NCBI RefSeq assembly: GCF_011742555.1
Contig: NZ_JAAQQR010000002.1
Coordinates: 558,001 to 622,000, forward strand
Source of the DNA: Luteibacter jiangsuensis
GTDB taxonomy: Bacteria; Pseudomonadota; Gammaproteobacteria; Xanthomonadales; Rhodanobacteraceae
Length of the DNA stretch: 64,000 nt
Direction of reading: 5' to 3'
A model generated the notes under the pieces. That model saw nothing but the letters and a program-made list of their open reading frames with translations. It did no database searches and was not told the DNA's origin. The translations under genes were made by a program, and so were the position numbers. Within the stretch, counting starts at the first letter, position 1; the number at the start of each line of letters is the position of its first letter. Below are positions 1 to 64,000 of this stretch, piece after piece.

Positions 1-1
1 C

Positions 2-595
2 TACGCCAAGCAGAACAACTCATATGGGCTCACCACCCTGCGCTCCCGCCACGTCGCCGTGCGGAAGGGCCGCCTCAGCTTTCACTTCCGCGGCAAGAGC
101 GGCCTGTGGCGCGACGTGCAACTGGACGACCGCCGTCTGGTGAAGGCCGTGCGCCGGGTGCAGGAACTGCCGGGACAGCGGCTGTTCCAGTACATCGACG
201 ACGACGGGCAGCCGCAGCCGGTGGACTCGGGCATGGTGAACGACTACCTGCGCGAGATCACCGGCGGCGAGTTCAGCGCGAAGGACTTCCGAACCTGGGG
301 CGGCACCGTCCAGGCTGTCGCCGCGCTGGCCGCCCTCACGCTTCCCGAAGAAGGCGGGGACCGCGCCGTGAAATCCATGCTCGCCGGTGCAGTGAAGGAA
401 GTGGCCGCCGTGCTCGGAAACACGCCCGCCGTGTGCCGCGCCTCGTATATCCACCCGGAGGTCTTCACCGGCTGGACCGACGGCCACCTGCATCGTTGGG
501 TTCCACAGACCTGCCTTCGATTTCCGCGGAAATTGGAAGCAGCAACCCTGACTTTTCTACGCCGGCGGCTTCGTGCGGCGAAGCGCTCCCGTTGA
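2..595 (+). CDS. DNA topoisomerase IB, C-terminal part (5' end outside window)
   Basis: Only the last 197 codons are present; the reading frame is open to the window edge. The product relaxes supercoiled DNA through a 3'-phosphotyrosine intermediate. Visible family signatures are YGLTTLRSRHV, the KDFRTWGGT segment carrying a catalytic arginine, and CRASYIHP near the C-terminus, whose tyrosine is the expected nucleophile. This layout fits the short bacterial (poxvirus-like) type IB enzymes. The tail after the tyrosine is basic (RLRAAKRSR). The gene ends 67 bases before the next start. Family assignment is firm; the full length cannot be judged. Confidence 0.9.
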   Translation, partial: YAKQNNSYGLTTLRSRHVAVRKGRLSFHFRGKSGLWRDVQLDDRRLVKAVRRVQELPGQRLFQYIDDDGQPQPVDSGMVNDYLREITGGEFSAKDFRTWGGTVQAVAALAALTLPEEGGDRAVKSMLAGAVKEVAAVLGNTPAVCRASYIHPEVFTGWTDGHLHRWVPQTCLRFPRKLEAATLTFLRRRLRAAKRSR

Positions 596-662
596 GACGA
601 ATGGACGGCTATAGTGCGCGACCGGGGGATTGCGTTCGAATGATGTTGGGGCCGTGGTGAAG

Positions 663-1589
663 ATGTTTCGCTGGAAGGTGATCCCCGTCGCACTGTGCCT
701 GCTGGCCGGCACGGGCGCGCGTGCGCAGGTTGCCGCGGCCGAGCCGCCACTGGCGGCGCCTGGCCCCGTGGCACATCGGGGCGTGGTGGACGACACCTGG
801 ATCGTCGCGCCCAAGCGCCTGGGCGATGCGACTCTCGTCGCGACGAAGAACTATGCGGACGAGGGCGACATCGCCGCCGGGGTGTCGCTGCGCTACCGGA
901 TCGACAACGCCGAATGGATCGTCGCGGACGTATTCATCTACCCGGCCGGCGAAGGCGACAACGCCAGCATGCTGAAGCGGGCGATGGAAGATTTCCGCGA
1001 ATCGGTGGCATTCGCGGAGCGCCAGCAGATCTACCGCAACGTGTGGTGGGGCGAAGAGAGTCCCTACACCGCCACGCTGCCCAATGGGAAAAAGGTGGAG
1101 GGCCGCTTCCTGCCCATCGTGTTCGATGCCCAGCAGGACATGCTCACGTCGCGCGCCTACCTTTTCTATCGGAAGCTGTACTTCGTGAAGATCCGCCTCA
1201 GCACGGCGGTGGAAGCGGTGGACTCGCTGGCCGAGGACGCCGACCCATTCATCGGCAACCTCCTCGGCGGCCTCGACATCGTGAGCACGGGCACGTGCGG
1301 CAAGAAGATGGACATCATGGTGTCGACTCCCGGCCAGCCGCCGCCTTCGGGCCTGAAGGATGGCGTGAGCCCTGACGGCTACCGCCTGCTGCTGAAGCCG
1401 GGCCGCGCCGGCACGGTGGACCACGCGGCGGAAGTGGCAAGGACGGCCACGCTGGCCGCCAAGCGGCAACAGGCGAGCGGTTGCACCAGCCTGGAGTACG
1501 CCCCGCCCCAGGAGGACGATGCCCACGCGGTGTTGCACTTGTCGTTCGGCCCCGACGATTGGGGCACCACGCCGCAGAAGCAGCCCTGA
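663..1589 (+). CDS. secreted protein of unknown function
   Basis: A 308-residue protein with a clear signal peptide (MFRWKVIPVALCLLAGTGARAQ), so probably periplasmic. I do not recognise a family. The mature part is mixed alpha/beta with several tryptophans and a single cysteine in GTCGKK, followed by a C-terminal stretch with another cysteine (ASGCTSLE). The start at the ATG before the signal peptide is preferred, because upstream in-frame GTG/TTG codons would put polar residues before the hydrophobic core. It stands alone between topoisomerase IB and the oppositely oriented thiamin operon and ends at a strong hairpin. Confidence 0.7.
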   Translation: MFRWKVIPVALCLLAGTGARAQVAAAEPPLAAPGPVAHRGVVDDTWIVAPKRLGDATLVATKNYADEGDIAAGVSLRYRIDNAEWIVADVFIYPAGEGDNASMLKRAMEDFRESVAFAERQQIYRNVWWGEESPYTATLPNGKKVEGRFLPIVFDAQQDMLTSRAYLFYRKLYFVKIRLSTAVEAVDSLAEDADPFIGNLLGGLDIVSTGTCGKKMDIMVSTPGQPPPSGLKDGVSPDGYRLLLKPGRAGTVDHAAEVARTATLAAKRQQASGCTSLEYAPPQEDDAHAVLHLSFGPDDWGTTPQKQP

Positions 1590-1596
1590 CACAAGA

Positions 1597-1627
1597 ACGG
1601 CCGGGGCGCGTCCCACGCCCCGGCCGT
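1597..1627 (+). terminator. hairpin terminator after the secreted protein
   Basis: A perfect 12-bp inverted repeat (acggccggggcg / cgccccggccgt) with a 7-base loop begins 8 bases after the stop codon at 1589. There is no strong T-run, so efficiency is uncertain. It probably serves both this gene and the converging operon that stops at 1733. Confidence 0.7.
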
Positions 1628-1732
1628 TGCCGTTCACCGGCTGGCGTGTGGCACTCAAGTCCTTGAGCGAACTCCACCAACCCGCGGCGACCCCGCAATG
1701 ATGCGGTACTTCAGCTGTTCCAACCAATGGAA

Positions 1733-2326
1733 TTAGTCTGAAAATCGCGGACTTTGTTGTCCGTCCAGGCCTCCGCGCCACGCCTTGAGCCCCATCGCCG
1801 CCAGCACGATGAAACCCGCATACAGCACCGCCGTCACCGGCAGCGACTTGTAGACGTATTCCCCCACGTAGAACACGTCGACCACGATCCACAGCCACCA
1901 TGCCGCCGCGTGGCGCCGCGCCTGCCACCACTGCGCGACCAGGCTGAACGCGGTCAACGCCGCGTCCAGCCACGGTAGCGAGGCGTCCGTGTAGCGATGC
2001 ATGCCGTAGCCCAGCGCGAGTGCGGCTGCCGTGCCGATCGCCAGGTGCAGCGCCGCGTCGCGCACCGGCAGCGCGGCGATACGGACATGGCCGCTGCCGT
2101 CCAGGTTGCGCAGCCAGCGATGCCATCCGTACAGGATCAGCACGGCGAAGATGGCCTGCAGCAAGGTGTCCGAGTACAGCCGCGCATCGACGAATATCCA
2201 CGCGTATGCGAGGACCGACACCAGACCCACCGGCCAGCACCACGGGCTGCGCCGCGCGGTGAGCCACACGCCCGCCGCGCTCACCAGCGCGGCGAACACC
2301 TCGAAGGGGGACAATTCAAAAGTCAT
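1733..2326 (-). CDS. pnuT: PnuT-like thiamin (vitamin) transporter
   Basis: A 197-residue polytopic inner-membrane protein of the PnuC family (about 6-7 hydrophobic segments), with aromatic-rich stretches such as LVAQWWQARR and WWLWIVVDVFYVGEY that are typical of the substrate site. PnuC relatives take up nicotinamide riboside, but PnuT members carry thiamin. This one overlaps the end of a TonB-dependent receptor by 11 bases and lies downstream of a TPP riboswitch, so thiamin or a precursor is the likely substrate. The overlap implies translational coupling. The specificity is inferred from regulation and context, not from the sequence alone. Confidence 0.85.
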   Translation of the reverse strand: MTFELSPFEVFAALVSAAGVWLTARRSPWCWPVGLVSVLAYAWIFVDARLYSDTLLQAIFAVLILYGWHRWLRNLDGSGHVRIAALPVRDAALHLAIGTAAALALGYGMHRYTDASLPWLDAALTAFSLVAQWWQARRHAAAWWLWIVVDVFYVGEYVYKSLPVTAVLYAGFIVLAAMGLKAWRGGLDGQQSPRFSD

Positions 2327-4493
2327 ACGTCATCGACAGGCGTGCCAGGCGCGGCATGCCCGGGAACAGATAGCTGTCGCCGCCGGACGATCCCGTGTCG
2401 CGCCAGTAGAAGTGGTTGAAGACGTTGTCGACATTGAGCCGGAACGTGAGCGCGTGGCCGCTTACGCTCGTCGCGTAGCGCAGACCCGCATCGAACACGT
2501 GGTAGGCCGGCACCCGGCGCTGACCGTCCGGCGTCGCGACGTTCGCGCCGGCGTAGCGCCACCCGCCGAGGAGGGCCAGGCCGGGCGCGAACGGCAGGCT
2601 GTAGTCGGCGTAGACCGCCGTGCGCCAGCGCGGCACGTTCACGACCTGATGGCCTTCGTAAGCCGCAACGCCGGTGTTTTCGGCGCGCGCACGGATGGCG
2701 TTGGCGCTGGCGGTCAGCCGCAGGTTCTCGGTAACGCGACCGGCGAGGTTCAACTCCACGCCCGTGTGCACTTCCTGCCCCTGCTGCACGAAGGTGAAGC
2801 CTTCGGCCGTATCGTCGGGCCGTGCGAACTGGTATACCTGCCGGATGCGAAACACGGCGGCCTGCACGTCGAGCGCGTCGTTCACGGCGTACTTCACGCC
2901 GGCCTCCACCTGTCGGGAATGCAGCGGCGCGAGCGTGGTGCCGCCGTTCGACGTCCAGTAGGGTGCCTCGCGCCCCAGCGACAGCCCTTCTCCGTAGCTC
3001 AGGTACGTGGTCAGGGGCGCCGTGGGCTGCCAGAGCACGGCCGCCTGCGGCAGCGACTTGCTCATGCGCGTGTTGCGTTCGAGCGCGCCGTCGCTGTCGT
3101 ACGAACGCTCGTCGAGACGGACGAAACGCGTGCCCGCCAGCACCTGCCAGGTCTCGCCCAGGTGCACGCGGTCGATGGCGAACAAGGTGCGCTGCCAGCT
3201 CGTGAGGCGACGCACCGACGGTCCCGGCTGGTTCGGCGAGGGGTCGAACACCGGCACCGCGCGGTCGTCGATATTGGCGGTACCCACGTAGTCGTATACA
3301 TAGGCGCGCTGGTCGACCGTACGGCGAAACGACGTCGCGCCGACGTTCAACTCGTGGTCGACAGATCCCGTGGCGAAGCTGCCGGTAACCACGCCGCGCA
3401 CCTCGTCGTTCTGCCGCGTGTCGTCGGGGCTGCGGTAGTCGTAGACGTCGTAGTCGCCGTTGGGTGCGAAGAAATAGCCCGGCGTGGCGCCGGAAGCGCA
3501 CGCCTCGGCGTAGAAGCAGCCGTACGCGAACGCCACGTTGTCGTCGATCGCGGTGTGGCTGTGTCCCGCGGACACCTGCGCGTTCCAGTTGTCGCTGAAG
3601 CGGTAGTTGAAACGAAGCGACGTGTTGCTCGAATGGATGCCCACCGGGCGCTGCCACGGCTGATAGCCGAGCAGCCGTGTGCGGCTCGGGTGTCGCGGCA
3701 GATCCGTCCCGCCCAGCAACTGGTAGCCCGACGCCGAGCGCTGGCCGCTGGTCTGGTAGTCGGTGTCCAGCAGCAGCGTGGCCTTGTCGCCGATCTTCCA
3801 GTCCGCGGCCACGGAAACGAAGCTGCGGCGGCCGTCGGCGTGCTCGATGTACGAGTGCGTCTTCTCATTGGCGGCGTTCACACGCATGCCGAAGTCAGGC
3901 GTGAACCAGGTACCGAGGTCCAGGGCTTCGTAGTTCGATCCGTGCGAGTCGGTGCCGAGGGTGGCCGTGTGCACGTTCGCCGCGCGCTTGCTCACGTAGT
4001 TCACCAGGCCGCCCGGTTCCACCACGCCGGCTTCCAGTCCGCCCAGGCCTTTCAGCACCTCCACGCGCTCCTTGCCTTCGAGCGCCAGAAGCTGTTCCGC
4101 CGACATGATCATGCCGTTGAAGCGGAAGCCGGTGGCGAGATCGAGCGGGAAGCCGCGAATGGACACGTCCTGGTAATACCCCGCGGGGGCGTAGTTGTCG
4201 TTGATCGCGGCGTCGCCGCGCACGAGTTCGCTGAGCGTGCGCGGCTGGCGATCGTCGATCTGCGCCCGGGTCAGCACCGTGATGGACGCAGGAGTGTCGT
4301 GCAGCGGCGCGCTGCCGAAGCTGCCGAAGGTATCCAGCTGCGAATCCGTCGCGCGGTAGCTGTTGGCGGTGGTCGCGTGAACGTCCACCGTGGGCAAGGT
4401 GCGGGCCTGCTGCGGAGTGGCCGGCTCGTCGGCCGCATGGGCAGAGGCGGCGAACAGCAGGGCGAGGAAAAGCGGAGTGCGGGAGAGGGTCAT
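2316..4493 (-). CDS. TonB-dependent outer-membrane receptor, probably for thiamin
   Basis: A 725-residue receptor with a signal peptide (MTLSRTPLFLALLFAASAHA), a TonB-box-like stretch (LPTVDVHA) just after it, an N-terminal plug (roughly residues 55-160, ITVLTRAQIDDRQPRTLSELV) and a 22-strand barrel ending in the usual aromatic residue (SMTYDF). It has the siderophore-receptor layout, but its leader holds a TPP riboswitch and the next gene is a PnuT-like permease, so thiamin uptake is inferred. The start is placed at the ATG opening the signal peptide; a GTG six codons upstream is possible. The ATG sits immediately after a hairpin that could control its ribosome access. Confidence 0.88.
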   Translation of the reverse strand: MTLSRTPLFLALLFAASAHAADEPATPQQARTLPTVDVHATTANSYRATDSQLDTFGSFGSAPLHDTPASITVLTRAQIDDRQPRTLSELVRGDAAINDNYAPAGYYQDVSIRGFPLDLATGFRFNGMIMSAEQLLALEGKERVEVLKGLGGLEAGVVEPGGLVNYVSKRAANVHTATLGTDSHGSNYEALDLGTWFTPDFGMRVNAANEKTHSYIEHADGRRSFVSVAADWKIGDKATLLLDTDYQTSGQRSASGYQLLGGTDLPRHPSRTRLLGYQPWQRPVGIHSSNTSLRFNYRFSDNWNAQVSAGHSHTAIDDNVAFAYGCFYAEACASGATPGYFFAPNGDYDVYDYRSPDDTRQNDEVRGVVTGSFATGSVDHELNVGATSFRRTVDQRAYVYDYVGTANIDDRAVPVFDPSPNQPGPSVRRLTSWQRTLFAIDRVHLGETWQVLAGTRFVRLDERSYDSDGALERNTRMSKSLPQAAVLWQPTAPLTTYLSYGEGLSLGREAPYWTSNGGTTLAPLHSRQVEAGVKYAVNDALDVQAAVFRIRQVYQFARPDDTAEGFTFVQQGQEVHTGVELNLAGRVTENLRLTASANAIRARAENTGVAAYEGHQVVNVPRWRTAVYADYSLPFAPGLALLGGWRYAGANVATPDGQRRVPAYHVFDAGLRYATSVSGHALTFRLNVDNVFNHFYWRDTGSSGGDSYLFPGMPRLARLSMTYDF

Positions 4494-4524
4494 CGTCGTC
4501 TTCGGGTCCACGGACGAAGCGACG
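4494..4524 (-). promoter_or_regulatory. hairpin directly upstream of the receptor start codon (possible riboswitch expression platform)
   Basis: Read on the minus strand, CGTCG-CTTCG pairs with CGAAG-A-CGACG (10 base pairs, one bulged A, 10-base loop), and the 3' arm ends at the base before ATG. The arm contains the only purine-rich ribosome-binding candidate (GAAGACGACG). That fits translation control in which TPP binding lets this hairpin form. The pairing is visible in the sequence; the switching role is inferred. Confidence 0.5.
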
Positions 4525-4563
4525 GCGAACCACGGGCGCGACCGGCCTTTCGTGATTCTGCAA

Positions 4564-4637
4564 GCTCCCTACGCCGGTACTAACCGGGTCAGGTTCCAAG
4601 GGACTCTCTCAGCCCGGCATTGCCAGGCACCCCCGCT
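4564..4637 (-). promoter_or_regulatory. TPP riboswitch (THI element)
   Basis: The minus strand carries the diagnostic conserved blocks in order: GGGGTGCC near the 5' end, GGGCTGAGAGAGTCCC, CTTGGAACCTGACCCGG, and TTAGTACCGGCGTAGGGAG closing the element. CTGAGA and ACCTGA are the pyrimidine- and pyrophosphate-sensing signatures of the family. It lies 70 bases upstream of the receptor gene. It starts only about 30 bases after the stop of the upstream gene, so its promoter must overlap that gene's 3' end, or it is transcribed by read-through. Confidence 0.95.
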
Positions 4638-4665
4638 TCTAGAACGCGTATTGAACCACGAATCG

Positions 4666-5799
4666 TCAGGCGGCGCTGCGAATGGCCTCGAGCAGGGCCC
4701 GGCCGTGGGAGCCGGCGAACCACGCGGCGTGGCCGCGCAGGAAGGTGTGGTAGGCCACATCGGCGTGATCCCGGCGCTTCGTGATGCCCTCGAAATACTC
4801 GACCTCGGACAGCGCGAAATCCAGGTGTACAAGCGGAAGAAGGTCCGCGAGCAGGTCCATCGCGGCGGCGTCGAGCGGCCGGATGGACCGGTACCCCGCG
4901 ACGATAGCGAGGGCGAGGTCGTGCCGCGCGATGTCCCCCCGCGCCACCTCCAGCCAGGCGATGGCATTGCGCTCGATGGCGGTGGCAAGGTCGAACATGG
5001 CGAAGGTGCGCGCGGCGAGGCCCACATCGAGCACGTCGGTGATGACCGCGTCATCCTCCGGACCGCTCCAGCACAGGTTCGAGACGTGCCAGTCCCCATG
5101 GGTCCAGAGCGTCGGCTGGGTGCGCAGCCGCGCGGCGACGCGATCATGCCAGGGAGCGATGGCGGCGCCGATCTCGCTGCGCCAGTCGCGCGCGCCAAGG
5201 TAGCGGGCCAGCGCGGGACGCGAGGGAAGTTGCGCGACGATGGCCGCCAGCGGATCGCTCGACGCGAGAATGTCCGCACGCGCGACGAGGATGTGCGTGT
5301 TCCGCTGCGGTGCCTCGTAGTGCTCGGCGGCCGTATGCAACCTCGCGAGCATCGCTCCCGCCGCGAGCGCGTGCCCCCTGCCGCCGATGGGCGACCAGGA
5401 GAACGCGTCGCGATAGATGTCGGCGCCACGCGCGGGCTCGTGGATCTCGAAAACCCAGTCGCGGGTACCCAAGGCGGTGGCGCCGCCGGCGTCGTGGAGA
5501 ATGCGCGGCACGGGAACGCCACGTTCGCGGAGGTGGGCTGCGAAGCGATGCTCCTCGCCCAGCGTGGCCTCCGAGCGCACGCTGCGGTGATGTCGCTTGA
5601 CGAAGACTCGACCGTTCGCCGTGGTCACGAGCGCGGCGGCGGAAAGCGGCCGCGGGCTTCGCCATTCGATGGCACGCAACGCGCCCAGGCCGGGGACACG
5701 CTCGACGACCGACGACACTTCGTTCGCCGCGAGAGGCGGCCAGTCGGGCGTGAGTTGATCGCCGGCGAGGCCGTGCGCGAGGTGCGCGTCGTCGATCAT
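4666..5799 (-). CDS. aminoglycoside-phosphotransferase-fold kinase at the end of a bufferin operon
   Basis: A 377-residue kinase of the APH/choline-kinase family. The catalytic loop is HGDWHVSN (about residues 234-241), followed by the metal-binding segment ITDVLDVG (D255/D258). An ATP-lysine candidate lies in RVFVKRHH (about residue 68). The substrate is unknown; the fold covers small-molecule and thiamin kinases. Its ATG overlaps the stop codon of the preceding bufC-like gene (ATGA), which makes it the fourth cistron of the bufferin operon. The thiamin operon begins just downstream, so a thiamin-kinase role is an alternative, but it is not under the riboswitch. Confidence 0.85.
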   Translation of the reverse strand: MIDDAHLAHGLAGDQLTPDWPPLAANEVSSVVERVPGLGALRAIEWRSPRPLSAAALVTTANGRVFVKRHHRSVRSEATLGEEHRFAAHLRERGVPVPRILHDAGGATALGTRDWVFEIHEPARGADIYRDAFSWSPIGGRGHALAAGAMLARLHTAAEHYEAPQRNTHILVARADILASSDPLAAIVAQLPSRPALARYLGARDWRSEIGAAIAPWHDRVAARLRTQPTLWTHGDWHVSNLCWSGPEDDAVITDVLDVGLAARTFAMFDLATAIERNAIAWLEVARGDIARHDLALAIVAGYRSIRPLDAAAMDLLADLLPLVHLDFALSEVEYFEGITKRRDHADVAYHTFLRGHAAWFAGSHGRALLEAIRSAA

Positions 5800-6530
5800 C
5801 GGCGCAAGCCGCGGATCATGCCCTCGGCTGTCCACGCGCCCAGACAGCCGCCGGCGATCCGGGCGGTCTGCTCCTCGTCGTGCGTGCGGCGCAGGCCGGC
5901 GCAGATTTCGCCAAAGCTGGCTCCCGCGAGCGCGAGATCCAGGCAGGTGGCTTCGTCTGCCGTCATGCTTGCGAAACGGGGCGACAGCCCCTGCCGCCAC
6001 ACGCGCGCACCGACACCTGCGTCCACCAGAACGATCGGCGGTGGCGACACCTCGTCGGCCAGCGCGCGCCACAGCGCCACGGCGTTGCTGCGCATGGGGC
6101 GAAAGCGCAGCGTCGGCACGAAGTCGATTTCCACGCGGTCCCAGTCGTCGGCGGTCAGGTCGCGTACTTCCATGGGTTGCACGTCGGGGCCCGCGAAGGC
6201 GCGGCGAAGTTGCCAGTCCAGCCACGCCAGTTCGCCGACCTCCGCGTCCGCCGGATAGGCTCGGTCGAGCCAGTCGGCGAATTCGCTGCCGTAATCGTCC
6301 AGCGTCCATGACGACGGCGCATGGCTGTCGATATAGCGGCGGGCGTTGGCGTCGAACGCGTCGTCGCCCAGCCAGAGCACGGTCTTGGCATAGGTGTCGC
6401 GCAGGCAGGCGAGAAGCTGGGCACGATAGTTGTTCGCATACACTGCCATGCCACGCGGATCGACGCCCTCGGGCACGGCGCCCGCCGCGATCGCGGCGGC
6501 GAAGGCACGCTGTCGCTCGGTGAGGTTCAT
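5796..6530 (-). CDS. BufC/HvfC-like partner protein of MNIO (DUF2063), cluster 1
   Basis: A 244-residue DUF2063 protein. The N-terminal half has the family's helical pattern (RGMAVYANNYRAQLLACL, then a DDYGSEFADWL segment). The family acts as the substrate-recognition partner of DUF692 iron oxygenases and presents the precursor peptide to the enzyme. The start overlaps the stop of the MNIO gene (ATGA) and the stop overlaps the kinase start (ATGA), giving tight stoichiometric coupling. A second copy lies in cluster 2. Assignment rests on family pattern and context. Confidence 0.88.
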   Translation of the reverse strand: MNLTERQRAFAAAIAAGAVPEGVDPRGMAVYANNYRAQLLACLRDTYAKTVLWLGDDAFDANARRYIDSHAPSSWTLDDYGSEFADWLDRAYPADAEVGELAWLDWQLRRAFAGPDVQPMEVRDLTADDWDRVEIDFVPTLRFRPMRSNAVALWRALADEVSPPPIVLVDAGVGARVWRQGLSPRFASMTADEATCLDLALAGASFGEICAGLRRTHDEEQTARIAGGCLGAWTAEGMIRGLRR

Positions 6531-7360
6531 GCCGCGGCGCGACCGGCCAGCTCGCGCGCGTGCGCAAGCTCCGCCAGCAATTCGGAAAGCGGCGGGATAC
6601 GGTCGTCGCGCTCGATCATGACCGCCACGTCGCCGAGCCGTTCGGCAAAGAGCGCGTACAGGTCCCACACCGGATCGCACACCGGTGCATCGTGCGTGTC
6701 GATCAGCATGTCGATGCCCTGGCTGTGCCCCGCGAGATGGACCTGAAGCACCCGGTCGAGCGGCAGACGGCGAAGCCAGTCGTCCGGATCGTGTCCGTGG
6801 TTCGTGGCGCTCACGTAGATGTTGTTGACGTCGAGCAGCAGGTAACAGCCCGTGCGCGAACACAACTCGGCGAGGAACGCCGCCTCGCCCATGGCGGCTT
6901 CGGGAAACGCGAGATACGTGGAAGGATTCTCCAGCACCAGCGGGCGGCCCAGGGCGTCCTGCGCGGCATGCACGTTGGAGACCACGAGATCGAGCGCTTC
7001 TTCCGAGTACGGCAATGGAAGGAGATCGTGCGAATTGAAGCCGTCGACACCCGTCCAGCAGAGATGATCGGATACCCACGACGGCTGCACGCGATCCGCG
7101 AGCCGGCGCAGGCGGCGCAGGTAGTCGGGGTCCACGCCGTCGCTCGAACCGATGTTCATCGACACGCCGTGCATCACCACCGGGTAGCGCTCACGGATGC
7201 GGGTGAGCACGTCGAGCGGCCTGCCGCCCTCCACCATGAAATTCTCGGAGATCACTTCGAGGAAGTCGACGGGCTGCCGTGCCCCGAGGAAGTCGTCGTA
7301 ATGGGGCACCCGCAGGCCCAGTCCGAACCCGGATATCGCTGTCGGTGGGGAATGGGACAT
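6527..7360 (-). CDS. MNIO-family oxidative enzyme (DUF692, BufB-like), cluster 1
   Basis: A 277-residue TIM-barrel multinuclear non-heme iron oxygenase. Family ligand motifs are visible: MHGVSMNIGS, SDHLCW, ENPSTYL, LLLDVNNIYVSATNH, VHLAGH, DTHDAPV and IERDDRIPP. Such enzymes modify cysteines of small precursor peptides (for bufferins, thiooxazole formation, by established family work). The chosen ATG has a TGGAGC ribosome site 7 bases upstream. The substrate is presumably the six-cysteine peptide encoded 54 bases upstream, from which it is separated by a strong hairpin. Confidence 0.92.
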   Translation of the reverse strand: MSHSPPTAISGFGLGLRVPHYDDFLGARQPVDFLEVISENFMVEGGRPLDVLTRIRERYPVVMHGVSMNIGSSDGVDPDYLRRLRRLADRVQPSWVSDHLCWTGVDGFNSHDLLPLPYSEEALDLVVSNVHAAQDALGRPLVLENPSTYLAFPEAAMGEAAFLAELCSRTGCYLLLDVNNIYVSATNHGHDPDDWLRRLPLDRVLQVHLAGHSQGIDMLIDTHDAPVCDPVWDLYALFAERLGDVAVMIERDDRIPPLSELLAELAHARELAGRAAA

Positions 7361-7377
7361 CGGATGCTCCACACAAA

Positions 7378-7406
7378 GGCCCGGCCGCCGCGAGGCCGGC
7401 CGGGCC
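7378..7406 (-). terminator. intercistronic hairpin between bufferin precursor and MNIO genes
   Basis: Nine perfect base pairs (ggcccggcc / ggccgggcc), with additional inner pairing (gcc-gcga-ggc), lie between the precursor stop at 7414 and the MNIO start at 7360. There is no T-run, so it more likely acts as a partial terminator or a 3'-end stabiliser that raises precursor mRNA over enzyme mRNA. Cluster 2 has only a 4-base gap at the same junction. Confidence 0.6.
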
Positions 7407-7413
7407 ACCGCGA

Positions 7414-7677
7414 TTACTTGGCGGTTTCGCTGCCGCCCTGGGCCTTGCATTCCTTCACGGAAACTTCCTTGAAGCCCTGGCCCTTGCAGCTGTTCATACC
7501 CTTGCAGTCGTTGTGGGCGGTCTTGCAGTCCGACGTGCCCTTACAGCTGTTGATGCCGTAGCAATGCACCGTCTTGCCGGCGGCCTGCTCCCCGGCGTGG
7601 GCGGGCGCGGAGATCGCGGCGACCGAGACGGCGAAGACGGCGGCAGCGGCGGCGATGCTGTGGGTGGCGGTATTCAT
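7414..7677 (-). CDS. bufferin-type RiPP precursor, six-cysteine class, cluster 1
   Basis: An 87-residue protein with a signal peptide ending SAPAHA, followed by a short core with six cysteines in repeated contexts (HCYGINSCKG, SDCKT, NDCKG, NSCKG, ECKAQ). This is the pattern of the six/twelve-cysteine bufferin family, long-signal-peptide metallophores exported to the periplasm after MNIO modification and tied to copper tolerance. It is the first gene of a four-gene operon, and an ECF-type promoter lies 45 bases upstream. A start at an upstream codon would add polar residues before the signal peptide and is rejected. Confidence 0.88.
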   Translation of the reverse strand: MNTATHSIAAAAAVFAVSVAAISAPAHAGEQAAGKTVHCYGINSCKGTSDCKTAHNDCKGMNSCKGQGFKEVSVKECKAQGGSETAK

Positions 7678-7721
7678 GATCTTTCTCCGTGACAGGAAGG
7701 TTTGCCGGAATGGCATTGTCG

Positions 7722-7749
7722 GATTCGTTCGACCGGGCCCGTCGGTTAC
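7722..7749 (-). promoter_or_regulatory. ECF sigma promoter of bufferin operon 1
   Basis: On the minus strand, GTAACC (-35) is followed by exactly 16 bases and CGAATC (-10). The same motif with the same spacing occurs in front of bufferin operon 2 and the sigma factor gene in this window. It matches my recollection of the Caulobacter SigF promoter (GTAACC-N16-CGAA). The predicted transcript starts about 38 bases before the precursor ATG. Confidence 0.8.
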
Positions 7750-7807
7750 AGAAGCATACCTTTTTCGTCACCGGGAAGATGGGACGTTCACGGAACACCT
7801 GGAGGGT

Positions 7808-8329
7808 TCAAGGCCTCGGCAGAACGAGCCGATACTGCCCATCGCCGCCCAGGGGAGGTGCCGCCCCGTCGATACGTGCACAGAGGCGGCCGTCGCCGCA
7901 TGGCGCGACGTCCGCGCCGTTCACCGCCTTCAGGTACGCGACTTCTCCGAGGAGGCGCTCGTACTCCTGGCGGTAGTGCCCGTACAAGGCCTGATACACG
8001 AGTACGACGCCTGCAAGGGAAAGAAGGAGCATGCCGCCCATGCCGAGGTAGAGCCGTCTGCGCAGGTGCGCGAGGTTAAGCGCATGCACTTCGAAGCCTC
8101 GGGCGGCGCGATTGATTCGCCCCACCATCTCGCTCACCTCGTGCCGCACCGCCGTCATCGTCTGATGGGCGTCGGCGGCAAACGTCTGGCCCGACCGGTC
8201 CAGCCCGGCGCGCATCGTCATGCGAAGGTCGCGCATGCCGGCATGGAGTTCCCTGCGCAGGGTGGCGATCGCCACAACTCCTTCCTCGTGGACCCTGGAA
8301 TCCGCTTCCGCGTGTGCCTTGCCTGTCAT
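7808..8329 (-). CDS. single-span membrane protein of unknown function
   Basis: A 173-residue protein: a long helical, heptad-like N-terminal region (roughly 1-90, rich in Arg/Glu/His), one strong membrane segment (LGMGGMLLLSLAGVVLVYQAL, about 94-115), and a short C-terminal domain with two cysteines (VAPCGDGRLCARID) ending in YRLVLPRP. The C-terminal pattern vaguely recalls relaxase-associated proteins of xanthomonads, but I cannot assign it. It lies between the two bufferin operons on the same strand, without overlap, and has no ECF promoter of its own. Confidence 0.6.
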   Translation of the reverse strand: MTGKAHAEADSRVHEEGVVAIATLRRELHAGMRDLRMTMRAGLDRSGQTFAADAHQTMTAVRHEVSEMVGRINRAARGFEVHALNLAHLRRRLYLGMGGMLLLSLAGVVLVYQALYGHYRQEYERLLGEVAYLKAVNGADVAPCGDGRLCARIDGAAPPLGGDGQYRLVLPRP

Positions 8330-8460
8330 GCCGCCGCGCCGTCCGCCATCGAATGCGCGCGCAACCGAGAGTGGCCGCGCGTCGCATCCGCTAGTTTGCC
8401 GGTACGGTGGGCGCAGAATACGTGCGCGGCCCGCTTTTCAGATTTGTTCTAGGTGCGATG

Positions 8461-8928
8461 TCAGCGAATGCCGAGCGCCCGATCCAGGGAAAGCCGACCC
8501 GCTCCGCGGCCGAGCAGGTAGAGGAGAATGGCGGCCCACGAGAGATGCGTCGGCCAGGCATCGGGATAGACGAAGATTTCGATGATGGTCGTCATGCCGA
8601 GCAGGATGAACGCCGAGAAACGCGTGGCCAGGCCAAGCACCAGAAGAACGGGCACGAAGGTTTCGACGCCGGCGGAGAGGTGCGCGGCGATTTCCGGCGG
8701 AATCAACGGCAAGCGGTACTCGCTGCTGAACAGCTCGTACGTGCTGTCGGTCACGGTAAGGAAGCCTTCCACTTTCGTGCGCCCGGACTGGAAGAAGATG
8801 GCGGCGATGGAAAAACGCCCCGCCAGCGCCAGAAGGTCGTGGCCGATCCGCGCCTGAAGACGATCGGCGAAAGCATTCCAGCGGTTGCGCAAGGTGGGGC
8901 GGCTCGATACGAGGATGTCGGATGTCAT
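8461..8928 (-). CDS. DoxX-family membrane protein, last gene of bufferin operon 2
   Basis: A 155-residue protein with four membrane segments, including the family stretch [20 protein letters not shown] and [16 protein letters not shown]. DoxX proteins are common last genes of bufferin/HvfABC-type operons and are thought to be quinone-linked redox helpers. The start is set by an AAGGAA site 6 bases upstream; it lies 11 bases after the bufC-like stop. The exact role in peptide maturation or copper handling is unknown. Confidence 0.85.
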
Positions 8929-8939
8929 GGTGGATTCCT

Positions 8940-9674
8940 TCATGGGGTGGCGAATGCACCGGACCGCAGGAGCCCGGAAAGCGTGAGGTCGATACGGGCG
9001 TCGGGGTATGTCGTTGCGGCGGCCAGGGTCGCTTCGCCCAACGTGGCGCCGGCCGCGCATGCCTCCAGCAGATCGATCTCAAGCGGCCCGGCGGGCTGCA
9101 CGTGCACGCCGTGCGGCGTGCGAAGCACGAGTGCCTGTTCGGGCTGCCACGAGAGGTCCGCGTGCACCGCCTCGCCGCGACGGCTCGCCTCCCAGATGGT
9201 TCGCGAGGGCATGGCGGAGGAGAACCAGCGCGTAGCCGGATGGGGACGGAGGCATGTTCGCGCCAGCGCCCCGGGGCCGAGCGCTGCCAAGCGATCCGCA
9301 CCCAGCGTCGGTACGTCCTCGGCGTGCAGGCATTCCACGTACAGGCGGTCGAGCCGGGCCACGTCGGCAAGATAGGGAAGGCTGCCCGCCGGTTCGAAGC
9401 CCGCGAGGAAATCGGCGAACGATTCCCCATACATGGCCAGCCGTGCGTCGCGCGGCGGAGAGGATGCGACATGAATGGCGGCGGCGGACCGGAACCAGTC
9501 GCGGCCCACCAGGCATGCCACCGCCGGAAAGTTCGCCTCAAGCGCGTCCAGACATGCGCGCATCACGGTATTACGGTAGACGGCGAACGCCGGGTGGCTC
9601 GCGGGAGCGAACGAGGGCATGTCGGCGAAGAGCGCGGCGGCGAAGTCGCGCTGGAATGCGGCGAACCCGTTCAT
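8940..9674 (-). CDS. BufC/HvfC-like partner protein of MNIO (DUF2063), cluster 2
   Basis: A 244-residue DUF2063 protein with the typical N-terminal motif ([19 protein letters not shown], then a [12 protein letters not shown] segment). It is the same length as, but clearly diverged from, the cluster 1 copy, which suggests that each pairs with its own precursor. The start overlaps the MNIO stop (ATGA). It presumably recruits the four-cysteine precursor to the MNIO active site, by analogy with characterised partners. Confidence 0.9.
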
Positions 9675-10504
9675 GCCGCCATCCGCCGCTCACCCAGTAA
9701 CGTAGCGGCCCGCCGGCATTCCGCATGCAGTTCGTCGAAGGCCGGCACATGGCCGTCGCGCTCGATCAGGGTGGGGCATGCGCCCGCGAGCGCCAGTGCG
9801 TGGCGATAAAGCTCCCATACCGGTTCGGCAACGGGGCTGTCGTGGGAATCGACGAGCAATCCGCCTTCAAGTCCATCGTCGACGGCATGCCCCGCCAGGT
9901 GGATCTCGGTGACGGCACGCAGGGGGAAGGCAGCCAGGTACGCGCGCGCGTCGACGGCGAGATTGTGCGCGCTCACATACACGTTGTTGATGTCGAGCAG
10001 CAGACCGCAGCCGGTGCGGCGCACAAGCTCGGCGAGAAAATCGGTCTCGCTCCAGTCGTGTCCGTCGACCGGCAGATAATGCGACGGGTTTTCGAGCGAC
10101 AGCGCGCGACCGAGGACGTCCTGGCTGCGCTGCACGTTCTCCACCACGTGCGCGAGGGCTTCGTGCGTGCGCGGGAACGGCAGGAGGTCGGGAAGGTATG
10201 CGCCACCCCATGACGACCACGCCAGATGCTCGGACACGAGTACCGGGTTCACGCGGTCGACGAGCCGGCGCAGGCGGCGCAGATGGTTCGCGTCGGGCGG
10301 CGCGGCAGACGCCAGCGAAAGGGACACGCCGTGCAGCGAGACCGGGTGCCTCTCCGCCAGGGCGTCGAGCATCGCGGGGAGCGGACCGCCGCCGAAATAG
10401 TTTTCCGGGTGTACTTCGAACCACAGTCCGGGCGACGTGCATCGCAATGCGTCGTCGATGTGCTGCGGCTTGAAGCCGATACCGGCGGCAAGCGGTCCGC
10501 GCAT
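9671..10504 (-). CDS. MNIO-family oxidative enzyme (DUF692, BufB-like), cluster 2
   Basis: A 277-residue DUF692 protein with the conserved metal-site motifs SLHGVSLSLAS, SEHLAWS, ENPSHYL, DINNVYVSAHN, IHLAGH, DSHDSPV and IERDGHVP. It is expected to oxidise cysteines of the precursor encoded 4 bases upstream. It has the same length as the cluster 1 enzyme but differs through most of the sequence, so the two are ancient paralogues and not a recent duplication. The first motif is the GIGFKPQH type. Confidence 0.93.
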   Translation of the reverse strand: MRGPLAAGIGFKPQHIDDALRCTSPGLWFEVHPENYFGGGPLPAMLDALAERHPVSLHGVSLSLASAAPPDANHLRRLRRLVDRVNPVLVSEHLAWSSWGGAYLPDLLPFPRTHEALAHVVENVQRSQDVLGRALSLENPSHYLPVDGHDWSETDFLAELVRRTGCGLLLDINNVYVSAHNLAVDARAYLAAFPLRAVTEIHLAGHAVDDGLEGGLLVDSHDSPVAEPVWELYRHALALAGACPTLIERDGHVPAFDELHAECRRAATLLGERRMAA

Positions 10505-10508
10505 GGCG

Positions 10509-10787
10509 TCAGCCGACCTTCGTCAGCGAGCCGTTGCCGTGCGGCGTCTTGATCGAGGTGCACGTGCCGGCGGGAACCAGCTTCCACGCGTTCTTCTGGT
10601 AGTCGGCCTTGGCCGTACCCGCGCAGGTGGTACCCGGACCGGCGGCGCAGTCGTTCTGACCGGCCTTGGAAACGCCCCAGCACTTCTCCATGGCGGGCTT
10701 CTTCGCGGCCTGCGTGTCGTCCGCGTGGGCGACACCGCCCACCAGGGCGGCAAGGGTGAGGGCGAGCGTGGCGGCGTGACGGTTCAT
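10509..10787 (-). CDS. bufferin precursor, DUF2282 class, cluster 2
   Basis: A 92-residue protein: signal peptide ([22 protein letters not shown]) and a four-cysteine core ([36 protein letters not shown]) typical of DUF2282 bufferins. The product is periplasmic and MNIO-modified in studied cases and gives copper protection. The start is supported by GAGGAG 7 bases upstream. It heads the operon bufA-bufB-bufC-doxX. Its cysteine layout differs from cluster 1, so the two operons make chemically different products. Confidence 0.92.
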
Positions 10788-10832
10788 GTGTATCTCCTCG
10801 GATGACGGACGGAATGTCCGGATACCTGACCG

Positions 10833-10860
10833 AGTTCGTCGGCATGGCCCCCCCGGTTAC
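10833..10860 (-). promoter_or_regulatory. ECF sigma promoter of bufferin operon 2
   Basis: Minus-strand GTAACC, a 16-base spacer and CGAACT. The predicted transcript begins about 38 bases before the precursor ATG, the same distance as in operon 1. Confidence 0.8.
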
Positions 10861-10885
10861 AACGACAAAAACTTGCGAAACATCT

Positions 10886-10913
10886 GTAACCGGGCACCTC
10901 GTTCGGACGAATC
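10886..10913 (+). promoter_or_regulatory. ECF sigma promoter of the sigma/anti-sigma operon (autoregulation)
   Basis: Plus-strand GTAACC, a 16-base spacer and CGAATC, diverging from the operon 2 promoter with only 25 bases between the two -35 elements. It implies positive autoregulation of the sigma factor. The predicted leader to the ATG at 11010 is about 90 bases. Confidence 0.78.
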
Positions 10914-11009
10914 AGGTACATGGCCACCGAGGTACTCCCATGGTTGTTCCTGCAGCCCGCGCGCCCGGGCCCTTGCGATGCCCTACGCAACGCGGCTAAA
11001 ACCCTGCCG

Positions 11010-11606
11010 ATGAAAAACCGGCACGCCAGTGCGCCCCTCCTCGAACCACGACCGGCCGGGCCCTCCGCGGCCGAGGCCGAACTGCGCACTTGCCTCGTCG
11101 CCGGCCTTGCGGGCGACGCGGCGCGGTATCGACGCTTCCTCGACGGCCTGTCGGGTCACCTTCGCGCGTACCTTCGCCGCCGCCTGCCACGGGCGCGGGA
11201 CGACGTGGAGGACATCCTTCAGGAAACCCTCCTGGCGGTGCACAACGCCCGGCATACTTACCGCCCGGAACAACCTCTTACCGCCTGGGTCCATGCGATC
11301 GCCCGTTACAAGCTGATGGATTTCTTCCGAGCCCATTCGCGCCGGGAGGCATTGCACGACCCCTTCGACGACGATGGGGGGTTGTTCGTCGCGTCCGATG
11401 TGGAACCCACCGACGCCCGCCGCGACGTGACGGCGCTGCTCCAGGCCCTGCCCGACCGCCATCGGCTGCCCATCCAGCTGGTGAAACTGGAGGGCCTGTC
11501 GGTGGCCGAGGCGGCGCGATGCTGCGGCATGTCCGAATCGGCAGTGAAGGTGGGCGTGCACCGGGGGCTGAAGGCCCTGGCGGCACGTATTCGGGGGAAC
11601 GCATGA
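11010..11606 (+). CDS. ECF RNA polymerase sigma factor (SigF-like)
   Basis: A 198-residue sigma-70-family factor with region 2 (about 45-115, including [21 protein letters not shown] and [17 protein letters not shown]) and region 4 (about 140-195, [20 protein letters not shown], an HTH). It should direct the three GTAACC-N16-CGAA promoters in this window. The start at ATG 11010 is chosen because the predicted promoter's transcript begins near 10920, which excludes the longer reading. Its last codons overlap the anti-sigma gene (ATGA). The pairing with a DUF1109 protein matches the Caulobacter SigF-NrsF system. Confidence 0.9.
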
Positions 11607-12244
11607 AGACCGACGACTTCATCGCCCTGCTCGCCGCCCAGACACCTCCGGTGGACCAGCACGCCCCCGCACGGCGGTTCGCCCTCGCCTGGATTGCCGG
11701 TTTCGTGGTGGCGCTGCTGCTGATGGTGCTGCTGCTGGGCGTGCGGCCGGATATCGAAGATGCCGTGCGGATGCCCACCTTCTGGTTCCGGCTGTGCTAC
11801 GCCGGTGCCATCGCGGCTGCCGCCCTCTGGGTCACGGCCCGCCTGGCACGGCCCGGAGTGCGGGTGGGGGGCGCATGGGCGGTATTGGCCACGCCCGTGG
11901 CGCTGGGCTGGGTGGCCATGGGCTGGGTGCTGGCCCATGCAGCCCCGGGCACGCACCTGCCGCTGATCCTGGGGCACACCTGGCGGGTCTGCCCCATCCT
12001 TATCGCCACCCTCGCCATGCCGGCGTTCGTGGCCATGCTGTGGGCCGTGCGCGGCATGGCCCCGGTCAGGCCAAGGCTGGCCGGGGCCGCGGTTGGGCTG
12101 CTCGCCGGCGCGACGGGTACCGTGGCCTATTGCCTGCACTGCCCGGAAATGGCGCCCCCCTTCTGGTCCACCTGGTACCTTCTGGGCATGTTGATCCCCG
12201 CCGCCCTCGGTACGCTCGTCGGTCCACGCGCCCTGCGCTGGTGA
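11603..12244 (+). CDS. NrsF-like membrane anti-sigma factor (DUF1109)
   Basis: A 213-residue protein with a short cytoplasmic N-terminus ([13 protein letters not shown], the family signature) and six predicted membrane helices. Cysteines at the edges of later helices (HTWRVCP and YCLHCPE) resemble the conserved pair needed for metal or redox sensing in Caulobacter NrsF. It should hold the adjacent sigma factor inactive at the membrane until metal stress. The gene overlaps the sigma gene by four bases. Confidence 0.88.
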
Positions 12245-12299
12245 GTCCCGGCAAATCCCGGCGCTAATTCGGCAAATCGTCGAAAACGCCGTTCAGTCG

Positions 12300-12318
12300 A
12301 TAGCGGTGGGGCCGCTAT
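12300..12318 (+). terminator. short hairpin after the sigma/anti-sigma operon
   Basis: Atagcgg and ccgctat form a 7-bp stem with a tgggg loop, 56 bases after the anti-sigma stop. A second 6-bp hairpin (ccctgg / ccaggg) follows at 12350-12367. Both are weak and lack a T-run; they could instead be operators for the following gene. Nothing else is recognisable in 12245-12453. Confidence 0.35.
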
Positions 12319-12453
12319 ACCTTCAAACTAGGCATACGGTCGGAATAACCCCTGGATGCCACCAGGGTCTTGGACCATCAGCGGTCAGTGGATGAAGCGC
12401 CTCGTCATCGGTTGGCCACACGTGTCAGGACGAACGTCGGAGGGGCTACAAAC

Positions 12454-13401
12454 GTGGGCAGAACGAACAGGGATCCGTTGGTCTGGGGACGCTATCTCGC
12501 GGTCGCGGGCGCATATGCCGCCTGCTATGAGCTGACGCGTTACTTTTCATTCTCCCATTGGATGTTGCCCGCTGGCCTCAGGCTGGCCTGCCTCCTCCTC
12601 GTGCCCAGGCGATTCTGGCCGGCGCTCGCCATAGGCGAAGCCCTTCCCGTCGCTGAAATGGCCTTCCTGCATATTTCCGTGTTCGGCGTGGCCTGGGCGT
12701 TGGCCGCGTCGATTCCACCGATCGTATTTTGCATGCCCATCGTCGCGTTCATGCGTAACCGTGCGGGGCTTGTATCAGACGATGGGCAGATCAATATGAG
12801 CCTGATCGTTTTTGTCACTCTCCTGTGTGCGGCGGCCACCGCGACCGAGAATTCGCTGGTGCTGACGACCATAGTGATGAGCGATGGGGCGCCTGGCCCC
12901 GCCGTGACGGTACCGATCTTCCTGGTCTGGTTCCTTGGCGCCTACCTTGGCGCGCTCGCACTGGTTCCCACGATCCTCGGTCTCCGCGAACGCCTGGCCG
13001 CGCAGCCGCGTGGCATGTTCACGTGGCACGCCGTCAGGCGGAGTCCGCTGTTTCGCGACACGCTTTTCATCGCCGTACCATTGCTTGCGCTGTTGACGGC
13101 TCTCACCTCGTTTACCAGCGACGGCGCGCTGCAATGCGCCCGCGTCGCCATGGGCCTGCCAGTCATCGCGATGTCGTTGCGACACGGCTGGCACGGCGGG
13201 TCCGTCAGCTCACTGCTTGCGAGCATCGCCATCGCCTCGACCGCTTTCACGTTGAAGGATCCCGCGATGATTCAGGCGCAGGCCATCCTGGCCTTCATCA
13301 TCACGACGTCGCTGCTGTTCGGCGTTCGGGTGGCCCGGCGGCAGGCAGCACAGCATGTCCTCGCTACCCAGGAATTCCCCATGCACGGACGCCGCCGCTG
13401 A
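12454..13401 (+). CDS. MASE1-domain integral membrane protein without output domain
   Basis: A 315-residue protein with about eight membrane helices spanning nearly its whole length, in the style of MASE1 sensory domains (membrane part of many histidine kinases and diguanylate cyclases). It ends shortly after the last helix (VARRQAAQH...), and no kinase, GGDEF or PAS domain follows in any frame before 13440. The GTG start is preferred because GGAGGGG lies 9 bases upstream. It may be a truncated sensor or a stand-alone partner. The family call is moderate; the absence of an output module is seen directly. Confidence 0.65.
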   Translation: MGRTNRDPLVWGRYLAVAGAYAACYELTRYFSFSHWMLPAGLRLACLLLVPRRFWPALAIGEALPVAEMAFLHISVFGVAWALAASIPPIVFCMPIVAFMRNRAGLVSDDGQINMSLIVFVTLLCAAATATENSLVLTTIVMSDGAPGPAVTVPIFLVWFLGAYLGALALVPTILGLRERLAAQPRGMFTWHAVRRSPLFRDTLFIAVPLLALLTALTSFTSDGALQCARVAMGLPVIAMSLRHGWHGGSVSSLLASIAIASTAFTLKDPAMIQAQAILAFIITTSLLFGVRVARRQAAQHVLATQEFPMHGRRR

Positions 13402-13440
13402 GGAGCCTGTCTCTCCTCAACGAGCGGTGCCCTGGTGAAA

Positions 13441-13878
13441 TTACCGACCTGTGCACTCGACAGGGTCGTTCTTGCAGTCGGCAGGAACGGCCATGAGGCG
13501 TGCGGTGCCGTCCGGTTGCGGCGCGACGAACACCATCACCGTCCCGTCGTCGTAGACCGGTTCGACCGCGGTACTGACAGGCGCCGGCAACCGCTCGTCC
13601 GGCGTGGCGAGCGAATCGGTACCGATAGGAAGGCCGGTCAACCTGTAGGGCGTACGGGCAAAGGCACCACGAACGGCGCCGCTGGCATCATTCACCTGGA
13701 TGTATCGCGTGCCGCTGCGCTCGAACACGTACACGTGATAGCGCGGACTTGTGCTCACGTCGGTGGCATTGGGCCATGATTGGCCCAGACCGGACATGGC
13801 GGTTTGCGCGTGAGCGGCACCGATACCGAGAGCGACTGCGACAAACGAAGCAAGCAGGGTGCGGGTTGTATTACGCAT
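13441..13878 (-). CDS. secreted protein of unknown function
   Basis: A 145-residue protein with a signal peptide (LLASFVAVALGIGAAHAQ) and a small mature domain with alternating polar/aromatic stretches (YHVYVFERSGTRYIQVND) and two C-terminal cysteines (DCKNDPVECTGR) that probably form a disulfide. The start is supported by GAGGAA 8 bases upstream. No family was recognised. It is a single gene that converges with the MASE1 gene. Confidence 0.72.
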   Translation of the reverse strand: MRNTTRTLLASFVAVALGIGAAHAQTAMSGLGQSWPNATDVSTSPRYHVYVFERSGTRYIQVNDASGAVRGAFARTPYRLTGLPIGTDSLATPDERLPAPVSTAVEPVYDDGTVMVFVAPQPDGTARLMAVPADCKNDPVECTGR

Positions 13879-14051
13879 GGTAGGGTTCCTCGTGGTTGGT
13901 GAACGCAGTCTGCGCTCGGACGGCGTCAGATCATGCGACCCGGCCGTCATGGCTAGACGATCGGGACAAGACCACTTTCCCGCAGGAATCCTGCCAATGC
14001 GGTGGCGGGTGCCGAATACGCGCATAGATCGTCACGCAGGCCCCCACGGGG

Positions 14052-14348
14052 CTACCCCGGAGGGCTTGCCGCCCTGCCCGGGCGCAGCGACGAAAATGCC
14101 CACCGGCCGAGCAGAATCGACGATCCCAGGTTCAACATGGTCTCGGGAGGCCAGGTGATCGGATGATCGGGATGAAACTGCTCGAACGCCGACCACAGCG
14201 CGACGACGTTCACGAACGCACCGCACATGATCAACCCGAAACACATGCGGACCACGCGCGTCTTCGAATGATCCGTGACCAGCCAGAGCGCGCTCAGAAC
14301 GATGAGGCAGCATGCGCCGAGGTTCAAGAACAAGAGCGTGTGTATCAC
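14052..14348 (-). CDS. small three-helix membrane protein, holin-like
   Basis: A 98-residue protein with three hydrophobic segments (about 3-24, 33-55 and 70-86), a short linker HPDHPITWPPE, and a basic tail. Size and topology fit a phage holin, but no specific family is recognisable. The GTG start overlaps the stop of the preceding membrane-protein gene by four bases, so the two are probably co-translated. It is the last gene of the muramidase/DUF2589 locus. Confidence 0.6.
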   Translation of the reverse strand: MIHTLLFLNLGACCLIVLSALWLVTDHSKTRVVRMCFGLIMCGAFVNVVALWSAFEQFHPDHPITWPPETMLNLGSSILLGRWAFSSLRPGRAASPPG

Positions 14349-14671
14349 TTTCCCACTCCCTTTGTCAGGCGACCCAGGAGCCGCTTTGCCACGATTTCTC
14401 CGTAGTCGGCGAGGATCTTCTGCCCGAGCACGGTGAGGTTGAGGCCGAAGCATCCGACGAGGAACGATACCGCCGCCTGTACGTCGAGATCGGTGTCTGT
14501 CATGTAGCGTTTCTCTATCAATGGCGCCAGGAAAACCGCGATGAGGGTTCCGCAGACCACCCTGACGACCGCCCGGCCCTGTGACTTATCGGTGTACATA
14601 GCCACCGGCATGATCGCTCCGGCGACGGAGGCCAATAAGAGCCACAGGTCCGCGATGGCTGCCTTGTCCAT
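14345..14671 (-). CDS. small three-helix membrane protein, holin-like
   Basis: A 108-residue protein with three hydrophobic segments (about 5-27, 34-54 and 64-84) and a charged C-terminus (AKRLLGRLTKGVGK), again in the size range of holins. GAGGAG lies 9 bases before the chosen ATG; another ATG two codons upstream is possible. It follows a secreted-protein gene by 11 bases. Function is inferred only from topology and the presence of a muramidase at the head of the locus. Confidence 0.6.
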   Translation of the reverse strand: MDKAAIADLWLLLASVAGAIMPVAMYTDKSQGRAVVRVVCGTLIAVFLAPLIEKRYMTDTDLDVQAAVSFLVGCFGLNLTVLGQKILADYGEIVAKRLLGRLTKGVGK

Positions 14672-14682
14672 GGGCATGCTCC

Positions 14683-15075
14683 TCACTGGTCGGTGCCGCG
14701 CTCCAGCACACCCCACCAGGGGACGAGATGGCGACGAAAGTTCAGATGCAGCGAGTCCGTCGACGAGGGAGTCACCATCAGCTCGCCGGGATACAATCGG
14801 TCGCAGAACACGCCACCGTTCTGCGACACGTGGAATCGATACACCGACGTGCCGTTTTCCACATCGAGAAAGTTGGCATTGATGGTGCAGTTGGCCGGCT
14901 CGCCGAAGCGGAGCTGTACGGTTTCCGCATTCACGAACGCCGTAACGCGCGTGCGCTTGCCGTTGTCCGACTTCATCACTCCGACCCACGAAGACGCCTG
15001 CGCCGCGGTGGAATCGAACGAAGCAGCGACGACGCCCGCGAACACCAGGACATACTTTGCCAAAGACACGCTCAT
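14683..15075 (-). CDS. small secreted protein of unknown function
   Basis: A 130-residue protein with a signal peptide (about 1-26, ending STAAQA) and a mature beta-rich domain containing two cysteines (GEPANCTINANF and GVFCDRLYPGEL) that could form a disulfide. AAGGAG lies 8 bases upstream of the start. Its start overlaps the stop of the upstream 124-residue gene by four bases (ATGA). It may be the periplasmic component of this locus; no family was recognised. Confidence 0.68.
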   Translation of the reverse strand: MSVSLAKYVLVFAGVVAASFDSTAAQASSWVGVMKSDNGKRTRVTAFVNAETVQLRFGEPANCTINANFLDVENGTSVYRFHVSQNGGVFCDRLYPGELMVTPSSTDSLHLNFRRHLVPWWGVLERGTDQ

Positions 15076-15446
15076 GTTGTTTCTCCTTCCTTGTTTGAAA
15101 GGGGCAGTCCGGCCACAGCGGTAACGGACGTCCCGTGGTTTCCATTCACGTACACACGTGGCTCCCATGCGTCGGCGCGACGGCAGACGATGCGAACACA
15201 GTGCACGACCCTGCGGTCCAGCCAGGGAAAGCGCGGCCTCCCCATCTTCAGGCGCATGTCCGTGCTCTTCCGGCGTTCGTTCCAATACGGGCTCATCCTG
15301 CATTGGAACTCGACGGCGATCTCGGCAAATGCGGCACGATGCCAGCCCTTCTTCTCTCGCAGTTTCGCCACCGCTTTCAACGCCATGGCATGCACCGAGT
15401 CGACCACCTCGCTCATGAGGGTTTGCCCGTCGCCCCCTTCACGCAT
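15072..15446 (-). CDS. hypothetical protein of the muramidase/DUF2589 locus
   Basis: A 124-residue soluble protein, N-terminal half helical and basic (HAMALKAVAKLREKKGWH), C-terminal half beta-like (PRVYVNGNHGTSVTAVAG). It overlaps both neighbours by a few bases, which supports its reality. A start ten codons later (MSEVV) is also possible. I do not recognise the family. Confidence 0.6.
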   Translation of the reverse strand: MREGGDGQTLMSEVVDSVHAMALKAVAKLREKKGWHRAAFAEIAVEFQCRMSPYWNERRKSTDMRLKMGRPRFPWLDRRVVHCVRIVCRRADAWEPRVYVNGNHGTSVTAVAGLPLSNKEGETT

Positions 15447-15699
15447 CGGCGATCCATCCTGGCTTCCGCGGAAACCCGATGTGGTAGGACAGCCACTGCA
15501 ACACCACCTGGTGCTCGCCGATCTGCAGGATGGTGAAACTTTTCTCCAGGCCGATGATCTTGCCCTTGGGCGACTCGGTAAGGCATCGATTAAGGAGCGC
15601 CCTGGCCTGCTCGACCTGAGCCTCGGTACTCATCTGGGCCGGATCGTTGCTTCCCACCACGATCCGCTTTACGTATTTCACCTCGGTAAGGTCGAACAT
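15439..15699 (-). CDS. small hypothetical protein of the muramidase/DUF2589 locus
   Basis: An 86-residue soluble protein with a helical middle (STEAQVEQARALLNRCL) and a C-terminal beta portion (KSFTILQIGEHQVVLQWLSY). A strong AAAGGAG site precedes the ATG by 6 bases, and the stop overlaps the next gene by eight bases. No family was recognised. It follows a long hairpin downstream of the first DUF2589 gene. Confidence 0.65.
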   Translation of the reverse strand: MFDLTEVKYVKRIVVGSNDPAQMSTEAQVEQARALLNRCLTESPKGKIIGLEKSFTILQIGEHQVVLQWLSYHIGFPRKPGWIADA

Positions 15700-15714
15700 G
15701 TCGTCTCCTTTCGT

Positions 15715-15749
15715 GGCCGGCCGCGGCATCCATGCCGTCACGGCCGGCC
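15715..15749 (-). terminator. long hairpin inside the muramidase/DUF2589 locus
   Basis: An outer 9-bp stem (ggccggccg / cggccggcc) encloses an inner 6-bp stem (cggcat / atgccg) with a 2-base loop and one 3-base bulge. It sits between the DUF2589 gene ending at 15807 and the small gene starting at 15699. There is no T-run; it could end or attenuate transcription, splitting the locus into two expression levels. Confidence 0.55.
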
Positions 15750-15806
15750 CTTTGTCACGGCATGGACGTCACGTGGCGCGGAGCCCCGCCCATGCCGGTC
15801 CATTCC

Positions 15807-16418
15807 TTACGGCACCACGGCGGGTGTCGGCGGATCGATCTGCCTTACCCGCGGCTCGCAGGCGGTCTGCAGAATGTCCATGACACGTGCGAGGCCTTCG
15901 GGCATGCCCTTGTCCTCGGCCTTCAGGTTCACCGTATAGCGCGCTGAATTGTCGGAGGTTCGTGTGTTCTCCGAGTGCGACGTGACCGATCCCGACACCT
16001 TGGCGCTCATGGAGAACGGACCGATTTTCAGACCGGTGTTGACCTCGTACTCCATGGCGGAGTCTTTCGATGTCTTTTCGGCGAAGGAGGACTTCACCTC
16101 CATGTCGAAGGTGATGTCTACCGTGGACACCCCAAGGTTCGGCACCTTCACGATGGCCAACAGCGGCACCGCCATCGAAACCTCTTCCTCGCCGGCGGTC
16201 CCGTCCGGGTTGATCACCGGGCGCTTGAAGTTGAAGTCGGCGGTACGCGTCTCGGAACCGCCACCCTCCTTCTCCACGAAGCCGACGGTCCTGATGAAAT
16301 CGGCCGTCGACTGCGCAAGCTTCACCTGGGCATCGCACGCCGCGCCGAGCGGCGCGCCGATCAGGTCGCCCATGGGCAAACCCTGGAACTGCTGGGACAT
16401 GTTGACCAGTCCGGTCAT
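15807..16418 (-). CDS. DUF2589-domain protein, copy 1
   Basis: A 203-residue soluble protein. The family core is visible at about 75-110 (VSMAVPLLAIVKVPNLGVST followed by VDITFDMEVKSS), then a second beta-rich stretch (FSMSAKVSGSVTSHSENTRTS). A C-terminal helix with KAEDKGMPEGLARVMDILQT follows. DUF2589 has no known function that I can name. AAAGGAG is placed 8 bases before the ATG. It is preceded by a second, shorter DUF2589 paralogue and a GH108 muramidase gene; no signal peptide is present. Confidence 0.82.
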   Translation of the reverse strand: MTGLVNMSQQFQGLPMGDLIGAPLGAACDAQVKLAQSTADFIRTVGFVEKEGGGSETRTADFNFKRPVINPDGTAGEEEVSMAVPLLAIVKVPNLGVSTVDITFDMEVKSSFAEKTSKDSAMEYEVNTGLKIGPFSMSAKVSGSVTSHSENTRTSDNSARYTVNLKAEDKGMPEGLARVMDILQTACEPRVRQIDPPTPAVVP

Positions 16419-16490
16419 GGCGTAGCTCCTTTACTTGTTACTGGATACACGGGGTGCACCACGCTCCCCGCGGTTCGGCACGGCGAGCGA

Positions 16491-17024
16491 TCACTCGTCG
16501 GTCCTGAACGTACGGAACACACCTTGCGTCTGTGCCAGATGGTTCATGAGTCGTGCCGCCCCCTCGCTGGGTTCGGCGGCCTCCACCCGGAGCACCACGT
16601 GCACCGCTCCGGACTTTCCCTTGCCCGATTTCACCGAGGTGTCTACCTGCAACACCCGCGACTTTCCCTCGCGCCTTCGGCCCCATGGCCTGGGTTTCGT
16701 TGCAGGGGCGTCCTCTTCCGTCGAATCCGGAATTTCCTCCAGGAGACCACTGAGGTCCGCATCGAAACTGATTTCCACATCCTTGATGCGGAGAAAGTTC
16801 GTCGATACCAGGGGAAGCAACGGCGCGCGATAGAGATCCTCGTGCTCTTCCGTCGCGTCCGGATGCATGGACGGCATGCGTATGACAATGCTTTTCGGTC
16901 GATTGTCTTCGTCGAAGTACTCGCCGAGGTAGGCAAGCTGGCGCTTCTCCACGCGTTCTTGCGCATCGATGACGGCGCCTGCCATGGCCTCGATCAAACC
17001 GGGGAGGGGTGTCTGTGTAGGCAT
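16491..17024 (-). CDS. DUF2589-domain protein, copy 2
   Basis: A 177-residue soluble protein with the same core as copy 1 in shortened form (LYRAPLLPLVSTNFLRIKDV then EISFDADLSG, about 68-97). A charged, proline-containing linker follows, and then a segment SGAVHVVLRVEAAEPSEGAARLMNHL that parallels the C-terminal repeat of copy 1. The start lies 7 bases after the muramidase stop. The two copies could form a hetero-oligomer, which is inference. Confidence 0.8.
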   Translation of the reverse strand: MPTQTPLPGLIEAMAGAVIDAQERVEKRQLAYLGEYFDEDNRPKSIVIRMPSMHPDATEEHEDLYRAPLLPLVSTNFLRIKDVEISFDADLSGLLEEIPDSTEEDAPATKPRPWGRRREGKSRVLQVDTSVKSGKGKSGAVHVVLRVEAAEPSEGAARLMNHLAQTQGVFRTFRTDE

Positions 17025-17031
17025 CTATCGC

Positions 17032-17580
17032 TTACCTGCGGGAAACGGGTGGATCGAACGAATCGACGCGACGAAGCCACCCTTTCAGAAACCGCGCGAG
17101 CGGCGGCCGGCGCGCAACCAGGTCCCGGTAGTAGTCGCGCCGTCCGTTCTGAAATAGCACGTGCACATTCTTGGGATCCGCCGTGCGCAGCGCGCCGAGC
17201 GTCGCGTTGCCGATGCGCCCGTCGACGCGAAGCCTCGGCTCTGCACCCAGCAGGTTCAACACTCGCTGCAACAGACGGGCGGAGCTGGCCCCGGCATTCA
17301 CCTGGAAATCGCAAACGATGTTCGCGATGTGCTGCGAATGTATTTCGTCACCTCGAATGGCATCCCAATACAGGGCCTTGTAGATCGTCGCGGCCTGCAT
17401 CTCGGTGAGCTGGCGCAATGCTTCCGGAGTCGGTTCGATACCGAGCAAGTCCTTCGCGCACGACCTGAACGTCGCCATGGTAATGCCGCGATTCGTGGCG
17501 CCACCCGGGTCGACCGGGTCGTTGACGTACCCGCCTTCATGCTTGAACAGGATGGGTGCGAAACGATGAAAATCTGCCAT
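17032..17580 (-). CDS. GH108-type muramidase (endolysin) with peptidoglycan-binding C-terminus
   Basis: A 182-residue protein with the GH108 active-site region at the N-terminus (LFKHEGGYVNDPVDPGGATN then RGIT). The Glu of HEGGY is the expected catalytic acid. A C-terminal peptidoglycan-binding module follows (about 95-170, DFQVNAGASSARLLQRVLN and VDGRIGNATLGAL). It should cleave the glycan backbone of peptidoglycan. No signal peptide is present, so access to the wall would need holin-like proteins, which the same locus offers. GAGAGGG supports the start. It is the first gene of the locus. Confidence 0.92.
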   Translation of the reverse strand: MADFHRFAPILFKHEGGYVNDPVDPGGATNRGITMATFRSCAKDLLGIEPTPEALRQLTEMQAATIYKALYWDAIRGDEIHSQHIANIVCDFQVNAGASSARLLQRVLNLLGAEPRLRVDGRIGNATLGALRTADPKNVHVLFQNGRRDYYRDLVARRPPLARFLKGWLRRVDSFDPPVSRR

Positions 17581-17706
17581 GGATGTCCCTCTCTTTCGTG
17601 CCGCTGCGATGCCTCGCCGTGGCCCACACTTTGCGAAATCCCGATCGAACCCGGTATCGGGCGCCGCCCGATTCGTACATAACCTCGCGGCGGATACCTA
17701 CGTCGC

Positions 17707-18435
17707 CTAGTCGTCGATACGGACTAGTCCCGCGCGAATCGCGTAGCGCGTGAGATGGGCAATGCTGCGCGCACCGATCTTTTCCATCACGTGCTCGCGA
17801 TGGGTACCGACCGTCTTCATGCTCAGGTTGAGGCGGCTCGCAATGTCGCGCGTACCCAGACCCTCGGCGTAGAGCCTCGCCACCTCGCGTTCGCGCGCGG
17901 TCAGCGCGGGGACGTCGGCCGCCGACGTATCGTGACGCCCCCTGAATCCTTCGACGAGCACGTGTGCGATGTCGGGACTGACGTAACATCCGCTTCGGAA
18001 CACCCGATCGATCGCTTCCAGCAGCGCAGCAAAGCCGCTGCGCTTGGCAACGTATCCGTGGACGCCGGCATCGAACGCCTCTCGCACCGAGCGAGCATCG
18101 TCGCGCGAGGAAAGGCATAGCAATCGCGTTCGCGGCTTCTGTGCCCCTATCCGCCGCACTGCTTCCGCGCCGTTCAGTCCGCTCATCGCGTTGTCGAAGA
18201 TGAGGAGGTCGGGCTCCTCGCGCAGTACGTGCCGTACGCACTCGCGGCCATCGCCGGTGCTGCCGGTAACGCGAATCGTTTCCTTCGCATGCAGCAGGGC
18301 CGCAAGCCCTTCCCTCGCGATGGTGTGCTCGTCTCCGATCGCCACCCGCAGCAGGCCGCCCGGACCGGACCCTGCCGGTAGTGACGGCGATGGAATGTTG
18401 GTGGACATATGGTTCCCGGACTTCTTATCTGGCAT
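17707..18435 (-). CDS. NarL/FixJ-type response regulator
   Basis: A 242-residue regulator: receiver domain at about 30-145 (acidic DEH pocket, phospho-acceptor Asp in LLIFDNAMSGLNG) and a LuxR-type HTH at about 170-235 (LTAREREVARLYAEGLGTRDIA). The start is fixed by AGGGAG 7 bases upstream of the ATG at 18435. No histidine kinase gene is adjacent. It lies directly upstream of the muramidase locus on the same strand, 126 bases away, and diverges from a winged-helix regulator, so it is a candidate controller of that locus. Confidence 0.88.
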   Translation of the reverse strand: MPDKKSGNHMSTNIPSPSLPAGSGPGGLLRVAIGDEHTIAREGLAALLHAKETIRVTGSTGDGRECVRHVLREEPDLLIFDNAMSGLNGAEAVRRIGAQKPRTRLLCLSSRDDARSVREAFDAGVHGYVAKRSGFAALLEAIDRVFRSGCYVSPDIAHVLVEGFRGRHDTSAADVPALTAREREVARLYAEGLGTRDIASRLNLSMKTVGTHREHVMEKIGARSIAHLTRYAIRAGLVRIDD

Positions 18436-18564
18436 ATAGGCACTCCCTTGTGAGCGCGCCAAGCCTCGTCGAGAAGACGTGCGATTGTCCTTTCGGAAAC
18501 CTTACGGTTCATGTTTTTTTTGAGAAGCCAGGAGAATGGCGCCGCTTTCGAGCGTGGCGTCGCG

Positions 18565-19131
18565 ATGGAGCAACGCAGGATGTTCACCCCCGCTTTCATG
18601 CTCGGCCATTGGTTCGTCTACCCACGGCACGGGTTCATCGAGAACGAAGAGAAGCGCGTCTTTCTCGAGCCTAAACTTCTCGATGTATTGGTTCTCCTCG
18701 CCGAAAATGCCGATGACGTGGTGAGCATGGATCTGCTGCTGGAGCGGTGCTGGCCGCGCGGCATCTACGGTGACAACCCGGTGCACAAGGCGATCGCGAT
18801 GCTTCGCAAGGCCCTCGGCGACGATGCGAAGTCGCCTCGCTACATCGCCACTGTGCGCAAGCGCGGGTATCGCCTCGTGGCCGCTGTTGCGCTCGAGACG
18901 ACCTCGCATGGCGAGCCACCCGGGTTGCCGCAGCGGCCCTTCCCTGCCGCCCTGTCGACCATGCTCGATCGCCGGGCGACGGACGCTTCCAGACACGCAT
19001 CGGTCGCGCTGGAAATGAACGCACTTTGCGAACGTTCTCATCGCGTACCGCAGGAGAGGCCACCCGGGAACCCCCGCGAACGACCGCCAATGAGATTTCT
19101 CTACAGGTCCTTCAGTGGCTCTTTCAGGTAG
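18565..19131 (+). CDS. winged-helix (Trans_reg_C) DNA-binding protein
   Basis: A 188-residue protein with an OmpR/CadC-type winged helix at about 15-105 (VFLEPKLLDVLVLLAENADD, SMDLLLERCWPRG, then VRKRGYRLVA). It lacks a receiver domain and shows no membrane helix; the C-terminal 80 residues are polar and low in pattern. The start is uncertain: ATG 18511 and ATG 18580 are in frame. It is divergent from the NarL-type gene. The target is unknown. Confidence 0.78.
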   Translation: MEQRRMFTPAFMLGHWFVYPRHGFIENEEKRVFLEPKLLDVLVLLAENADDVVSMDLLLERCWPRGIYGDNPVHKAIAMLRKALGDDAKSPRYIATVRKRGYRLVAAVALETTSHGEPPGLPQRPFPAALSTMLDRRATDASRHASVALEMNALCERSHRVPQERPPGNPRERPPMRFLYRSFSGSFR

Positions 19132-19178
19132 TGGCCGTCCTGCGCTTCGACACGCATCGTGGTATCTGGCATGCGGCG

Positions 19179-20423
19179 TTATCTACGCTCGCCCACGGGA
19201 GGGCATGGCGTGCGCGATGCCTTTGCCGCATGGTCTCCTGTCTCGATCTTCCGGAGCGCCTTCAATCCAAACAGCGGCCGGATGAACCCGACGCGGCGGA
19301 TCACGAACTCGTGCAGCACGTAGCACCCGGTGATCGTCCCGGCCAGCACCAGGGCGGGCTCCAGCCAGGGGCCAAGCGCCATCGGCTTCAGACAGAACAC
19401 CAACAGGATGATCAGGCTCTGGTGCAGCATGTACCAGGGGTACACCGCTTCCGTGCAGTACGGCAGCCACGGGAACGGACGGTCGAGGACCACCTTGCCC
19501 CAGCCGAGGATCGCCAGCAGAGCGGTCCAGAGGTACAGCGATTGCGCGGCCTGCGAAAGCACGGTCCAGAATGGTTCCGGCACGCGGTACACCCACGAGT
19601 CGCTCGCGACCAGCTGGCCGGTCAGCCGAAGCCCGAGATAGAGTGCGATCGATGCCAGCGCGACGGCGAGGGTGGCCTTGCGCAGTGCCGCGACGCGTGA
19701 CCAGAACCCGGCCTCGCGGGCCAGCAGGTAGCCACCGAGGAAGATCGAGGCGTACTTCGCATGCTGGTACCAGTCATCGGCGTAGGCATTGGTGCCGGGG
19801 AATGTCGGCGCGAGGTACAGGATGTAGAAGAGCAGCAGTGCCGTCGGCGCCCCAATCAGCAGCCAGGCCGGTGCCCGGCAGAAGGCGGCGACTGCGGCAT
19901 GGACGCGGCCATGGCCGAGGAACGGCATCAGCACGACGAGGCCAAGCGTGTAGGTCCACAGGTAAGGCAGGTACCACAGGTGGTTCCAGGTGATCCCGAA
20001 CTGCCAACCCGTGAAGCTGTCCTTCGGCCACGGGTGCACGTGCCAGTAGCTCAGCAGGAAATGGAGGAAACCGGGGGTGAGGTGGCCGCTCGCGACGCCT
20101 TCGCAGTACGGTTGGATGGGAACCACGACGAACATGCCGAAGATGAGCGGCAGCATCAGCCGCCAGGTCCGCTCCCGCGCGAAGCGGAGCAGGCGGCCCT
20201 CGGGGGCCGCCAGGGCGATCGCCGCACCCGAGATCAGGAACAGCAGGCACATCCGCCAGCGGTTCACGAAGATCATCGGCCACTGCAACCAGTCGGCGGT
20301 GTAGGCACTTTTGATGTGGAAGTCCCAGTCCCCGACGTAGGCCATGGCCGTGTGATAGAGGATGAGGAGAGCGAAAGCGAACACGCGGAGCGCGTCGATG
20401 TCGTGGCGGCGGGTGCGGATCAT
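19179..20423 (-). CDS. acyltransferase 3 family membrane protein (OpgC-like)
   Basis: A 414-residue inner-membrane protein with about ten helices. The N-terminal signature RRHDIDALRVFAFALLILYH carries the conserved RxxxxDxLR and active histidine of acyltransferase 3 proteins. These transfer acyl groups onto extracytoplasmic glycans; the overall look resembles OpgC-type glucan succinyltransferases, but the acceptor is not evident. The gene is divergent from a LytTR membrane regulator, an arrangement that suggests the latter controls it. Confidence 0.85.
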   Translation of the reverse strand: MIRTRRHDIDALRVFAFALLILYHTAMAYVGDWDFHIKSAYTADWLQWPMIFVNRWRMCLLFLISGAAIALAAPEGRLLRFARERTWRLMLPLIFGMFVVVPIQPYCEGVASGHLTPGFLHFLLSYWHVHPWPKDSFTGWQFGITWNHLWYLPYLWTYTLGLVVLMPFLGHGRVHAAVAAFCRAPAWLLIGAPTALLLFYILYLAPTFPGTNAYADDWYQHAKYASIFLGGYLLAREAGFWSRVAALRKATLAVALASIALYLGLRLTGQLVASDSWVYRVPEPFWTVLSQAAQSLYLWTALLAILGWGKVVLDRPFPWLPYCTEAVYPWYMLHQSLIILLVFCLKPMALGPWLEPALVLAGTITGCYVLHEFVIRRVGFIRPLFGLKALRKIETGDHAAKASRTPCPPVGERR

Positions 20424-20493
20424 GGCGAGGCGTCCTTGTTTTGAACCGGAGCCAGAATCGGCGTCGGACAAGGCCTGGGACCAGCGCGAGGGG

Positions 20494-20508
20494 CCGGTTG
20501 GACCGGTT
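20494..20508. promoter_or_regulatory. possible LytTR-type direct repeat in the divergent intergenic region
   Basis: The hexamer ccggtt occurs twice at a 9-base period (20494 and 20503), and the reverse-oriented aaccgg lies at 20444. The region separates the acyltransferase and LytTR genes. Direct repeats are typical targets of LytTR domains, but this match is short and may be chance. Confidence 0.3.
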
Positions 20509-20570
20509 TTGGGGACGAATGGAGGGCGGGATGGGATGAACCCGCGAGGATCGCCGCCCACGACGACGCT

Positions 20571-21488
20571 ATGATCCCGGCCATGGATCCCTCGCCCACA
20601 CCACCCGGCCGCGAACTCGACCGGGCCCACCGTCGCCGCCGCATCCTGATGATCGCCTTCTGGGTGTTCACCTTCGTCGTCGCGGCCACCGGCAATACGC
20701 TGACCACCCGGATCGACGTGCAGCGCAACGGCCTCGTCTACCCCACGTGGCAGATCGCGACCAACGAATTCACCAGCATCTTCATCTCCCTGCTGATGCT
20801 GCCGCTTCTCCTCCGCGCCTGTGATCGCTGGCCGCTCCATGCCGATACCTGGCGCCGGCGCCTGCCGCTCTATGTCCTTGGCAGCGTGGCCTGGTCCGCC
20901 GTCCACATCGTCGGCATGGACCTGCTTCGCTGGCTCTTCTACGGCATGCGGGGTTCGCATTACGAGCCGGGGTCGTGGGCCGTGCAGGCGGTCTACGAGT
21001 ACCTGAAGGATGTACGGACCTTCTTCCTCATCGTCGCCGTCTGCCACACGGTCGAGTGGTTCGGCCGACGCTCCCAGGGTGAAGCGAGCCTTCTCGATGC
21101 GCCCGATGAAGGCCCGGCGATCGAGTCGGTGGAGCGTCCGGAGCGATTCCTCGTCCGCAAGCTCGGCCGCGACTTCCTCGTCGCGACGGCGGACATCGAG
21201 TGGGCCCAGTCGGCAGGCAACTACGTGAACCTTCGGGTGCGGGGCCGCGATTACCCGCTGCGCAGCACGCTGGCGGCGCTGGAGACGAAGCTCGATCCCG
21301 CGGTGTTCGTGCGCGCCCACCGCAGCTATCTGGTGCAGATCGGCCAGGTCACGTCGATCGAGCCGCTCGATGCGGGAGATGCACGCCTGCACATGGCAGA
21401 CGGTACCGTCCTGCCGTGCAGCCGCCGTTACAGGGACAGCCTTCGCGCGGCCGCGGCGGGTGTCGAACCTGCCCTGGCGCGGGCATGA
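20571..21488 (+). CDS. membrane-anchored LytTR-domain transcription regulator
   Basis: A 305-residue protein with four N-terminal membrane helices (about 25-155) and a C-terminal LytTR DNA-binding domain (about 195-295, including ADIEWAQSAGNYVNLRVRG and VRAHRSYLVQIGQV). There is no receiver domain, so it probably senses directly in the membrane. The start may instead be the ATG four codons later at 20583; neither has a clear ribosome site. It is divergent from the acyltransferase gene. Confidence 0.87.
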   Translation: MIPAMDPSPTPPGRELDRAHRRRRILMIAFWVFTFVVAATGNTLTTRIDVQRNGLVYPTWQIATNEFTSIFISLLMLPLLLRACDRWPLHADTWRRRLPLYVLGSVAWSAVHIVGMDLLRWLFYGMRGSHYEPGSWAVQAVYEYLKDVRTFFLIVAVCHTVEWFGRRSQGEASLLDAPDEGPAIESVERPERFLVRKLGRDFLVATADIEWAQSAGNYVNLRVRGRDYPLRSTLAALETKLDPAVFVRAHRSYLVQIGQVTSIEPLDAGDARLHMADGTVLPCSRRYRDSLRAAAAGVEPALARA

Positions 21489-21530
21489 TGGACCGCAGGC
21501 CCTGACGGACATCCGCCTACCGATCGGCTG

Positions 21531-21566
21531 AAAAGACAAAAGCCCCCGATTTCTCGGAGGCTTTTG
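21531..21566 (-). terminator. terminator of tRNA-Gln
   Basis: On the minus strand AAAGCCTCCGA-GAAA-TCGGGGGCTTT is followed by TGTCTTTT, a hairpin with a T-rich tail just after the tRNA. On the plus strand it can also stop transcripts from the LytTR gene. Confidence 0.85.
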
Positions 21567-21571
21567 GGGTT

Positions 21572-21645
21572 TGGCTGGGAGACTAGGATTCGAACCTAGA
21601 TAAACGGAGTCAGAGTCCGTTGTCCTACCGTTAGACGATCTCCCA
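21572..21645 (-). tRNA. tRNA-Gln (anticodon CTG)
   Basis: The minus strand folds into a complete cloverleaf of 74 bases including an encoded CCA. The acceptor stem is TGGGAGA / TCTCCCA with discriminator G, the anticodon stem ACGGA / TCCGT holds loop CTCTGAC (anticodon CTG), and the T arm carries GGTTCGAATCC. It lies between a terminator and the rpsI gene. Confidence 0.97.
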
Positions 21646-21726
21646 ATAAACCGGGCTTTGGCGCGCTCTGACCTTGAAGCACCAAAGTTTGAAGCACTGC
21701 CCCGAAGGGCCGCCCCACAAAGGGGT

Positions 21727-22119
21727 TTAGCGCTTCGAGAACTGCGTTGCGCGGCGGGCCTTGTGGAGACCGACCTTCTTGCGCTCGACTTCGCGGGCGT
21801 CGCGGGTCATGAAGCCGGCCTTGCGCAGCGGCGACTTCAGCGCTTCGTCGTATTCGACGAGGGCGCGGGCGATGCCGAGGCGGATGGCGCCGGCCTGGCC
21901 CGTGATGCCGCCACCGGCAACGGTGACCATGATATCGAACTTCTCGCTGTTGTCGGTCAGCTCGAGCGGCTGGCGGACGATCATGCGCGAGGTTTCACGA
22001 CCGAAGAACTGGTCGAGCGGCTTGCCGTTGACAACGATGCCACCGGTGCCCTTGCGGAGGAACACGCGGGCGGCGGAGGTCTTGCGGCGGCCGGTACCGT
22101 AATTCTGCTGGGTAGCCAT
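21727..22119 (-). CDS. rpsI: 30S ribosomal protein S9
   Basis: 130 residues, the full family length. The N-terminal [15 protein letters not shown] and the basic C-terminal tail ending QFSKR that reaches the ribosomal P site are both typical. Nine bases separate it from the upstream L13 gene, giving the universal rplM-rpsI operon. Confidence 0.99.
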
Positions 22120-22128
22120 GTCGATTCC

Positions 22129-22557
22129 TTAGATTTCCAGCGCCTGCGGCTGCTGTGCGGTATGCGGGTGCTCGGCGCCGCCGTACACCTTGAGCTTGCG
22201 GTACATGGCGCGACCCAGCGGGTTCTTCGGCAGCATGCCCTTCACGGCGATCTCGATCACGCGCTCCGGATGCGTGGCGAGCAGGTCCTTCAGACTGGTG
22301 GTCTTCAGGTTGCCGACGTAGCCGGTGAAGCGGTGGTACATCTTGTCGTCCAGCTTTGCACCGGTGACCGCCACCTTGCCGGCGTTGATCACGACGATGT
22401 AGTCGCCGGTATCGACGTGCGGGGTGAACTCGGGCTTGTGCTTACCGCGGAGACGGCGCGCGACCTCGGTCGACAGACGACCCAGGGTCTTGTTCGTGGC
22501 GTCGATCACGAACCAATCGCGCTTGACGCTCTCCGGCTTGGCGCTGAACGTTTTCAT
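22129..22557 (-). CDS. rplM: 50S ribosomal protein L13
   Basis: 142 residues, the standard length, starting [20 protein letters not shown] and including [17 protein letters not shown] and [19 protein letters not shown]. First gene of the rplM-rpsI operon. The leader contains a small hairpin (ccgccg / cggcgg) close to the start that may play a part in the autoregulation known for L13 in E. coli; that is inference. Confidence 0.99.
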
Positions 22558-22572
22558 TTCGAAAATACCTGG

Positions 22573-22596
22573 TTTGCCGCCGAGGACGGCGGAACA
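22573..22596 (-). promoter_or_regulatory. hairpin in the rplM leader
   Basis: A 6-bp stem (ccgccg-agga-cggcgg) lies about 20 bases upstream of the rplM ATG. It may be part of ribosomal-protein feedback control, but only the pairing is seen. The rest of 22558-22821 shows no recognisable element. Confidence 0.3.
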
Positions 22597-22821
22597 CGGA
22601 ATCGGTGAAAGCAAAGGCGCGAGAGAATAGCGGACTTTTCCCTCATCGCGCAAGCCCACGGTGTCGGTGAGCTTCGGGCCGACAATCATAGCATGACGAC
22701 CGGGAATCTTCACAAGCCCGTCGCATTCGGGGCGGGGCGCGGCAACGAGCCGCAGCGCCTTCACCCGGCGGGCGACGCGGCGCATTGTAACGTGTGTCGT
22801 CCCCCAACGCAGGAGTCCGTG

Positions 22822-23463
22822 ATGTCCGTTCGCACCCTGAGCCCCCTGGATCGCCTGCTCGAAGGCCTGGAACGGGCCATGGAAGCGGTCGCAGGCTCCC
22901 CGGAAGCCCACCGCCGCTCGCCGGGCGATGCCCTCCCCGATGCCGACCTGACCGAGGCGGAACGGCGGCACGCGGCAGGACTGATGCGGATCAACCACGT
23001 GGGCGAAGTCTGCGCCCAGGCCCTCTACGTGGGTCAGGCGGCGCTGGCCCGCAACGAAGAAACGCGCCGGCACCTGATGCACGCCGCGCAGGAGGAAACC
23101 GACCACCTGGCCTGGTGCGCAGAACGCCTCAAGCAACTGGACAGCCGCCCCAGCCTGCTGAATCCCTTGTGGTACGCAGGCAGCTATGCCATCGGCGTGG
23201 CCGCGGCCGCCGTCGGCGACCCGGTGAGTCTGGGATTCGTGGTGGAGACCGAACGCCAGGTGGAAGCGCACCTGGCCGACCATCTGGAACGGCTGCCGGC
23301 ACAGGACGCGCGCTCCCGCGCCATCCTCACCCAGATGCAGACCGACGAAATCCGACATGCCGAAGCGGCCCAGGCACGCGGCGGCATCGACCTTCCCTGG
23401 CCCATCCCGGGCCTCATGCATGCCGCTTCGGCGGTGATGAAGGCGGTGGCGTACCGGTTCTAG
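22822..23463 (+). CDS. coq7: 3-demethoxyubiquinol hydroxylase Coq7
   Basis: A 213-residue carboxylate-bridged di-iron hydroxylase that adds the last ring hydroxyl in ubiquinone synthesis at the membrane. Ligand motifs are present in order: [27 protein letters not shown] and TDEIRHAE. The start is chosen at the ATG with AGGAG 6 bases upstream. Length matches beta/gamma-proteobacterial Coq7. It is a single gene, divergent from rplM. Confidence 0.96.
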
Positions 23464-23464
23464 G

Positions 23465-24151
23465 CTAGCGGCAGAAACCGAAGCCGCGCCCCTGCATGTG
23501 GAAGTGGGTGCGGTGGGCGGCGTTGTAGTCGGGGCCCAGGATGGCGCCGAAGTAGCGGCATCCCTCCGCCTCCAGGCCATGGAGGAAATCCGCCTCGGTC
23601 CTGGCGTCCCACCCTTTTTCCACGGTGATGTGCCGCCCGTCGGCCAGCCGCCACCCGGTGACGTCGATGGCGTCGGCCAGGGCATGCCGGCTGAGCGGCG
23701 CCTGGTCCCGGTGGTAGACGTTCCTGCAGCTGTAGCTTCCCACGTGGTCCACGATGCGGACCGGCGAGCCAAAGGCCGCCTCGGCGCGGGGCTGGAGCAC
23801 GTGGCGGTGGAATAGAACCATCGACGCCGCGAGCGGACAGGTAAGCGTGGCGGGAGAAGCGAGCCGCGCCGGGCCGATGGCCGAGAGCCGCACGGCGTCG
23901 GTCCAGCCGCAACCGTTCGGCTCCTTGCGGTCCGCCACGGGCGTGAAGACGGCCCCGGCCTCCCCGATCGCCGCCTTGCACATGGCCGGGTCGTCGCCCA
24001 GCCTGCCGAGCTTGAAGCGCAGGAACATGTCCGGTTCCGCCGCGAGGTCCAGGCGCGCCCACGGGTTGTAGCGGTCGGGCGGGCGCCAGCCCCGCGACCA
24101 GACGAGCGCGGCCAGGGCCAGCAGGAGAATGAACAGCAGCAAGGGACGCAT
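23465..24151 (-). CDS. extensin-family protein (peptidase-fold), membrane-anchored
   Basis: A 228-residue protein with an uncleaved N-terminal hydrophobic helix ([15 protein letters not shown]) and an extensin-like C-terminal domain of the LAS/peptidoglycan-carboxypeptidase fold. Metal-site patterns are [14 protein letters not shown] (HxxxxxxD) and [15 protein letters not shown]. Several cysteines suggest disulfides in the periplasm. The enzymatic role is unproven in the family. It converges with coq7, with one base between stops. Confidence 0.88.
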
Positions 24152-24185
24152 GAAACGACGCTAGCGGACTGTACGTGAAGCCCTC

Positions 24186-24269
24186 TTGTGGGAGCCGCTT
24201 CAGCGGCGACGGCGGTCCGCTGTGACCTGGCCCGCTGCCGCGGGATCGCCGCTGAAGCGGCTCCCACAA
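24186..24269. repeat. palindromic repeat, GTGGGAGCCGC type (copy A)
   Basis: A perfect 24-bp inverted repeat (outer arms beginning ttgtgggagccgc) flanks a 36-base core containing gctgccgcggg. Each arm is itself partly palindromic (gccgcttcagcggc). A related copy with the same left arm and core lies at 55217-55296. It is of the REP-like class common in Xanthomonadales. Confidence 0.9.
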
Positions 24270-24289
24270 CGGCGTCGCCCGCCAAGAAA

Positions 24290-24313
24290 AAGCCCCGCCT
24301 TTTCGCGGGGCTT
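24290..24313 (-). terminator. rho-independent terminator of speD
   Basis: On the minus strand AAGCCCCGC-GAAAAG-GCGGGGCTT is followed by TTTCTT, beginning 5 bases after the speD stop. Stem of 9 bp with a clear T-rich tail. Confidence 0.93.
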
Positions 24314-24317
24314 CTCG

Positions 24318-25103
24318 TCACATCAGGTTGCGGCCGTGGAAGAGTTCCTCGATCTCGCGCCGGAGCAGCGATTCGATGCGCTGGCGCTCCTTGAACGAGA
24401 GGTCGTCGGCCTGGGCCTCGAACAGGTAGGTGTCGAGGTCGAAATCCTTGATGTGCATCTTCGTGTGGAAGATGTTTTCCTGGTACACGTTCACGTCGAA
24501 CATTTCGTACTTCTGGCGAATGTGCTTGGCCAGGTAGTCCTGCACGGAATTGATCTTGTGGTCGATGAAGTGCTTCTTGCCCTTCACGTCGCGGGTGAAA
24601 CCGCGCACGCGGTAGTCGGCGATGACGATGTCGGACTCGAAGCTGTCGATGAGGTAGTTCAGGGCCTTCAGCGGCGAGATGACGCCGCAGGTGGCCACGT
24701 CGATGTCGGCGCGGAACGTGGCGATGCCGTTGTGCGGGTGCGTTTCCGGATAGGTATGGACGGTGATGTGGCTCTTGTCCATGTGCGCCACGACGGCGCC
24801 GGAGATGGTATCGCGGCCGAGCTTCTCCACCACCGGCTCCTCGGAAATGAGGATGGTGACGGACGCGCCCTGCGGATCGTAGTCCTGGCGCGCGATGTTC
24901 AGGATGTTCGCACCGATGATCTCCGCCACGTCCGTGAGGATCTGGGTGAGGCGGTCGGCATCGTACTGTTCGTCGATGTACTCGATGTAGTTCTGCCGCT
25001 GCTGTTCGGAAACGGCATAGCAGATATCGTAGATGTTGAAGCTCAGCGCCTTGGTAAGGTTATTGAAACCCTGCAGGCGAAGGCGGGGAAGCGGTTTGAC
25101 CAC
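24318..25103 (-). CDS. speD: S-adenosylmethionine decarboxylase (pyruvoyl enzyme)
   Basis: 261 residues, class of the E. coli/Xanthomonas type. It makes decarboxylated SAM for spermidine synthesis. The self-cleavage site is in [13 protein letters not shown], where the serine becomes the pyruvoyl group. The GTG start gives the family N-terminus ([19 protein letters not shown]), and GGAGAG lies 8 bases upstream. It is divergent from clp, a neighbour pair conserved in xanthomonads. Confidence 0.97.
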
Positions 25104-25435
25104 AGCGACTCTCCGAGGCCGGGGGAGGCGGCCAGCAGCAGACACGGGTTAGCAGCAAGGGTCCCCGCAGGATGAAAAAGCACCGGACGGGAAAGTCTGC
25201 CCGGAGCTTGTGTACGGCGTGAGACAGGGGTCCGGACGCCGAGGGGGTGAAATTATGGGGCAAGATGGCGAGGATTTGAACAAGTCGGCGCCCCATCCCC
25301 CGAAGTGGTGGATTTTGCCGGCCCGATGTCTGCAATAATCGGGAAGGGACATGGCGAGTCGGCGACGCATGACGGAAATCCGTCAGCAGACCGCCGAAGG
25401 GGACGCCATGCCATTGAGGCTCAACGGAATCTGCT

Positions 25436-26131
25436 GTGGCTCAACTCAAATACATGTTGCAACAGGCGTTCGAACGGTCGCAGGCTCCCTCGAGCTTCGC
25501 ACCCGACCCGGCTTCGATGGGTCGCTTCCTGGACGCCTGTCACCGTCGCCGTTATCCGGGGAAAACGGCGATCATCCGGCCGGGGGACCCGGCCAACACG
25601 CTCTACTACGTGGTAGACGGGTCGCTTGCCGTCTGCACGGAGGATGAGGAAGGTCGCGAGCTGATCCTTGCCTACATCAATCGGGGCCAGTTCATCGGCG
25701 AAATGGGCCTGTTCGTGGAGCAGGCGCAGCGCGAGTCGCTGGTGCGCACCCGGACGGCCGTGGAAATGGCCGAAATCAGCTACGAGCGGCTTTTCCAACT
25801 GCTCGAAGGGCCGCTGGCCGCGGAATGCCCGAAGCTGCTCTTCGCGATCGGCTCGCAGCTCACCCAGCGTCTTCTGCGCACCTCCCGGCAGGTCAGCCGC
25901 ATGGCGTTCATGGATGTGACGAACCGGGTGTCGCGCACCCTGCTCGACCTCTGCCAGGAACCCGATGCCATGACCCACCCGGACGGCACGCAGATCCGCA
26001 TCTCGCGCCAGGAAGTCAGCCGCATCGTGGGCTGCTCCCGCGAAATGGTGGGCCGCGTGCTCAAGCAGCTCGAGGAAGAGCGGATGATCGACGTCTCGGG
26101 CAAGACCATCGTGGTGCGCGGCACCCGCTGA
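25436..26131 (+). CDS. clp: CRP-like global regulator Clp
   Basis: A 231-residue CRP/FNR-family regulator: cyclic-nucleotide-binding fold (about 25-150, with YVVDGSLAVCTEDEEGRELI and GQFIGEMGLF) and a C-terminal HTH (SRQEVSRIVGCSREMVGRVLKQLEEE). Close to Xanthomonas Clp, which is released from DNA by cyclic di-GMP and controls virulence and exoenzyme genes. The start is a GTG; no strong ribosome site is visible. It is divergent from speD across about 330 bases. Confidence 0.95.
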   Translation: MAQLKYMLQQAFERSQAPSSFAPDPASMGRFLDACHRRRYPGKTAIIRPGDPANTLYYVVDGSLAVCTEDEEGRELILAYINRGQFIGEMGLFVEQAQRESLVRTRTAVEMAEISYERLFQLLEGPLAAECPKLLFAIGSQLTQRLLRTSRQVSRMAFMDVTNRVSRTLLDLCQEPDAMTHPDGTQIRISRQEVSRIVGCSREMVGRVLKQLEEERMIDVSGKTIVVRGTR

Positions 26132-26146
26132 GGTCCGCGCTCCGGC

Positions 26147-27097
26147 TCAGCCGCCCCCGTACACCATGTAGACGTCGGCCCGGTCGTAATGGGAGCCGGG
26201 GCGGATGGCGGCTTGCCGGACGAATCCCGCCCGCTCGTACATGGCCAGGGCGCGGTCCAGCCGGCTGTTGGACTCCAGGAAAAGCTCCCGGCCACCGCGC
26301 CGGCGGTATTCGGCGATCGCCGCGTCGAGCAGTGCCCGGCCGGCGCCCAACCCGCGGAAGTTCTCGTCCACGCCCATCTTGGAGAGCTCGTAGACGCCCT
26401 CCCCCTCGTGGATGAGCGCGCAGGTGCCCACCACCTCGCCCGCATAAAGGGCGAAGAGGATGGCGCCGCCGGGGGCGATGATCAGGCCCTCGGGGTCGTC
26501 GAACAGCTTCCTGTCCACCGCCTCGACGCGGAAATGACGCTCGAGCCACTGCTGGTTCAGTCGGCGGAAGTGGTCGCGCAGCGCCGGCTCGAACGGAACC
26601 ACCTGCACGGTCGCGCGGCTCAACGCTTCCCGCTGCAGCAGGATGGTTTGCACCAGCGGGCGTTCGCGCAGCGCCTGCTCGCAGTTTTCGATGGCTTCCA
26701 GCATGGCCATACCGCTGGGCCCCAGCGTTTCGCTCATGCCGCGCCGGATGGCGAGCCACACCGGGCCGAGGTCGCCAAGGGCGCGATCGCCGGCCTCGGT
26801 GAGAGCGAGCACGCTGCGTCGCCCGTCGTGCGGGTCGCGCCGCCGTTCGACCATGCCGGCGTCCACCAGACGGTCGGCGAGCTGGCTGACGGCCGAGTGG
26901 GTCTGGCCGATAGCCAGGGCCATGTCGGTCACCGTCGTCGGCCCGACGTCGCGGAGGTAACGCAGCACCGGGAACCACCGCGATTCGATGGCCGCGCCGC
27001 ACGCGCGATAGACCTCGTCGATAGCCGTGTAGAACTGATCGCTCAAGGCCTTGAGTCGGCTCCCAAGGGCCAACTCGCGCAAGGAAGAGAGGTACAT
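26147..27097 (-). CDS. MarR-GNAT fusion protein
   Basis: A 316-residue two-domain protein. Residues about 1-145 are a MarR-type winged helix (VTDMALAIGQTHSAVSQLAD and a wing ending MVERRRDPHDGR). Residues about 160-316 are a GNAT acetyltransferase (acetyl-CoA loop GVDENFRGLGAGRALLDAAI). It probably combines DNA binding with acetylation of an unknown substrate. It converges with clp. Fusions of this type are known but rarely characterised. Confidence 0.9.
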   Translation of the reverse strand: MYLSSLRELALGSRLKALSDQFYTAIDEVYRACGAAIESRWFPVLRYLRDVGPTTVTDMALAIGQTHSAVSQLADRLVDAGMVERRRDPHDGRRSVLALTEAGDRALGDLGPVWLAIRRGMSETLGPSGMAMLEAIENCEQALRERPLVQTILLQREALSRATVQVVPFEPALRDHFRRLNQQWLERHFRVEAVDRKLFDDPEGLIIAPGGAILFALYAGEVVGTCALIHEGEGVYELSKMGVDENFRGLGAGRALLDAAIAEYRRRGGRELFLESNSRLDRALAMYERAGFVRQAAIRPGSHYDRADVYMVYGGG

Positions 27098-27230
27098 CTG
27101 TGGTCTCGCAGGATGTGAGGGATCAGGCTAGCTGCGGCAAGACGACGCGTGCAAGCGCCAGAAGTTGGTCTTCATGCCCTCATCTCGCCGACCTCGTATA
27201 TGGTGGCTACATGATCCACCGGACAAAACC

Positions 27231-27977
27231 ATGGACTGGAATCAATTCCTGATCTTCGTCGGCGTAGGTTTGCTGGCCCAGCTCGTCGACGGCGCGCTGG
27301 GCATGGCCTATGGCATTGTCTCCAATGCCGTATTGCTGGCGCTCGGTTTGCCGCCGGCGGTCGCCAGCGCCACCGTGCATACCGCCGAAGTGTTCACCAC
27401 GGGCGTGTCCGGCGGTGCGCACGCCCTGTTCGGGAACGTGGACTGGCGCGCGTTCCGCCGCCTGGCCATCCCCGGCGTGATCGGCGGGATCATCGGCGCA
27501 TGGTTCCTGGCCAGCGTGCCGGGCGACGCGCTGAAGCCCTTTGTCTACGCCTATCTGCTGATCCTCGGCGTGGTGGTGCTCGTGCGCGCCGCGGGGCGCG
27601 TGGTGTCCCACCATCGCGTGCGGCACAAGGGCATCCTCGGTTTCTTCGCCGGCCTGCTCGATGCCATCGGCGGCGGTGGCTGGGGGCCCATCGCCACGTC
27701 CACGCTGCTCGCGCGCGGCGGTCCCGTGCGGCAGACGATCGGCACGGTGAACGCGGCCGAGTTCGTCGTGACCATCGCCATTTCGTCGACCCTGGTCGCG
27801 CATATGGGCATCCAGCATTGGCCGATCGTGCTGGGCCTGCTCGCCGGAGGCGTGCTTGCCGCGCCGGTGGCCGCCTGGCTGGTGCGGCACCTGCCGCCGC
27901 GCTACGTGATGACCGCGGTGGGCTGCCTCATCGTCGGCATCAGCCTCTACCAGCTCGGCAGGTATCTCCTGGGGTAG
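27231..27977 (+). CDS. TauE/SafE (TSUP) family permease
   Basis: A 248-residue inner-membrane protein with 7-8 helices and the two TSUP repeats (GALGMAYGIVSNAVLLALGL and GLLDAIGGGGWGPIATSTLL). Such proteins move sulfur oxyanions or organic acids. The start is the ATG giving MDWNQFL. It is a single gene, convergent with the HAD phosphatase; no sulfur-metabolism partner is nearby. Confidence 0.88.
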   Translation: MDWNQFLIFVGVGLLAQLVDGALGMAYGIVSNAVLLALGLPPAVASATVHTAEVFTTGVSGGAHALFGNVDWRAFRRLAIPGVIGGIIGAWFLASVPGDALKPFVYAYLLILGVVVLVRAAGRVVSHHRVRHKGILGFFAGLLDAIGGGGWGPIATSTLLARGGPVRQTIGTVNAAEFVVTIAISSTLVAHMGIQHWPIVLGLLAGGVLAAPVAAWLVRHLPPRYVMTAVGCLIVGISLYQLGRYLLG

Positions 27978-27999
27978 CCGACGCTCCCCGGGGCGCTTC

Positions 28000-28707
28000 C
28001 TAGTACCAGTGCAGTATTTCGAGCTTGTCGCCCAGCAGGCGTCCCGCCTTCTTCGCCGTCTTCGGCGTGGGGTTGACGAGCCGGGCCGCTTCGGCAGCCT
28101 TCAGCATGGGCACGTCCGACAAGGAGTCGCCGTAAGCGACAGCCCAGGGCCGCGCGATGCCTGCGCGATCGAGCGTGCGCACCTTGGCATGGTGCACGTT
28201 GTGGCTGACGAAACGCATGCCGACGAGACCCATGCGAGCCTGCGAAGCCACGAGTTCGTAGCCACCGAGATTCACCTCGTCGAGCATGGCCTCCACCATC
28301 TTCTGCTCGTTGCCCGTCACGATCACCACGCGGTCGCCGGCAGCGATGTGTCGCCGCAGCGCCGCCACCGCGTCCCGGCAGAAGACGCCAGGGCGCCGTG
28401 CGTATGCGCGGCCGAACGCGGCCATCGAACGCCGGCATGCGGCCTCGCTGCGGCCGAAGGTAACGACGCGCAGGAAGACACGGCCCAGGAAACGGTTGCC
28501 CGCGACGCCGCCGATGAGGAACGGCACGAGCGGCAGCAGGGGCAGCGCCAGCAGGAGGCGCCAGCGGCCCACGCCGGAAAGGCGATGGCGATAGAACAAT
28601 TCCAGCGTCTGGTGGCGAACGATCACCCCATCGAAATCGAACAGCACCACGCGTGCTGCCTCGGCGGCGGGTTCGTCGAACGCCGCCGTTTCCATCGCCT
28701 GTTCCAT
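28000..28707 (-). CDS. HAD-superfamily phosphatase (PSPase-like IB type)
   Basis: A 235-residue HAD hydrolase with motif I VLFDFDGVIV, motif II VIVTGNEQ, and motif III/IV YGDSLSDVPML. The cap segment has a hydrophobic helix (LLLALPLLPLVPFLIGG), as in membrane-associated IB members. The substrate is unknown; phosphoserine or phospholipid-related phosphatase activity is plausible. It starts 8 bases after trpC and may be co-transcribed. A second in-frame ATG lies four codons later. Confidence 0.87.
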   Translation of the reverse strand: MEQAMETAAFDEPAAEAARVVLFDFDGVIVRHQTLELFYRHRLSGVGRWRLLLALPLLPLVPFLIGGVAGNRFLGRVFLRVVTFGRSEAACRRSMAAFGRAYARRPGVFCRDAVAALRRHIAAGDRVVIVTGNEQKMVEAMLDEVNLGGYELVASQARMGLVGMRFVSHNVHHAKVRTLDRAGIARPWAVAYGDSLSDVPMLKAAEAARLVNPTPKTAKKAGRLLGDKLEILHWY

Positions 28708-28714
28708 TCGCTCG

Positions 28715-29566
28715 TTACTGCTTGTGTGTCGCGGGGTGAGGATGCGTGCCGAACAGCTTGTGCAGCTCGGCACCCGGGTCTGCCGCGCGCATGAACGCCT
28801 CGCCCACCAGGAAGGTGTGGATGCCCGCTTCGCGCAGCTTGCGCACGTCTTCCGCCGTATGGATGCCCGACTCGGCCACGATGGCCGTTTCCGAGCCCAC
28901 ACGGTCCTTCAGGCGCAACGAGGTGCCCAGGGATGTCTCGAAGGTGCGCAGGTTGCGGTTGTTCACGCCGATCAGCGGCGCAGGCGTGCCGAGGGCGATT
29001 TCCAGTTCTTCCTCGTTGTGCACTTCCATCAACACGTCGAGATCGAGCTCCGCGGCAAGCAGCGAGAGTTCGGTGAGGCGCTCCTCGTCGTAGATGCGGT
29101 CGCCGTCGGGCTCCTTCTGGGCGAACGCGGCGACGATCAGCAGGATGCAGTCGGCGCCGATCGTGCGGGCCTCGTACACCTGGTACTCGTCGATGATGAA
29201 ATCCTTGCGCAGGATCGGCAGGCTGCACGCCGCACGCGCCTGGCCCACGAAATCCTCGTGGCCCTGGAAGAAATCGGCATCGGTAAGCACGGAAAGACAG
29301 GTGGCGCCGCCCAACTCGTAACTGCGCGCAATGGCTGCTGGATCGAAGTCCTCGCGGATGAGGCCCTTGCTCGGGCTGGCCTTCTTGATCTCCGCGATGA
29401 CGGCCGGCTCGCCGTCATGCAGGCGCTTGTCGATCTCGGCGACGAAGCCCCGCGTCGGCTCGAGGTCGGCGATGCGCGCCGCCAGATCGTCGAGGCTGCG
29501 CTTGCGGCTGCGCTCGGCGATCTCTTCGAGCTTCCGGTCGAGGATGCGATGGAGGATGTCGGGCAT
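28715..29566 (-). CDS. trpC: indole-3-glycerol phosphate synthase
   Basis: A 283-residue TIM-barrel enzyme closing the indole ring in tryptophan synthesis. Signatures: VIAEIKKASPSKGLIR near the N-terminus, ILRKDFIIDEYQVYEAR, GVNNRNLRTFE and AESGIHTAEDV. It is the monofunctional type, without fused PRAI. AGGAAC lies about 8 bases before the ATG. Last of trpG-trpD-trpC, 49 bases after trpD. Confidence 0.98.
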   Translation of the reverse strand: MPDILHRILDRKLEEIAERSRKRSLDDLAARIADLEPTRGFVAEIDKRLHDGEPAVIAEIKKASPSKGLIREDFDPAAIARSYELGGATCLSVLTDADFFQGHEDFVGQARAACSLPILRKDFIIDEYQVYEARTIGADCILLIVAAFAQKEPDGDRIYDEERLTELSLLAAELDLDVLMEVHNEEELEIALGTPAPLIGVNNRNLRTFETSLGTSLRLKDRVGSETAIVAESGIHTAEDVRKLREAGIHTFLVGEAFMRAADPGAELHKLFGTHPHPATHKQ

Positions 29567-29615
29567 CGGAGGGAGTTCCTTGGGTAGAGCCGGGGACTGG
29601 GGAGCCCCGACCATA

Positions 29616-30647
29616 TCAGGCACCGAGCCGCTGCGTCTCGGCCACGAACGCGTCCATTTTTGCACGTGCCGCGCCGCTTGCAATGGTGGCCCGCGCAAGG
29701 TCGATGCCCGCCTGTATCGAGGACGTCACATCGGCCGTATAGAGCGCCGCGCCCGCGTTCAGGCAAACGATGTCCTGCGGCACGCCAGGTACGCCGCCGA
29801 TGGCGTCCAGCAGCATGGCCTTCGAACCCTCGGCGTCGTCGACGCGGAGGTTCCGGCCGGAGGCCATGGACAGGCCAAAATCCTCCGGCTCGATCTCGTA
29901 TTCGCGCACGACGCCGTCGCGGAGTTCGCCCACCATGGTGGCCGCGCCCAGGGAGATCTCGTCCATGCCGTCCCGGCCCCACACGACCATGGCGTGCCGC
30001 GCGCCCAGGGCCTGCAATGCACGGATCTGGATGCCGACGAGGTCGGGATGGAACACGCCCATGAGGATGTTGGGGGCGCCCGCGGGATTGGTCAGCGGCC
30101 CGAGGATGTTGAAGATGGTTCGGACGCCCATCTCCTTGCGCACCGGCGAAACCACCTTCATGGCGGGATGATGGTTGGGCGAGAACATGAACCCGATGTC
30201 CACGTTCGCCATGCACACGGCCACCTGGGCCGGAAGGAGATCGATGCGCGCACCGAGCGCCTCCAGCACGTCGGCACTGCCGGATTTCGACGATACGCTG
30301 CGCCCGCCATGCTTCGCCACGCGCGCACCCGCGGCCGCTGCGACGAACATCGACGCCGTGGAGATATTGAACGTGGAAGCCCCGTCGCCGCCCGTGCCCA
30401 CGATGTCCACGAAGTGCGGGTGCGGGCCGGCGTCCACCTTGGAGGAAAGGTCGCGCATCACGCGTGCGGCACCGGTGATCTCGCCGACCGTTTCCTTCTT
30501 CACGCGCAGGCCGGTGAGGATCGCCGCGGTCATCAGCGGGCTGACGTCGCCGCGCATGATCTGGTGCATCAGCTCGATCATCTCGTCATGGAAGATCTCG
30601 CGGTGTTCGATCGTGCGCTGCAGCGCCTCGGACGGAGTGATGGGCAT
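29616..30647 (-). CDS. trpD: anthranilate phosphoribosyltransferase
   Basis: 343 residues, typical length. The PRPP site is [18 protein letters not shown], and the anthranilate site has [20 protein letters not shown] and [12 protein letters not shown]. It acts second in tryptophan synthesis. It lies 12 bases after trpG; the three genes form a split trp operon without trpE in view. Confidence 0.98.
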
Positions 30648-30659
30648 CGAGCGCGTTCC

Positions 30660-31256
30660 TTAAGCGGCGAGCGGCAACGGCATGCCGAGGAAATTGCGCA
30701 GCAGGTCGTGGCCATGCTGGGTAAGGATGGACTCGGGATGGAACTGCACGCCTTCGATGTCGAGCGTGCGGTGGCGCAAGCCCATGATCTCGTCGACGGA
30801 ACCATCGTCGCGCTCCGTCCAGGCCGTGACCTCGAGGCACTCCGGCACCGAGTCCTTCTCCACCACCAGCGAGTGGTAGCGCGTGGCCTCGAACGGGTTC
30901 GGCAAACCGGCGAACACGCCCCGCCCGAGATGCCGCACCGGCGACGTCTTGCCGTGCATGATTTCGCGCGCCCTTACCACCTTGCCGCCGAACACCTGCC
31001 CGATCGCCTGATGCCCGAGGCAGACCCCGAAGATGGGCAGCTCGCCCGCCATCTCGCGGAGGATGTCCATGGACACGCCCGAATCGTCCGGCGTGCCCGG
31101 CCCCGGCGAGATCATGATCCGCGACGGTGCCAGCGCGCGGATGTCCGCGACCGTGAGGGCGTCGTTGCGCACGACCTTGACCTCCTGCCCCAGCTCGCCC
31201 AGGTACTGCACGAGGTTGAAGGTAAAGCTGTCGTAGTTGTCGATCATCAGCAGCAT
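30660..31256 (-). CDS. trpG: anthranilate synthase glutamine amidotransferase subunit
   Basis: A 198-residue class I glutamine amidotransferase. The nucleophile lies in [10 protein letters not shown] and the His/Glu pair in VQFHPESI; the N-terminal [17 protein letters not shown] is typical. It supplies ammonia to TrpE, and in many bacteria also to PabB. First gene of the trpGDC operon. The start could also be the ATG three codons on. Confidence 0.97.
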
Positions 31257-31259
31257 AGA

Positions 31260-31310
31260 TGGACCTAAACCCATAATTCCATTAAACTTTTTATAAAACA
31301 AGCCTCGATC
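31260..31310 (-). promoter_or_regulatory. AT-rich leader/promoter region of trpGDC
   Basis: A markedly AT-rich patch within GC-rich DNA. On the minus strand TTGTTT, a 17-base spacer and AATTAT form a weak sigma-70-like promoter just upstream of trpG. I see no leader peptide with tryptophan runs and no clear attenuator. The rest of 31311-31617 holds no supported gene or element. Confidence 0.35.
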
Positions 31311-31617
31311 GTACCTTAGAAGGACCGTCGATTCGCCCAGGTACGAACGATGCGACTTGCTTGAACAGAATCCCATTCTCGCATGGAGGTGTCGCGGGTA
31401 GCGTGCCTCATCCACTGCCCGCGACCACCGGACCAGCCAGTCGCCACCAAGCGGGATTTGTGGCGAGCGATGAAAAGGCGCGCTTGTCGGGTTGGCAGGC
31501 GCGAGGCAACCTGCGCCGATAGTCACCCGCGGGACGTGGCATTGAATTCGAGCTTGCTCTTTTGCGTCAGGTGACCTGCCCATTCGAATCGCCCCCCGGG
31601 CCTTGCCTGAAACGATC

Positions 31618-32139
31618 ATGACAAAGCTGGAAATCGCTGAACTGCAAAGGGTCTTCATTTCGCGTCTGGATACGCTGGATCACATCCTCGATGTAGCCGA
31701 GATGAGCCTCCCCGATCTAGGCGCGGCTCTGCAGGAACGAATTGCACCCGACATGTTCCCGCTTGGCACGCAGATCGCGTTCGCCTGCAACCAGCCCCGC
31801 GGGTTCTCGCAATGGTCCATGGGTCACCGCGTCGACAGCCTGGCGGCGGAAGTCGATTCGGTCGAACTGGCCCGCAATTACATCGCCGGCACTAGGGCGC
31901 TTGTCGCCGCCGTGAGCATCGACGATTCCAAATTGGACGAGGTGAAGCGCGTGGGACTTGGGCCCGGCCTCTATTGCGAACTTCCGGCTCGCCAGTACGT
32001 CAGCGACTTTCTCCTACCGAACTTCTATTTCCATATCTCCATCGCGTACGCGATCCTGAGAAAGATCGGCGTGCCGATCGGAAAGACGGATTACATGAAT
32101 TTCCTGGCGCCCCATGTGAAGCGCGAGGCAGCCCCATAA
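31618..32139 (+). CDS. DUF1993 family protein
   Basis: A 173-residue soluble helical protein resembling the DUF1993 branch of the DinB/YfiT-like fold ([20 protein letters not shown] at the start, [20 protein letters not shown] and a C-terminal GKTDYMNF). Function unknown. It is a single gene at the start of the accessory stretch, converging with a LysR gene 19 bases away. Confidence 0.78.
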
Positions 32140-32158
32140 TTTGCAGGCAGCGGCACGA

Positions 32159-33052
32159 TCACGGCATGGCGCGCGCAGCTTCGCCTTGGAGCCACTCAAC
32201 GAAGCGTTGTGCGGGACCCCGAAGCCGGCGATGGGCGGGGTACACGATGTAATACGACCATCGCCCGCGCAGCACGGGGACCGGCAATTGAACGAGCCGT
32301 CCCGATTGGATAAACGGCTCGGCGGTCCGGTCCCGCGCCAGCGCGATGCCGAGCCCCAGCGCGGCAGCATTGAGGGCGGCATTGGAATCGCTGAAGTGAA
32401 ATCGTTCGTCGGGCGTTACACCACGCACTTTCGCTGCGCGGAACCAATCATGCCAACCTTGCCTGCCCGCATCGCCGATCAGGGGCATGCGTGCGACAGC
32501 GGCAACAGATTCGATCGGGCACATGCGGACCATTGCCGGCGAGGCCACTGGAAAAAGGTGCTCAGGCATCAACAGGTGGGCAGCAAGCCCGGGCCAGTGT
32601 CCCCCTCCGAGGCGGATACCGAGATCGGGGCCACCCTCCTCGAACTGCGACAGAGCCGCCCCGGTCTCGATGCTCAGCCGGATGCCGGGATGGAGGGCTG
32701 CGAAGCTCGGCAGCCGCGGGAGCAACCAGCCGCAGCTCCAGGAATGCAGGGTGACGATCCGGACGAGCTCGTTGTCTGCCGGACTCCTACGCAACCTGCC
32801 GATCACGTCATCGAGATCCGCAAGGGTGCTGCTTGTGGCATCGGCCAGCAGGAGGCCTGACGGCGTAAGGAGGACGCCCCGCGCATGGCGATGGAAGAGG
32901 GCAATGCCAAGCCTGGCTTCCAGCTTGCGTACGTGGTGGCTGACAGCACTGGCCGTGAGGTTGAGCTCATGAGCGGCGTGCGCGAAGTTCTGGTGGCGTG
33001 CAGCGGATTCGAATGCAGCGAGTGTCGGCAGCCAGTCCGAGCGAAGGGTCAT
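32159..33052 (-). CDS. LysR-family regulator (GcvA-like)
   Basis: A 297-residue LTTR with an N-terminal HTH (FESAARHQNFAHAAHELNLT, then SAVSHHVRKLE) and a periplasmic-binding-like effector domain. The N-terminal style is that of the GcvA/AmpR branch. It is divergent from a small cupin gene, about 100 bases apart, which is its likely target by the usual LysR rule. Confidence 0.9.
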   Translation of the reverse strand: MTLRSDWLPTLAAFESAARHQNFAHAAHELNLTASAVSHHVRKLEARLGIALFHRHARGVLLTPSGLLLADATSSTLADLDDVIGRLRRSPADNELVRIVTLHSWSCGWLLPRLPSFAALHPGIRLSIETGAALSQFEEGGPDLGIRLGGGHWPGLAAHLLMPEHLFPVASPAMVRMCPIESVAAVARMPLIGDAGRQGWHDWFRAAKVRGVTPDERFHFSDSNAALNAAALGLGIALARDRTAEPFIQSGRLVQLPVPVLRGRWSYYIVYPAHRRLRGPAQRFVEWLQGEAARAMP

Positions 33053-33154
33053 TGCGAGCCTCAAGCAAAATTTGTCACTGGCGATGGAAGTTTGCGCTTG
33101 TGAACTTTGTGCGTCGGCGGAGAATCGAGCCAAGCATATCAACCAGACATCCTA

Positions 33155-33523
33155 ATGGAGCTTGCAGTGCCAAATTTCGTTCAATCCGTAACGTCACCTC
33201 ACCAAGCCCTTATGATCGACGGGATCCCGACGGTGGATATCGGCGCGGGGTGCCTCAGGCGCGACCTGCCGTCGACGCCGGGCGTTCGGCTATGGATCGT
33301 CGACATGCAGCCTGGCGCCCAATGGCCGCATGTCGACCACCATGACACCGGGGAAGGCTTCTATGTCATCGATGGGGAACTCATTGAGGGGGAAAGGCGC
33401 CATTGCGCCGGCACGTGGGTCCATTTCGCTCCCGGGACATGGCATCAGCCACGCACCGTGTCCGGCGTACGGCTGCTCGGCTACAACCTCAACGTTGCAG
33501 CATTCAACGCCGCGATTCCCTAG
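33155..33523 (+). CDS. cupin-domain protein
   Basis: A 122-residue single-domain cupin. Metal-binding motif 1 is visible as WPHVDHHDTGEGFYVIDGEL and motif 2 as FAPGTWHQPRT. Substrate unknown; such proteins are often small oxygenases or isomerases, or ChrR-like sensors. Divergent from a LysR gene and convergent with a second LysR gene. Confidence 0.85.
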   Translation: MELAVPNFVQSVTSPHQALMIDGIPTVDIGAGCLRRDLPSTPGVRLWIVDMQPGAQWPHVDHHDTGEGFYVIDGELIEGERRHCAGTWVHFAPGTWHQPRTVSGVRLLGYNLNVAAFNAAIP

Positions 33524-33589
33524 TGAACTCGAGAGCGAACGCCCGGCACTTTTCACAGCGGGCGCACCGCCTCGGCAGCCGATCGTTCC

Positions 33590-34486
33590 TCACTCTGCCA
33601 TAGCTTCGGCGACAAGCTGCTTGGATACTGCACTCGTGACGGTGCCAGCTCCCTCACGCAAGGCGGCGGGAACGGAACGGCGAAGGCGTACACGCAACTC
33701 AAGCGACGGAAGGGCACCACGTGTGTTCACCGTGCTCAGTCGCCCAACTCGTAAGTCGTCCAGCACGGCATGGCGCGGCAGGAAACCCAAGGCCCGCCCG
33801 CTGCATACCCCGCGGCGCACGCCATCGAGTGTGCCCGTTGAGACTACATGCCGAGAGACCCCCTCGCGACGCACCCAGTCTCGCGCGGCCGCGTGAAGCG
33901 CGCCTTCCGGATCAGGTACCAACAACGGCCACGTATCCTCTATGGGAGAAGTGTCTTCGGCTTCGCGCAGCAACATCAACGGAATCGAATGCGCGGGTAT
34001 CGCTGAACGGCTACTCCGCGTACGTGCCCGTTCCAGTGTGAGTAGCAGGTCGATACGGCCAGCGGCGAAAGAAGCCTTCAATGTTTCGCACAGCCCAACG
34101 GAAACTTGCAACTCCAATTGCGGGTGCGCACTTCGGCAAGCGTGAAGCGCCATCGGGAGCAGATGTGTACCCACCGATTCGACCGTACCCACCACTAGTC
34201 GCACGGGCATGGCGAGCGCCTCTGCGTGCGCGCGCTCGGTGGCGAGGAGAATGGATCGCGCATGCGGAAGGAGCCGACGGGCCACCTCCGTCAACGCAGC
34301 TGAGGCCCCAGGCATCCGCTCCAGCACAGGATGGCCTAGCGCTCGCTCCAGCGAAAGCAGTGCTTCGGAAAGCGTCGATTGAGCTACCCCGAGTCGCCGT
34401 GCAGCCTTACCGACGCCCCCAGCCTCAGCTAAAGCCACGAGTGCGGCGAAATGCCTGAGTTCCAACGGTGTCTTTTTCCCACCCAT
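33590..34486 (-). CDS. LysR-family regulator
   Basis: A 298-residue LTTR: N-terminal HTH (FAALVALAEAGGVGKAARRL, then GVAQSTLSEALLSLERAL) and an effector domain. The start is the ATG of MGGKKTPLEL. It is divergent from an isochorismatase gene 88 bases away, its likely target. The first codons and the divergent promoter region have a degenerate duplicate at 36527-36627. Confidence 0.9.
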   Translation of the reverse strand: MGGKKTPLELRHFAALVALAEAGGVGKAARRLGVAQSTLSEALLSLERALGHPVLERMPGASAALTEVARRLLPHARSILLATERAHAEALAMPVRLVVGTVESVGTHLLPMALHACRSAHPQLELQVSVGLCETLKASFAAGRIDLLLTLERARTRSSRSAIPAHSIPLMLLREAEDTSPIEDTWPLLVPDPEGALHAAARDWVRREGVSRHVVSTGTLDGVRRGVCSGRALGFLPRHAVLDDLRVGRLSTVNTRGALPSLELRVRLRRSVPAALREGAGTVTSAVSKQLVAEAMAE

Positions 34487-34549
34487 CGGCTTTTCCGATA
34501 GCCCAATCGTGAGTTTGGCGCGCCTGCAAGCAATCGGCAAGCTTTCTCC
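34448..34549. repeat. lysR start plus promoter segment, duplicated at 36527-36627 (intact copy)
   Basis: About 100 bases covering the first lysR codons and the divergent intergenic region align almost end to end with 36527-36627. Shared blocks include gaaatgcctgagtt and gagtttggcgcg. By eye identity is high, with a few small deletions in the other copy. Confidence 0.8.
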
Positions 34550-34574
34550 ATCACTACATCCGCAGGGGATACAC

Positions 34575-35150
34575 ATGAAGCTGCCACCGTCCACCGCGCT
34601 GCTCGTCATAGATGTGCAAGAAGGATTCAACGATCCGCGATGGGGTGAGCGCAACAACCCCCATGCCGAAGAAAACATCACTCGCTTGCTGGCCGCGTGG
34701 CGAGCCCAGAACATGCCCGTGATGCACGCGCAGCATGATTCGCCCGGGGCAGATGGTGCGTTTCGGCCAGGCACGCCCGGAAACCGCCCAAAACCAGGAT
34801 TCATGCCGCTCGTCGGCGAATCAGTGCACCGCAAGACGGTCAATAGCATGTTCATTGGCACCGGCTTGGAAGAGGAACTGCGTAGCCGCGGGGTCCAAAC
34901 GGTGGTGATCGTCGGACTTACGACCAACCATTGCGTCTCCACCACAGCGCGCATGGCTGGGAACCTCGGCTTCAAGACGCATGTGGTTTCCGACGCCTGC
35001 GCTGCGTTTGCGCGGCCGACGTTGGACGGGCTGATGCGATCTGCCGACGAAGTGCATGCCGCCGCGCTCAGCGATCTTCAGGATGAATTCGCCACCGTGC
35101 TGGACACAGCCGCTGCGCTGGCTGCGTTGCCGGCGCGGGCTACGGCCTAG
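34575..35150 (+). CDS. isochorismatase-family hydrolase
   Basis: A 191-residue cysteine hydrolase. The catalytic triad is visible: Asp in LLVIDVQEGF, Lys in SVHRKTVNSMF, Cys in TTNHCVSTTARMA (the cis-peptide precedes it). Members cleave small amides or isochorismate; the substrate is unclear here. The start has GCAGGGG 7 bases upstream. It is divergent from a LysR gene and lies 68 bases before an alpha/beta hydrolase gene. Confidence 0.92.
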   Translation: MKLPPSTALLVIDVQEGFNDPRWGERNNPHAEENITRLLAAWRAQNMPVMHAQHDSPGADGAFRPGTPGNRPKPGFMPLVGESVHRKTVNSMFIGTGLEEELRSRGVQTVVIVGLTTNHCVSTTARMAGNLGFKTHVVSDACAAFARPTLDGLMRSADEVHAAALSDLQDEFATVLDTAAALAALPARATA

Positions 35151-35218
35151 TACGCGTCGACTTAGGACCAGGCCGAGACGGCAGCCAACATACATACACG
35201 AAAGGACCAGAGCACATC

Positions 35219-36223
35219 ATGCGCAAATTGCCGAGCCTGATCTTGACGTGCACGCTGGCCTGCACTTTGGCGCCCGGCGCACGCGCTACCAACGCTAACG
35301 CCAAAAGAACCGAGGACGTATACGGCCAACTTCAGCGAAACGCTTGGTATCTGCCGACCGCGGATCACGCCGCCAACCTCTACGTCACCGAACTGGGGGC
35401 TGGGCCACTTGTGGTGTTTCTCCATGGCGGCCCAGGCAACGATTTTCATTACATTATCGATGCGTTGCGGCCTCAACTCGACAAACACAAGTTCGTTCTG
35501 TTCGACCAAAGAGGAAGCTTGCTGTCGCCGGTACCAGACGCCGCGGCCTCCAAGCTGAGCATGGGACAGCTGGTCGATGACCTGGAGACGCTACGAAAGT
35601 CGCTTGGCGTTCCGAAATTGGTCCTCTTTGCTCACTCGTTCGGAACACTGCTCACGTTGAGCTACTACCAGGCTCATCCAGATCATGTTGCCGGCCTCGT
35701 GCTCGCGGCCTCCGTGCCGCCGTCCTTCGAACTCAAGACCTGGCTAAGCGAGATGCGGCCGCGTCAGAAGGCGCTGAGAGAACGGAAGTACGAGATCGCG
35801 GCCGCCACAACGGCTGCCCACCTGCCTGCCGATCCGAAGAATGATACGGCTGAACAAAAGACGATCCGCTGGCGTATCGAAAGTCAGGCGTCTGTGAACG
35901 TGATTAACCTCGATCACTGGCGGGAAGTCGTTGGTGGAAAGGTCTTTTACAACTCAGATGTTGCAGACGCTATCAGCAGCACCATTCCGCCCAGTTTCGA
36001 TATCCGGGCCGTACTCGAGGCACACCCCGTTCCCATCACAATCATTCAGGGAGACCGGGACTACATCGATCCTGCAGCGGCGTCCTGGTCTGGCGAAGTG
36101 GAGGCCGGCAAGGTGCAAGAAAGTGTGATGCCATCGGCAAGCCACTACTCGTGGATAGACGATCCCTCTCGATTCGCTGAAGCGCTGGACCATGGCCTGT
36201 CACGGGCGGACGCCGGCCGCTAG
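35219..36223 (+). CDS. secreted alpha/beta hydrolase, proline iminopeptidase-like
   Basis: A 334-residue protein with a signal peptide (LILTCTLACTLAPGARA) and an S33-type fold: oxyanion motif FLHGGPGNDFHY, nucleophile elbow FAHSFGT, Asp in IQGDRDYIDP, and His in SASHYSW. Cleavage of N-terminal proline or a small ester is possible. Base composition is less GC-rich than the core genes, which suggests acquisition. Probably transcribed with the isochorismatase. Confidence 0.88.
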   Translation: MRKLPSLILTCTLACTLAPGARATNANAKRTEDVYGQLQRNAWYLPTADHAANLYVTELGAGPLVVFLHGGPGNDFHYIIDALRPQLDKHKFVLFDQRGSLLSPVPDAAASKLSMGQLVDDLETLRKSLGVPKLVLFAHSFGTLLTLSYYQAHPDHVAGLVLAASVPPSFELKTWLSEMRPRQKALRERKYEIAAATTAAHLPADPKNDTAEQKTIRWRIESQASVNVINLDHWREVVGGKVFYNSDVADAISSTIPPSFDIRAVLEAHPVPITIIQGDRDYIDPAAASWSGEVEAGKVQESVMPSASHYSWIDDPSRFAEALDHGLSRADAGR

Positions 36224-36409
36224 TGATTTCGAATATTGACTCCCATTTCCGCGCAAGGATCCATACTCATGGACTATCGCCTTGGAATGGCATGTTCGCC
36301 GAGCGCAATCCACCACCGGTACCTTTCGAGCAGCACACGCCTTGAGTGGGGGGACTGCGCCGTGCAATCGCTGGAAAGTGGAGGGAGGGTGCACCCTGGC
36401 GCCGAAGCC

Positions 36410-36526
36410 TTTTTCCCGGCGAGAGCCCGCATCACTTCATTGCAACAATTCCGTACGATATGACCGAGAGCCTGCTTATCAAGCAGTCGCAGGTGCGGGC
36501 GGCACAGTCGAATATCGAACATCCTT
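36410..36526 (+). pseudogene. remnant of an FAD-dependent monooxygenase gene
   Basis: About 39 codons resemble residues near 100-135 of the intact monooxygenase encoded at 37823-39337. FPGESPHHFIATIPYDMTES here parallels FSPRESPYPFIAMVPQDVTE there. After LLIKQ the match continues in another frame as GTVEYRT, so one base is missing. Neither end of the gene is present. Identity is too low for a fresh copy of the neighbour, so it derives from a second, lost paralogue. Confidence 0.75.
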
Positions 36527-36564
36527 GAAATGCCTGAGTTCGGAAGGTGTCGTCTCGCACCTAT
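36527..36564 (-). pseudogene. remnant of a lysR gene start
   Basis: The minus strand matches the first codons of the intact lysR gene (34486 downward). The initiator ATG is changed to ATA and one base is missing within the first ten codons, so it cannot be translated as such. It is joined directly to the monooxygenase remnant. Confidence 0.7.
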
Positions 36565-36627
36565 CGGTTTTTTCGATAGCCCGATCGCGAGTTTGGCGCG
36601 GACGCAGGCAATCGGAAATTTCTCTCC
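36527..36627. repeat. degenerate second copy of the lysR start/promoter segment
   Basis: Near end-to-end match to 34448-34549, including the shared blocks gaaatgcctgagtt, gatagccc and gagtttggcgcg. It now lies upstream of a serine hydrolase gene, where the copied promoter could still drive transcription. The rest of 36224-36684 (before 36410 and after 36627) shows no supported gene. Confidence 0.8.
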
Positions 36628-36684
36628 TGATTCTCGCGTTGGTCTGCACTCTACTGCCAGGAGCCCTACGCCAATGATGAACCC

Positions 36685-37839
36685 ATGCGTCTAACCATCC
36701 GACTCGCTTTTGCCGCGGTGACGATACTGACTTCTTGCGTTGGCCTCGGCATGAGCATCGCCGCGCCCTCGCCGGATCTGAACAACGTGATCGACTCGTT
36801 CGCTCGATCCCATGCATTCAATGGCATGGTCCTGCTTACCGATCGCGGGACGATAGTCTTCGAGCGCGCGTACGGCCTTGCGGATCGAAAATCGAAACGG
36901 CCGGTCACGTCGGACACCCGATTCCAGGTAGGCTCGATATCCAAGTGGTTCACGACCTTGGCGGCGCTGCGGCTGGTCGATCAGGGGCGGTTGGACATTG
37001 ACGCCCCCATCAGCCTCTACTTGCCTGGTTACCCGGCCGAAGTCGGGAAGCGTGTCGATGTGGTGCATCTGCTCTCGAACATGAGCGGCATCAAGGACCG
37101 CTTGTCGACCGAATATATCAATCGCCCCGAGGTTGCCTCGGAGAAGATGACCACGTCCCAGGCGGTCAAGCGCTTTGGATTTGGGCCGCTCGTGTTCGCC
37201 CCGGGAACTCGGTTTGACTACACTCATACGAATTGGCTGCTGGTCCAGGCAGTCCTTGAGCAAGCGTCCGGCGAGCCGATGGAGACCTTGTTGGACGAGA
37301 CCGTTCTTGCTCCGGCGCATCTCGTAGGCAGCGGCGTCACCCACGGGGACTTCCGCCCCCCCCAGCACGCCGTGGCTTACGCGTCGGGAGCTCCAAATGC
37401 GCCTGAAGAGGTGCACGTCATCCCGCCCTATTTGATTCCAACAGGGACCATTTACAGTACGGCAGCCGATCTATCCCGGCTGGCCCACCAGGTGTATGAA
37501 ACGTCGTGGCTCTCGCCAGTCGCCTTGAAGGCATTGATGACAGTCCACGAGCCTTCCGAGCACTATGCGATCGGCGGGCGTGTCCTGCAGCAGCCTTTGG
37601 GCGGTCGCACAACGACGCTCGCTTGGGAAATCGGCTCAATGGGCGGGTTCAAGGCGCTGTTGGTTCATGCTGTACACGATGACCGCACCTTGGTGCTGCT
37701 GAACAATACCAACCTGGATGAAGACGTGCTGACGCACTTTGCTGAGTCCGTTCTGCATACATGGTACGCGCAAGCCGCGACGAAGCCACCCCTCGCGCCC
37801 CACCTTCAAAGGGAGGATCGCCATGCAGGATCGGAGTAG
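36685..37839 (+). CDS. serine hydrolase of the class C beta-lactamase fold
   Basis: A 384-residue protein with a hydrophobic N-terminus (signal or anchor). The SxxK nucleophile is in VGSISKWFTTLAAL, a YxN-like position in DYTHTNWLL (Thr-His in place of Ser-Asn), and GSMGGF stands at the HxG position. The pattern fits esterase/peptidase members (EstB-like) better than a drug-hydrolysing lactamase. It overlaps the next gene by 17 bases and begins a three-gene operon. Confidence 0.87.
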   Translation: MRLTIRLAFAAVTILTSCVGLGMSIAAPSPDLNNVIDSFARSHAFNGMVLLTDRGTIVFERAYGLADRKSKRPVTSDTRFQVGSISKWFTTLAALRLVDQGRLDIDAPISLYLPGYPAEVGKRVDVVHLLSNMSGIKDRLSTEYINRPEVASEKMTTSQAVKRFGFGPLVFAPGTRFDYTHTNWLLVQAVLEQASGEPMETLLDETVLAPAHLVGSGVTHGDFRPPQHAVAYASGAPNAPEEVHVIPPYLIPTGTIYSTAADLSRLAHQVYETSWLSPVALKALMTVHEPSEHYAIGGRVLQQPLGGRTTTLAWEIGSMGGFKALLVHAVHDDRTLVLLNNTNLDEDVLTHFAESVLHTWYAQAATKPPLAPHLQREDRHAGSE

Positions 37840-39337
37840 GGAGAGGGTCGATGTCTTGATTGTGGGAGCGGGCCCTGTGGGCCTGCTCATGGCGAACGAG
37901 TGCGCCCGGCGAGGACTGGACTTCCGGATCGTGGAAAAGCGCTCGAGGCAATCGGAGCACTCCAAGGCGCTCGCCATCTTCCCACGGACGATGGAGATCC
38001 TGGATATGGCGGGCCTTGTGAAGCCCTTTCTCAAGGCCGCCAATCGCGTCACGTCCATCGTTGTCGAGGAGCGCGCGCGCACGTTGGCACACGTGTCTTT
38101 TTCGCCGAGGGAAAGCCCCTATCCATTCATCGCGATGGTTCCGCAGGACGTTACCGAGCGTCTGCTCGTCGACAACCTGGAGGCGCGGGGTGGCACGGTC
38201 GAATACCGAACGTGCTTCATCAGCGCGTCGCAGCAACAGGGCCACGTGGTGGTGAAACTGGAGCGCGATGGCGTGCATGAGGAAACGAGCGCGGCGTTCG
38301 TCGTTGGCTGCGACGGCGCCCGCAGCACGGTGAGGCACGGACTGGATCTCGGCTTCGACGGTGGCGAATATCGCGATATATTCTTGCTTGCCGACATCGA
38401 TATACACGGCGACTTGCCGGTGGATCGGCTTCACCTCTGCCCGCATGCATCGGGACCGCTGGCAATATTCCCCATCAATGCCCAGCGCCGGCGTGTCGTG
38501 GCAATGGTCGATCTTATGGAAGGGGAGGCGCCTTCACTCGAACTGGTGCAACGGTTGCTCGACCAGCGCGCACCACCGGGCATCCAGGCTGTCGCGCTGC
38601 ACTGGAGCAGCTATTTCCGCATACACCACCGCCATGTTCCCAGCCTTCGGAAAGGCCGGATCTTCGTGGCAGGCGACGCGGCACACATCCACAGCCCCTT
38701 TGGCGGCCAGGGAATGAACACCGGCTTGCAGGATGTCTGGAACCTCGCGTGGAAGCTGGATCTCGTCCTGGGCGGCCAGGGTGCTGAGTGCTTGCTCGAC
38801 AGTTATGACGACGAACGCCTGCCGGTGATAAAGCGAGTCATTGAAAGCACCGATCGCCTGACGAGGACGATGGGCATACGAAGCAGGCTAGCTCAGGCGT
38901 TGCGCGGCGTGGTCATTCGTTCGGTGTCCCGACTGACGTCCTTCCAGCATGCGCTCGTCGACAGGCTATCCGGACTCAGTATCGCCTATGCCGGTAGCCC
39001 CATGGTTGCGGGCGCCGGCGAGCGTTACTTCGATGCATCCCTGCAAGGTGGCACCGGCATCGGCCGACGTTTCGTGCTGGTGCTTGGAAACGACTCCGCC
39101 CCCGCCGTCGTCCAGGACGCCGAACGCCTGGTCGCGTCCATGAGAAGCGTGCTCGAACTGCGGGTGTTGCCTCGCCCGGGAATGGTCTTGGTGCGGCCGG
39201 ACGGCTACGTTGCCTGGTCCGGTCACCCGCGCGACGCCAAAGCCGCCTGGAAGGCCATTCTCACCCTTCTGGCAAGGCAGACGAACCAGGCCGCGTTGCA
39301 GCAGGCGCCCCGGAGCGACCATGCCCAGCATCTTTGA
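37823..39337 (+). CDS. FAD-dependent aromatic monooxygenase
   Basis: A 504-residue flavoprotein hydroxylase of the PheA/TfdB/MhpA group. It has the Rossmann motif VLIVGAGPVGLLMANECARRG, the DG motif VVGCDGARSTVRHGL, and the second FAD motif RIFVAGDAAHIHSPFGGQGM with NTGLQD. A thioredoxin-like C-terminal part is present. The phenolic or polyketide substrate is unknown. GGGAGG precedes the start by 6 bases. Overlaps both neighbours by 17 bases. Confidence 0.92.
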   Translation: MQDRSRERVDVLIVGAGPVGLLMANECARRGLDFRIVEKRSRQSEHSKALAIFPRTMEILDMAGLVKPFLKAANRVTSIVVEERARTLAHVSFSPRESPYPFIAMVPQDVTERLLVDNLEARGGTVEYRTCFISASQQQGHVVVKLERDGVHEETSAAFVVGCDGARSTVRHGLDLGFDGGEYRDIFLLADIDIHGDLPVDRLHLCPHASGPLAIFPINAQRRRVVAMVDLMEGEAPSLELVQRLLDQRAPPGIQAVALHWSSYFRIHHRHVPSLRKGRIFVAGDAAHIHSPFGGQGMNTGLQDVWNLAWKLDLVLGGQGAECLLDSYDDERLPVIKRVIESTDRLTRTMGIRSRLAQALRGVVIRSVSRLTSFQHALVDRLSGLSIAYAGSPMVAGAGERYFDASLQGGTGIGRRFVLVLGNDSAPAVVQDAERLVASMRSVLELRVLPRPGMVLVRPDGYVAWSGHPRDAKAAWKAILTLLARQTNQAALQQAPRSDHAQHL

Positions 39338-40805
39338 GATTGCCATCGACCTTCCCACCAAGGGCAGTCGCAGAGCCGCGGATTCGGTCTACGGGCAGTT
39401 ACGCCGCGCCATCCTGGCCGGCCGCCTGGTCGCCGGCGCCAGGCTTCCTCCGGAACGGGAGTCCGCGATTTTTTTCGGCGTCTCCAGGAACACGGTTGCC
39501 CGTGCCTATGCACGTCTGGCCATGGAAGGTCTGGTCATGTCTCGGCAAGGCGCAGGGACGTTCATCGCCCCCAAGAAGAAGCAGCCGCCGCACCCGCACC
39601 ACACGACGCCATCCACACCCGACCGGCGCCTCAACGCCCTTTGGCGGCGGCCGGAAGTGCTTCAGGCGCTCAATTTCTGGCAGGACAAGCCGCGGGCGAC
39701 GTCATCGGAAGCTGCGACATCGCTGGATTTCAGGCCCGCGCTCGTCGATCCACGACTGTTTCCATTCGATGTATTTCGGCGCGTCACGGCAAGGCAGCTG
39801 CGGCGCACGGAGCTGAAGCGCCCCCGCTTCGACAGTCCTCAGGGCAACCAGGGGCACTTTCCCCTGCGGAAAGCGATCGCCACCCACGTTGGGGCATCTC
39901 GCGCGGTTGTGTGCGAGCCAGAGGACATACTGGTCACCGCCGGGGCGCAACAGGCTTTCGATCTGCTGGCCCGCGTTCTGGTGACGCCAGGCGTCACGAC
40001 CGTGGCGGCCGAAGATCCGGGGTACCCACCCATGCGCGCCGCGTTTCTGGCTGCCGGTGCCCGTGTCGTACCGATCCCCGTGGACGAGCAAGGTCTGGTC
40101 GTCGATGCCCTGCCAAGCAGTGCCAATATCGTCTGTGTTTGCCCATCGCACCAGTTTCCATCGGGAGTGACGATGTCCGCGCAGCGACGCTTGGCCTTGC
40201 ATGCCTTTGCCCGGCAGCATGGCGCGGTGATCGTCGAGGACGACTATGACGGCGAGTTCCGCTACGACGGCGAACCGCTCCAGTCCCTGCGATCCACGGC
40301 CCCCGCAAGCGATGTCTTCTATGTCGGAACGTTCTCCAAGTGCATGCTACCTGCGCTTCGACTCGGATTTCTTGTGGCGCCGCCCTGGGCCATGCCGGCA
40401 TTAACTACCGCAAAGAACTGTCTCGACTGGCATTGCCCAACCCTGACGCAGGCTGCGGTCGCGCATTTCATCGCCGAAGGACACCTGGCGCGACACGTTC
40501 GGAAGCTCCGTGGTCTTTACAAGGAACGTCGTGACCTCATTTGCGAAATCCTGCGAGCCGAATTCGCGGAATCCCTTTTGCCAGTGCCATCCTTTTATGG
40601 CATGCATGTGGGGGCGTCGTCGCTCCTCCCCGCGCGCCGTCTGGAGCGTGTCACCCGTCACCTTTTGGGATTGGGCGTGCAATTGCATTCCTTCGAGAGG
40701 TACTTCGTGGCTAAGCCCACGTGCACAGGCCTGGTGCTTGGCTACGGCACGGCCGACCTCAAGCAAATCGAACAAGGGCTGTCACTGTTGCGCCAGGCGA
40801 TCTGA
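39321..40805 (+). CDS. MocR/PdxR-type GntR regulator with aminotransferase domain
   Basis: A 494-residue protein: GntR winged helix at about 20-85 (VYGQLRRAILAGRLVAGARL, FFGVSRNTVARAYARLAMEG) and a fold-type I aminotransferase domain. The PLP lysine is in YVGTFSKCMLPALRLGF, and VEDDYDGEFRYDG carries the pyridine-binding Asp. Such proteins sense PLP or amino compounds. It overlaps the monooxygenase gene by 17 bases and so probably regulates its own operon, which is unusual because most MocR genes are divergent. Confidence 0.92.
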   Translation: MPSIFEIAIDLPTKGSRRAADSVYGQLRRAILAGRLVAGARLPPERESAIFFGVSRNTVARAYARLAMEGLVMSRQGAGTFIAPKKKQPPHPHHTTPSTPDRRLNALWRRPEVLQALNFWQDKPRATSSEAATSLDFRPALVDPRLFPFDVFRRVTARQLRRTELKRPRFDSPQGNQGHFPLRKAIATHVGASRAVVCEPEDILVTAGAQQAFDLLARVLVTPGVTTVAAEDPGYPPMRAAFLAAGARVVPIPVDEQGLVVDALPSSANIVCVCPSHQFPSGVTMSAQRRLALHAFARQHGAVIVEDDYDGEFRYDGEPLQSLRSTAPASDVFYVGTFSKCMLPALRLGFLVAPPWAMPALTTAKNCLDWHCPTLTQAAVAHFIAEGHLARHVRKLRGLYKERRDLICEILRAEFAESLLPVPSFYGMHVGASSLLPARRLERVTRHLLGLGVQLHSFERYFVAKPTCTGLVLGYGTADLKQIEQGLSLLRQAI

Positions 40806-40847
40806 CGCGCCAGGCACCCCTTGCGCCGCCACGGCTGAATCGCGGGA

Positions 40848-41396
40848 TCACTTCAATCGCGTGAGATAGGCCTTGAACACGGTAGCCCAGGTGCGGCCAC
40901 CATCGCGCGAGTAGGAAATTTCGAAACGGTGGGCGTCTTCGGTGATGTCGGACCACACTTCACGCGAGAGGACAGTGCTACCTTTGTACACGGTGGTTCC
41001 AAAGAGCTCTCCGCGGCCGTCCTTGAAACTTCCCACGGAAGGCGTTTCGATCTGCCCAGAGTCGCTGTCGATATAATCCTGAGTCCATTGGCCGGCCTTG
41101 GCGTTGTAGACGAATAGCGTTGCTCCCTCCCAGTGCCCGGCTCGGCCATCCGCTTCGATCTCTTCCAGCCAGGCGCGGCCTCCCCAGATCGGACGCGCCG
41201 TCTTCGTACCGTCCATGGTCTCGGTGAGGGATCCGCCATCGAACGGATCGAGCACTTTCGTGACGTGGGTATGCCAAACCCCGCGCACGAAATCGAAGTC
41301 ATGAGCGCCGTTCCGTGGCGGCGCATCGCCAGCGCTGGCGGCTGCGCCCACGAGGATCGCAGCGATCGCCGTTCCCGTTTTCAACACGTTCCCCAT
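40848..41396 (-). CDS. secreted protein of unknown function
   Basis: A 182-residue protein with a short signal peptide (AIAAILVGAAASAGDA) and a beta-barrel-like mature domain (DFDFVRGVWHTHVTKVLDPF, then WEGATLFVYNAKAGQWTQDY) that recalls DUF1579/lipocalin-like proteins. GAGGAG lies about 8 bases before the ATG. It converges with the MocR gene. Family call tentative. Confidence 0.7.
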   Translation of the reverse strand: MGNVLKTGTAIAAILVGAAASAGDAPPRNGAHDFDFVRGVWHTHVTKVLDPFDGGSLTETMDGTKTARPIWGGRAWLEEIEADGRAGHWEGATLFVYNAKAGQWTQDYIDSDSGQIETPSVGSFKDGRGELFGTTVYKGSTVLSREVWSDITEDAHRFEISYSRDGGRTWATVFKAYLTRLK

Positions 41397-41577
41397 CTTC
41401 GCTCTCCTCGATTCGGTGCGCAGGACTTTAGGTGAAGCGGGACGGGCTGGTTGGGCCAATTCCTGGAATATCACGTGGGCCATTCGACACCGGGCATGCG
41501 AGAACCGCGGAAGCCCTCTTGTATCGTGGGGGCGATTCAAATATTGGTGACCTACTCCCGCTGACCGGAACGATCGC

Positions 41578-42015
41578 ATGAAAGTCCCTTTTCTCCTCGC
41601 ATTCCTGGCAGCGGCTGCCCCTATGGACAACGCCAGCTCCGATCCTGCCTCGATGCCGGCTTCCCTCGCGCGGGCTGCGGCCGAGTTCGATCGCGCGCAG
41701 ATCGGCGGTGATGCCGCTGCACTCCGGCGCCTGCTAGCCGATGACTACGTTCTTTTCAACAGCGGGGCGCAGGTCGAGGACAAAGCGGCGTTCATCAGGG
41801 ACTACACCACCGATGGCTTCAGCCTGAAACCTTACCGAGTAGAGCAAGAGGTGATCCGGATCTGGCCACACGGTGCGGTCCTGGGTGGCGTGGTAACGCT
41901 CGACGGCTCCAGCGGAGGGAAGCCGTTCAAGGCACGGCTGCGATTTGCCGACGTCTGGCGTGAACAAGATGGTGTCTGGCAGGTTGTCTTCACACAGGCC
42001 ACTCGTTTGCCTTGA
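41578..42015 (+). CDS. secreted NTF2-like (SnoaL/DUF4440) protein
   Basis: A 145-residue protein with a hydrophobic N-terminus and the cone-shaped NTF2-like fold pattern (ALRRLLADDYVLFNSGAQVE, KAAFIRDY, then RFADVWREQDGVWQVVFTQ). Members are small binding proteins or enzymes; no catalytic residues stand out. It is a single gene with its own region after the divergent secreted gene. Confidence 0.82.
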   Translation: MKVPFLLAFLAAAAPMDNASSDPASMPASLARAAAEFDRAQIGGDAAALRRLLADDYVLFNSGAQVEDKAAFIRDYTTDGFSLKPYRVEQEVIRIWPHGAVLGGVVTLDGSSGGKPFKARLRFADVWREQDGVWQVVFTQATRLP

Positions 42016-42128
42016 ACCGCTCCGTCAGGGGAATTCCAAGCCAGTGAGACGGATGTCCCGGTCGCATGCTTGAGCGGCGGTCCGGGACGCCCCATGCTGG
42101 AGAGCCCCCCTCCCCACAAGGACTCCCC

Positions 42129-43160
42129 ATGGAACACCGTCAGCTCGGCCGCTCCGGCCTCAAAGTCCCCGTTCTCAGCCTCGGCACCGGTACCTTCGGT
42201 GGCTCGGGCGAGTTCTTCGAGCGCTGGGGCTCCACCCAGGTGGAGGAAGCCCGGCGCATCGTGGACCTGTGCCTGGATCATGGCCTCAACATGTTCGACA
42301 CCGCGGACATCTATTCCCGCGGCATGGCGGAGGGAGTACTCGGCGAAGCCCTCAAGGGGCGCCGCGACAAGGCCCTGATCGCCACCAAGGCCACCTTCAC
42401 CATGGGCGACGGCCCGAACGACAAGGGCTCGTCGCGATACCACATCGTGCGCTCCTGCGAGGCCAGCCTGCGCCGGCTGCAGACCGACCACATCGACCTG
42501 TATTTCATGCACGGCTTCGACGCCCTCACGCCGGTGGAAGAAACCCTGCGCGCGCTTGACGACCTGATTTCCAGCGGCAAGATCGGTTACATCGGCGCCT
42601 CCAATTTCTCCGGCTGGCATCTCATGAAGTCGCTCGCGGTTTCCGAGAAATATGGCCTCGGCCGCTATGTGGCCTACCAGGGCTTCTATTCGCTCGTCGG
42701 CCGCGACTACGAGTGGGAACTCATGCCGCTGGCGCTCGACCAGGGCGTGGGCACGATGGTGTGGAGCGCGCTGGGTTGGGGCCGGCTTACCGGCAAGATC
42801 CGTCGCGGCAGGCCCGCGGATGCCGGTCGCATCGCCTCCGGCGGCGCGGTCGGCGGCCCGCCCGTCGATGAAGAGAAGCTCTACGACATCGTCGACGTGC
42901 TGGACGCGATCGCCAACGAGCGCGGCAAGTCGATCACCCAGGTGGCGCTGAACTGGGTGCTCAGCCGTCCTTCCGTGTCCAACATCGTGATCGGGGCCCG
43001 TGACGAAGCCCAGCTGACGCAGAACTTGGGCGCGGTCGGCTGGACGCTCACGCCGGAAGAAATCGGCCGCCTGGACGCGGTGAGCCAGACCACGCCGCCC
43101 TACCCCTACTGGCACCAGAAGGGCTTCGACGAGCGCAACCCGAAGCCGACGACGTGGTGA
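42129..43160 (+). CDS. aldo/keto reductase
   Basis: A 343-residue NADPH-dependent TIM-barrel reductase. Catalytic tetrad: Asp and Tyr in MFDTADIYSRGMAE, Lys in ALIATKATF, His in LYFMHGFD; a cofactor loop (NIVIGARDEAQL) lies near the end. The substrate is unknown. AAGGA lies 6 bases before the ATG. Confidence 0.95.
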   Translation: MEHRQLGRSGLKVPVLSLGTGTFGGSGEFFERWGSTQVEEARRIVDLCLDHGLNMFDTADIYSRGMAEGVLGEALKGRRDKALIATKATFTMGDGPNDKGSSRYHIVRSCEASLRRLQTDHIDLYFMHGFDALTPVEETLRALDDLISSGKIGYIGASNFSGWHLMKSLAVSEKYGLGRYVAYQGFYSLVGRDYEWELMPLALDQGVGTMVWSALGWGRLTGKIRRGRPADAGRIASGGAVGGPPVDEEKLYDIVDVLDAIANERGKSITQVALNWVLSRPSVSNIVIGARDEAQLTQNLGAVGWTLTPEEIGRLDAVSQTTPPYPYWHQKGFDERNPKPTTW

Positions 43161-43264
43161 TCCCGTAGCAACGGCAGACGGAGCCAGCCCGCGTCGCGGC
43201 AACAGGCTTGCCCGACGTCGCGCCGGCGAGGATGCTACGGGCCCGCCTTCATTGGACCCGTAGC

Positions 43265-43651
43265 ATGCCTTCTCTCGGTGCCGTCACCTTCCTCGTTCGC
43301 GACTATGACGAGGCGATTCGCTTCTTCGTCGATGCGCTCGGCTTCGAGCTGATAGAGGACACGCCGCTGAGCGAAACCAAGCGTTGGGTGACGGTCGCGC
43401 CACGCGGCTCCCACGGCACCCGGCTGCTGTTGGCGCAGGCGGCAAGCGACGAGCAGCGCGCGCACATCGGCCGGCAAGGCGGCGGCAGGGTGTTCCTGTT
43501 CCTTGAAACCGATGATTTCGCTCGCGACGCGACACGCATGCGCGCTCATGGCGTGCGCTTTCGCGAGGAACCCAGGCACGAGCCTTACGGCACGGTCGCC
43601 GTCTTCGAAGACCTCTATGGCAATGCCTGGGACCTGATCCAGCCGGCCTGA
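43265..43651 (+). CDS. VOC-family (glyoxalase/bleomycin-resistance-like) protein
   Basis: A 128-residue protein with two beta-alpha-beta-beta-beta modules (VTFLVRDYDEAIRFFVDALG and FLFLETDDFARDATRMRAHG) and a final DLYGNAWDLIQP strand carrying the usual metal-ligand area. The activity cannot be told. Start at the ATG giving MPSLGAVTFL; it follows the aldo/keto reductase by about 100 bases. Confidence 0.88.
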   Translation: MPSLGAVTFLVRDYDEAIRFFVDALGFELIEDTPLSETKRWVTVAPRGSHGTRLLLAQAASDEQRAHIGRQGGGRVFLFLETDDFARDATRMRAHGVRFREEPRHEPYGTVAVFEDLYGNAWDLIQPA

Positions 43652-43708
43652 GGTGAACACCGCACCATGAACGGGAGCGCACCCGGCGCGCCGCTCCCCT
43701 CCGCACGC

Positions 43709-44542
43709 TCAGGGCGACGCCACCTTCTTGTGCGCGCTCTCGTCGTCATCCTTGTTTTCCTTCGGTTTGATCGTCAGCAGCTCCAGCGGCTTGCCGTCGC
43801 TCAGGCGAATGCCCCAACCGCGCTGGACCGCCGCGAGGTCGTCGATCTGCGGGCAGATCTTCTGGGTTTTCGCGTCCAGCGCGTGCGAGCGCTTGTCCAT
43901 TTCCCGATCCAGCGTCTTGTCGAGGGCTTCCGCCCGTGCCTGCAGGGCGGCCACCTTGCTCGAATCGCCGGAAAGCGCCGCCGTCACCGCGCTGGAGGTG
44001 ACCGAACCGACCAGCTCGCCCACCGAATCGCTGATCGAACCGGCAAGGGTCTCGGTCATGCGGTCCGACGACCAGTGCCCGGCCCCGATGCCTTCGTCGA
44101 TCTCCCGCAGTGCCTGGGCCTGCTTGCGCTTGAGCTTCTCCAGCATGCCCGCACGCTGGTCGCCATCGGCGAAGGTGAGGGTCACGGTCGTCATGGCCGA
44201 GAAGCCCAGCTGGGTCGCCTCCCTCGCGATCTCGGCAACTTGCGGCATCAGCCGGCGAACACCGTCTTCATAACGGCGCAGGGCATCGGCGTCCGCGCGC
44301 GACACGGCGATGTCCTTGCCGTCGACGCGCAGCGCGCCGTCGTGCAGGAAGACCTTTGCAGGCGTCCCGCTTGCACGGTGGAACGACAGACCGGACGCCG
44401 TGACGTCCACGTCGTACGGCGTGGAGTAGTCGTACTTGCACGGGTCCGTGCTGAAATTGAAGCCGTGCGCTTCCGCCGGCACGGTCGAGGCCGCCAGCGA
44501 GAGCGCGAGCGCCGCTGTTCCAAGAATCAATGGATGTCGCAT
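43709..44542 (-). CDS. DUF2884 (YggN-like) secreted protein, copy 1
   Basis: A 277-residue protein with a signal peptide (ALALSLAASTVPAEA) and the DUF2884 layout: cysteine near the mature N-terminus (DPCKYDYST), the segment VFLHDGALRVDGKDIAVSRAD, a long central helical part, and a C-terminal cysteine (QKICPQIDDLAAVQ). E. coli YggN is uncharacterised. GGAGAAGG supports the start. A paralogue lies 2 kb away at 46532-47284. Confidence 0.87.
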   Translation of the reverse strand: MRHPLILGTAALALSLAASTVPAEAHGFNFSTDPCKYDYSTPYDVDVTASGLSFHRASGTPAKVFLHDGALRVDGKDIAVSRADADALRRYEDGVRRLMPQVAEIAREATQLGFSAMTTVTLTFADGDQRAGMLEKLKRKQAQALREIDEGIGAGHWSSDRMTETLAGSISDSVGELVGSVTSSAVTAALSGDSSKVAALQARAEALDKTLDREMDKRSHALDAKTQKICPQIDDLAAVQRGWGIRLSDGKPLELLTIKPKENKDDDESAHKKVASP

Positions 44543-44653
44543 GTCCTTCTCCCCAGGGATGGCGCGGGTAGGATGCGCCCTGTCGTCCCAAGGTTTAAAA
44601 GGAACGCCTTGGCGACGCATGGGCGTTTGGTCATCCCGTGACTTCCGGCACGG

Positions 44654-45292
44654 TCAGGAGCTGAGGCCGCGTTCCCTGGCGTATTCGGACAGTCGGCTGT
44701 CATGGTCGATGCCGAGCTTGCGCATGGCGTCGCGCTTCTGCCGGCTGACGGTCTTCACGCTGCGGCTGAGGCGCTCGGCGATCTGGCCGATCGACATGCC
44801 GCTGACATACAGACGCACCACCTCGATCTCGCGGGCCGACAGGCGCACCGCGTCGGCACGGCACAGGACTCCGGCTTCGTCGAACTGCCGGCGAATGGTC
44901 TCGCTGAGGTATGCATGGCCCGCCGCCGCCTGCCGCACCGCCACTGCCACCTCGGTAAGCGGCGCGCGCTTGTCGCACAGCCCCAGCGCTCCGCGCGTGC
45001 GCATGGTCTGCAGCACGGCCGCGTTGTTGACCATCGTGAGCACCACCACCGGGAGGCGCGGGTAACGGCGACGAATGAGATCGATGAGGGAAAGGCCGTC
45101 GCCGTGACGGCCACCGGGCATGGAAAAATCGGTTACGACGACATCGCACGGACGCGACGCAAGCAGTTCGACAAGCTGGTCACCGTTGGAGGCCTCGCCC
45201 ACCACATCGATATCGCCTGCTGCTTCGAGTGCCGCGCGCGTGCCCATCAGCACCACGGGATGATCGTCGGCAATGATCGTGCGCAGAATCAT
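44654..45292 (-). CDS. RcsB/BvgA-type response regulator
   Basis: A 212-residue regulator: receiver at about 1-120 (acidic IIADDHPVVLMG, phospho-acceptor Asp in VVVTDFSMPGG) and a LuxR-type HTH at about 145-205 (LSAREIEVVRLYVSGMSIGQ, SRSVKTVSRQK). GAGGAAAG lies before the ATG. No sensor kinase gene is adjacent. It is flanked by two DUF2884 genes, which may or may not be targets. Confidence 0.92.
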   Translation of the reverse strand: MILRTIIADDHPVVLMGTRAALEAAGDIDVVGEASNGDQLVELLASRPCDVVVTDFSMPGGRHGDGLSLIDLIRRRYPRLPVVVLTMVNNAAVLQTMRTRGALGLCDKRAPLTEVAVAVRQAAAGHAYLSETIRRQFDEAGVLCRADAVRLSAREIEVVRLYVSGMSIGQIAERLSRSVKTVSRQKRDAMRKLGIDHDSRLSEYARERGLSS

Positions 45293-45687
45293 GTCTTTCC
45301 TCGCCGGCGGCAAGGTGCAGCCGCCATCCGTGAGATGTGTTACTCGTCGTACGGCGCGGAGATTACAGTAAACGTTCGCGCGTGTTCGAAGGAACGCCAT
45401 GACCTGATTGAGATTATTGGTCATTCCCTCGCCCCGATTTCGTGCAGGCGACGCCATGCTCCGAAGGGGATTTCCTAGGCGCCTGTTTGCCCCGCTCTGG
45501 CCTTGCAGGCCACGCGACCGCGATCGGGACAGCATGTCGTCGCGATATCGCGAGCGATAGCCGACGAGTGCATCTGCATGACGCGCACGGAGGGCATACG
45601 CCGACTTCCGTCGCCCGCTAGGCGTTGCCCCTACACGACGTTATGGGCGCCGACGAGTCGAGTCGCCTCAGGAACATCTCAAGAAAA

Positions 45688-45710
45688 CAAGTCGAATTTT
45701 TCAGACTTGT
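45688..45710. promoter_or_regulatory. AT-rich inverted repeat in a long intergenic region
   Basis: Acaagtc and gacttgt form a 7-bp stem around a 9-base AT-rich loop, followed by cttattctct. It could be an operator or weak terminator. It lies in the gap 45293-45785 between the RcsB-like gene and a small gene; the remainder of that gap has no supported gene. Confidence 0.4.
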
Positions 45711-45785
45711 CTTATTCTCTCGATACCCGTGCGCGGTCCATCCTGTATGCAACGCGCTGTGTCCGGCGCTCTTGGGGCATCCGTC

Positions 45786-46007
45786 ATGCTGCCGCACACC
45801 ATCGAATATCACATCGCCGATGTGGGCGACGCCTGGGGCATCTTTCGCGAAGGCATGCAGATCGCTGTCAGGAAAGATCCGGTCGACGCCATCGCGTTCG
45901 CCAACTATTTCGCCGATCGCGAAACGCTCATGTCGTCCCACCCGGTGCACGTGATGGCCGACGTGCACCTGTATCGAACCTTGCAGGAGATTCGCGACGC
46001 GGCATGA
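45786..46007 (+). CDS. small hypothetical protein
   Basis: A possible 73-residue acidic soluble protein (MLPHTIEYHIADVGDAW, ending LYRTLQEIRDAA) with GGGG about 10 bases before the ATG. The composition looks protein-like, but no family is recognised and there is no supporting overlap. It converges with the DUF2383 gene. An ATG 13 codons upstream is also possible. Confidence 0.45.
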   Translation: MLPHTIEYHIADVGDAWGIFREGMQIAVRKDPVDAIAFANYFADRETLMSSHPVHVMADVHLYRTLQEIRDAA

Positions 46008-46030
46008 CGCCGGCGCGACAGCGGTGCGCA

Positions 46031-46465
46031 TTAACGTCCGGCGGCGCTGCCGAGACTCGTCATGTCCAGGTGCAACAAGCGAAGACGCGCGATGTGTCGC
46101 CCCACCATGGCGCGATCGCCGGAAGTCGCTTCCAGACGCACGAAGGCATCCAGCAGGCGGCGTTCCATCTGTTCCAGCGTACGGATGTAGGTCACGTCAG
46201 GATCGCTGGACAGTTTCACCGAGGCCTCGATCATCGTGCGCCGCACACCACTCATCGCTCCCGCGGCGGTGGCGGGCCTGCCGCCCTTCGACGACACCTG
46301 TGCTTGCAGGTCCCGGGCAATGGCTGTGAGGGCATCGGCGGATTCTTCGAGGATCACCTTGAGGCCAGGCTCCCGCACGCCGCGTGCGGCCTGCTTGTAC
46401 AGGTCGCGGTCCGCGATGACGCGCTTGATCAGGCCGTTGACGACGCGATTCGAAGTGCTTTCCAT
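46031..46465 (-). CDS. PA2169-like four-helix-bundle protein (DUF2383)
   Basis: A 144-residue all-helical protein with the family's paired helices (VVNGLIKRVIADRDLYKQAA and VTYIRTLEQMERRLLDAFVR). Related domains have a ferritin-like or stress-related look, but the function is unknown. An ATG four codons upstream (46477) with AGG nearby is an alternative start. Confidence 0.78.
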   Translation of the reverse strand: MESTSNRVVNGLIKRVIADRDLYKQAARGVREPGLKVILEESADALTAIARDLQAQVSSKGGRPATAAGAMSGVRRTMIEASVKLSSDPDVTYIRTLEQMERRLLDAFVRLEATSGDRAMVGRHIARLRLLHLDMTSLGSAAGR

Positions 46466-46531
46466 GGGCCGGACCATAGTCCTGCCCTACTTAGCCGGCC
46501 TTAAATGCGGCGGCCGGCGGTCAGCCGCCGG

Positions 46532-47284
46532 TCATCCGCCGCGCTCGACGAGGAGCAACGGCCTGCCTGCGGCGTCGTGGAGTCCCGACTGAAGCTCCAC
46601 GAGCTGTCCGATGGAAGGACAAAGTGCCTGGATGCGTGGCTTGAGCGCCGCCTCCAACCTGGCCACCACGCGCGCCTGACCGCCCGTGGTCACGTTCGCG
46701 ACACGGTCGCGCAGCGCTGCCGCGCCCTGGAGATCGCCGTTCATGGCCAGCTCCATGGCCTGCCCTCCCACGTCCCGGGTGAGGATCGGCCCCACATCGG
46801 CAACGATTTCCTGGGCGTAGGCACGCATGGCGTCTTCCTGCCAGTCGCGCGTGCTCTGGCTGGCCGCGATGCGGCGTTTGATGTCGGCCACGCGGGCATT
46901 CAGCACCCGATCGAGTTCGCCGTCCGACACGGCCGAGGGTGCCGCCGTCGCTGCCTCGTCGCGTACAGCTCGCGCCGCGAGGTCCACGCCGTCATTGGCG
47001 ATGGCTTTCGCCATGGGCACCAGGTTGCGTACCTGGCGCTCGAAAAGCGCCACGCGGTCCTGCTCGTCCGGCCGCAAGGGCACCTGCTTGCCATCGGTGT
47101 CCAGCGCGCCATCGTGCATGCGCACGGTTCGCGGCGCGGCGTCCGCGCGTTCGAAAACCAGTGCGTCCGGCCGCACGGTGAGATCGTAGGTGCTGGCGAC
47201 CTGACAGGTGGTCGCGAGGTCCTGCGCGCCGGCGCCGCCGGCAACGCAAAGAAGGATGACGAAAGCGGGGAAACGTGCGCGCAT
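46532..47284 (-). CDS. DUF2884 (YggN-like) secreted protein, copy 2
   Basis: A 250-residue paralogue of the product of 43709-44542: signal peptide ending AGGAGA, cysteine in TTCQVAST, the hallmark VRMHDGALDTDGKQVPLRPD, helical middle, and a C-terminal cysteine in IQALCPSIGQLVELQ. It is considerably diverged from copy 1 but shares the order of motifs. Function unknown; probably periplasmic. Confidence 0.87.
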   Translation of the reverse strand: MRARFPAFVILLCVAGGAGAQDLATTCQVASTYDLTVRPDALVFERADAAPRTVRMHDGALDTDGKQVPLRPDEQDRVALFERQVRNLVPMAKAIANDGVDLAARAVRDEAATAAPSAVSDGELDRVLNARVADIKRRIAASQSTRDWQEDAMRAYAQEIVADVGPILTRDVGGQAMELAMNGDLQGAAALRDRVANVTTGGQARVVARLEAALKPRIQALCPSIGQLVELQSGLHDAAGRPLLLVERGG

Positions 47285-47356
47285 GACGGGAGGCCGAAGG
47301 AAAGGCCCTTCGATACCCGCACACGAACGAATGCCCGCTGAACCGCCCTGCGGCCT

Positions 47357-47899
47357 CTAAAGCGGAACGTACCCGAACTGCTGCCGCACTCGCACCGTGC
47401 CGAGTGCCCAGGAAAGCCAGCCCAACACGGGAACCGAAACCGCCTTGAGGAGGAGTCCCACAAGGAGGATCGTGCGGTGTTTCTCGCCCGTGGCGAGCAG
47501 TTCGGCGGGCAGTCCCGGTTGGGTGAGCACCACACCGAGCTGTCTCCATTGGTCGAACGCTCCCCAGGCCGTGTAGGCCGACCAGACAAGCAGGACGAGG
47601 GCGACGACGCGCATGGCCCGCCGGCCCCACTCGCGCCAGCGCAGGGTGCCCAACGCGACGGCCACCACGACGAAGGCCGCCAGTGCGTATGCAAGCGACC
47701 ACATCATGCCCACGCGCGGATCGCCGGCACCGGCGGCAATGGCTTCCGCGCTGACCGCGCCCACCGCCTTGGCGAGGATCACGGAGGCATAGGTGTTGAT
47801 GACCAGGCCGACGGCGGCCAGCAGCATCACGAGCCACACCACGATGCGCCATGGCGCGAAAGGACGCGGGCGCTTCACGCCCCGGGTGGCACCGAACAC
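47357..47899 (-). CDS. four-helix membrane protein of unknown function
   Basis: A 180-residue protein with four hydrophobic segments (about 18-48, 66-88, 94-115 and 145-168). The GTG start lies 3 bases after the peroxiredoxin stop, indicating an operon. No family recognised. The short polar loop with LPAELLATGEKHR lies between helices 3 and 4. Confidence 0.72.
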   Translation of the reverse strand: MFGATRGVKRPRPFAPWRIVVWLVMLLAAVGLVINTYASVILAKAVGAVSAEAIAAGAGDPRVGMMWSLAYALAAFVVVAVALGTLRWREWGRRAMRVVALVLLVWSAYTAWGAFDQWRQLGVVLTQPGLPAELLATGEKHRTILLVGLLLKAVSVPVLGWLSWALGTVRVRQQFGYVPL

Positions 47900-47901
47900 G
47901 A

Positions 47902-48429
47902 TCAGGCGCCCGCTTTCTTCAGCTCGGCGAGGTCCGCCAGCACCTGGCCCGAATTCTTCTCGGGGTCCACGTCCTTGTAGATCTTGACGATCTTGCCGGC
48001 CGGGTCGATGAGGAACGTCTCGCGGCGGGCGTACTTCTGCCCGGTGGGCGTCGTGGTGAGCACGTCGTATTTCACGGCCACGGCGCTATCGGCGTCGGAA
48101 AGCAGCGGGAACGGCACGTGGTACTTCTCGGCGAATTCCTTGTGCGACTTGACGTCGTCAAGGCTCACGCCCAGGACGACCGCACCGGCCTTATGCAGCT
48201 TGGCGGTGTCGTCGCGGTAGGTGCACACCTCGGTGGTGCAGCCGGCCGTGAAGTCCTTGGGATAGAAATAAAGGACCAGCCACTTGCCCTTGTGGGTTTC
48301 CAGCGTATGCCAATCGCCCTTCTGGTCCTGCAGGCGGAAGTCGGGCGCCTTGTCGCCCACGACAGGCGCGGCGGCCCAGGCGGCGGCGGTGACGATGCAC
48401 AACGCAAGGAACGTGATGAGGCGGCGCAT
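47902..48429 (-). CDS. periplasmic Bcp-type peroxiredoxin
   Basis: A 175-residue peroxiredoxin of the Bcp/PrxQ group carrying a signal peptide (LITFLALCIVTAAAWAAA). The peroxidatic cysteine is in YFYPKDFTAGCTTEVCTYRD, with a second cysteine five residues on, the PrxQ resolving position. It reduces hydroperoxides. The export signal is noteworthy, since typical Bcp is cytoplasmic. It is followed by a membrane-protein gene 3 bases on. Confidence 0.92.
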   Translation of the reverse strand: MRRLITFLALCIVTAAAWAAAPVVGDKAPDFRLQDQKGDWHTLETHKGKWLVLYFYPKDFTAGCTTEVCTYRDDTAKLHKAGAVVLGVSLDDVKSHKEFAEKYHVPFPLLSDADSAVAVKYDVLTTTPTGQKYARRETFLIDPAGKIVKIYKDVDPEKNSGQVLADLAELKKAGA

Positions 48430-48517
48430 GGATGGAACCTCGGGATGGGGAATGGGATTCCGTGAGTGTACTCGTGACGTCCCGGGGTTGCGCCAGCCCG
48501 TGAGATTCGCAAGAAAT

Positions 48518-48540
48518 GGGGGCGCCGCAAGGGCGCCCCC
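48518..48540 (-). terminator. hairpin terminator after the 48548-49003 gene
   Basis: A 9-bp stem (gggggcgcc / ggcgccccc) with a 5-base loop starts 7 bases after the stop codon on the minus strand. The following minus-strand sequence is ATTTCTT. Confidence 0.75.
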
Positions 48541-48547
48541 AAAGGGA

Positions 48548-49003
48548 TTACTTCCCGAGCCGCTCGATTTCGAACTTGCTCACGTCCACGCCGAGGTTGA
48601 TGCCGCGACCCGTGCCGGTAATGGCCAGCGACACTTCGCCCTTGGTCATGACGGCGCTCTCGGCGCTCTTCACCACGCCCGCATTGGCGCCGGCGCTTGC
48701 GTATTCGCCGTAGATCTCGCTGAGACCCTTGACGTTGGTGAACTCGCCCTTGCCGCCCTCGATGCTGAACTTGCCGGCGGTGAGGCCGCCGCCGCGGACG
48801 TGGATCATCACGTCTGCGCTCTGGCCATTGTCGCAGCGCACGTGACCGCGGCCGTCCGCCTTCTTGTAGATCGCCGCCCAGCCCGTGGTGCTGAAGGTCA
48901 TGTGGCACTTCGTAGCGGCCTCGGCCGCCTGGGCCGGCTGGATGCCGAAGGAACCTGCCGCCGCCAGGGCCAGGGCGGCCATACCCGTGATGCGCTTGAT
49001 CAT
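48548..49003 (-). CDS. secreted protein of unknown function
   Basis: A 151-residue protein with a signal peptide (ALALAAAGSFGIQPAQA) and a glycine-rich, beta-stranded mature domain (MIHVRGGGLTAGKFSIEGGK, then LAITGTGRGINLGVDVSKFE). It has two cysteines. GGAG lies 8 bases before the ATG. The style recalls SYLF/DUF1134 lipid-associated proteins, but the match is weak. Confidence 0.72.
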   Translation of the reverse strand: MIKRITGMAALALAAAGSFGIQPAQAAEAATKCHMTFSTTGWAAIYKKADGRGHVRCDNGQSADVMIHVRGGGLTAGKFSIEGGKGEFTNVKGLSEIYGEYASAGANAGVVKSAESAVMTKGEVSLAITGTGRGINLGVDVSKFEIERLGK

Positions 49004-49190
49004 GTTCGTTCTCCGTGGAAAAGGTGGCAGGAAACTGCGAGGCGGATTCTCCACTCACGATTGTGAAGAAATCCGGAGCGAGACCGAAGCCGTTCAGGCG
49101 CCGAGTGGGTTGGTGCATGGTCCGTGAACCGCTTCGTCGCATGGGAGACCGGGCCTACTATGGGTCATCCCCTCCGCCAAGGACTTCGCT

Positions 49191-49604
49191 ATGCCAAAAA
49201 ACATACTGGTCGGCTACGACGGCTCGGAGACCGCTCGCCGGGCGTGTCTTTTCGCTCTGGAACTGGCCGCCTGCGCCGGTGCCCGCGTGCATGTCGTTTC
49301 CGTGCTCCAGATCGAAAACGGCGCCGATACCTCCGCCCTGATGATGACCGACAACGGCGAGGAGCGGCTGACGGCCCTGCGCGACGAGGTCGCCGGACTG
49401 AACCCGGGCTCGCGCGTGCCCGTCGAGGTGGACCTGGTCCACGGCAGCCCGGGCGACGCCCTGCTCTCGTACGTGGCCCAGCACGGGGTCGACCATATCG
49501 TCATCGGGCATACCGAACGGGGCGCCCTCGCCCGCTGGCTGGTGGGCTCCACCTCCACGGATGTGCTCGCCAAGGCCCACGTTCCGGTCACCGTGGTGCG
49601 CTGA
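49191..49604 (+). CDS. universal stress protein (UspA family)
   Basis: A 137-residue single UspA domain. It has the N-terminal strand NILVGYDGSETARRA and the ATP-binding C-terminal loop VIGHTERGALARWLVGSTST, which matches the GxxGxxxxxxxGS(S/T) nucleotide motif. It probably binds ATP. A single gene, 72 bases before a di-iron protein gene. Confidence 0.92.
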   Translation: MPKNILVGYDGSETARRACLFALELAACAGARVHVVSVLQIENGADTSALMMTDNGEERLTALRDEVAGLNPGSRVPVEVDLVHGSPGDALLSYVAQHGVDHIVIGHTERGALARWLVGSTSTDVLAKAHVPVTVVR

Positions 49605-49676
49605 CGGCCCGCCTTTGTCACAATCCTGCCATTGCCCGTGCGGGCCACATTACAAAGAGACCGGGGAACGCCAGCA

Positions 49677-50498
49677 GTGAGCTATGCCGCCACCTTGCCA
49701 TGGACGCTCGAAACACTGGACCTGTCGCGCATCGATGTCGCGAAGGTCAGAGACAACGAAGACCTCTTCCTGCTCCTGTGCAGCTCGTCCTTCGTCGAAA
49801 GCGGATCCGACCTTTACACCCACAATCTCGTGGACCACTTCGCCGGCGACGACGAGTTGCAGGGCTGGCTTCGCGACCATTGGGAACACGAGGAACTGCA
49901 GCACGGCCGCGCGCTGGCCGCCTACGTCCGTCATGTGTGGCCGGAGTTCGACTGGGACACCGGCTTCAAGAACTTCTTCGCCCATTACGGCTCGGTCTGC
50001 ACGTCCGAGGAACTGGAGCCGAACCGCGGCCTGGAACTCGCGGCGCGCTGCGTCGTGGAAACCGGCACCGCCAGTCTCTATCGCGCATTGAACGACGTGA
50101 CCGACGAGCCGGTGCTGCGGGAGCTCACGAACTACATAAAGAGCGACGAAGTGCGGCACTACAAGCACTTCTACCAGCATTTCCGCGTCTATCGCGAGCG
50201 CGACGGCATCGGCCGGGTCAGCACGTTCCGCACCTTGCTGAAGCGCCTGCGCGAGATCAAGAACGAAGACAGCGACATCGCGCTGCGCCACGTGTTCAAC
50301 GTGCGCTATCCGGAGAAGGCGCACGACGACGCGGAGTTCCGCCGCGTCACCTCGCGTGCCGAAGGTCTGCTGAAGCGGCACATCCCCGCCGAGATGACGG
50401 TGAAGATGCTGCTGCGTCCGCTCGACCTGCCGCCGAAGGTGAACTCCATGCTGGAATGGCCGCTCACGCGCATTACCGAGAAGCTGTTCCTTCACTGA
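49677..50498 (+). CDS. ferritin-like di-iron protein
   Basis: A 273-residue helical protein with di-iron ligands in HWEHEELQHGRAL (ExxxxH), VETGTASLYRA (E) and IKSDEVRHYKHFYQHF (ExxH), the arrangement of the ferritin/acyl-ACP-desaturase/Coq7 superfamily. The reaction is unknown. Start is a GTG, the only codon that fits the spacing. It converges with a lipoprotein gene at a terminator. Confidence 0.82.
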   Translation: MSYAATLPWTLETLDLSRIDVAKVRDNEDLFLLLCSSSFVESGSDLYTHNLVDHFAGDDELQGWLRDHWEHEELQHGRALAAYVRHVWPEFDWDTGFKNFFAHYGSVCTSEELEPNRGLELAARCVVETGTASLYRALNDVTDEPVLRELTNYIKSDEVRHYKHFYQHFRVYRERDGIGRVSTFRTLLKRLREIKNEDSDIALRHVFNVRYPEKAHDDAEFRRVTSRAEGLLKRHIPAEMTVKMLLRPLDLPPKVNSMLEWPLTRITEKLFLH

Positions 50499-50503
50499 GG
50501 AAG

Positions 50504-50524
50504 CCCGGCTCTTCGAGCCGGGCA
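50504..50524. terminator. bidirectional hairpin terminator
   Basis: A perfect 9-bp stem gcccggctc / gagccgggc with a UUC-type loop lies between two converging stop codons (50498 and 50532). No T-run on either side. Confidence 0.8.
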
Positions 50525-50531
50525 CCCGCCG

Positions 50532-51239
50532 TCATTTCTTCTTCGGCAGCGGGGTCCACTTCGCCGGATCGAAACCACCGGTTTCGAACAGGAGTGTCGT
50601 CTCGCCGCGGCTGACGGTCACCACGTCGATGGTCAGCCGCTTCGTCTTCGCAAGGTCTTTCAGGAACTGGGCGTCGTTGCGGAACAGCAGGGCCGGTTCG
50701 CCCGTGGGCGGCCGGAACGCCTTGATGATCTTCGCCTTGCCGTCGAAATTGGCCTTCAGCGAGCAATCGCCCTTGCAGACGAAGCCCTTGCCCGTGGTGG
50801 CATAGAGGAACACGCTCTGGCCCCACGCCGTGTGCCGGCGCAGGATCAGGCGAACCGTCTGCTCGCCGGTGGGCCGGCTCGACTGGATGGTGGCCGTGCT
50901 TTGCGTGCCGCCCTGCATCGGCGAGGTCTGGTAAAGCCACAGAGCCGCCAGGCGGGCTTTCTCACTCGCGGCCTTGTACGACGTTTCGAGATCGCCCAGC
51001 GTCTTCTTTACCTCCGCGGCCGCGGGCGTCTCGGGATATTTGTCGACGATCTCGTGGCCCAACTGCACCGCCGGGCCGTCGTTGTGCAGCTTCAGCAGCT
51101 GCTGATAGGTCTCGAGCTTCTTCGCCGCTTCCTGAGCGCTGTTGTCCGGCGGGGGAGTCTGCGCGGCCTGCTGGTCCTGCGGCGACGAGCAGCCGGCGAC
51201 GAGTGCGGCGAAGGCGATGAGTGAGGCGATACGGCGCAT
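50532..51239 (-). CDS. lipoprotein with an assembly-type helical N-terminus
   Basis: A 235-residue protein with a lipobox (LVAGC) and a proline-rich stretch. A TPR-like helical pair follows at about 40-95 (LGHEIVDKYPETPAAAEVKK), then a beta-rich domain with two cysteines (GFVCKGDCSL). Possibly an outer-membrane or periplasmic structural protein; no family recognised. Confidence 0.75.
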   Translation of the reverse strand: MRRIASLIAFAALVAGCSSPQDQQAAQTPPPDNSAQEAAKKLETYQQLLKLHNDGPAVQLGHEIVDKYPETPAAAEVKKTLGDLETSYKAASEKARLAALWLYQTSPMQGGTQSTATIQSSRPTGEQTVRLILRRHTAWGQSVFLYATTGKGFVCKGDCSLKANFDGKAKIIKAFRPPTGEPALLFRNDAQFLKDLAKTKRLTIDVVTVSRGETTLLFETGGFDPAKWTPLPKKK

Positions 51240-51346
51240 GATCTTGCGGACCCCGGCTGGAAAGCCCCTAGCTTCCCCGATACCGCGGCCGCGATCAAAC
51301 GACGCCACGGGGGCGTAAAATCGTCGCAACCCCTCAAGGATCGCCG

Positions 51347-52606
51347 ATGTCGTCCACTCCCCGGGAAGCCGCTTCGCTGCTCAGTTATCGCACGTTCGTG
51401 CAATTCTGGTTCGCGAAGAACGCGTCCAGCTTCGGATTCCAGATGATGTCGGTGGCCGTGGGCTGGCAGGTCTACGAGATCACCCATCGCGCCCTCGACC
51501 TTGGCCTCATCGGCCTCGTGCAGTTCGTGCCGTCGGTATTGCTCGCATTGCCCGCGGGGCACGTGGCCGACCAGTTCGACCGCCGCCGCATCGTGGCCGT
51601 CTGCCAGGCGATCGAATGGGTCGCCATCGCGCTCCTCGCCGGCTTCAGCCTCTCCGGCCACCTGACCGAAACCGGCATCCTGGCGCTCGTCTTCGTCGTG
51701 AGCCTGGCGAAGACGTTCGAGTTTCCCGCACTGCAATCCATGCTTCCCGCCCTGGTGCCGATGCACGTGCTGCCGCGCGCGATGGCGGCCAACGCGGCGG
51801 CAGGCCAGGCCGCCATGATCGCCGGCCCGGCGCTCGGCGGCCTCCTCTATGTGGCCGGCCCAGCGACCGTGTACGGGGTGTCCGCCCTGCTGTACCTCGT
51901 CGCCCTCGTGTTGATGACACGGCTCGCGTACGACCACCTGCCACCACGCCGGGAACCCGCCACGCTCAAGACGCTGTTCGCCGGTATCCACTTCATCCGC
52001 CACCGCCCGGCGGTGTTCGGGGTGATCTCCCTCGACCTGTTCGCCGTGCTGCTCGGCGGCGCCACCGCGCTGTTGCCGATCTTCGCGAAAGATATCCTCC
52101 ATACCGGTCCGTGGGGACTGGGCGTGCTGCGCGCCGCGCCGGCCGTGGGCGCCCTGCTGATGTCGCTGTGGCTTTCGCGGCATTCGCTCGAGCGACGCGT
52201 CGGCCCGATCATGTTCGCCTCCGTGGCGGGGTTCGGTCTGGCGACGCTGGTGTTTGCCCTGTCCAACGTGTTGTGGCTCTCCGTCGTCGCGCTGTTCGCG
52301 CTCGGTGCGTTCGACATGGTGAGCATGGTGATCCGCGGCGCCCTGGTGCAGTTGGAAACGCCCGACGACATGCGAGGACGCGTAAGTGCGGTCAACGCCA
52401 TCTTCATCAACACATCCAACCAGCTCGGCGAATTCGAGTCGGGCCTGCTCGCCGCGGCCATGGGCGCGGTCAACGCGACCCTGATCGGGGGCATCGGCAC
52501 CCTCGTGGTGGTGGGGCTCTGGATGTGGTGGTTTCCGTCCCTGCGCCGCCGCCAGGGGCTGGTTTCGGACCCCGAGCCGGTCGAGGGCGCCAGCGGTACG
52601 GTCTGA
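51347..52606 (+). CDS. MFS transporter (EntS-like)
   Basis: A 419-residue protein with 12 predicted helices. The loop 2-3 motif is seen as GHVADQFDRRRIV, and GFGFQMMSVAVGWQVYE-like residues lie in helix 1. The helix 1-2 style (FWFAKNASSFGFQMMSVAVG) is that of the EntS/enterobactin-exporter group. The substrate is unknown. Divergent from the lipoprotein gene. Confidence 0.88.
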   Translation: MSSTPREAASLLSYRTFVQFWFAKNASSFGFQMMSVAVGWQVYEITHRALDLGLIGLVQFVPSVLLALPAGHVADQFDRRRIVAVCQAIEWVAIALLAGFSLSGHLTETGILALVFVVSLAKTFEFPALQSMLPALVPMHVLPRAMAANAAAGQAAMIAGPALGGLLYVAGPATVYGVSALLYLVALVLMTRLAYDHLPPRREPATLKTLFAGIHFIRHRPAVFGVISLDLFAVLLGGATALLPIFAKDILHTGPWGLGVLRAAPAVGALLMSLWLSRHSLERRVGPIMFASVAGFGLATLVFALSNVLWLSVVALFALGAFDMVSMVIRGALVQLETPDDMRGRVSAVNAIFINTSNQLGEFESGLLAAAMGAVNATLIGGIGTLVVVGLWMWWFPSLRRRQGLVSDPEPVEGASGTV

Positions 52607-52667
52607 CACGAGCCCAAAAGCGTGCTATTAGGTGGACGTCTATACCTCCAAAGGGGATGAAGCCACC

Positions 52668-53975
52668 ATGAAGCGACTGCTCGCCGCCCTGCTCTTCACC
52701 TTCGTTGCCGCGGCCCAGGCCGCGCACCCGGGTCCCGCCACGCTCGACGAAGCGCTTGCCCAGGGCAAGCGCGAGCAGAAGCCGGTGATGGTCGATTTCC
52801 AGGCGGTCTGGTGTTACTCCTGCTATTTCATGGCAAGCCACGTACTCAACGGCAAGGAGTGGAACGACCTCAATACCAAGGTCGTGTTCTACGAAGCCGA
52901 TGCGGACAAGCCTGCCGACAAGGCATGGATGCAGAAACTGAACGTCCATTTCCTTCCCACCTATGTGCTCATCGGCCCCGATGGCGAAGAACTCGGCCGC
53001 ATCCTCGCGGAGCGGCCGCGCGCCACCTTCTACACCGAGGTCGCGGGCATCCTGTCCGGCGATGCGCGGCTGTCGAAGCAGAAAGCCGACGCAGCCAAGG
53101 GCTCCATGGCGGCCGTGGCCGATGTGCTCGATACCTACCAGCTCCGTTATCAGGGCACGGAAGGCATGGCGTGGTTCGACTCCCTGCCTGCCATGGTCCG
53201 CAACGTATCGGACAAGGACAAGCGCGTCGCGCTTGCGAAGCAGCGGCTTCTGCTCCTGCAGGCAAAGGACAAGAAGGACGACCAGGGCATCGTCGACGCC
53301 GCTGGCCGCGTGCTCGCCGGCAACATCGGCTGCGACCGACCCTATGTCCTCGACGACCTGATCGAGGCAAGCGCAAAGCAACAGGCCGACGAGCGTCGCC
53401 GCCTCCTGGCGCCGCAGGAAGCACCGTATAAGCAGTACCTCGACACGCAGGTGTTCACCGCATCGCCCGCCTGCGCCGACCAGCGCAGCGCCGTGCTTAC
53501 GGCGGCCGATCTGGATGCCGCGCTGGGCGACCACGACGGGGAGCAGGCGGTCTTGCGCAAGGCCATCGACCTCAGCCGCGAGAAGCTGCACGGCGATCTG
53601 CGCAGCGACCGCAACCTCGCGGACAATCTCCGCGTCTATCTGGTGCGTGCGAAGGCCGGCGAGGAACTGGACACGCTGGAGAAGCAGCTGATCGCCGCCT
53701 ATCCCGAAGACTACGTGTACAACTACCGCTACGGCCGCCGGCTCGTCGAGAACGGCAAGCCGGCCGAAGGGCTACCTTATCTGGACGCAGCCGCGAAGAA
53801 GGCCTACGGGGCGAATCGCATCACCGTCGCCTCCTTCCAGGTGAAGGCGCTCCGGGCCCTGCACCGTGACGACGAGGCGCGTCAGCGCGTCGCGGAGACC
53901 GTGGCCGCGGAAGGCAAGGCCTTCCCCGAGCAGACGAAGAAGCTTCAGGAATCGCTTACTGCCACCGCCGGCTGA
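52668..53975 (+). CDS. secreted thioredoxin-fold protein with TPR-like C-terminus
   Basis: A 435-residue protein: signal peptide (LLAALLFTFVAAAQAA), thioredoxin-like domain at about 25-145 with the redox motif VWCYSCYF (CxxC), and the cis-Pro region HFLPTYVLIG. A long helical part with repeat-like character follows (about 165-430). It probably reduces or binds a periplasmic partner; the C-terminus may hold protein-protein contacts. AAGGGG precedes the start by about 10 bases. Confidence 0.88.
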   Translation: MKRLLAALLFTFVAAAQAAHPGPATLDEALAQGKREQKPVMVDFQAVWCYSCYFMASHVLNGKEWNDLNTKVVFYEADADKPADKAWMQKLNVHFLPTYVLIGPDGEELGRILAERPRATFYTEVAGILSGDARLSKQKADAAKGSMAAVADVLDTYQLRYQGTEGMAWFDSLPAMVRNVSDKDKRVALAKQRLLLLQAKDKKDDQGIVDAAGRVLAGNIGCDRPYVLDDLIEASAKQQADERRRLLAPQEAPYKQYLDTQVFTASPACADQRSAVLTAADLDAALGDHDGEQAVLRKAIDLSREKLHGDLRSDRNLADNLRVYLVRAKAGEELDTLEKQLIAAYPEDYVYNYRYGRRLVENGKPAEGLPYLDAAAKKAYGANRITVASFQVKALRALHRDDEARQRVAETVAAEGKAFPEQTKKLQESLTATAG

Positions 53976-53982
53976 CCGACGC

Positions 53983-54006
53983 TCCCCGGCCCTTTCGTGG
54001 GCCGGG
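53983..54006 (+). terminator. hairpin terminator after the thioredoxin-TPR gene
   Basis: Perfect 9-bp stem ccccggccc / gggccgggg with a 6-base loop, 8 bases after the stop. No T-run. Confidence 0.78.
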
Positions 54007-54049
54007 GAACTGCTACCCTTCGTGGCTCCCGCCAGTCCGAGCCCGGTCC

Positions 54050-54733
54050 ATGATCGTCGTCCATCACCTGAACAACTCCCGTTCGCAGCGCGTGCTCTGG
54101 ATGCTGGAGGAACTGGGCCTTCCCTACGAGATCGTCCGTTACCAGCGCGATCCGAAGACGATGCTGGCGCCGAAGAGCCTCCGCGACGTCCACCCGCTGG
54201 GGAAATCGCCCGTGCTGGTCGATGGCGACCAGGTGCTCGCCGAGTCTGCGGCTATCCTCGAATACCTCCTGGAGCGCTATGGCAATGGGCGTTTCGTGCC
54301 TCCCGCCGGCACACCCGAGGCGCTCCGCTACCGCTACTTCATGCATTACGCGGAAGGTTCGGCCATGCCGCCCCTGCTGTTGAAGCTGGTGTTCGTGCGC
54401 ATGGAGTCCGCGCCGGTACCCTTCTTCGCCAAACCCATCGCCCGGATGCTTGCGCGCGGTGCGCAGAAGGCGTTCGTCGACCCGCAGCTCAAGCTCCATC
54501 TCGACTACCTCGAAGGCGAAATCGGCAAGACCGGCTGGTTCGCCGGCGACGAGTTCACCGCCGCCGACGTCCAGATGAGCTTCCCCCTGGAAGCGGCGGC
54601 GAGCCGCGCCGCCCTGGATGCCTCGCGGCCGGCGCTGCACGCGTTCCTGGAGCGCATCCATGCCCGGCCCGCGTACCGCGCGGCCCTGGAGCGCGGCGGT
54701 GACTACGACCTCGTTCCGAAGTCGCCACGCTGA
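54050..54733 (+). CDS. glutathione S-transferase
   Basis: A 227-residue GST: thioredoxin-fold N-domain at about 1-80 (NNSRSQRVLWMLEELGLPYE, and the glutathione site LGKSPVLVDGDQVLAESAAI) and an all-helical C-domain (FTAADVQMSFPLEAA). The Ser in SRSQR is the likely catalytic or glutathione-contact residue. Substrate unknown. Confidence 0.93.
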   Translation: MIVVHHLNNSRSQRVLWMLEELGLPYEIVRYQRDPKTMLAPKSLRDVHPLGKSPVLVDGDQVLAESAAILEYLLERYGNGRFVPPAGTPEALRYRYFMHYAEGSAMPPLLLKLVFVRMESAPVPFFAKPIARMLARGAQKAFVDPQLKLHLDYLEGEIGKTGWFAGDEFTAADVQMSFPLEAAASRAALDASRPALHAFLERIHARPAYRAALERGGDYDLVPKSPR

Positions 54734-54827
54734 ATCGAGGCTCAATTACACCACCGCTGTTTACGCCTCCCTCACGACACGGCCTGCAAAGTCGGCAGCC
54801 TGTAGAAGCAAGCGAGGGAGTCATCCG

Positions 54828-55151
54828 ATGAGCAGAAATCGCGAGTTCGCGCGCCATGTCGAGAGCGCCGTCAACGGAGTCTCCGGCCGCGTCCGTCACT
54901 ACGCCGACGAAGCCGCGGGAGCGGGCAGCGACCTTCTCGACCGCAGCCGCCGCATCACCGGAAAGTTGGCCCGCCGGGCGAACGATCAGCGCATCCGTTA
55001 CATGGCCGAGGATCTGGCCGACGAGGCCACCTACCAGTATCGGAAACTGCGCCGCCGCGTGCAGCGTCATCCCGGCGTCACCATCGGCATCGCCGCTGCC
55101 GCCATCGGCACCTTCCTGCTGATCCGCCACGCGCTTCGCGACGACGATTGA
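54828..55151 (+). CDS. ElaB/YqjD/DUF883-like membrane-anchored protein
   Basis: A 107-residue protein with a long, highly charged N-terminal helix and one C-terminal membrane segment (PGVTIGIAAAAIGTFLLIRH), the topology of the YqjD/ElaB tail-anchored, ribosome-associated stationary-phase proteins. GAGGGAG lies 9 bases before the ATG. The family call is by layout only. It is followed by a strong terminator. Confidence 0.78.
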   Translation: MSRNREFARHVESAVNGVSGRVRHYADEAAGAGSDLLDRSRRITGKLARRANDQRIRYMAEDLADEATYQYRKLRRRVQRHPGVTIGIAAAAIGTFLLIRHALRDDD

Positions 55152-55180
55152 TACCTGTCTGCCTGCGCAGGGCGGTAGGG

Positions 55181-55207
55181 GGCCGGGAGCGATCCCGGCC
55201 TTTTTTT
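55181..55207 (+). terminator. rho-independent terminator
   Basis: Stem ggccggga / tcccggcc, loop gcga, directly followed by seven T residues; a textbook terminator 29 bases after the tail-anchored protein gene. Confidence 0.95.
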
Positions 55208-55216
55208 GGCTTCCCC

Positions 55217-55296
55217 TGTGGGAGCCGCTTCAGCGGCGATACGAGTTCGCGAAAGTGCCCGCTGCCGCGGGATCGCCGGCGTAGCCGGCTCCCACA
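55217..55296. repeat. palindromic repeat, GTGGGAGCCGC type (copy B)
   Basis: The left arm tgtgggagccgcttcagcgg is identical to copy A at 24188. The right arm (cggctcccaca) has diverged to gccggcgtagccggct, with the same gctgccgcggg core. It sits between a terminator and a lipoprotein gene. Confidence 0.88.
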
Positions 55297-55316
55297 AAGA
55301 ACGCGTGCGACGGTAC

Positions 55317-55652
55317 TTACTGCACGGGGTGTTGCTCGACCACCTTGTCGACGTGCCAGCTGACACGCGAGGCGTCCTGGGGCGAGCTTCCCTTGGCGTG
55401 CACCTCGGTGATCTTCAGCAGGTATTCGTTGCCGGCCTTCCAGTCGAAACCTTCCACCGGTACGTAGGTCGGCTGCCAGGGGTCGGTAGGCTGCTCCCGG
55501 TATTGCAGGCAGTCGGTCTTCAGCACGCCGTTGTTGCAAGGCACCTTGTCGCCGGCAATGTAGAGCAACCGCGAGCGCGAGCCGTGAGCCGGCGGGTTGG
55601 TGGCGCAGGCGGCCAGGGCGGCGGCGGTGCAGGCGATGGCGATCAAGCGCAT
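55317..55652 (-). CDS. lipoprotein, DUF4377-like
   Basis: A 111-residue lipoprotein (lipobox LAAC at about 12-15) with a small beta domain (DWKAGNEYLLKITEVHAKG) of the DUF4377 type and two cysteines (VPCNNGVLKTDCLQY) that could pair. Function unknown. It is downstream of aceE but separated from it by a terminator. Confidence 0.8.
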   Translation of the reverse strand: MRLIAIACTAAALAACATNPPAHGSRSRLLYIAGDKVPCNNGVLKTDCLQYREQPTDPWQPTYVPVEGFDWKAGNEYLLKITEVHAKGSSPQDASRVSWHVDKVVEQHPVQ

Positions 55653-55725
55653 GGCAAGGTCCGGTTCGGTGACGCGTGGAGGAATAGCACCTGGCCCATC
55701 GACGACGCGTGATGCGAAAACGACA

Positions 55726-55746
55726 AAGGCCGGGATACCCGGCCTT
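55726..55746 (-). terminator. terminator of aceE
   Basis: On the minus strand AAGGCCGGG-TAT-CCCGGCCTT is followed by TGTCGTTTT, 23 bases after the aceE stop codon. Confidence 0.88.
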
Positions 55747-55769
55747 CGCGATATTACAGGGGCTTGCTA

Positions 55770-58463
55770 TCAGACCGTCATGGGATTCGGCTTGTTCATG
55801 TCCAGCTTGTATTCCTTGATGGCCCGGCTGACATCCTTGGCGTTGACCTTGCCGTCCTTCGCCAGCGCCGCCAGCGCGGCGTGGGCGATCCAGTAGCGGT
55901 CCACCTCGAAGTGGCTGCGCAGGTTGGCACGGGTATCGCTGCGGCCATAGCCGTCCGTACCCAGCACCGTGTAACGCATGCCGTCCGGCATGAAGGCACG
56001 GATCTGGTCCGCGAACTCGCGCACGTAGTCCGTGGCGGCCACGGCCGGACCCTGGCGATCCGCCAGCAGTCCGGTGACATACGGCACACGCTGTTCGGAT
56101 TCCGGGTGCAGGCGGTTCCAACGCTCGGCGTCGAAACCTTCGCGGCGCACTTCCGTGAAGCTCGGCACCGACCAGATGTCGGACGTGACGCCGAAATCCT
56201 TCTCGAGCAGTTCGGCGGCGGCGATGACTTCGCGAAGGATCGTGCCCGAGCCCATGAGCTGCACGCGCGGCTCGTTCTTCTTGGCCTTGCCGCCGTCCTT
56301 GAACAGGTACATGCCCTTGACGATGCCCTCTTCGCTGCCCTTCGGCAGATCGGGGTGGGCATAGTTCTCGTTCATCACCGTGATGTAGTAGTAGACGTCT
56401 TCCTGCTCCTGCATCATGCGGCGCGTGCCGTCCTGCAGGATGACCGCCAGTTCGTAGGAGAACGTAGGGTCGTACGAGACGACGTTGGGGATCGCGCCCG
56501 ACAGCAGGTGCGAATGGCCGTCTTCGTGCTGCAGGCCTTCGCCGTTCAGCGTGGTGCGACCCGACGTTCCGCCGATGAGGAAGCCGCGCGCGCGCATGTC
56601 GCCCGCCGCCCAGCAGAGGTCGCCGATACGCTGGAAGCCGAACATCGAGTAGTAGATGAAGAACGGCAGCATCGGCACGTTGCTGATGCTGTAGCTGGTG
56701 CCCGCCGCGATCCACGCGCTCATGCCACCGGCTTCGCTGATGCCTTCCTGCAGCACCTGGCCCTTCTGGTCTTCGCGGTAGTACAGCAGCTGGTCGGCGT
56801 CCTGCGGGCGGTACTTCTGCCCGAACGGCGCGTAGATGCCGATCTGACGGAACATGCCTTCCATGCCGAAGGTACGGGCCTCGTCGGCCACGATCGGCAC
56901 GAGACGCGGGCCGAGTTCCTTGTCGCGGAGCATGAGGTTCATGCCGCGCACGAGCGCCATGGTGGTGGAGATCTCGCGGTCGCCCGTGCCCTTCGTGATC
57001 TGCTCGAAGGCTTCGAGCGGCGGCGCCTTGAACGACTGGTCGGCCTTGCGGCGGCGCTGCGGCAGCGAACCGCCGAGCGCGCGGCGGCGCTCGAGCATGT
57101 ACTGCACTTCCTCCGAGTCCTTGCCCGGGTGGTAGTACGGCACTTCGTCGAGCTTGTCGTCCGGCACCGGGATGTTGAAGCGGTCGCGGAAGGCGCGCAC
57201 CGCGTCCGCGTCCATCTTCTTCTGGTTGTGCGCGGGGTTCTGCGACTCGCCAGCGGCGCCCATGCCGTAACCCTTCACCGTCTTGGCGAGGATGACGGTG
57301 GGCATGCCCTTGGTGTTAACGGCCGCGTGGTAGGCGGCGTAAACCTTGTGCGGATCGTGCCCGCCGCGGTTCAGGCGCCAGATGTCGTCGTCGGACATGT
57401 TGGCGACCAGCGCGGCCGTCTCCGGATACTTGCCGAAGAACTTCTCGCGCGTGTACGCGCCGCCGAAGGCCTTGCATGCCTGGTACTCGCCGTCGACGGT
57501 TTCCATCATCAGCTGGCGCAGCTTGCCGGTGGTGTCGCGGGCGAGGAGCGGATCCCAGTAGCTGCCCCAGATGACCTTGATGGCATTCCACCCGGCGCCG
57601 CGGAACACGCCCTCGAGTTCCTGGATGATCTTGCCGTTGCCGCGCACCGGACCGTCGAGGCGCTGCAGGTTGCAGTTGATGACGAAGATGAGGTTGTCGA
57701 GACCCTCGCGGCCCGCCAGCGAGATGGCGCCCAGCGATTCCGGCTCGTCCGACTCGCCGTCGCCCATGAAGCACCAGATCTTGCGATCGGTCTTCGGCAT
57801 CAGGCCGCGGTGCTCGAGGTACTTCCAGAACTGCGCCTGGTAGATCGCCTGGATCGGACCGAGGCCCATGGAGACCGTGGGCACCTGCCAGTAGTCCGGC
57901 ATGAGATAGGGGTGCGGATAGGACGACAGACCGCGGCCCTTGCCCGCCACTTCCATGCGGAAGAGGTCCATCTGGTCTTCGCTCAGGCGTCCTTCCAGGA
58001 AGGAGCGCGCGTACACGCCCGGCGCCGAATGGCCCTGGTGGAACACCAGGTCGCCCGGGTGGTCGGCGCTCGGGGCGCGCCAGAAGTGGTTGAAGCCCAC
58101 GTCGTACAGCGTGGCCGACGAGGCGAAGCTGGAGATGTGGCCGCCGAGGTCGCCGGGCTTGCGGTTGGCGCGCACGACGGTGGCCAGGGCATTCCAGCGG
58201 ATGAGCGAGCGGATGCGCCATTCGATCGCGGCGTCGCCGGGGCTGCGCGCTTCCATGTGCGGCTGGATGGTGTTCACGTACTCCGTGGTCGGGTCGAACG
58301 GCAGGTAACCGCCGGCGCGACGGGTGGAATCCACCATCCGTTCCAGGAGGAAATGCGCGCGCTCGGTACCGTCGTGATTGATGACGGCGTTGAGCGATTC
58401 GACCCACTCACGGGTTTCGGTGGGGTCGAGGTCCTGGTTCAGGATGTCGTCGATCTGGTCCAT
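55770..58463 (-). CDS. aceE: pyruvate dehydrogenase E1 component
   Basis: 897 residues, the homodimeric E1 of the pyruvate dehydrogenase complex, which decarboxylates pyruvate with TPP. The TPP fold motif is CFMGDGESDEPESLGAI with NCNLQRLDG (GDG...N); the catalytic-loop area has MGAAGESQNPAHNQKK, and the C-terminal domain has RADTRANLRSHFEVD-like SDTRANLRSHFEVD. The E2 and E3 genes are not adjacent, as usual in xanthomonads. A single transcription unit with its own terminator. Confidence 0.98.
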   Translation of the reverse strand: MDQIDDILNQDLDPTETREWVESLNAVINHDGTERAHFLLERMVDSTRRAGGYLPFDPTTEYVNTIQPHMEARSPGDAAIEWRIRSLIRWNALATVVRANRKPGDLGGHISSFASSATLYDVGFNHFWRAPSADHPGDLVFHQGHSAPGVYARSFLEGRLSEDQMDLFRMEVAGKGRGLSSYPHPYLMPDYWQVPTVSMGLGPIQAIYQAQFWKYLEHRGLMPKTDRKIWCFMGDGESDEPESLGAISLAGREGLDNLIFVINCNLQRLDGPVRGNGKIIQELEGVFRGAGWNAIKVIWGSYWDPLLARDTTGKLRQLMMETVDGEYQACKAFGGAYTREKFFGKYPETAALVANMSDDDIWRLNRGGHDPHKVYAAYHAAVNTKGMPTVILAKTVKGYGMGAAGESQNPAHNQKKMDADAVRAFRDRFNIPVPDDKLDEVPYYHPGKDSEEVQYMLERRRALGGSLPQRRRKADQSFKAPPLEAFEQITKGTGDREISTTMALVRGMNLMLRDKELGPRLVPIVADEARTFGMEGMFRQIGIYAPFGQKYRPQDADQLLYYREDQKGQVLQEGISEAGGMSAWIAAGTSYSISNVPMLPFFIYYSMFGFQRIGDLCWAAGDMRARGFLIGGTSGRTTLNGEGLQHEDGHSHLLSGAIPNVVSYDPTFSYELAVILQDGTRRMMQEQEDVYYYITVMNENYAHPDLPKGSEEGIVKGMYLFKDGGKAKKNEPRVQLMGSGTILREVIAAAELLEKDFGVTSDIWSVPSFTEVRREGFDAERWNRLHPESEQRVPYVTGLLADRQGPAVAATDYVREFADQIRAFMPDGMRYTVLGTDGYGRSDTRANLRSHFEVDRYWIAHAALAALAKDGKVNAKDVSRAIKEYKLDMNKPNPMTV

Positions 58464-58615
58464 GGATGCTCCGCTCGCGCGTGACGCGCGCTCATGGGGA
58501 CTAAGAGAGGCCGCTGGGGTGGCGGGAAAACCTTTTCATGATAGCGCAAGGCTTCGAGATACGCGGCAGTATGTAGGTTTGGATCGTGTTAAATGCCGGC
58601 CGGACGCCCTGACGG

Positions 58616-58722
58616 GTAGGAGCGCGCCGTGCGCGCGACATGTTTTCGCCCCTGTCCCCAGGCTGGCGCGCCAGCTCCCAGGTTCGGCCCCAAAACATGT
58701 CGCGCGCACGGCGCGATCCTAC
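58616..58722. repeat. palindromic repeat, GTAGGAGCGCGC type
   Basis: Arms of about 31 bases starting gtaggagcgcgccgtg are inverted with one mismatch around a core that includes tggcgcgcca. It is a different family from the GTGGGAGCCGC repeats. It sits between aceE and maeB. The remaining parts of 58464-58737 show nothing recognisable. Confidence 0.88.
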
Positions 58723-58737
58723 GGAATTTACGACCGA

Positions 58738-61038
58738 TCAATCAGTTACGACGTTCCGCGGCTTCCCGGCCCGGATCTGCGCCTCGACGCAGGCGACGGA
58801 GGTCATGTTCACCACCCGGCGCACGGTGGCCTGGGGCGTGAGGATATGGGCCGGCTTGGCCACGCCCATCAGGATCGGGCCGATCACCACGCCGTCGCAG
58901 AGCACGCGGATCATGTTGTAGGTGGTGTTGGCGGCGTCCAGGTTCGGGAAGACGAACACATTGGCCTTACCTTCCAGGCGCGAGTTCGGGAAGATCCGCT
59001 CGCGCAGCTCCGGCGTCAGTGCCACGTCGGCCTGCATTTCGCCCTCGACCTCCAGCCGCGGCGCGCGCTCCCGGATCAGGCTCAGGGCCTCGCGCATCTT
59101 CTTCGCGTTGCGGGTCTCCCGGCTACCGAAATTGGAGTTCGACAGCAGGGCGATCTTCGGCTGGATACCGAACAGTTTCAGGCGGATGGCGGCCTGCAAC
59201 GTGGCTTCGGCGATCTCGGCCGCGGTCGGATCTTCCTGCACGTAGGTGTCGAGGAAGAAGAACGTGCCCTTCTCGGTGGCCACGGCCGCCATGGCCGACG
59301 CCTCGGTAACGCCCTCGTCAAGCCCGATGATGTCGCGGATGTAGTCGAGCTTGCTCTGGTAGGTGCCCACCAGGCCGCAGATCATCGCGTCGGCCTCTCC
59401 GCGCTCCACCATGAGCGCGGCGATGACCGACGGACGTGAACGCACGACGGCCTTCGCGGAGGCGGGCGTAACGCCGCGACGCTCCATGATCGAGTGGTAC
59501 AGCCGCCAATACGCTTCGAAGCGCGGATCGGAATGAATGTTGCACATCTCGAAGTCGATGCCGGGCTTCAGGCGCAGGCCCGCGCGTGCGATGCGCTTCT
59601 CGATGACGTCCGGCCGGCCGACGAGGATGGGCCGTGCCAGCCCTTCGTCCACCACCGTCTGCACGGCACGCAGGACGGTCTCTTCCTCGCCTTCCGCGTA
59701 CACCACCCGCTTCGGATCGGCTTTCGCGCGATCGAACACCGGCTTCATCAGCAGCCCCGTGCGGAACACGAAGCTGGTCAGCTTTTCGATGTAGGCCGGG
59801 AAATCGGTGATGGGGCGCTCGGCCACGCCGGAATCCATGGCTGCCTGGGCGATGGCCGGCGGTAGCTGGATGAGAAGGCGCGGATCGAACGGCTGTGGAA
59901 TGAGGTAGTCGGCACCGAAGCTCGGCGGCTTCGTGCCATAGGCCCGCGCGCTCACATCGGAGGATTCGCGGCGGGCCAGCTCGGCGATGGCCTTCACGCA
60001 GGCCACCTTCATGGCCTCGTTGATCACCGTGGCGCCGACGTCCAGCGCGCCGCGGAACAGATAAGGGAAGCAGAGCGCGTTGTTCACCTGGTTCGGATAA
60101 TCCGACCGGCCCGTTGCCATGATGCAATCCGGGCGCACCGCTTTCGCGTCCTCGGGAAGGATCTCGGGGTTCGGGTTCGCCAGCGCGAAGATGATGGGAC
60201 GATCCGCCATCGTCGCGACCATTTCCGGCTTCAGGATGCCGCCGGCCGACAGCCCCAGGAAGATGTCCGCGCCCTCGACGATCTCCGCCAGGGTGCGCTT
60301 GTCGGTGTCGCGTGCGTAGCGCTGCTTGTCGGGGTCGAGGTCGGTGCGGCCGGTGTGCAGCACGCCGTCGCGGTCGAACGCGAGGATGTTTTCCTTGCGC
60401 ATGCCCAGCGTCACCAGCATATCGACGCACGAGATACCCGCCGCGCCCATGCCGGTGGTGGCCAGCTTCACGTCTTCGATCTTCTTGCCCGTCACCAGTA
60501 GCGCATTGAGCACGGCCGCGCCGACGATGATCGCGGTGCCGTGCTGGTCGTCGTGGAAGACCGGGATCTTCATCCGCTCGCGCAGCTTGCGCTCGACCAC
60601 GAAACACTCGGGGGCCTTGATGTCCTCGAGGTTGATGCCGCCGAACGTGGGCTCCAGGCTGGCGATGATGTCGACCAGCTTGTCCGGATCGGTCTCGTCG
60701 ATCTCGATGTCGAACACGTCGATGCCGGCGAACTTCTGGAAGAGGACGCCCTTGCCCTCCATCACCGGCTTGCCCGCCAGCGCACCGATGTTGCCCAGGC
60801 CCAGGACCGCCGTGCCGTTCGAGATCACCGCGACGAGGTTGGAACGCGCCGTGAGCTCGGCAGCCTGTTTCGGATCCGCCACGATCGCGTCGCACGCCGC
60901 GGCGACGCCCGGCGAATAGGCCAGCGACAAGTCGCGCTGCGTGAGCAGCGACGTCGTCGGCGTGACCTTGATCTTGCCCGGGCGCGGAAGGCGGTGATAT
61001 TCGAGAGCGGCTTGCCTCAGTTCCTCGGAAATGGCCAT
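58738..61038 (-). CDS. maeB: NADP-dependent malic enzyme with C-terminal phosphotransacetylase domain
   Basis: 766 residues, the hybrid MaeB type. N-terminal malic domain with [15 protein letters not shown] and the catalytic region [19 protein letters not shown]; Rossmann part with [17 protein letters not shown]-terminal domain (about 430-766) resembling phosphotransacetylase (e.g. [18 protein letters not shown]). It converts malate to pyruvate; the PTA-like domain is usually regulatory. AGGATCCC lies before the ATG. Confidence 0.97.
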
Positions 61039-61342
61039 GGGATCCTGTGGGACGTAACGGGTCGGAAGGGTGCACGCGCCCATGGGGCCTCGGTGCAAGC
61101 GGGAATGGTATCACCGGCAAGCATGGCTGCCGCCGTCGGCTCTGTGTGGCAATGCGACATGCAGTGATATGGACGCCGACATGACGACGCGATGCACGCC
61201 TGCCACGCGCCCCCGTGCGGGTGCGTACGTTCCCGACACGAAGCTACGAATCCACCTACAGATTTTGCCGCTTCTGCGGGGGTTTCATGCCTTTTGCCCG
61301 GCATGACGCCGGGCGCGCCCCTCCCCCTGGAAAGGATTCGAC

Positions 61343-63340
61343 ATGCGCACCCGTCATCCGATCATCTATGCCCTGTCGGGCCTTCTCGCACTCGTGTCGT
61401 CGGCCGTCCGGGCAGACGAGTCCCTCTGGCGCGACGCGCCCAAGGTGCAGCAACGCCCGTCCGCCCGCCTCGCGCCCACCCCTCCGGCGTCCACCCGTCG
61501 GGTGATCCTCGACCGCGATGCCTTCGCGAAAACGATGCGGCGCATGGGAAGTGCCACATCGTCCGTGGAGCTGCCGCTGCCGGGTGGCGGCAGCAGCACC
61601 TTCACGCTGCGGCCGTCCGGAGTGATTCCGCCAGGCCTCGCCTCGCGCTACCCCGAACTGAAGAGCATGCGTGGCGAAGACGCCCACGGACGCCGCGCTC
61701 GCGTGGACATGGGGCCCGACGGCATCGGCGCCGCCGTCAGCGATCCCGCCGGTGACTGGTTCGTCCGCCCGGAAGCACCCGCCGATCCGGGCATCGCTCC
61801 CGCCGACCGGTATCACGAGATAGTGCGGCGATCGGCCAGCCGTACCAGAGCCCATGCCGAAACCATGGAAGGCACGGCGGCCACCGGCACGAACGAGACT
61901 TCGCGGCCACGAACGGACACAGGGGTGTATCGCACCTTGCGTATCGCCATGACCGCCACGCCCTCGTATACGAAAAGCCACGGCGGAACGCGGGCCCAGG
62001 CGCTGCAGGGCATCGTGACAGCGATCAACCGCATCAACCGCATATACGAGCGGGACCTCGGCGTACACCTCGTGCTGGCCGAAGACAACGACAAACTGGT
62101 GTTCACCCCGAACCACACGGATCCGTTCGTCGACCTCGATCCCGACGACGAGTCATACGACAGGGAAATGGCCCTGAGGAACGTGGAAGTCGTCGCGCGA
62201 ACCCTGAGCGAGGATGCGTTCGATGTGGGCCATCTGCTGGACGCACGGCGCGACAGCGGCATCGTCGGAGCGGTCGGCACCACATGCACGCGCTGGACGG
62301 GCAAGCCGGAGGATCGCGCACTGGCCAAGGCCGCCGGCATGACGGGCAATGCAAAGCCGTTTGGCGACCCCTTCCATGTCGATTTCATCGCCCACGAACT
62401 CGGACACCAGTTCGGTGCATCGCACACATTCAATGGCTGTGCGCGCGAACAGTGGGCGGCGGGCACGGCGCTCGAGCCCGGAAGCGGCTCCACCGTGATG
62501 GGTTACGCAGGGCTGTGTGGCGCATACGACCTGCAAAGCCAGTCGGACGACTATTTCCATGGCATCAGCATCGAAGAGGTGGGGGCATGGCTGGCCGGCC
62601 CGGGCGGCGCATGCGCCGTCACCGAGCCCGCCCGCGTTCGTACGCCGTGGCTCGACACGGAAGGATGGGAGCGCCCGTTGACGGTTCCGGCCCGCACGGC
62701 GTTCCAGTTGGCCGGCACCGCGCAGTTCGCGGAACCCGACGCGCAGCTCAGCTACACGTTCGAACAGATGGATCTCGGCGACTTCCAGTTCGACGCGATC
62801 CTCTCCGACCGTGGCACGGGGCCCCTCTTTCGCTCCCGCAAGCCCAATGCCGACGGAACGCAGACCTTTCCCGCCATGGCCGTCCTGCTGGGCATCGAGC
62901 CCCCCGACCAAGGCGACACCCTGCCGACAAGCGATCGCCGACTGCGTTTCCGCATGACGGTTCGCGACGAGCACGAGGGCCTGCGATCGCCCGCCGTCTA
63001 TGCCGACCGAACCGTAAGAGTGGTGGATACGGGCAGGGCTTTCGCAATCACGACGCCGGCACAGGCGGCAACCCTTCGGCGCGGCAGCCGGCGAGCCGTG
63101 CGCTGGGATACCGCGGATACGGTGAAGCCCCCCATCGCGTGCCCGTCGGTGCGCATCGACCTGTCCGTGGACGGCGGGTTCACCTTCCTGGCCACGCCGC
63201 TCGCGCGGCAGGTGCCGAACGAAGGCCAGGCCAGGGTGCAGATACCCGCCGATATCGCCGCATCGAGCGATGCGCGAATCCGCGTCGCCTGTGCCGATGG
63301 CCGCTTTTTCGCCCTCTCGCCGCGGATTCAGGTGCGTTAG
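61343..63340 (+). CDS. secreted M12B-like (reprolysin-type) zinc metallopeptidase
   Basis: A 665-residue protein with a signal peptide (YALSGLLALVSSAVRA) and a propeptide-like region. The protease core carries HELGHQFGASH (residues 351-361, HExxHxxGxxH zinc site) and STVMGYAG as the Met-turn. The C-terminal part (about 430-665) is beta-rich with a carbohydrate or cell-surface-binding look. Probably an extracellular protease. The start has AAAGG nearby. A 304-base gap precedes it, in which I see no supported element. Confidence 0.9.
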   Translation: MRTRHPIIYALSGLLALVSSAVRADESLWRDAPKVQQRPSARLAPTPPASTRRVILDRDAFAKTMRRMGSATSSVELPLPGGGSSTFTLRPSGVIPPGLASRYPELKSMRGEDAHGRRARVDMGPDGIGAAVSDPAGDWFVRPEAPADPGIAPADRYHEIVRRSASRTRAHAETMEGTAATGTNETSRPRTDTGVYRTLRIAMTATPSYTKSHGGTRAQALQGIVTAINRINRIYERDLGVHLVLAEDNDKLVFTPNHTDPFVDLDPDDESYDREMALRNVEVVARTLSEDAFDVGHLLDARRDSGIVGAVGTTCTRWTGKPEDRALAKAAGMTGNAKPFGDPFHVDFIAHELGHQFGASHTFNGCAREQWAAGTALEPGSGSTVMGYAGLCGAYDLQSQSDDYFHGISIEEVGAWLAGPGGACAVTEPARVRTPWLDTEGWERPLTVPARTAFQLAGTAQFAEPDAQLSYTFEQMDLGDFQFDAILSDRGTGPLFRSRKPNADGTQTFPAMAVLLGIEPPDQGDTLPTSDRRLRFRMTVRDEHEGLRSPAVYADRTVRVVDTGRAFAITTPAQAATLRRGSRRAVRWDTADTVKPPIACPSVRIDLSVDGGFTFLATPLARQVPNEGQARVQIPADIAASSDARIRVACADGRFFALSPRIQVR

Positions 63341-63346
63341 GAATCC

Positions 63347-64000
63347 TCAGAGGCCGAGGGAAATTTCCTCGGCCTCGACGCCCGCCATGTGGATGTGGTT
63401 CACGAACAGCGAGAAGGCCAGCTTCCCGGCCAGACCGTGCACGTGCTGCATCCACGGGGGCAGGTAGCGCGGCAACGCGATGTCGCCGCTTTCGAAGTGC
63501 GGTTCGAGGCTCATCACATCGTGCAGCGCCAGCTTTCCCGCGAACAGGTTGCGTAGCAGGTCGAGCCGGCGCTGACGCAGTGCCCAGCGAAAGAACGTGT
63601 GCACCGCCAGCAGGCCGCTCAGGTAGACGTTGTCCTTCGCGAAGGCCGAGCCGCCCGTGAGCGGCACGCCGCGGAACACGCGCTGGGTGGAATGAAAGCT
63701 GTCGGCCACATGCTGCCCGCAGTCGCGGAAGTAGCGGAATACGTCGACGAAATCGGCACCGTTGAGCGCCATGTCGATGGCAAGGATACGCAGGCTGATG
63801 CGCTTCAGCCGCGAAATGTCGATGGCGCCGGACATCAGTTCGGCGAACACGGCCAGGCCTTCCTGCGTTGCCGTGACGCGCGGCGAGGTACGCGCCAGCG
63901 AGGCCAGGACCGGCTGCTCGCGGCCATTCAACGCCGTAAGCGAGTGCACGAACGCTTCGTGCGCCAGCAGCTGGTGGCGGTCGTATTCGGTGAAGCGCAC
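63347..64000 (-). CDS. QEGLA-motif protein (DUF1704), C-terminal part, 5' end outside window
   Basis: The last 217 codons are visible and the frame is open to the window edge. The name-giving motif QEGLAVFAELMSG and an upstream LLAHEAFVHSLTALNG (HExxxH) mark the tyrosine-carboxypeptidase-like metallopeptidase fold of the flavohemoglobin-expression-modulating QEGLA family. The frame begins MRFTEYD at the edge, but the true start lies beyond. It converges with the metalloprotease gene. Confidence 0.9.
   Translation of the reverse strand: MRFTEYDRHQLLAHEAFVHSLTALNGREQPVLASLARTSPRVTATQEGLAVFAELMSGAIDISRLKRISLRILAIDMALNGADFVDVFRYFRDCGQHVADSFHSTQRVFRGVPLTGGSAFAKDNVYLSGLLAVHTFFRWALRQRRLDLLRNLFAGKLALHDVMSLEPHFESGDIALPRYLPPWMQHVHGLAGKLAFSLFVNHIHMAGVEAEEISLGL

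What the first reader, a model, noticed from the sequence alone, without database searches (positions are those of the whole stretch)
4666..12244. Two different bufferin (MNIO RiPP) operons and their ECF sigma/anti-sigma pair form one compact regulon
Operon 1 encodes a six-cysteine precursor and operon 2 a DUF2282 four-cysteine precursor, each with its own DUF692 enzyme and DUF2063 partner. Between and beside them sits a DUF1109 anti-sigma with its ECF sigma. Having two classes of copper-type bufferin under what looks like one sigma in 7.6 kb suggests a division of labour (for example, different metals, oxidation states or affinities).
Basis: partly seen in the sequence, partly recalled or inferred. 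Interest (0 to 1): 0.82.

Follow-up and report, generated by a model that had tools for sequence, protein, structure and literature searches.

The report
Two copper-bufferin operons, one sigma switch
A bacterium of the genus Luteibacter keeps two different families of modified, probably copper-soaking peptides side by side under one stress switch; the parts are known from other bacteria, but packing both families around one switch, and the way relatives seem to get by with a single shared maturation enzyme, is a useful variant.

Summary
In a Luteibacter genome, 7.6 kb carry a Buf2-type bufferin operon (six-Cys bufA2-bufB-bufC), a Buf1-type operon (four-Cys DUF2282 bufA1-bufB-bufC-doxX) and a divergent ECF sigma/NrsF-type anti-sigma pair. 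The published Caulobacter sigma-F promoter, GTAACC-N16-CGAA, stands before all three units and before 19/19 bufA1 and 19/19 bufA2 in the window plus 18 related loci; among 40 bufA2 genes of loci without linked sigma-F, 0 have it exactly and 7 with one mismatch. So 'one regulon' is well supported by sequence. It is not new in kind: Caulobacter SigF-NrsF drives two MNIO operons under copper (PMC8224329, PMC3511200). New is the linked layout, which a 2025 survey did not find for Buf2 (PMC12452194); it recurs in sphingomonads. The two BufB enzymes are not a tandem duplicate. 'Division of labour by metal' is unsupported: 13 of 17 relatives with both precursors in the cluster show only one MNIO, so one enzyme probably serves both. 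The kinase gene at 4666-5799 goes with a TPP-riboswitch receptor and is not a core part.

The parts
7724..7749 (-). sigma-F-type promoter of the Buf2 operon, TGTAACC-N16-CGAA
   Evidence: exact motif 41-48 nt before the bufA2 profile hit in 19 of 19 loci
7414..7677 (-). bufA2: six-Cys bufferin precursor with Sec-type signal peptide; five of six Cys are followed by Lys
   Evidence: NF050166 108.7 bits; Cys positions and N-terminal hydrophobic stretch
6527..7372 (-). bufB2: MNIO maturase of the Cys-Lys type (Asp after the IERD motif)
   Evidence: PF05114, NF050167 374.5 bits; motif; 3bww alignment
5796..6530 (-). bufC2: DUF2063 partner protein
   Evidence: PF09836 79.3 bits
10835..10860 (-). sigma-F-type promoter of the Buf1 operon
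   Evidence: exact motif 48-70 nt before the bufA1 profile hit in 19 of 19 loci
10509..10787 (-). bufA1: DUF2282 four-Cys bufferin precursor with signal peptide
   Evidence: PF10048 89.4 bits
9671..10504 (-). bufB1: MNIO maturase of the Buf1 type (Gly after the IERD motif)
   Evidence: NF050167 358.7 bits
8940..9674 (-). bufC1: DUF2063 partner protein
   Evidence: PF09836 68.7 bits
8461..8931 (-). doxX: DoxX/HvfX-like membrane protein, last gene of the Buf1 operon
   Evidence: PF07681 56.9 bits; NF050144 49.5 bits, below its cut-off of 80
10886..10911 (+). sigma-F-type promoter of the sigma/anti-sigma operon (autoregulation, inferred)
   Evidence: promoter seen in the maps of all 19 loci; the distance rule counts 18 of 19
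11010..11606 (+). ECF sigma factor, SigF/ECF16-like
   Evidence: NF009188 (PRK12536 subfamily) 293 bits against 250
11603..12244 (+). NrsF-type anti-sigma (DUF1109), membrane protein with Cys130 and Cys180 at the positions of the Caulobacter sensor cysteines
   Evidence: NF042994 152 bits; both Cys invariant in an alignment of 11 main-copy homologues, window included; hydropathy

Best explanation
The 7.6 kb are one sigma-F-controlled periplasmic metal-buffering response. In resting cells the membrane protein NrsF holds the ECF sigma factor. Excess metal, most probably copper, acts on NrsF through Cys130 and Cys180; the released sigma factor reads TGTAACC-N16-CGAA promoters before its own operon, before bufA1-bufB1-bufC1-doxX and before bufA2-bufB2-bufC2 (and before an orphan bufA1 elsewhere in the genome). 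Each BufB-BufC pair oxidises Cys residues of its precursor to thiooxazoles in the cytoplasm before Sec export; the mature Buf1 and Buf2 peptides sequester copper in the periplasm. The two classes most likely share the chemistry and differ in the number and spacing of sites (six against four Cys) and in the DoxX partner, which in the loci examined goes with Buf1. The cluster was assembled from two separate lineages, a Buf1-sigma-F cassette like that of Betaproteobacteria and a Buf2 operon related to those of sphingomonads, not by tandem duplication. Shown here: gene content, promoter sequences, their conservation, separate descent, sensor cysteines. Inferred: metal sensing, sigma release, modification, export and copper binding.
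For: Family scores. Three promoters in the window identical to the published Caulobacter SigF sequence GTAACC-N16-CGAA (figure legend passage of PMC3511200). Conservation: 19/19 bufA1 and 19/19 bufA2 with the exact motif in 18 Luteibacter loci (window included) and 1 Pinirhizobacter locus; exact motif at 0/40 bufA2 in 34 loci without linked sigma-F and at 0/25 bufA1 and 0/25 bufA2 in an unlinked composite operon. NrsF Cys130/Cys180 invariant in 11 aligned sequences, matching C131/C181, whose replacement raises expression of the Caulobacter regulon (PMC3511200). Caulobacter SigF regulon induced by Cu in all tested conditions and a sigF::Tn5 mutant Cu-sensitive (PMC8224329). BufB1 is 67% identical to BufB of betaproteobacterial Buf1 loci but 46.6% to its neighbour BufB2; BufB2 is 67% identical to the best sphingomonad BufB; tree branch 99% SH-aLRT. 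DoxX in 105/117 bufA1-containing and 0/35 bufA2-only loci.
Against: I found no expression, metal or mass-spectrometric data for this organism. NrsF scores below its NCBIfam cut-off (152 against 300), so its inducer need not be copper: related ECF16 systems answer chromate and cadmium (PMC3511200) or hypochlorite (PMC8315932, passages). In Cupriavidus metallidurans the homologous gig cluster is induced by Cu, Ag and Au but does not affect copper resistance (as reported in PMC8224329). The motif alone is weak: the 23 genus genomes have 1-23 exact matches each against 1-10 for the reversed control; position and conservation make it convincing. With one mismatch allowed, 7 of the 40 control bufA2 genes also have the motif upstream, so the control is clean only for the exact pattern. 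The loci were chosen by strong BufA2 hits or by motif spacing (L132, L133), so the presence of bufA2 in them is partly by selection. The tree is a quick one; the careful search did not finish.
Confidence: 0.78

Rival explanations
1. Division of labour: the two bufferins handle different metals, oxidation states or affinities, which is why each keeps its own enzyme pair.
For: Two enzyme pairs of separate descent are kept together: BufB2 stands in all 19 Luteibacter/Pinirhizobacter clusters and BufB1 in 16 of them. Buf1 and Buf2 precursors differ in site number and in the residue after the inner Cys (Ala against Lys), and BufB1/BufB2 differ at the substrate-contact residue (Gly against Asp).
Against: 13 of 17 relatives with both precursors in the cluster show one MNIO genome-wide, and the 4 tested for DUF2063 have one. 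Three Luteibacter lack BufB1 in the cluster but keep bufA1 and bufC1, although each has a further MNIO elsewhere. [quoted passage not shown]
Confidence: 0.15
2. The response is primarily to oxidants (hypochlorite, peroxide) rather than metal, with the Cys-rich peptides serving as redox sinks and metal binding secondary.
For: An ECF16 system with nearly the same promoter and the same anti-sigma type answers HOCl in Brucella (PMC8315932, passages). A Caulobacter sigF mutant is reported to have impaired stationary-phase oxidative stress resistance (stated in PMC8224329). The second, sigma-F-independent bufferin operon of this genome starts with an Ohr peroxiredoxin.
Against: Caulobacter CC3255 was not raised more than twofold by peroxides, paraquat or diamide but was raised by Cr and Cd (PMC3511200), and the regulon rises under Cu (PMC8224329). 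The only PF00174 (MsrP-like) match of this genome has no exact sigma-F motif in its fetched 3.4 kb.
Confidence: 0.12
3. The kinase gene at 4666-5799 is a tailoring or immunity gene of the Buf2 operon.
For: It overlaps the bufC2 stop by 4 nt in the window and lies within 60 bp of bufC2 in 7 of 19 loci.
Against: In 5 of 19 loci it is 0.6-6.5 kb away and in 7 of 19 absent from the fetched stretch, while a TonB receptor follows it in all 11 loci where the stretch reaches far enough.
Confidence: 0.06

Closest known systems
Caulobacter crescentus/vibrioides SigF-NrsF regulon (CCNA_03362-03366 with NrsF, 02999-03001, 02833-02834)
   Same: Same promoter sequence and spacing, same type of anti-sigma with two conserved cysteines, a DUF2282-MNIO-DUF2063-DoxX operon next to the sigma gene and a second MNIO-DUF2063 operon (PMC3511200, PMC8224329; passages).
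   Different: In Caulobacter the second MNIO operon and MsrPQ are at other loci; here Buf1, Buf2 and sigma-F/NrsF are contiguous, an orphan bufA1 also has the promoter, and no exact motif is found at the MsrP-like gene. That the second Caulobacter operon is the Buf2 operon is my inference.
gig (gold-induced genes) and other betaproteobacterial Buf1 clusters such as those of Acidovorax
   Same: bufA1-bufB-bufC-doxX facing sigF-nrsF with two divergent promoters; BufB1 67% identical. That gig is the Cupriavidus form is taken from PMC8224329.
   Different: No Buf2 within the fetched stretch: bufA1 only in 32 of 80 named NrsF loci, mostly Betaproteobacteria by their record names.
Sphingomonas/Sphingobium sigma-F clusters
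   Same: bufA1, doxX, sigF, nrsF, bufA2, bufB2, bufC2 linked (12 named loci), with the exact promoter before 10 of 12 bufA1 and 10 of 12 bufA2, one mismatch in the others.
   Different: bufA1-doxX has no BufB/BufC beside it; one pair serves the locus, and 9 of these 12 genomes show one MNIO in all.
Captophorins (thiooxazole metallophores of MNIO-PME1 clusters)
   Same: Cys-Lys (BufA2) and DUF2282 (BufA1) precursor classes with MNIO and DUF2063 partner (PMC13097082, passages).
   Different: Modification not tested here; two classes in one locus.

Membership tests
Buf1 bufferin operon | DUF2282 precursor with signal peptide and four Cys | tested here: met
   PF10048 89.4 bits; Cys 36, 47, 55, 76 and hydrophobic stretch 4-22; signal peptide judged from that stretch only
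Buf1 bufferin operon | BufB-type MNIO followed by DUF2063 partner, gene order ABC, DoxX | tested here: met
Buf2 bufferin operon | six-Cys precursor with signal peptide | tested here: met
   NF050166 108.7 bits against 60; Cys 39, 45, 51, 58, 64, 77 and hydrophobic stretch 8-26
Buf2 bufferin operon | BufB-type MNIO and DUF2063 partner | tested here: met
Bufferin (Buf1 and Buf2) | Cys-derived thiooxazoles and copper binding | not testable with these tools
   needs mass spectrometry and metal titration
SigF-NrsF (ECF16) system | ECF sigma gene followed by a six-TM DUF1109 anti-sigma carrying two conserved Cys | tested here: met
   genes overlap by 4 nt; NF042994 match; Cys130/180; seven hydrophobic windows, two of them overlapping, so the number of segments is not settled
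SigF-NrsF (ECF16) system | NrsF equivalog by NCBIfam cut-off | tested here: not met
   152.2 bits against 300: of the NrsF kind, but not the equivalog
SigF-NrsF (ECF16) system | GTAACC-N16-CGAA promoters on sigma operon and targets | tested here: met
SigF-NrsF (ECF16) system | induction by copper, chromate or cadmium | not testable with these tools
   expression data needed

The most novel reading that the evidence does not exclude
Precursor class and MNIO are not tied one to one: a BufB2-type enzyme is naturally bispecific, and bufferin loci switch between one shared pair (sphingomonads, and the unlinked Ohr-bufA1-doxX-hydrolase-bufA2-bufB-bufC operon of this family) and two dedicated pairs (Luteibacter). 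In the sphingomonad form BufA1 often carries, after its second Cys, the Lys that BufB2-type enzymes are thought to contact (12 of 17, against 0 of 19 Luteibacter, 0 of 25 composite and 3 of 36 other loci), which would be enzyme-substrate co-adaptation. Against this last step: all 5 sphingomonad-form genomes with Ala there have a single MNIO, and of the 12 with Lys only 8 do, and the composite operon keeps Ala; so Lys is not required for sharing. Probability lowered from 0.40 to 0.35 after that recount.
Probability: 0.35. Interest if true: 0.62.

Novelty: new variant of a known kind. Interest (0 to 1): 0.48.

Why it matters
Bufferins are a recently described and widespread way for bacteria to cope with copper. 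The locus puts both bufferin classes, their two enzyme pairs and their sigma switch in one 7.6 kb piece that can be studied as a unit, and its relatives supply a natural series (two pairs, one BufB missing from the cluster, one pair only) for asking what decides which precursor an MNIO modifies. It also qualifies a survey statement that sigma and NrsF genes are not found with Buf2.

Tried and rejected
Kinase as part of the operon: rejected as core. 173-aa ORF 8329-7808: no Pfam match at 0.001, only in the window and its closest relative among 19 loci; not part of the system. Tandem duplication of the two operons: rejected (BufB1/BufB2 46.6% identical, each closer to other lineages). A further regulon member at C16:237553 (motif just before a Cys-cluster protein, named by eye): a similar motif was seen in one relative among the rows listed, a capped list; probably chance. 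MsrP as a member: no exact motif in its fetched stretch. 'BufB1 lost, so BufB2 must serve BufA1' in Luteibacter G101, G178, G197: weakened, because each has a further MNIO; in G101 and G178 one lies beside another DUF2282 gene, in G197 it was not inspected. 'The exact-motif control is absolute': softened. Searching papers for 'bufferin' alone listed only 'buffering' papers among the 30 shown. PDB sequence searches for bufC2 and the kinase found nothing at their limits. Plasmid search with BufA2: 25 records, none covering 80% of the query; not pursued. Structure prediction and fold searches were not used.

Limits of counts: the 80 named NrsF loci are the best 80 of 164 and include genomes also held under G handles; 25 of them gave no bufA by my profiles, some on short contigs. 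Of the 6 fetched loci of the unnamed family f53, L157 was left out of the '17' because no bufA1 was found in its cluster (its genome has two MNIOs). Completeness of the 12 named sphingomonad genomes is not told and three are MAGs, so 'one MNIO' there is a lower bound; their DUF2282, BufA2 and DUF2063 numbers were not searched genome-wide. That f53 is a sphingomonad family is my inference; the tool says only 'same phylum'. Three divergent f53 anti-sigmas (33-44 bits) and the extra NrsF copies were not in the alignment. In the Luteibacter sample G198 and G200 were not inspected for the cluster. The NF050166 control search did not ring in the 14 control genomes, Caulobacter among them, although PMC12452194 says Caulobacter has a Buf2.
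Full report
What is there. The window lies in a Luteibacter genome: contigs of same-genus genomes match named Luteibacter records in length, and the nearest, Luteibacter sp. SG786, has an identical anti-sigma protein. Reading along the minus strand: bufA1 (10787-10509), bufB1, bufC1, doxX (to 8461); then a 173-aa ORF without Pfam match (8329-7808); then bufA2 (7677-7414), bufB2, bufC2 (to 5796), an APH-type kinase gene (5799-4666), a TPP riboswitch (4644-4549) and a TonB receptor. Divergent from bufA1 on the plus strand are an ECF sigma gene (11010-11606) and an NrsF-type anti-sigma gene (11603-12244). The sigma pair is thus beside operon 2, not between the operons.

Regulation. GTAACC-N15-17-CGAA occurs three times in 64 kb, all with spacing 16, once before each of bufA1, bufA2 and the sigma gene; 0.18 were expected and none of 100 shuffles had three. 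In the whole genome five exact N16 matches exist: these three, one about 45 nt before an orphan DUF2282 precursor on contig 11, and one before a Cys-cluster protein that is probably chance. GTAACC-N16-CGAA is the published binding sequence of Caulobacter SigF (PMC3511200, figure legend passage). In 19 loci (the window, 17 further Luteibacter and one Pinirhizobacter, chosen by strong BufA2 hits or by motif spacing) the exact motif precedes bufA1 in 19 of 19 and bufA2 in 19 of 19, at 48-70 and 41-48 nt from the profile hit; the distance rule finds it before sigF in 18 of 19, and the maps show it in all. Controls: in 34 loci without linked sigma-F/NrsF, 0 of 40 bufA2 genes have the exact motif and 7 of 40 have it with one mismatch; in the composite operon described below 0 of 25 bufA1 and 0 of 25 bufA2 have it even with one mismatch. 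Three of the seven near-matches (GTAACT-N16-CGAA, 67-69 nt upstream; L067-L069) belong to another genus of the family; two of those genomes (G163, G172) have a Buf1-sigma-F-NrsF cluster elsewhere (L139, L140), so an unlinked, Caulobacter-like regulon may exist in this family too. The orphan bufA1 with its promoter was found in three genomes (G000, G076, G112). The anti-sigma carries Cys130 and Cys180, invariant in 11 aligned sequences (with two extra copies included, one lacks Cys130), matching C131/C181 of Caulobacter NrsF, whose replacement by Ser raises basal expression (PMC3511200).

Origin. BufB1 and BufB2 are 46.6% identical, BufC1 and BufC2 31% over 78 residues, and the precursors barely align. 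BufB1 is 67% identical to BufB of betaproteobacterial Buf1-sigma-F clusters (Simplicispira, Acidovorax; best of 34), BufB2 67% to the best sphingomonad BufB. In a quick maximum-likelihood tree of 130 BufB proteins the branch holding Luteibacter BufB1 with the betaproteobacterial Buf1 enzymes has 99% SH-aLRT, and BufB2 falls with the Buf2-associated ones (the careful search did not finish). The cluster was therefore assembled from two lineages. The residue after the IERD motif, a substrate contact according to PMC13097082 (Phe in Lys-Cys enzymes, Asp in Cys-Lys enzymes; passages), is Gly in all 16 cluster BufB1 and Asp in 18 of 19 cluster BufB2; over the 167 enzymes assigned to a precursor it is Asp in 91 of 103 Buf2-associated and not conserved in 64 Buf1-associated ones (31 Gly, 20 Asp, 13 other or unread; 8 unassigned enzymes dropped).

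How widespread. In the genus, 18 of 23 genomes were shown to have the cluster; two have no MNIO, one has only the composite operon, two were not inspected. In a draw of 397 genomes of the phylum, 35 have a BufA2 over the cut-off. I fetched all 36 such loci from the 33 genomes outside the family: 6 have sigma-F and NrsF linked, all in one unnamed family, f53; 30 do not, within about 10 kb. Among the best 80 of 164 named NrsF loci, 22 have both bufA1 and bufA2 in the fetched stretch, 32 bufA1 only, 1 bufA2 only and 25 neither by my profiles. The 22 fall into two forms: Luteibacter, Pinirhizobacter and Coralloluteibacterium (10) with two enzyme pairs (one lacks bufB1), and Sphingomonas/Sphingobium (12) with doxX-bufA1, sigF-nrsF and bufA2-bufB2-bufC2, that is one pair. 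In the 12, the exact promoter precedes 10 bufA1 and 10 bufA2, with one mismatch in the others; in f53 it precedes 3 of 5 bufA1 (2 more with one mismatch) and 6 of 6 bufA2. [quoted passage not shown]

One enzyme for two precursors. Of 17 genomes with both precursors in a one-pair cluster (5 of f53 and 12 named), 13 show exactly one MNIO in the whole genome (4 of 5; 9 of 12). The four of f53 also have exactly one DUF2282 and one DUF2063 and are listed as complete; the named ones are of untold completeness. If both precursors are modified, one pair does it; whether both are modified is not shown. PMC12452194 already noted genomes with several precursors and a single pair (discussion). In the 17, the residue after Cys2 of BufA1 is Lys in 12, against 0 of 19 Luteibacter, 0 of 25 composite and 3 of 36 other (mostly betaproteobacterial) loci (Fisher p 3e-9, not corrected for relatedness). 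But the Lys does not follow the enzyme number: 8 of the 12 with Lys and 5 of the 5 with Ala have a single MNIO. The composite operon, also with one pair, keeps Ala. That second, sigma-F-independent operon of this genome (contig 14) runs Ohr, bufA1, doxX, alpha/beta hydrolase, bufA2, bufB, bufC; in 25 fetched loci of the family the hydrolase lies between bufA1 and bufA2 in 25 and Ohr is beside bufA1 in 21. DoxX is present in 105 of 117 loci with bufA1 and in 0 of 35 with bufA2 only (the sets contain some genomes twice).

What is known. Caulobacter SigF-NrsF controls both MNIO operons and MsrPQ; all rise under copper, and a sigF insertion mutant is copper-sensitive, while Cr and Cd sensitivity of a sigF mutant is unchanged (PMC8224329, passages). 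Buf1 carries thiooxazoles and binds Cu(I) and Cu(II); preliminary data give Buf2 the same mass loss and similar absorbance (PMC12452194, discussion). That CCNA_02999-03001 is the Caulobacter Buf2 operon is my inference; the 2012 paper still calls its precursor DUF2282, and the BufA2 model did not ring in the Caulobacter control genome. Searching NrsF with DUF2282 returned three papers, all cited here, of which the parts I read do not describe this linked layout; Luteibacter with DUF692 returned none; DUF2282, DUF692 and Sphingo- returned one Pseudomonas paper, seen as a listing only. Most subscription papers are not in that library; I did not find or read the original bufferin paper.

Verdict. 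A real, conserved, compact regulon of known parts in a new arrangement. The most useful outcome is not a division of labour between metals but a natural series of loci for testing what ties a bufferin precursor to its enzyme.

Noticed in passing
window 4549-4644(-), 2316-4511(-), 4666-5799(-): TPP riboswitch before a TonB receptor, with an APH-type kinase gene just upstream; kinase and receptor travel together in relatives, hinting at a thiamine-linked pair.
   Followed up: partly
window 7808-8329(-): 173-aa ORF with one hydrophobic stretch and no Pfam match, between doxX and the bufA2 promoter, among 19 loci only in the window and Luteibacter sp. SG786 (L052).
   Followed up: partly
L077 (own genome, contig 14, 369176-385415): Operon Ohr-bufA1-doxX-alpha/beta hydrolase-bufA2-bufB-bufC without sigma-F promoter: two bufferin classes, one enzyme pair, plus a peroxiredoxin; recurs in the family.
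   Followed up: partly
L090 5695-5414(-), own genome contig 11: Orphan bufA1 with a sigma-F promoter and no enzyme gene found beside it; also in L134 and L135.
   Followed up: yes
L051, L061, L066, L133: Two NrsF genes flank the sigma gene; in L051 the extra copy has Ala in place of sensor Cys130.
   Followed up: partly
L067, L068, L069 and L180, L181, L185: bufA2 operons without linked sigma-F that carry conserved one-mismatch forms of the sigma-F motif upstream (GTAACT-N16-CGAA; GTAACC-N16-CGTA), suggesting sigma-F-like control from a distance.
   Followed up: partly
L266 6782-8566(-): Rhodoferax MAG: BufB and BufC domains in one 595-aa open frame behind bufA2, divergent from sigF-nrsF: a possible fused maturase and a Buf2-only sigma-F locus.
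   Followed up: partly
L202, L204: Burkholderia-type loci with two bufA1 units and two NrsF genes around one sigma gene, with several sigma-F-type promoters.
   Followed up: no
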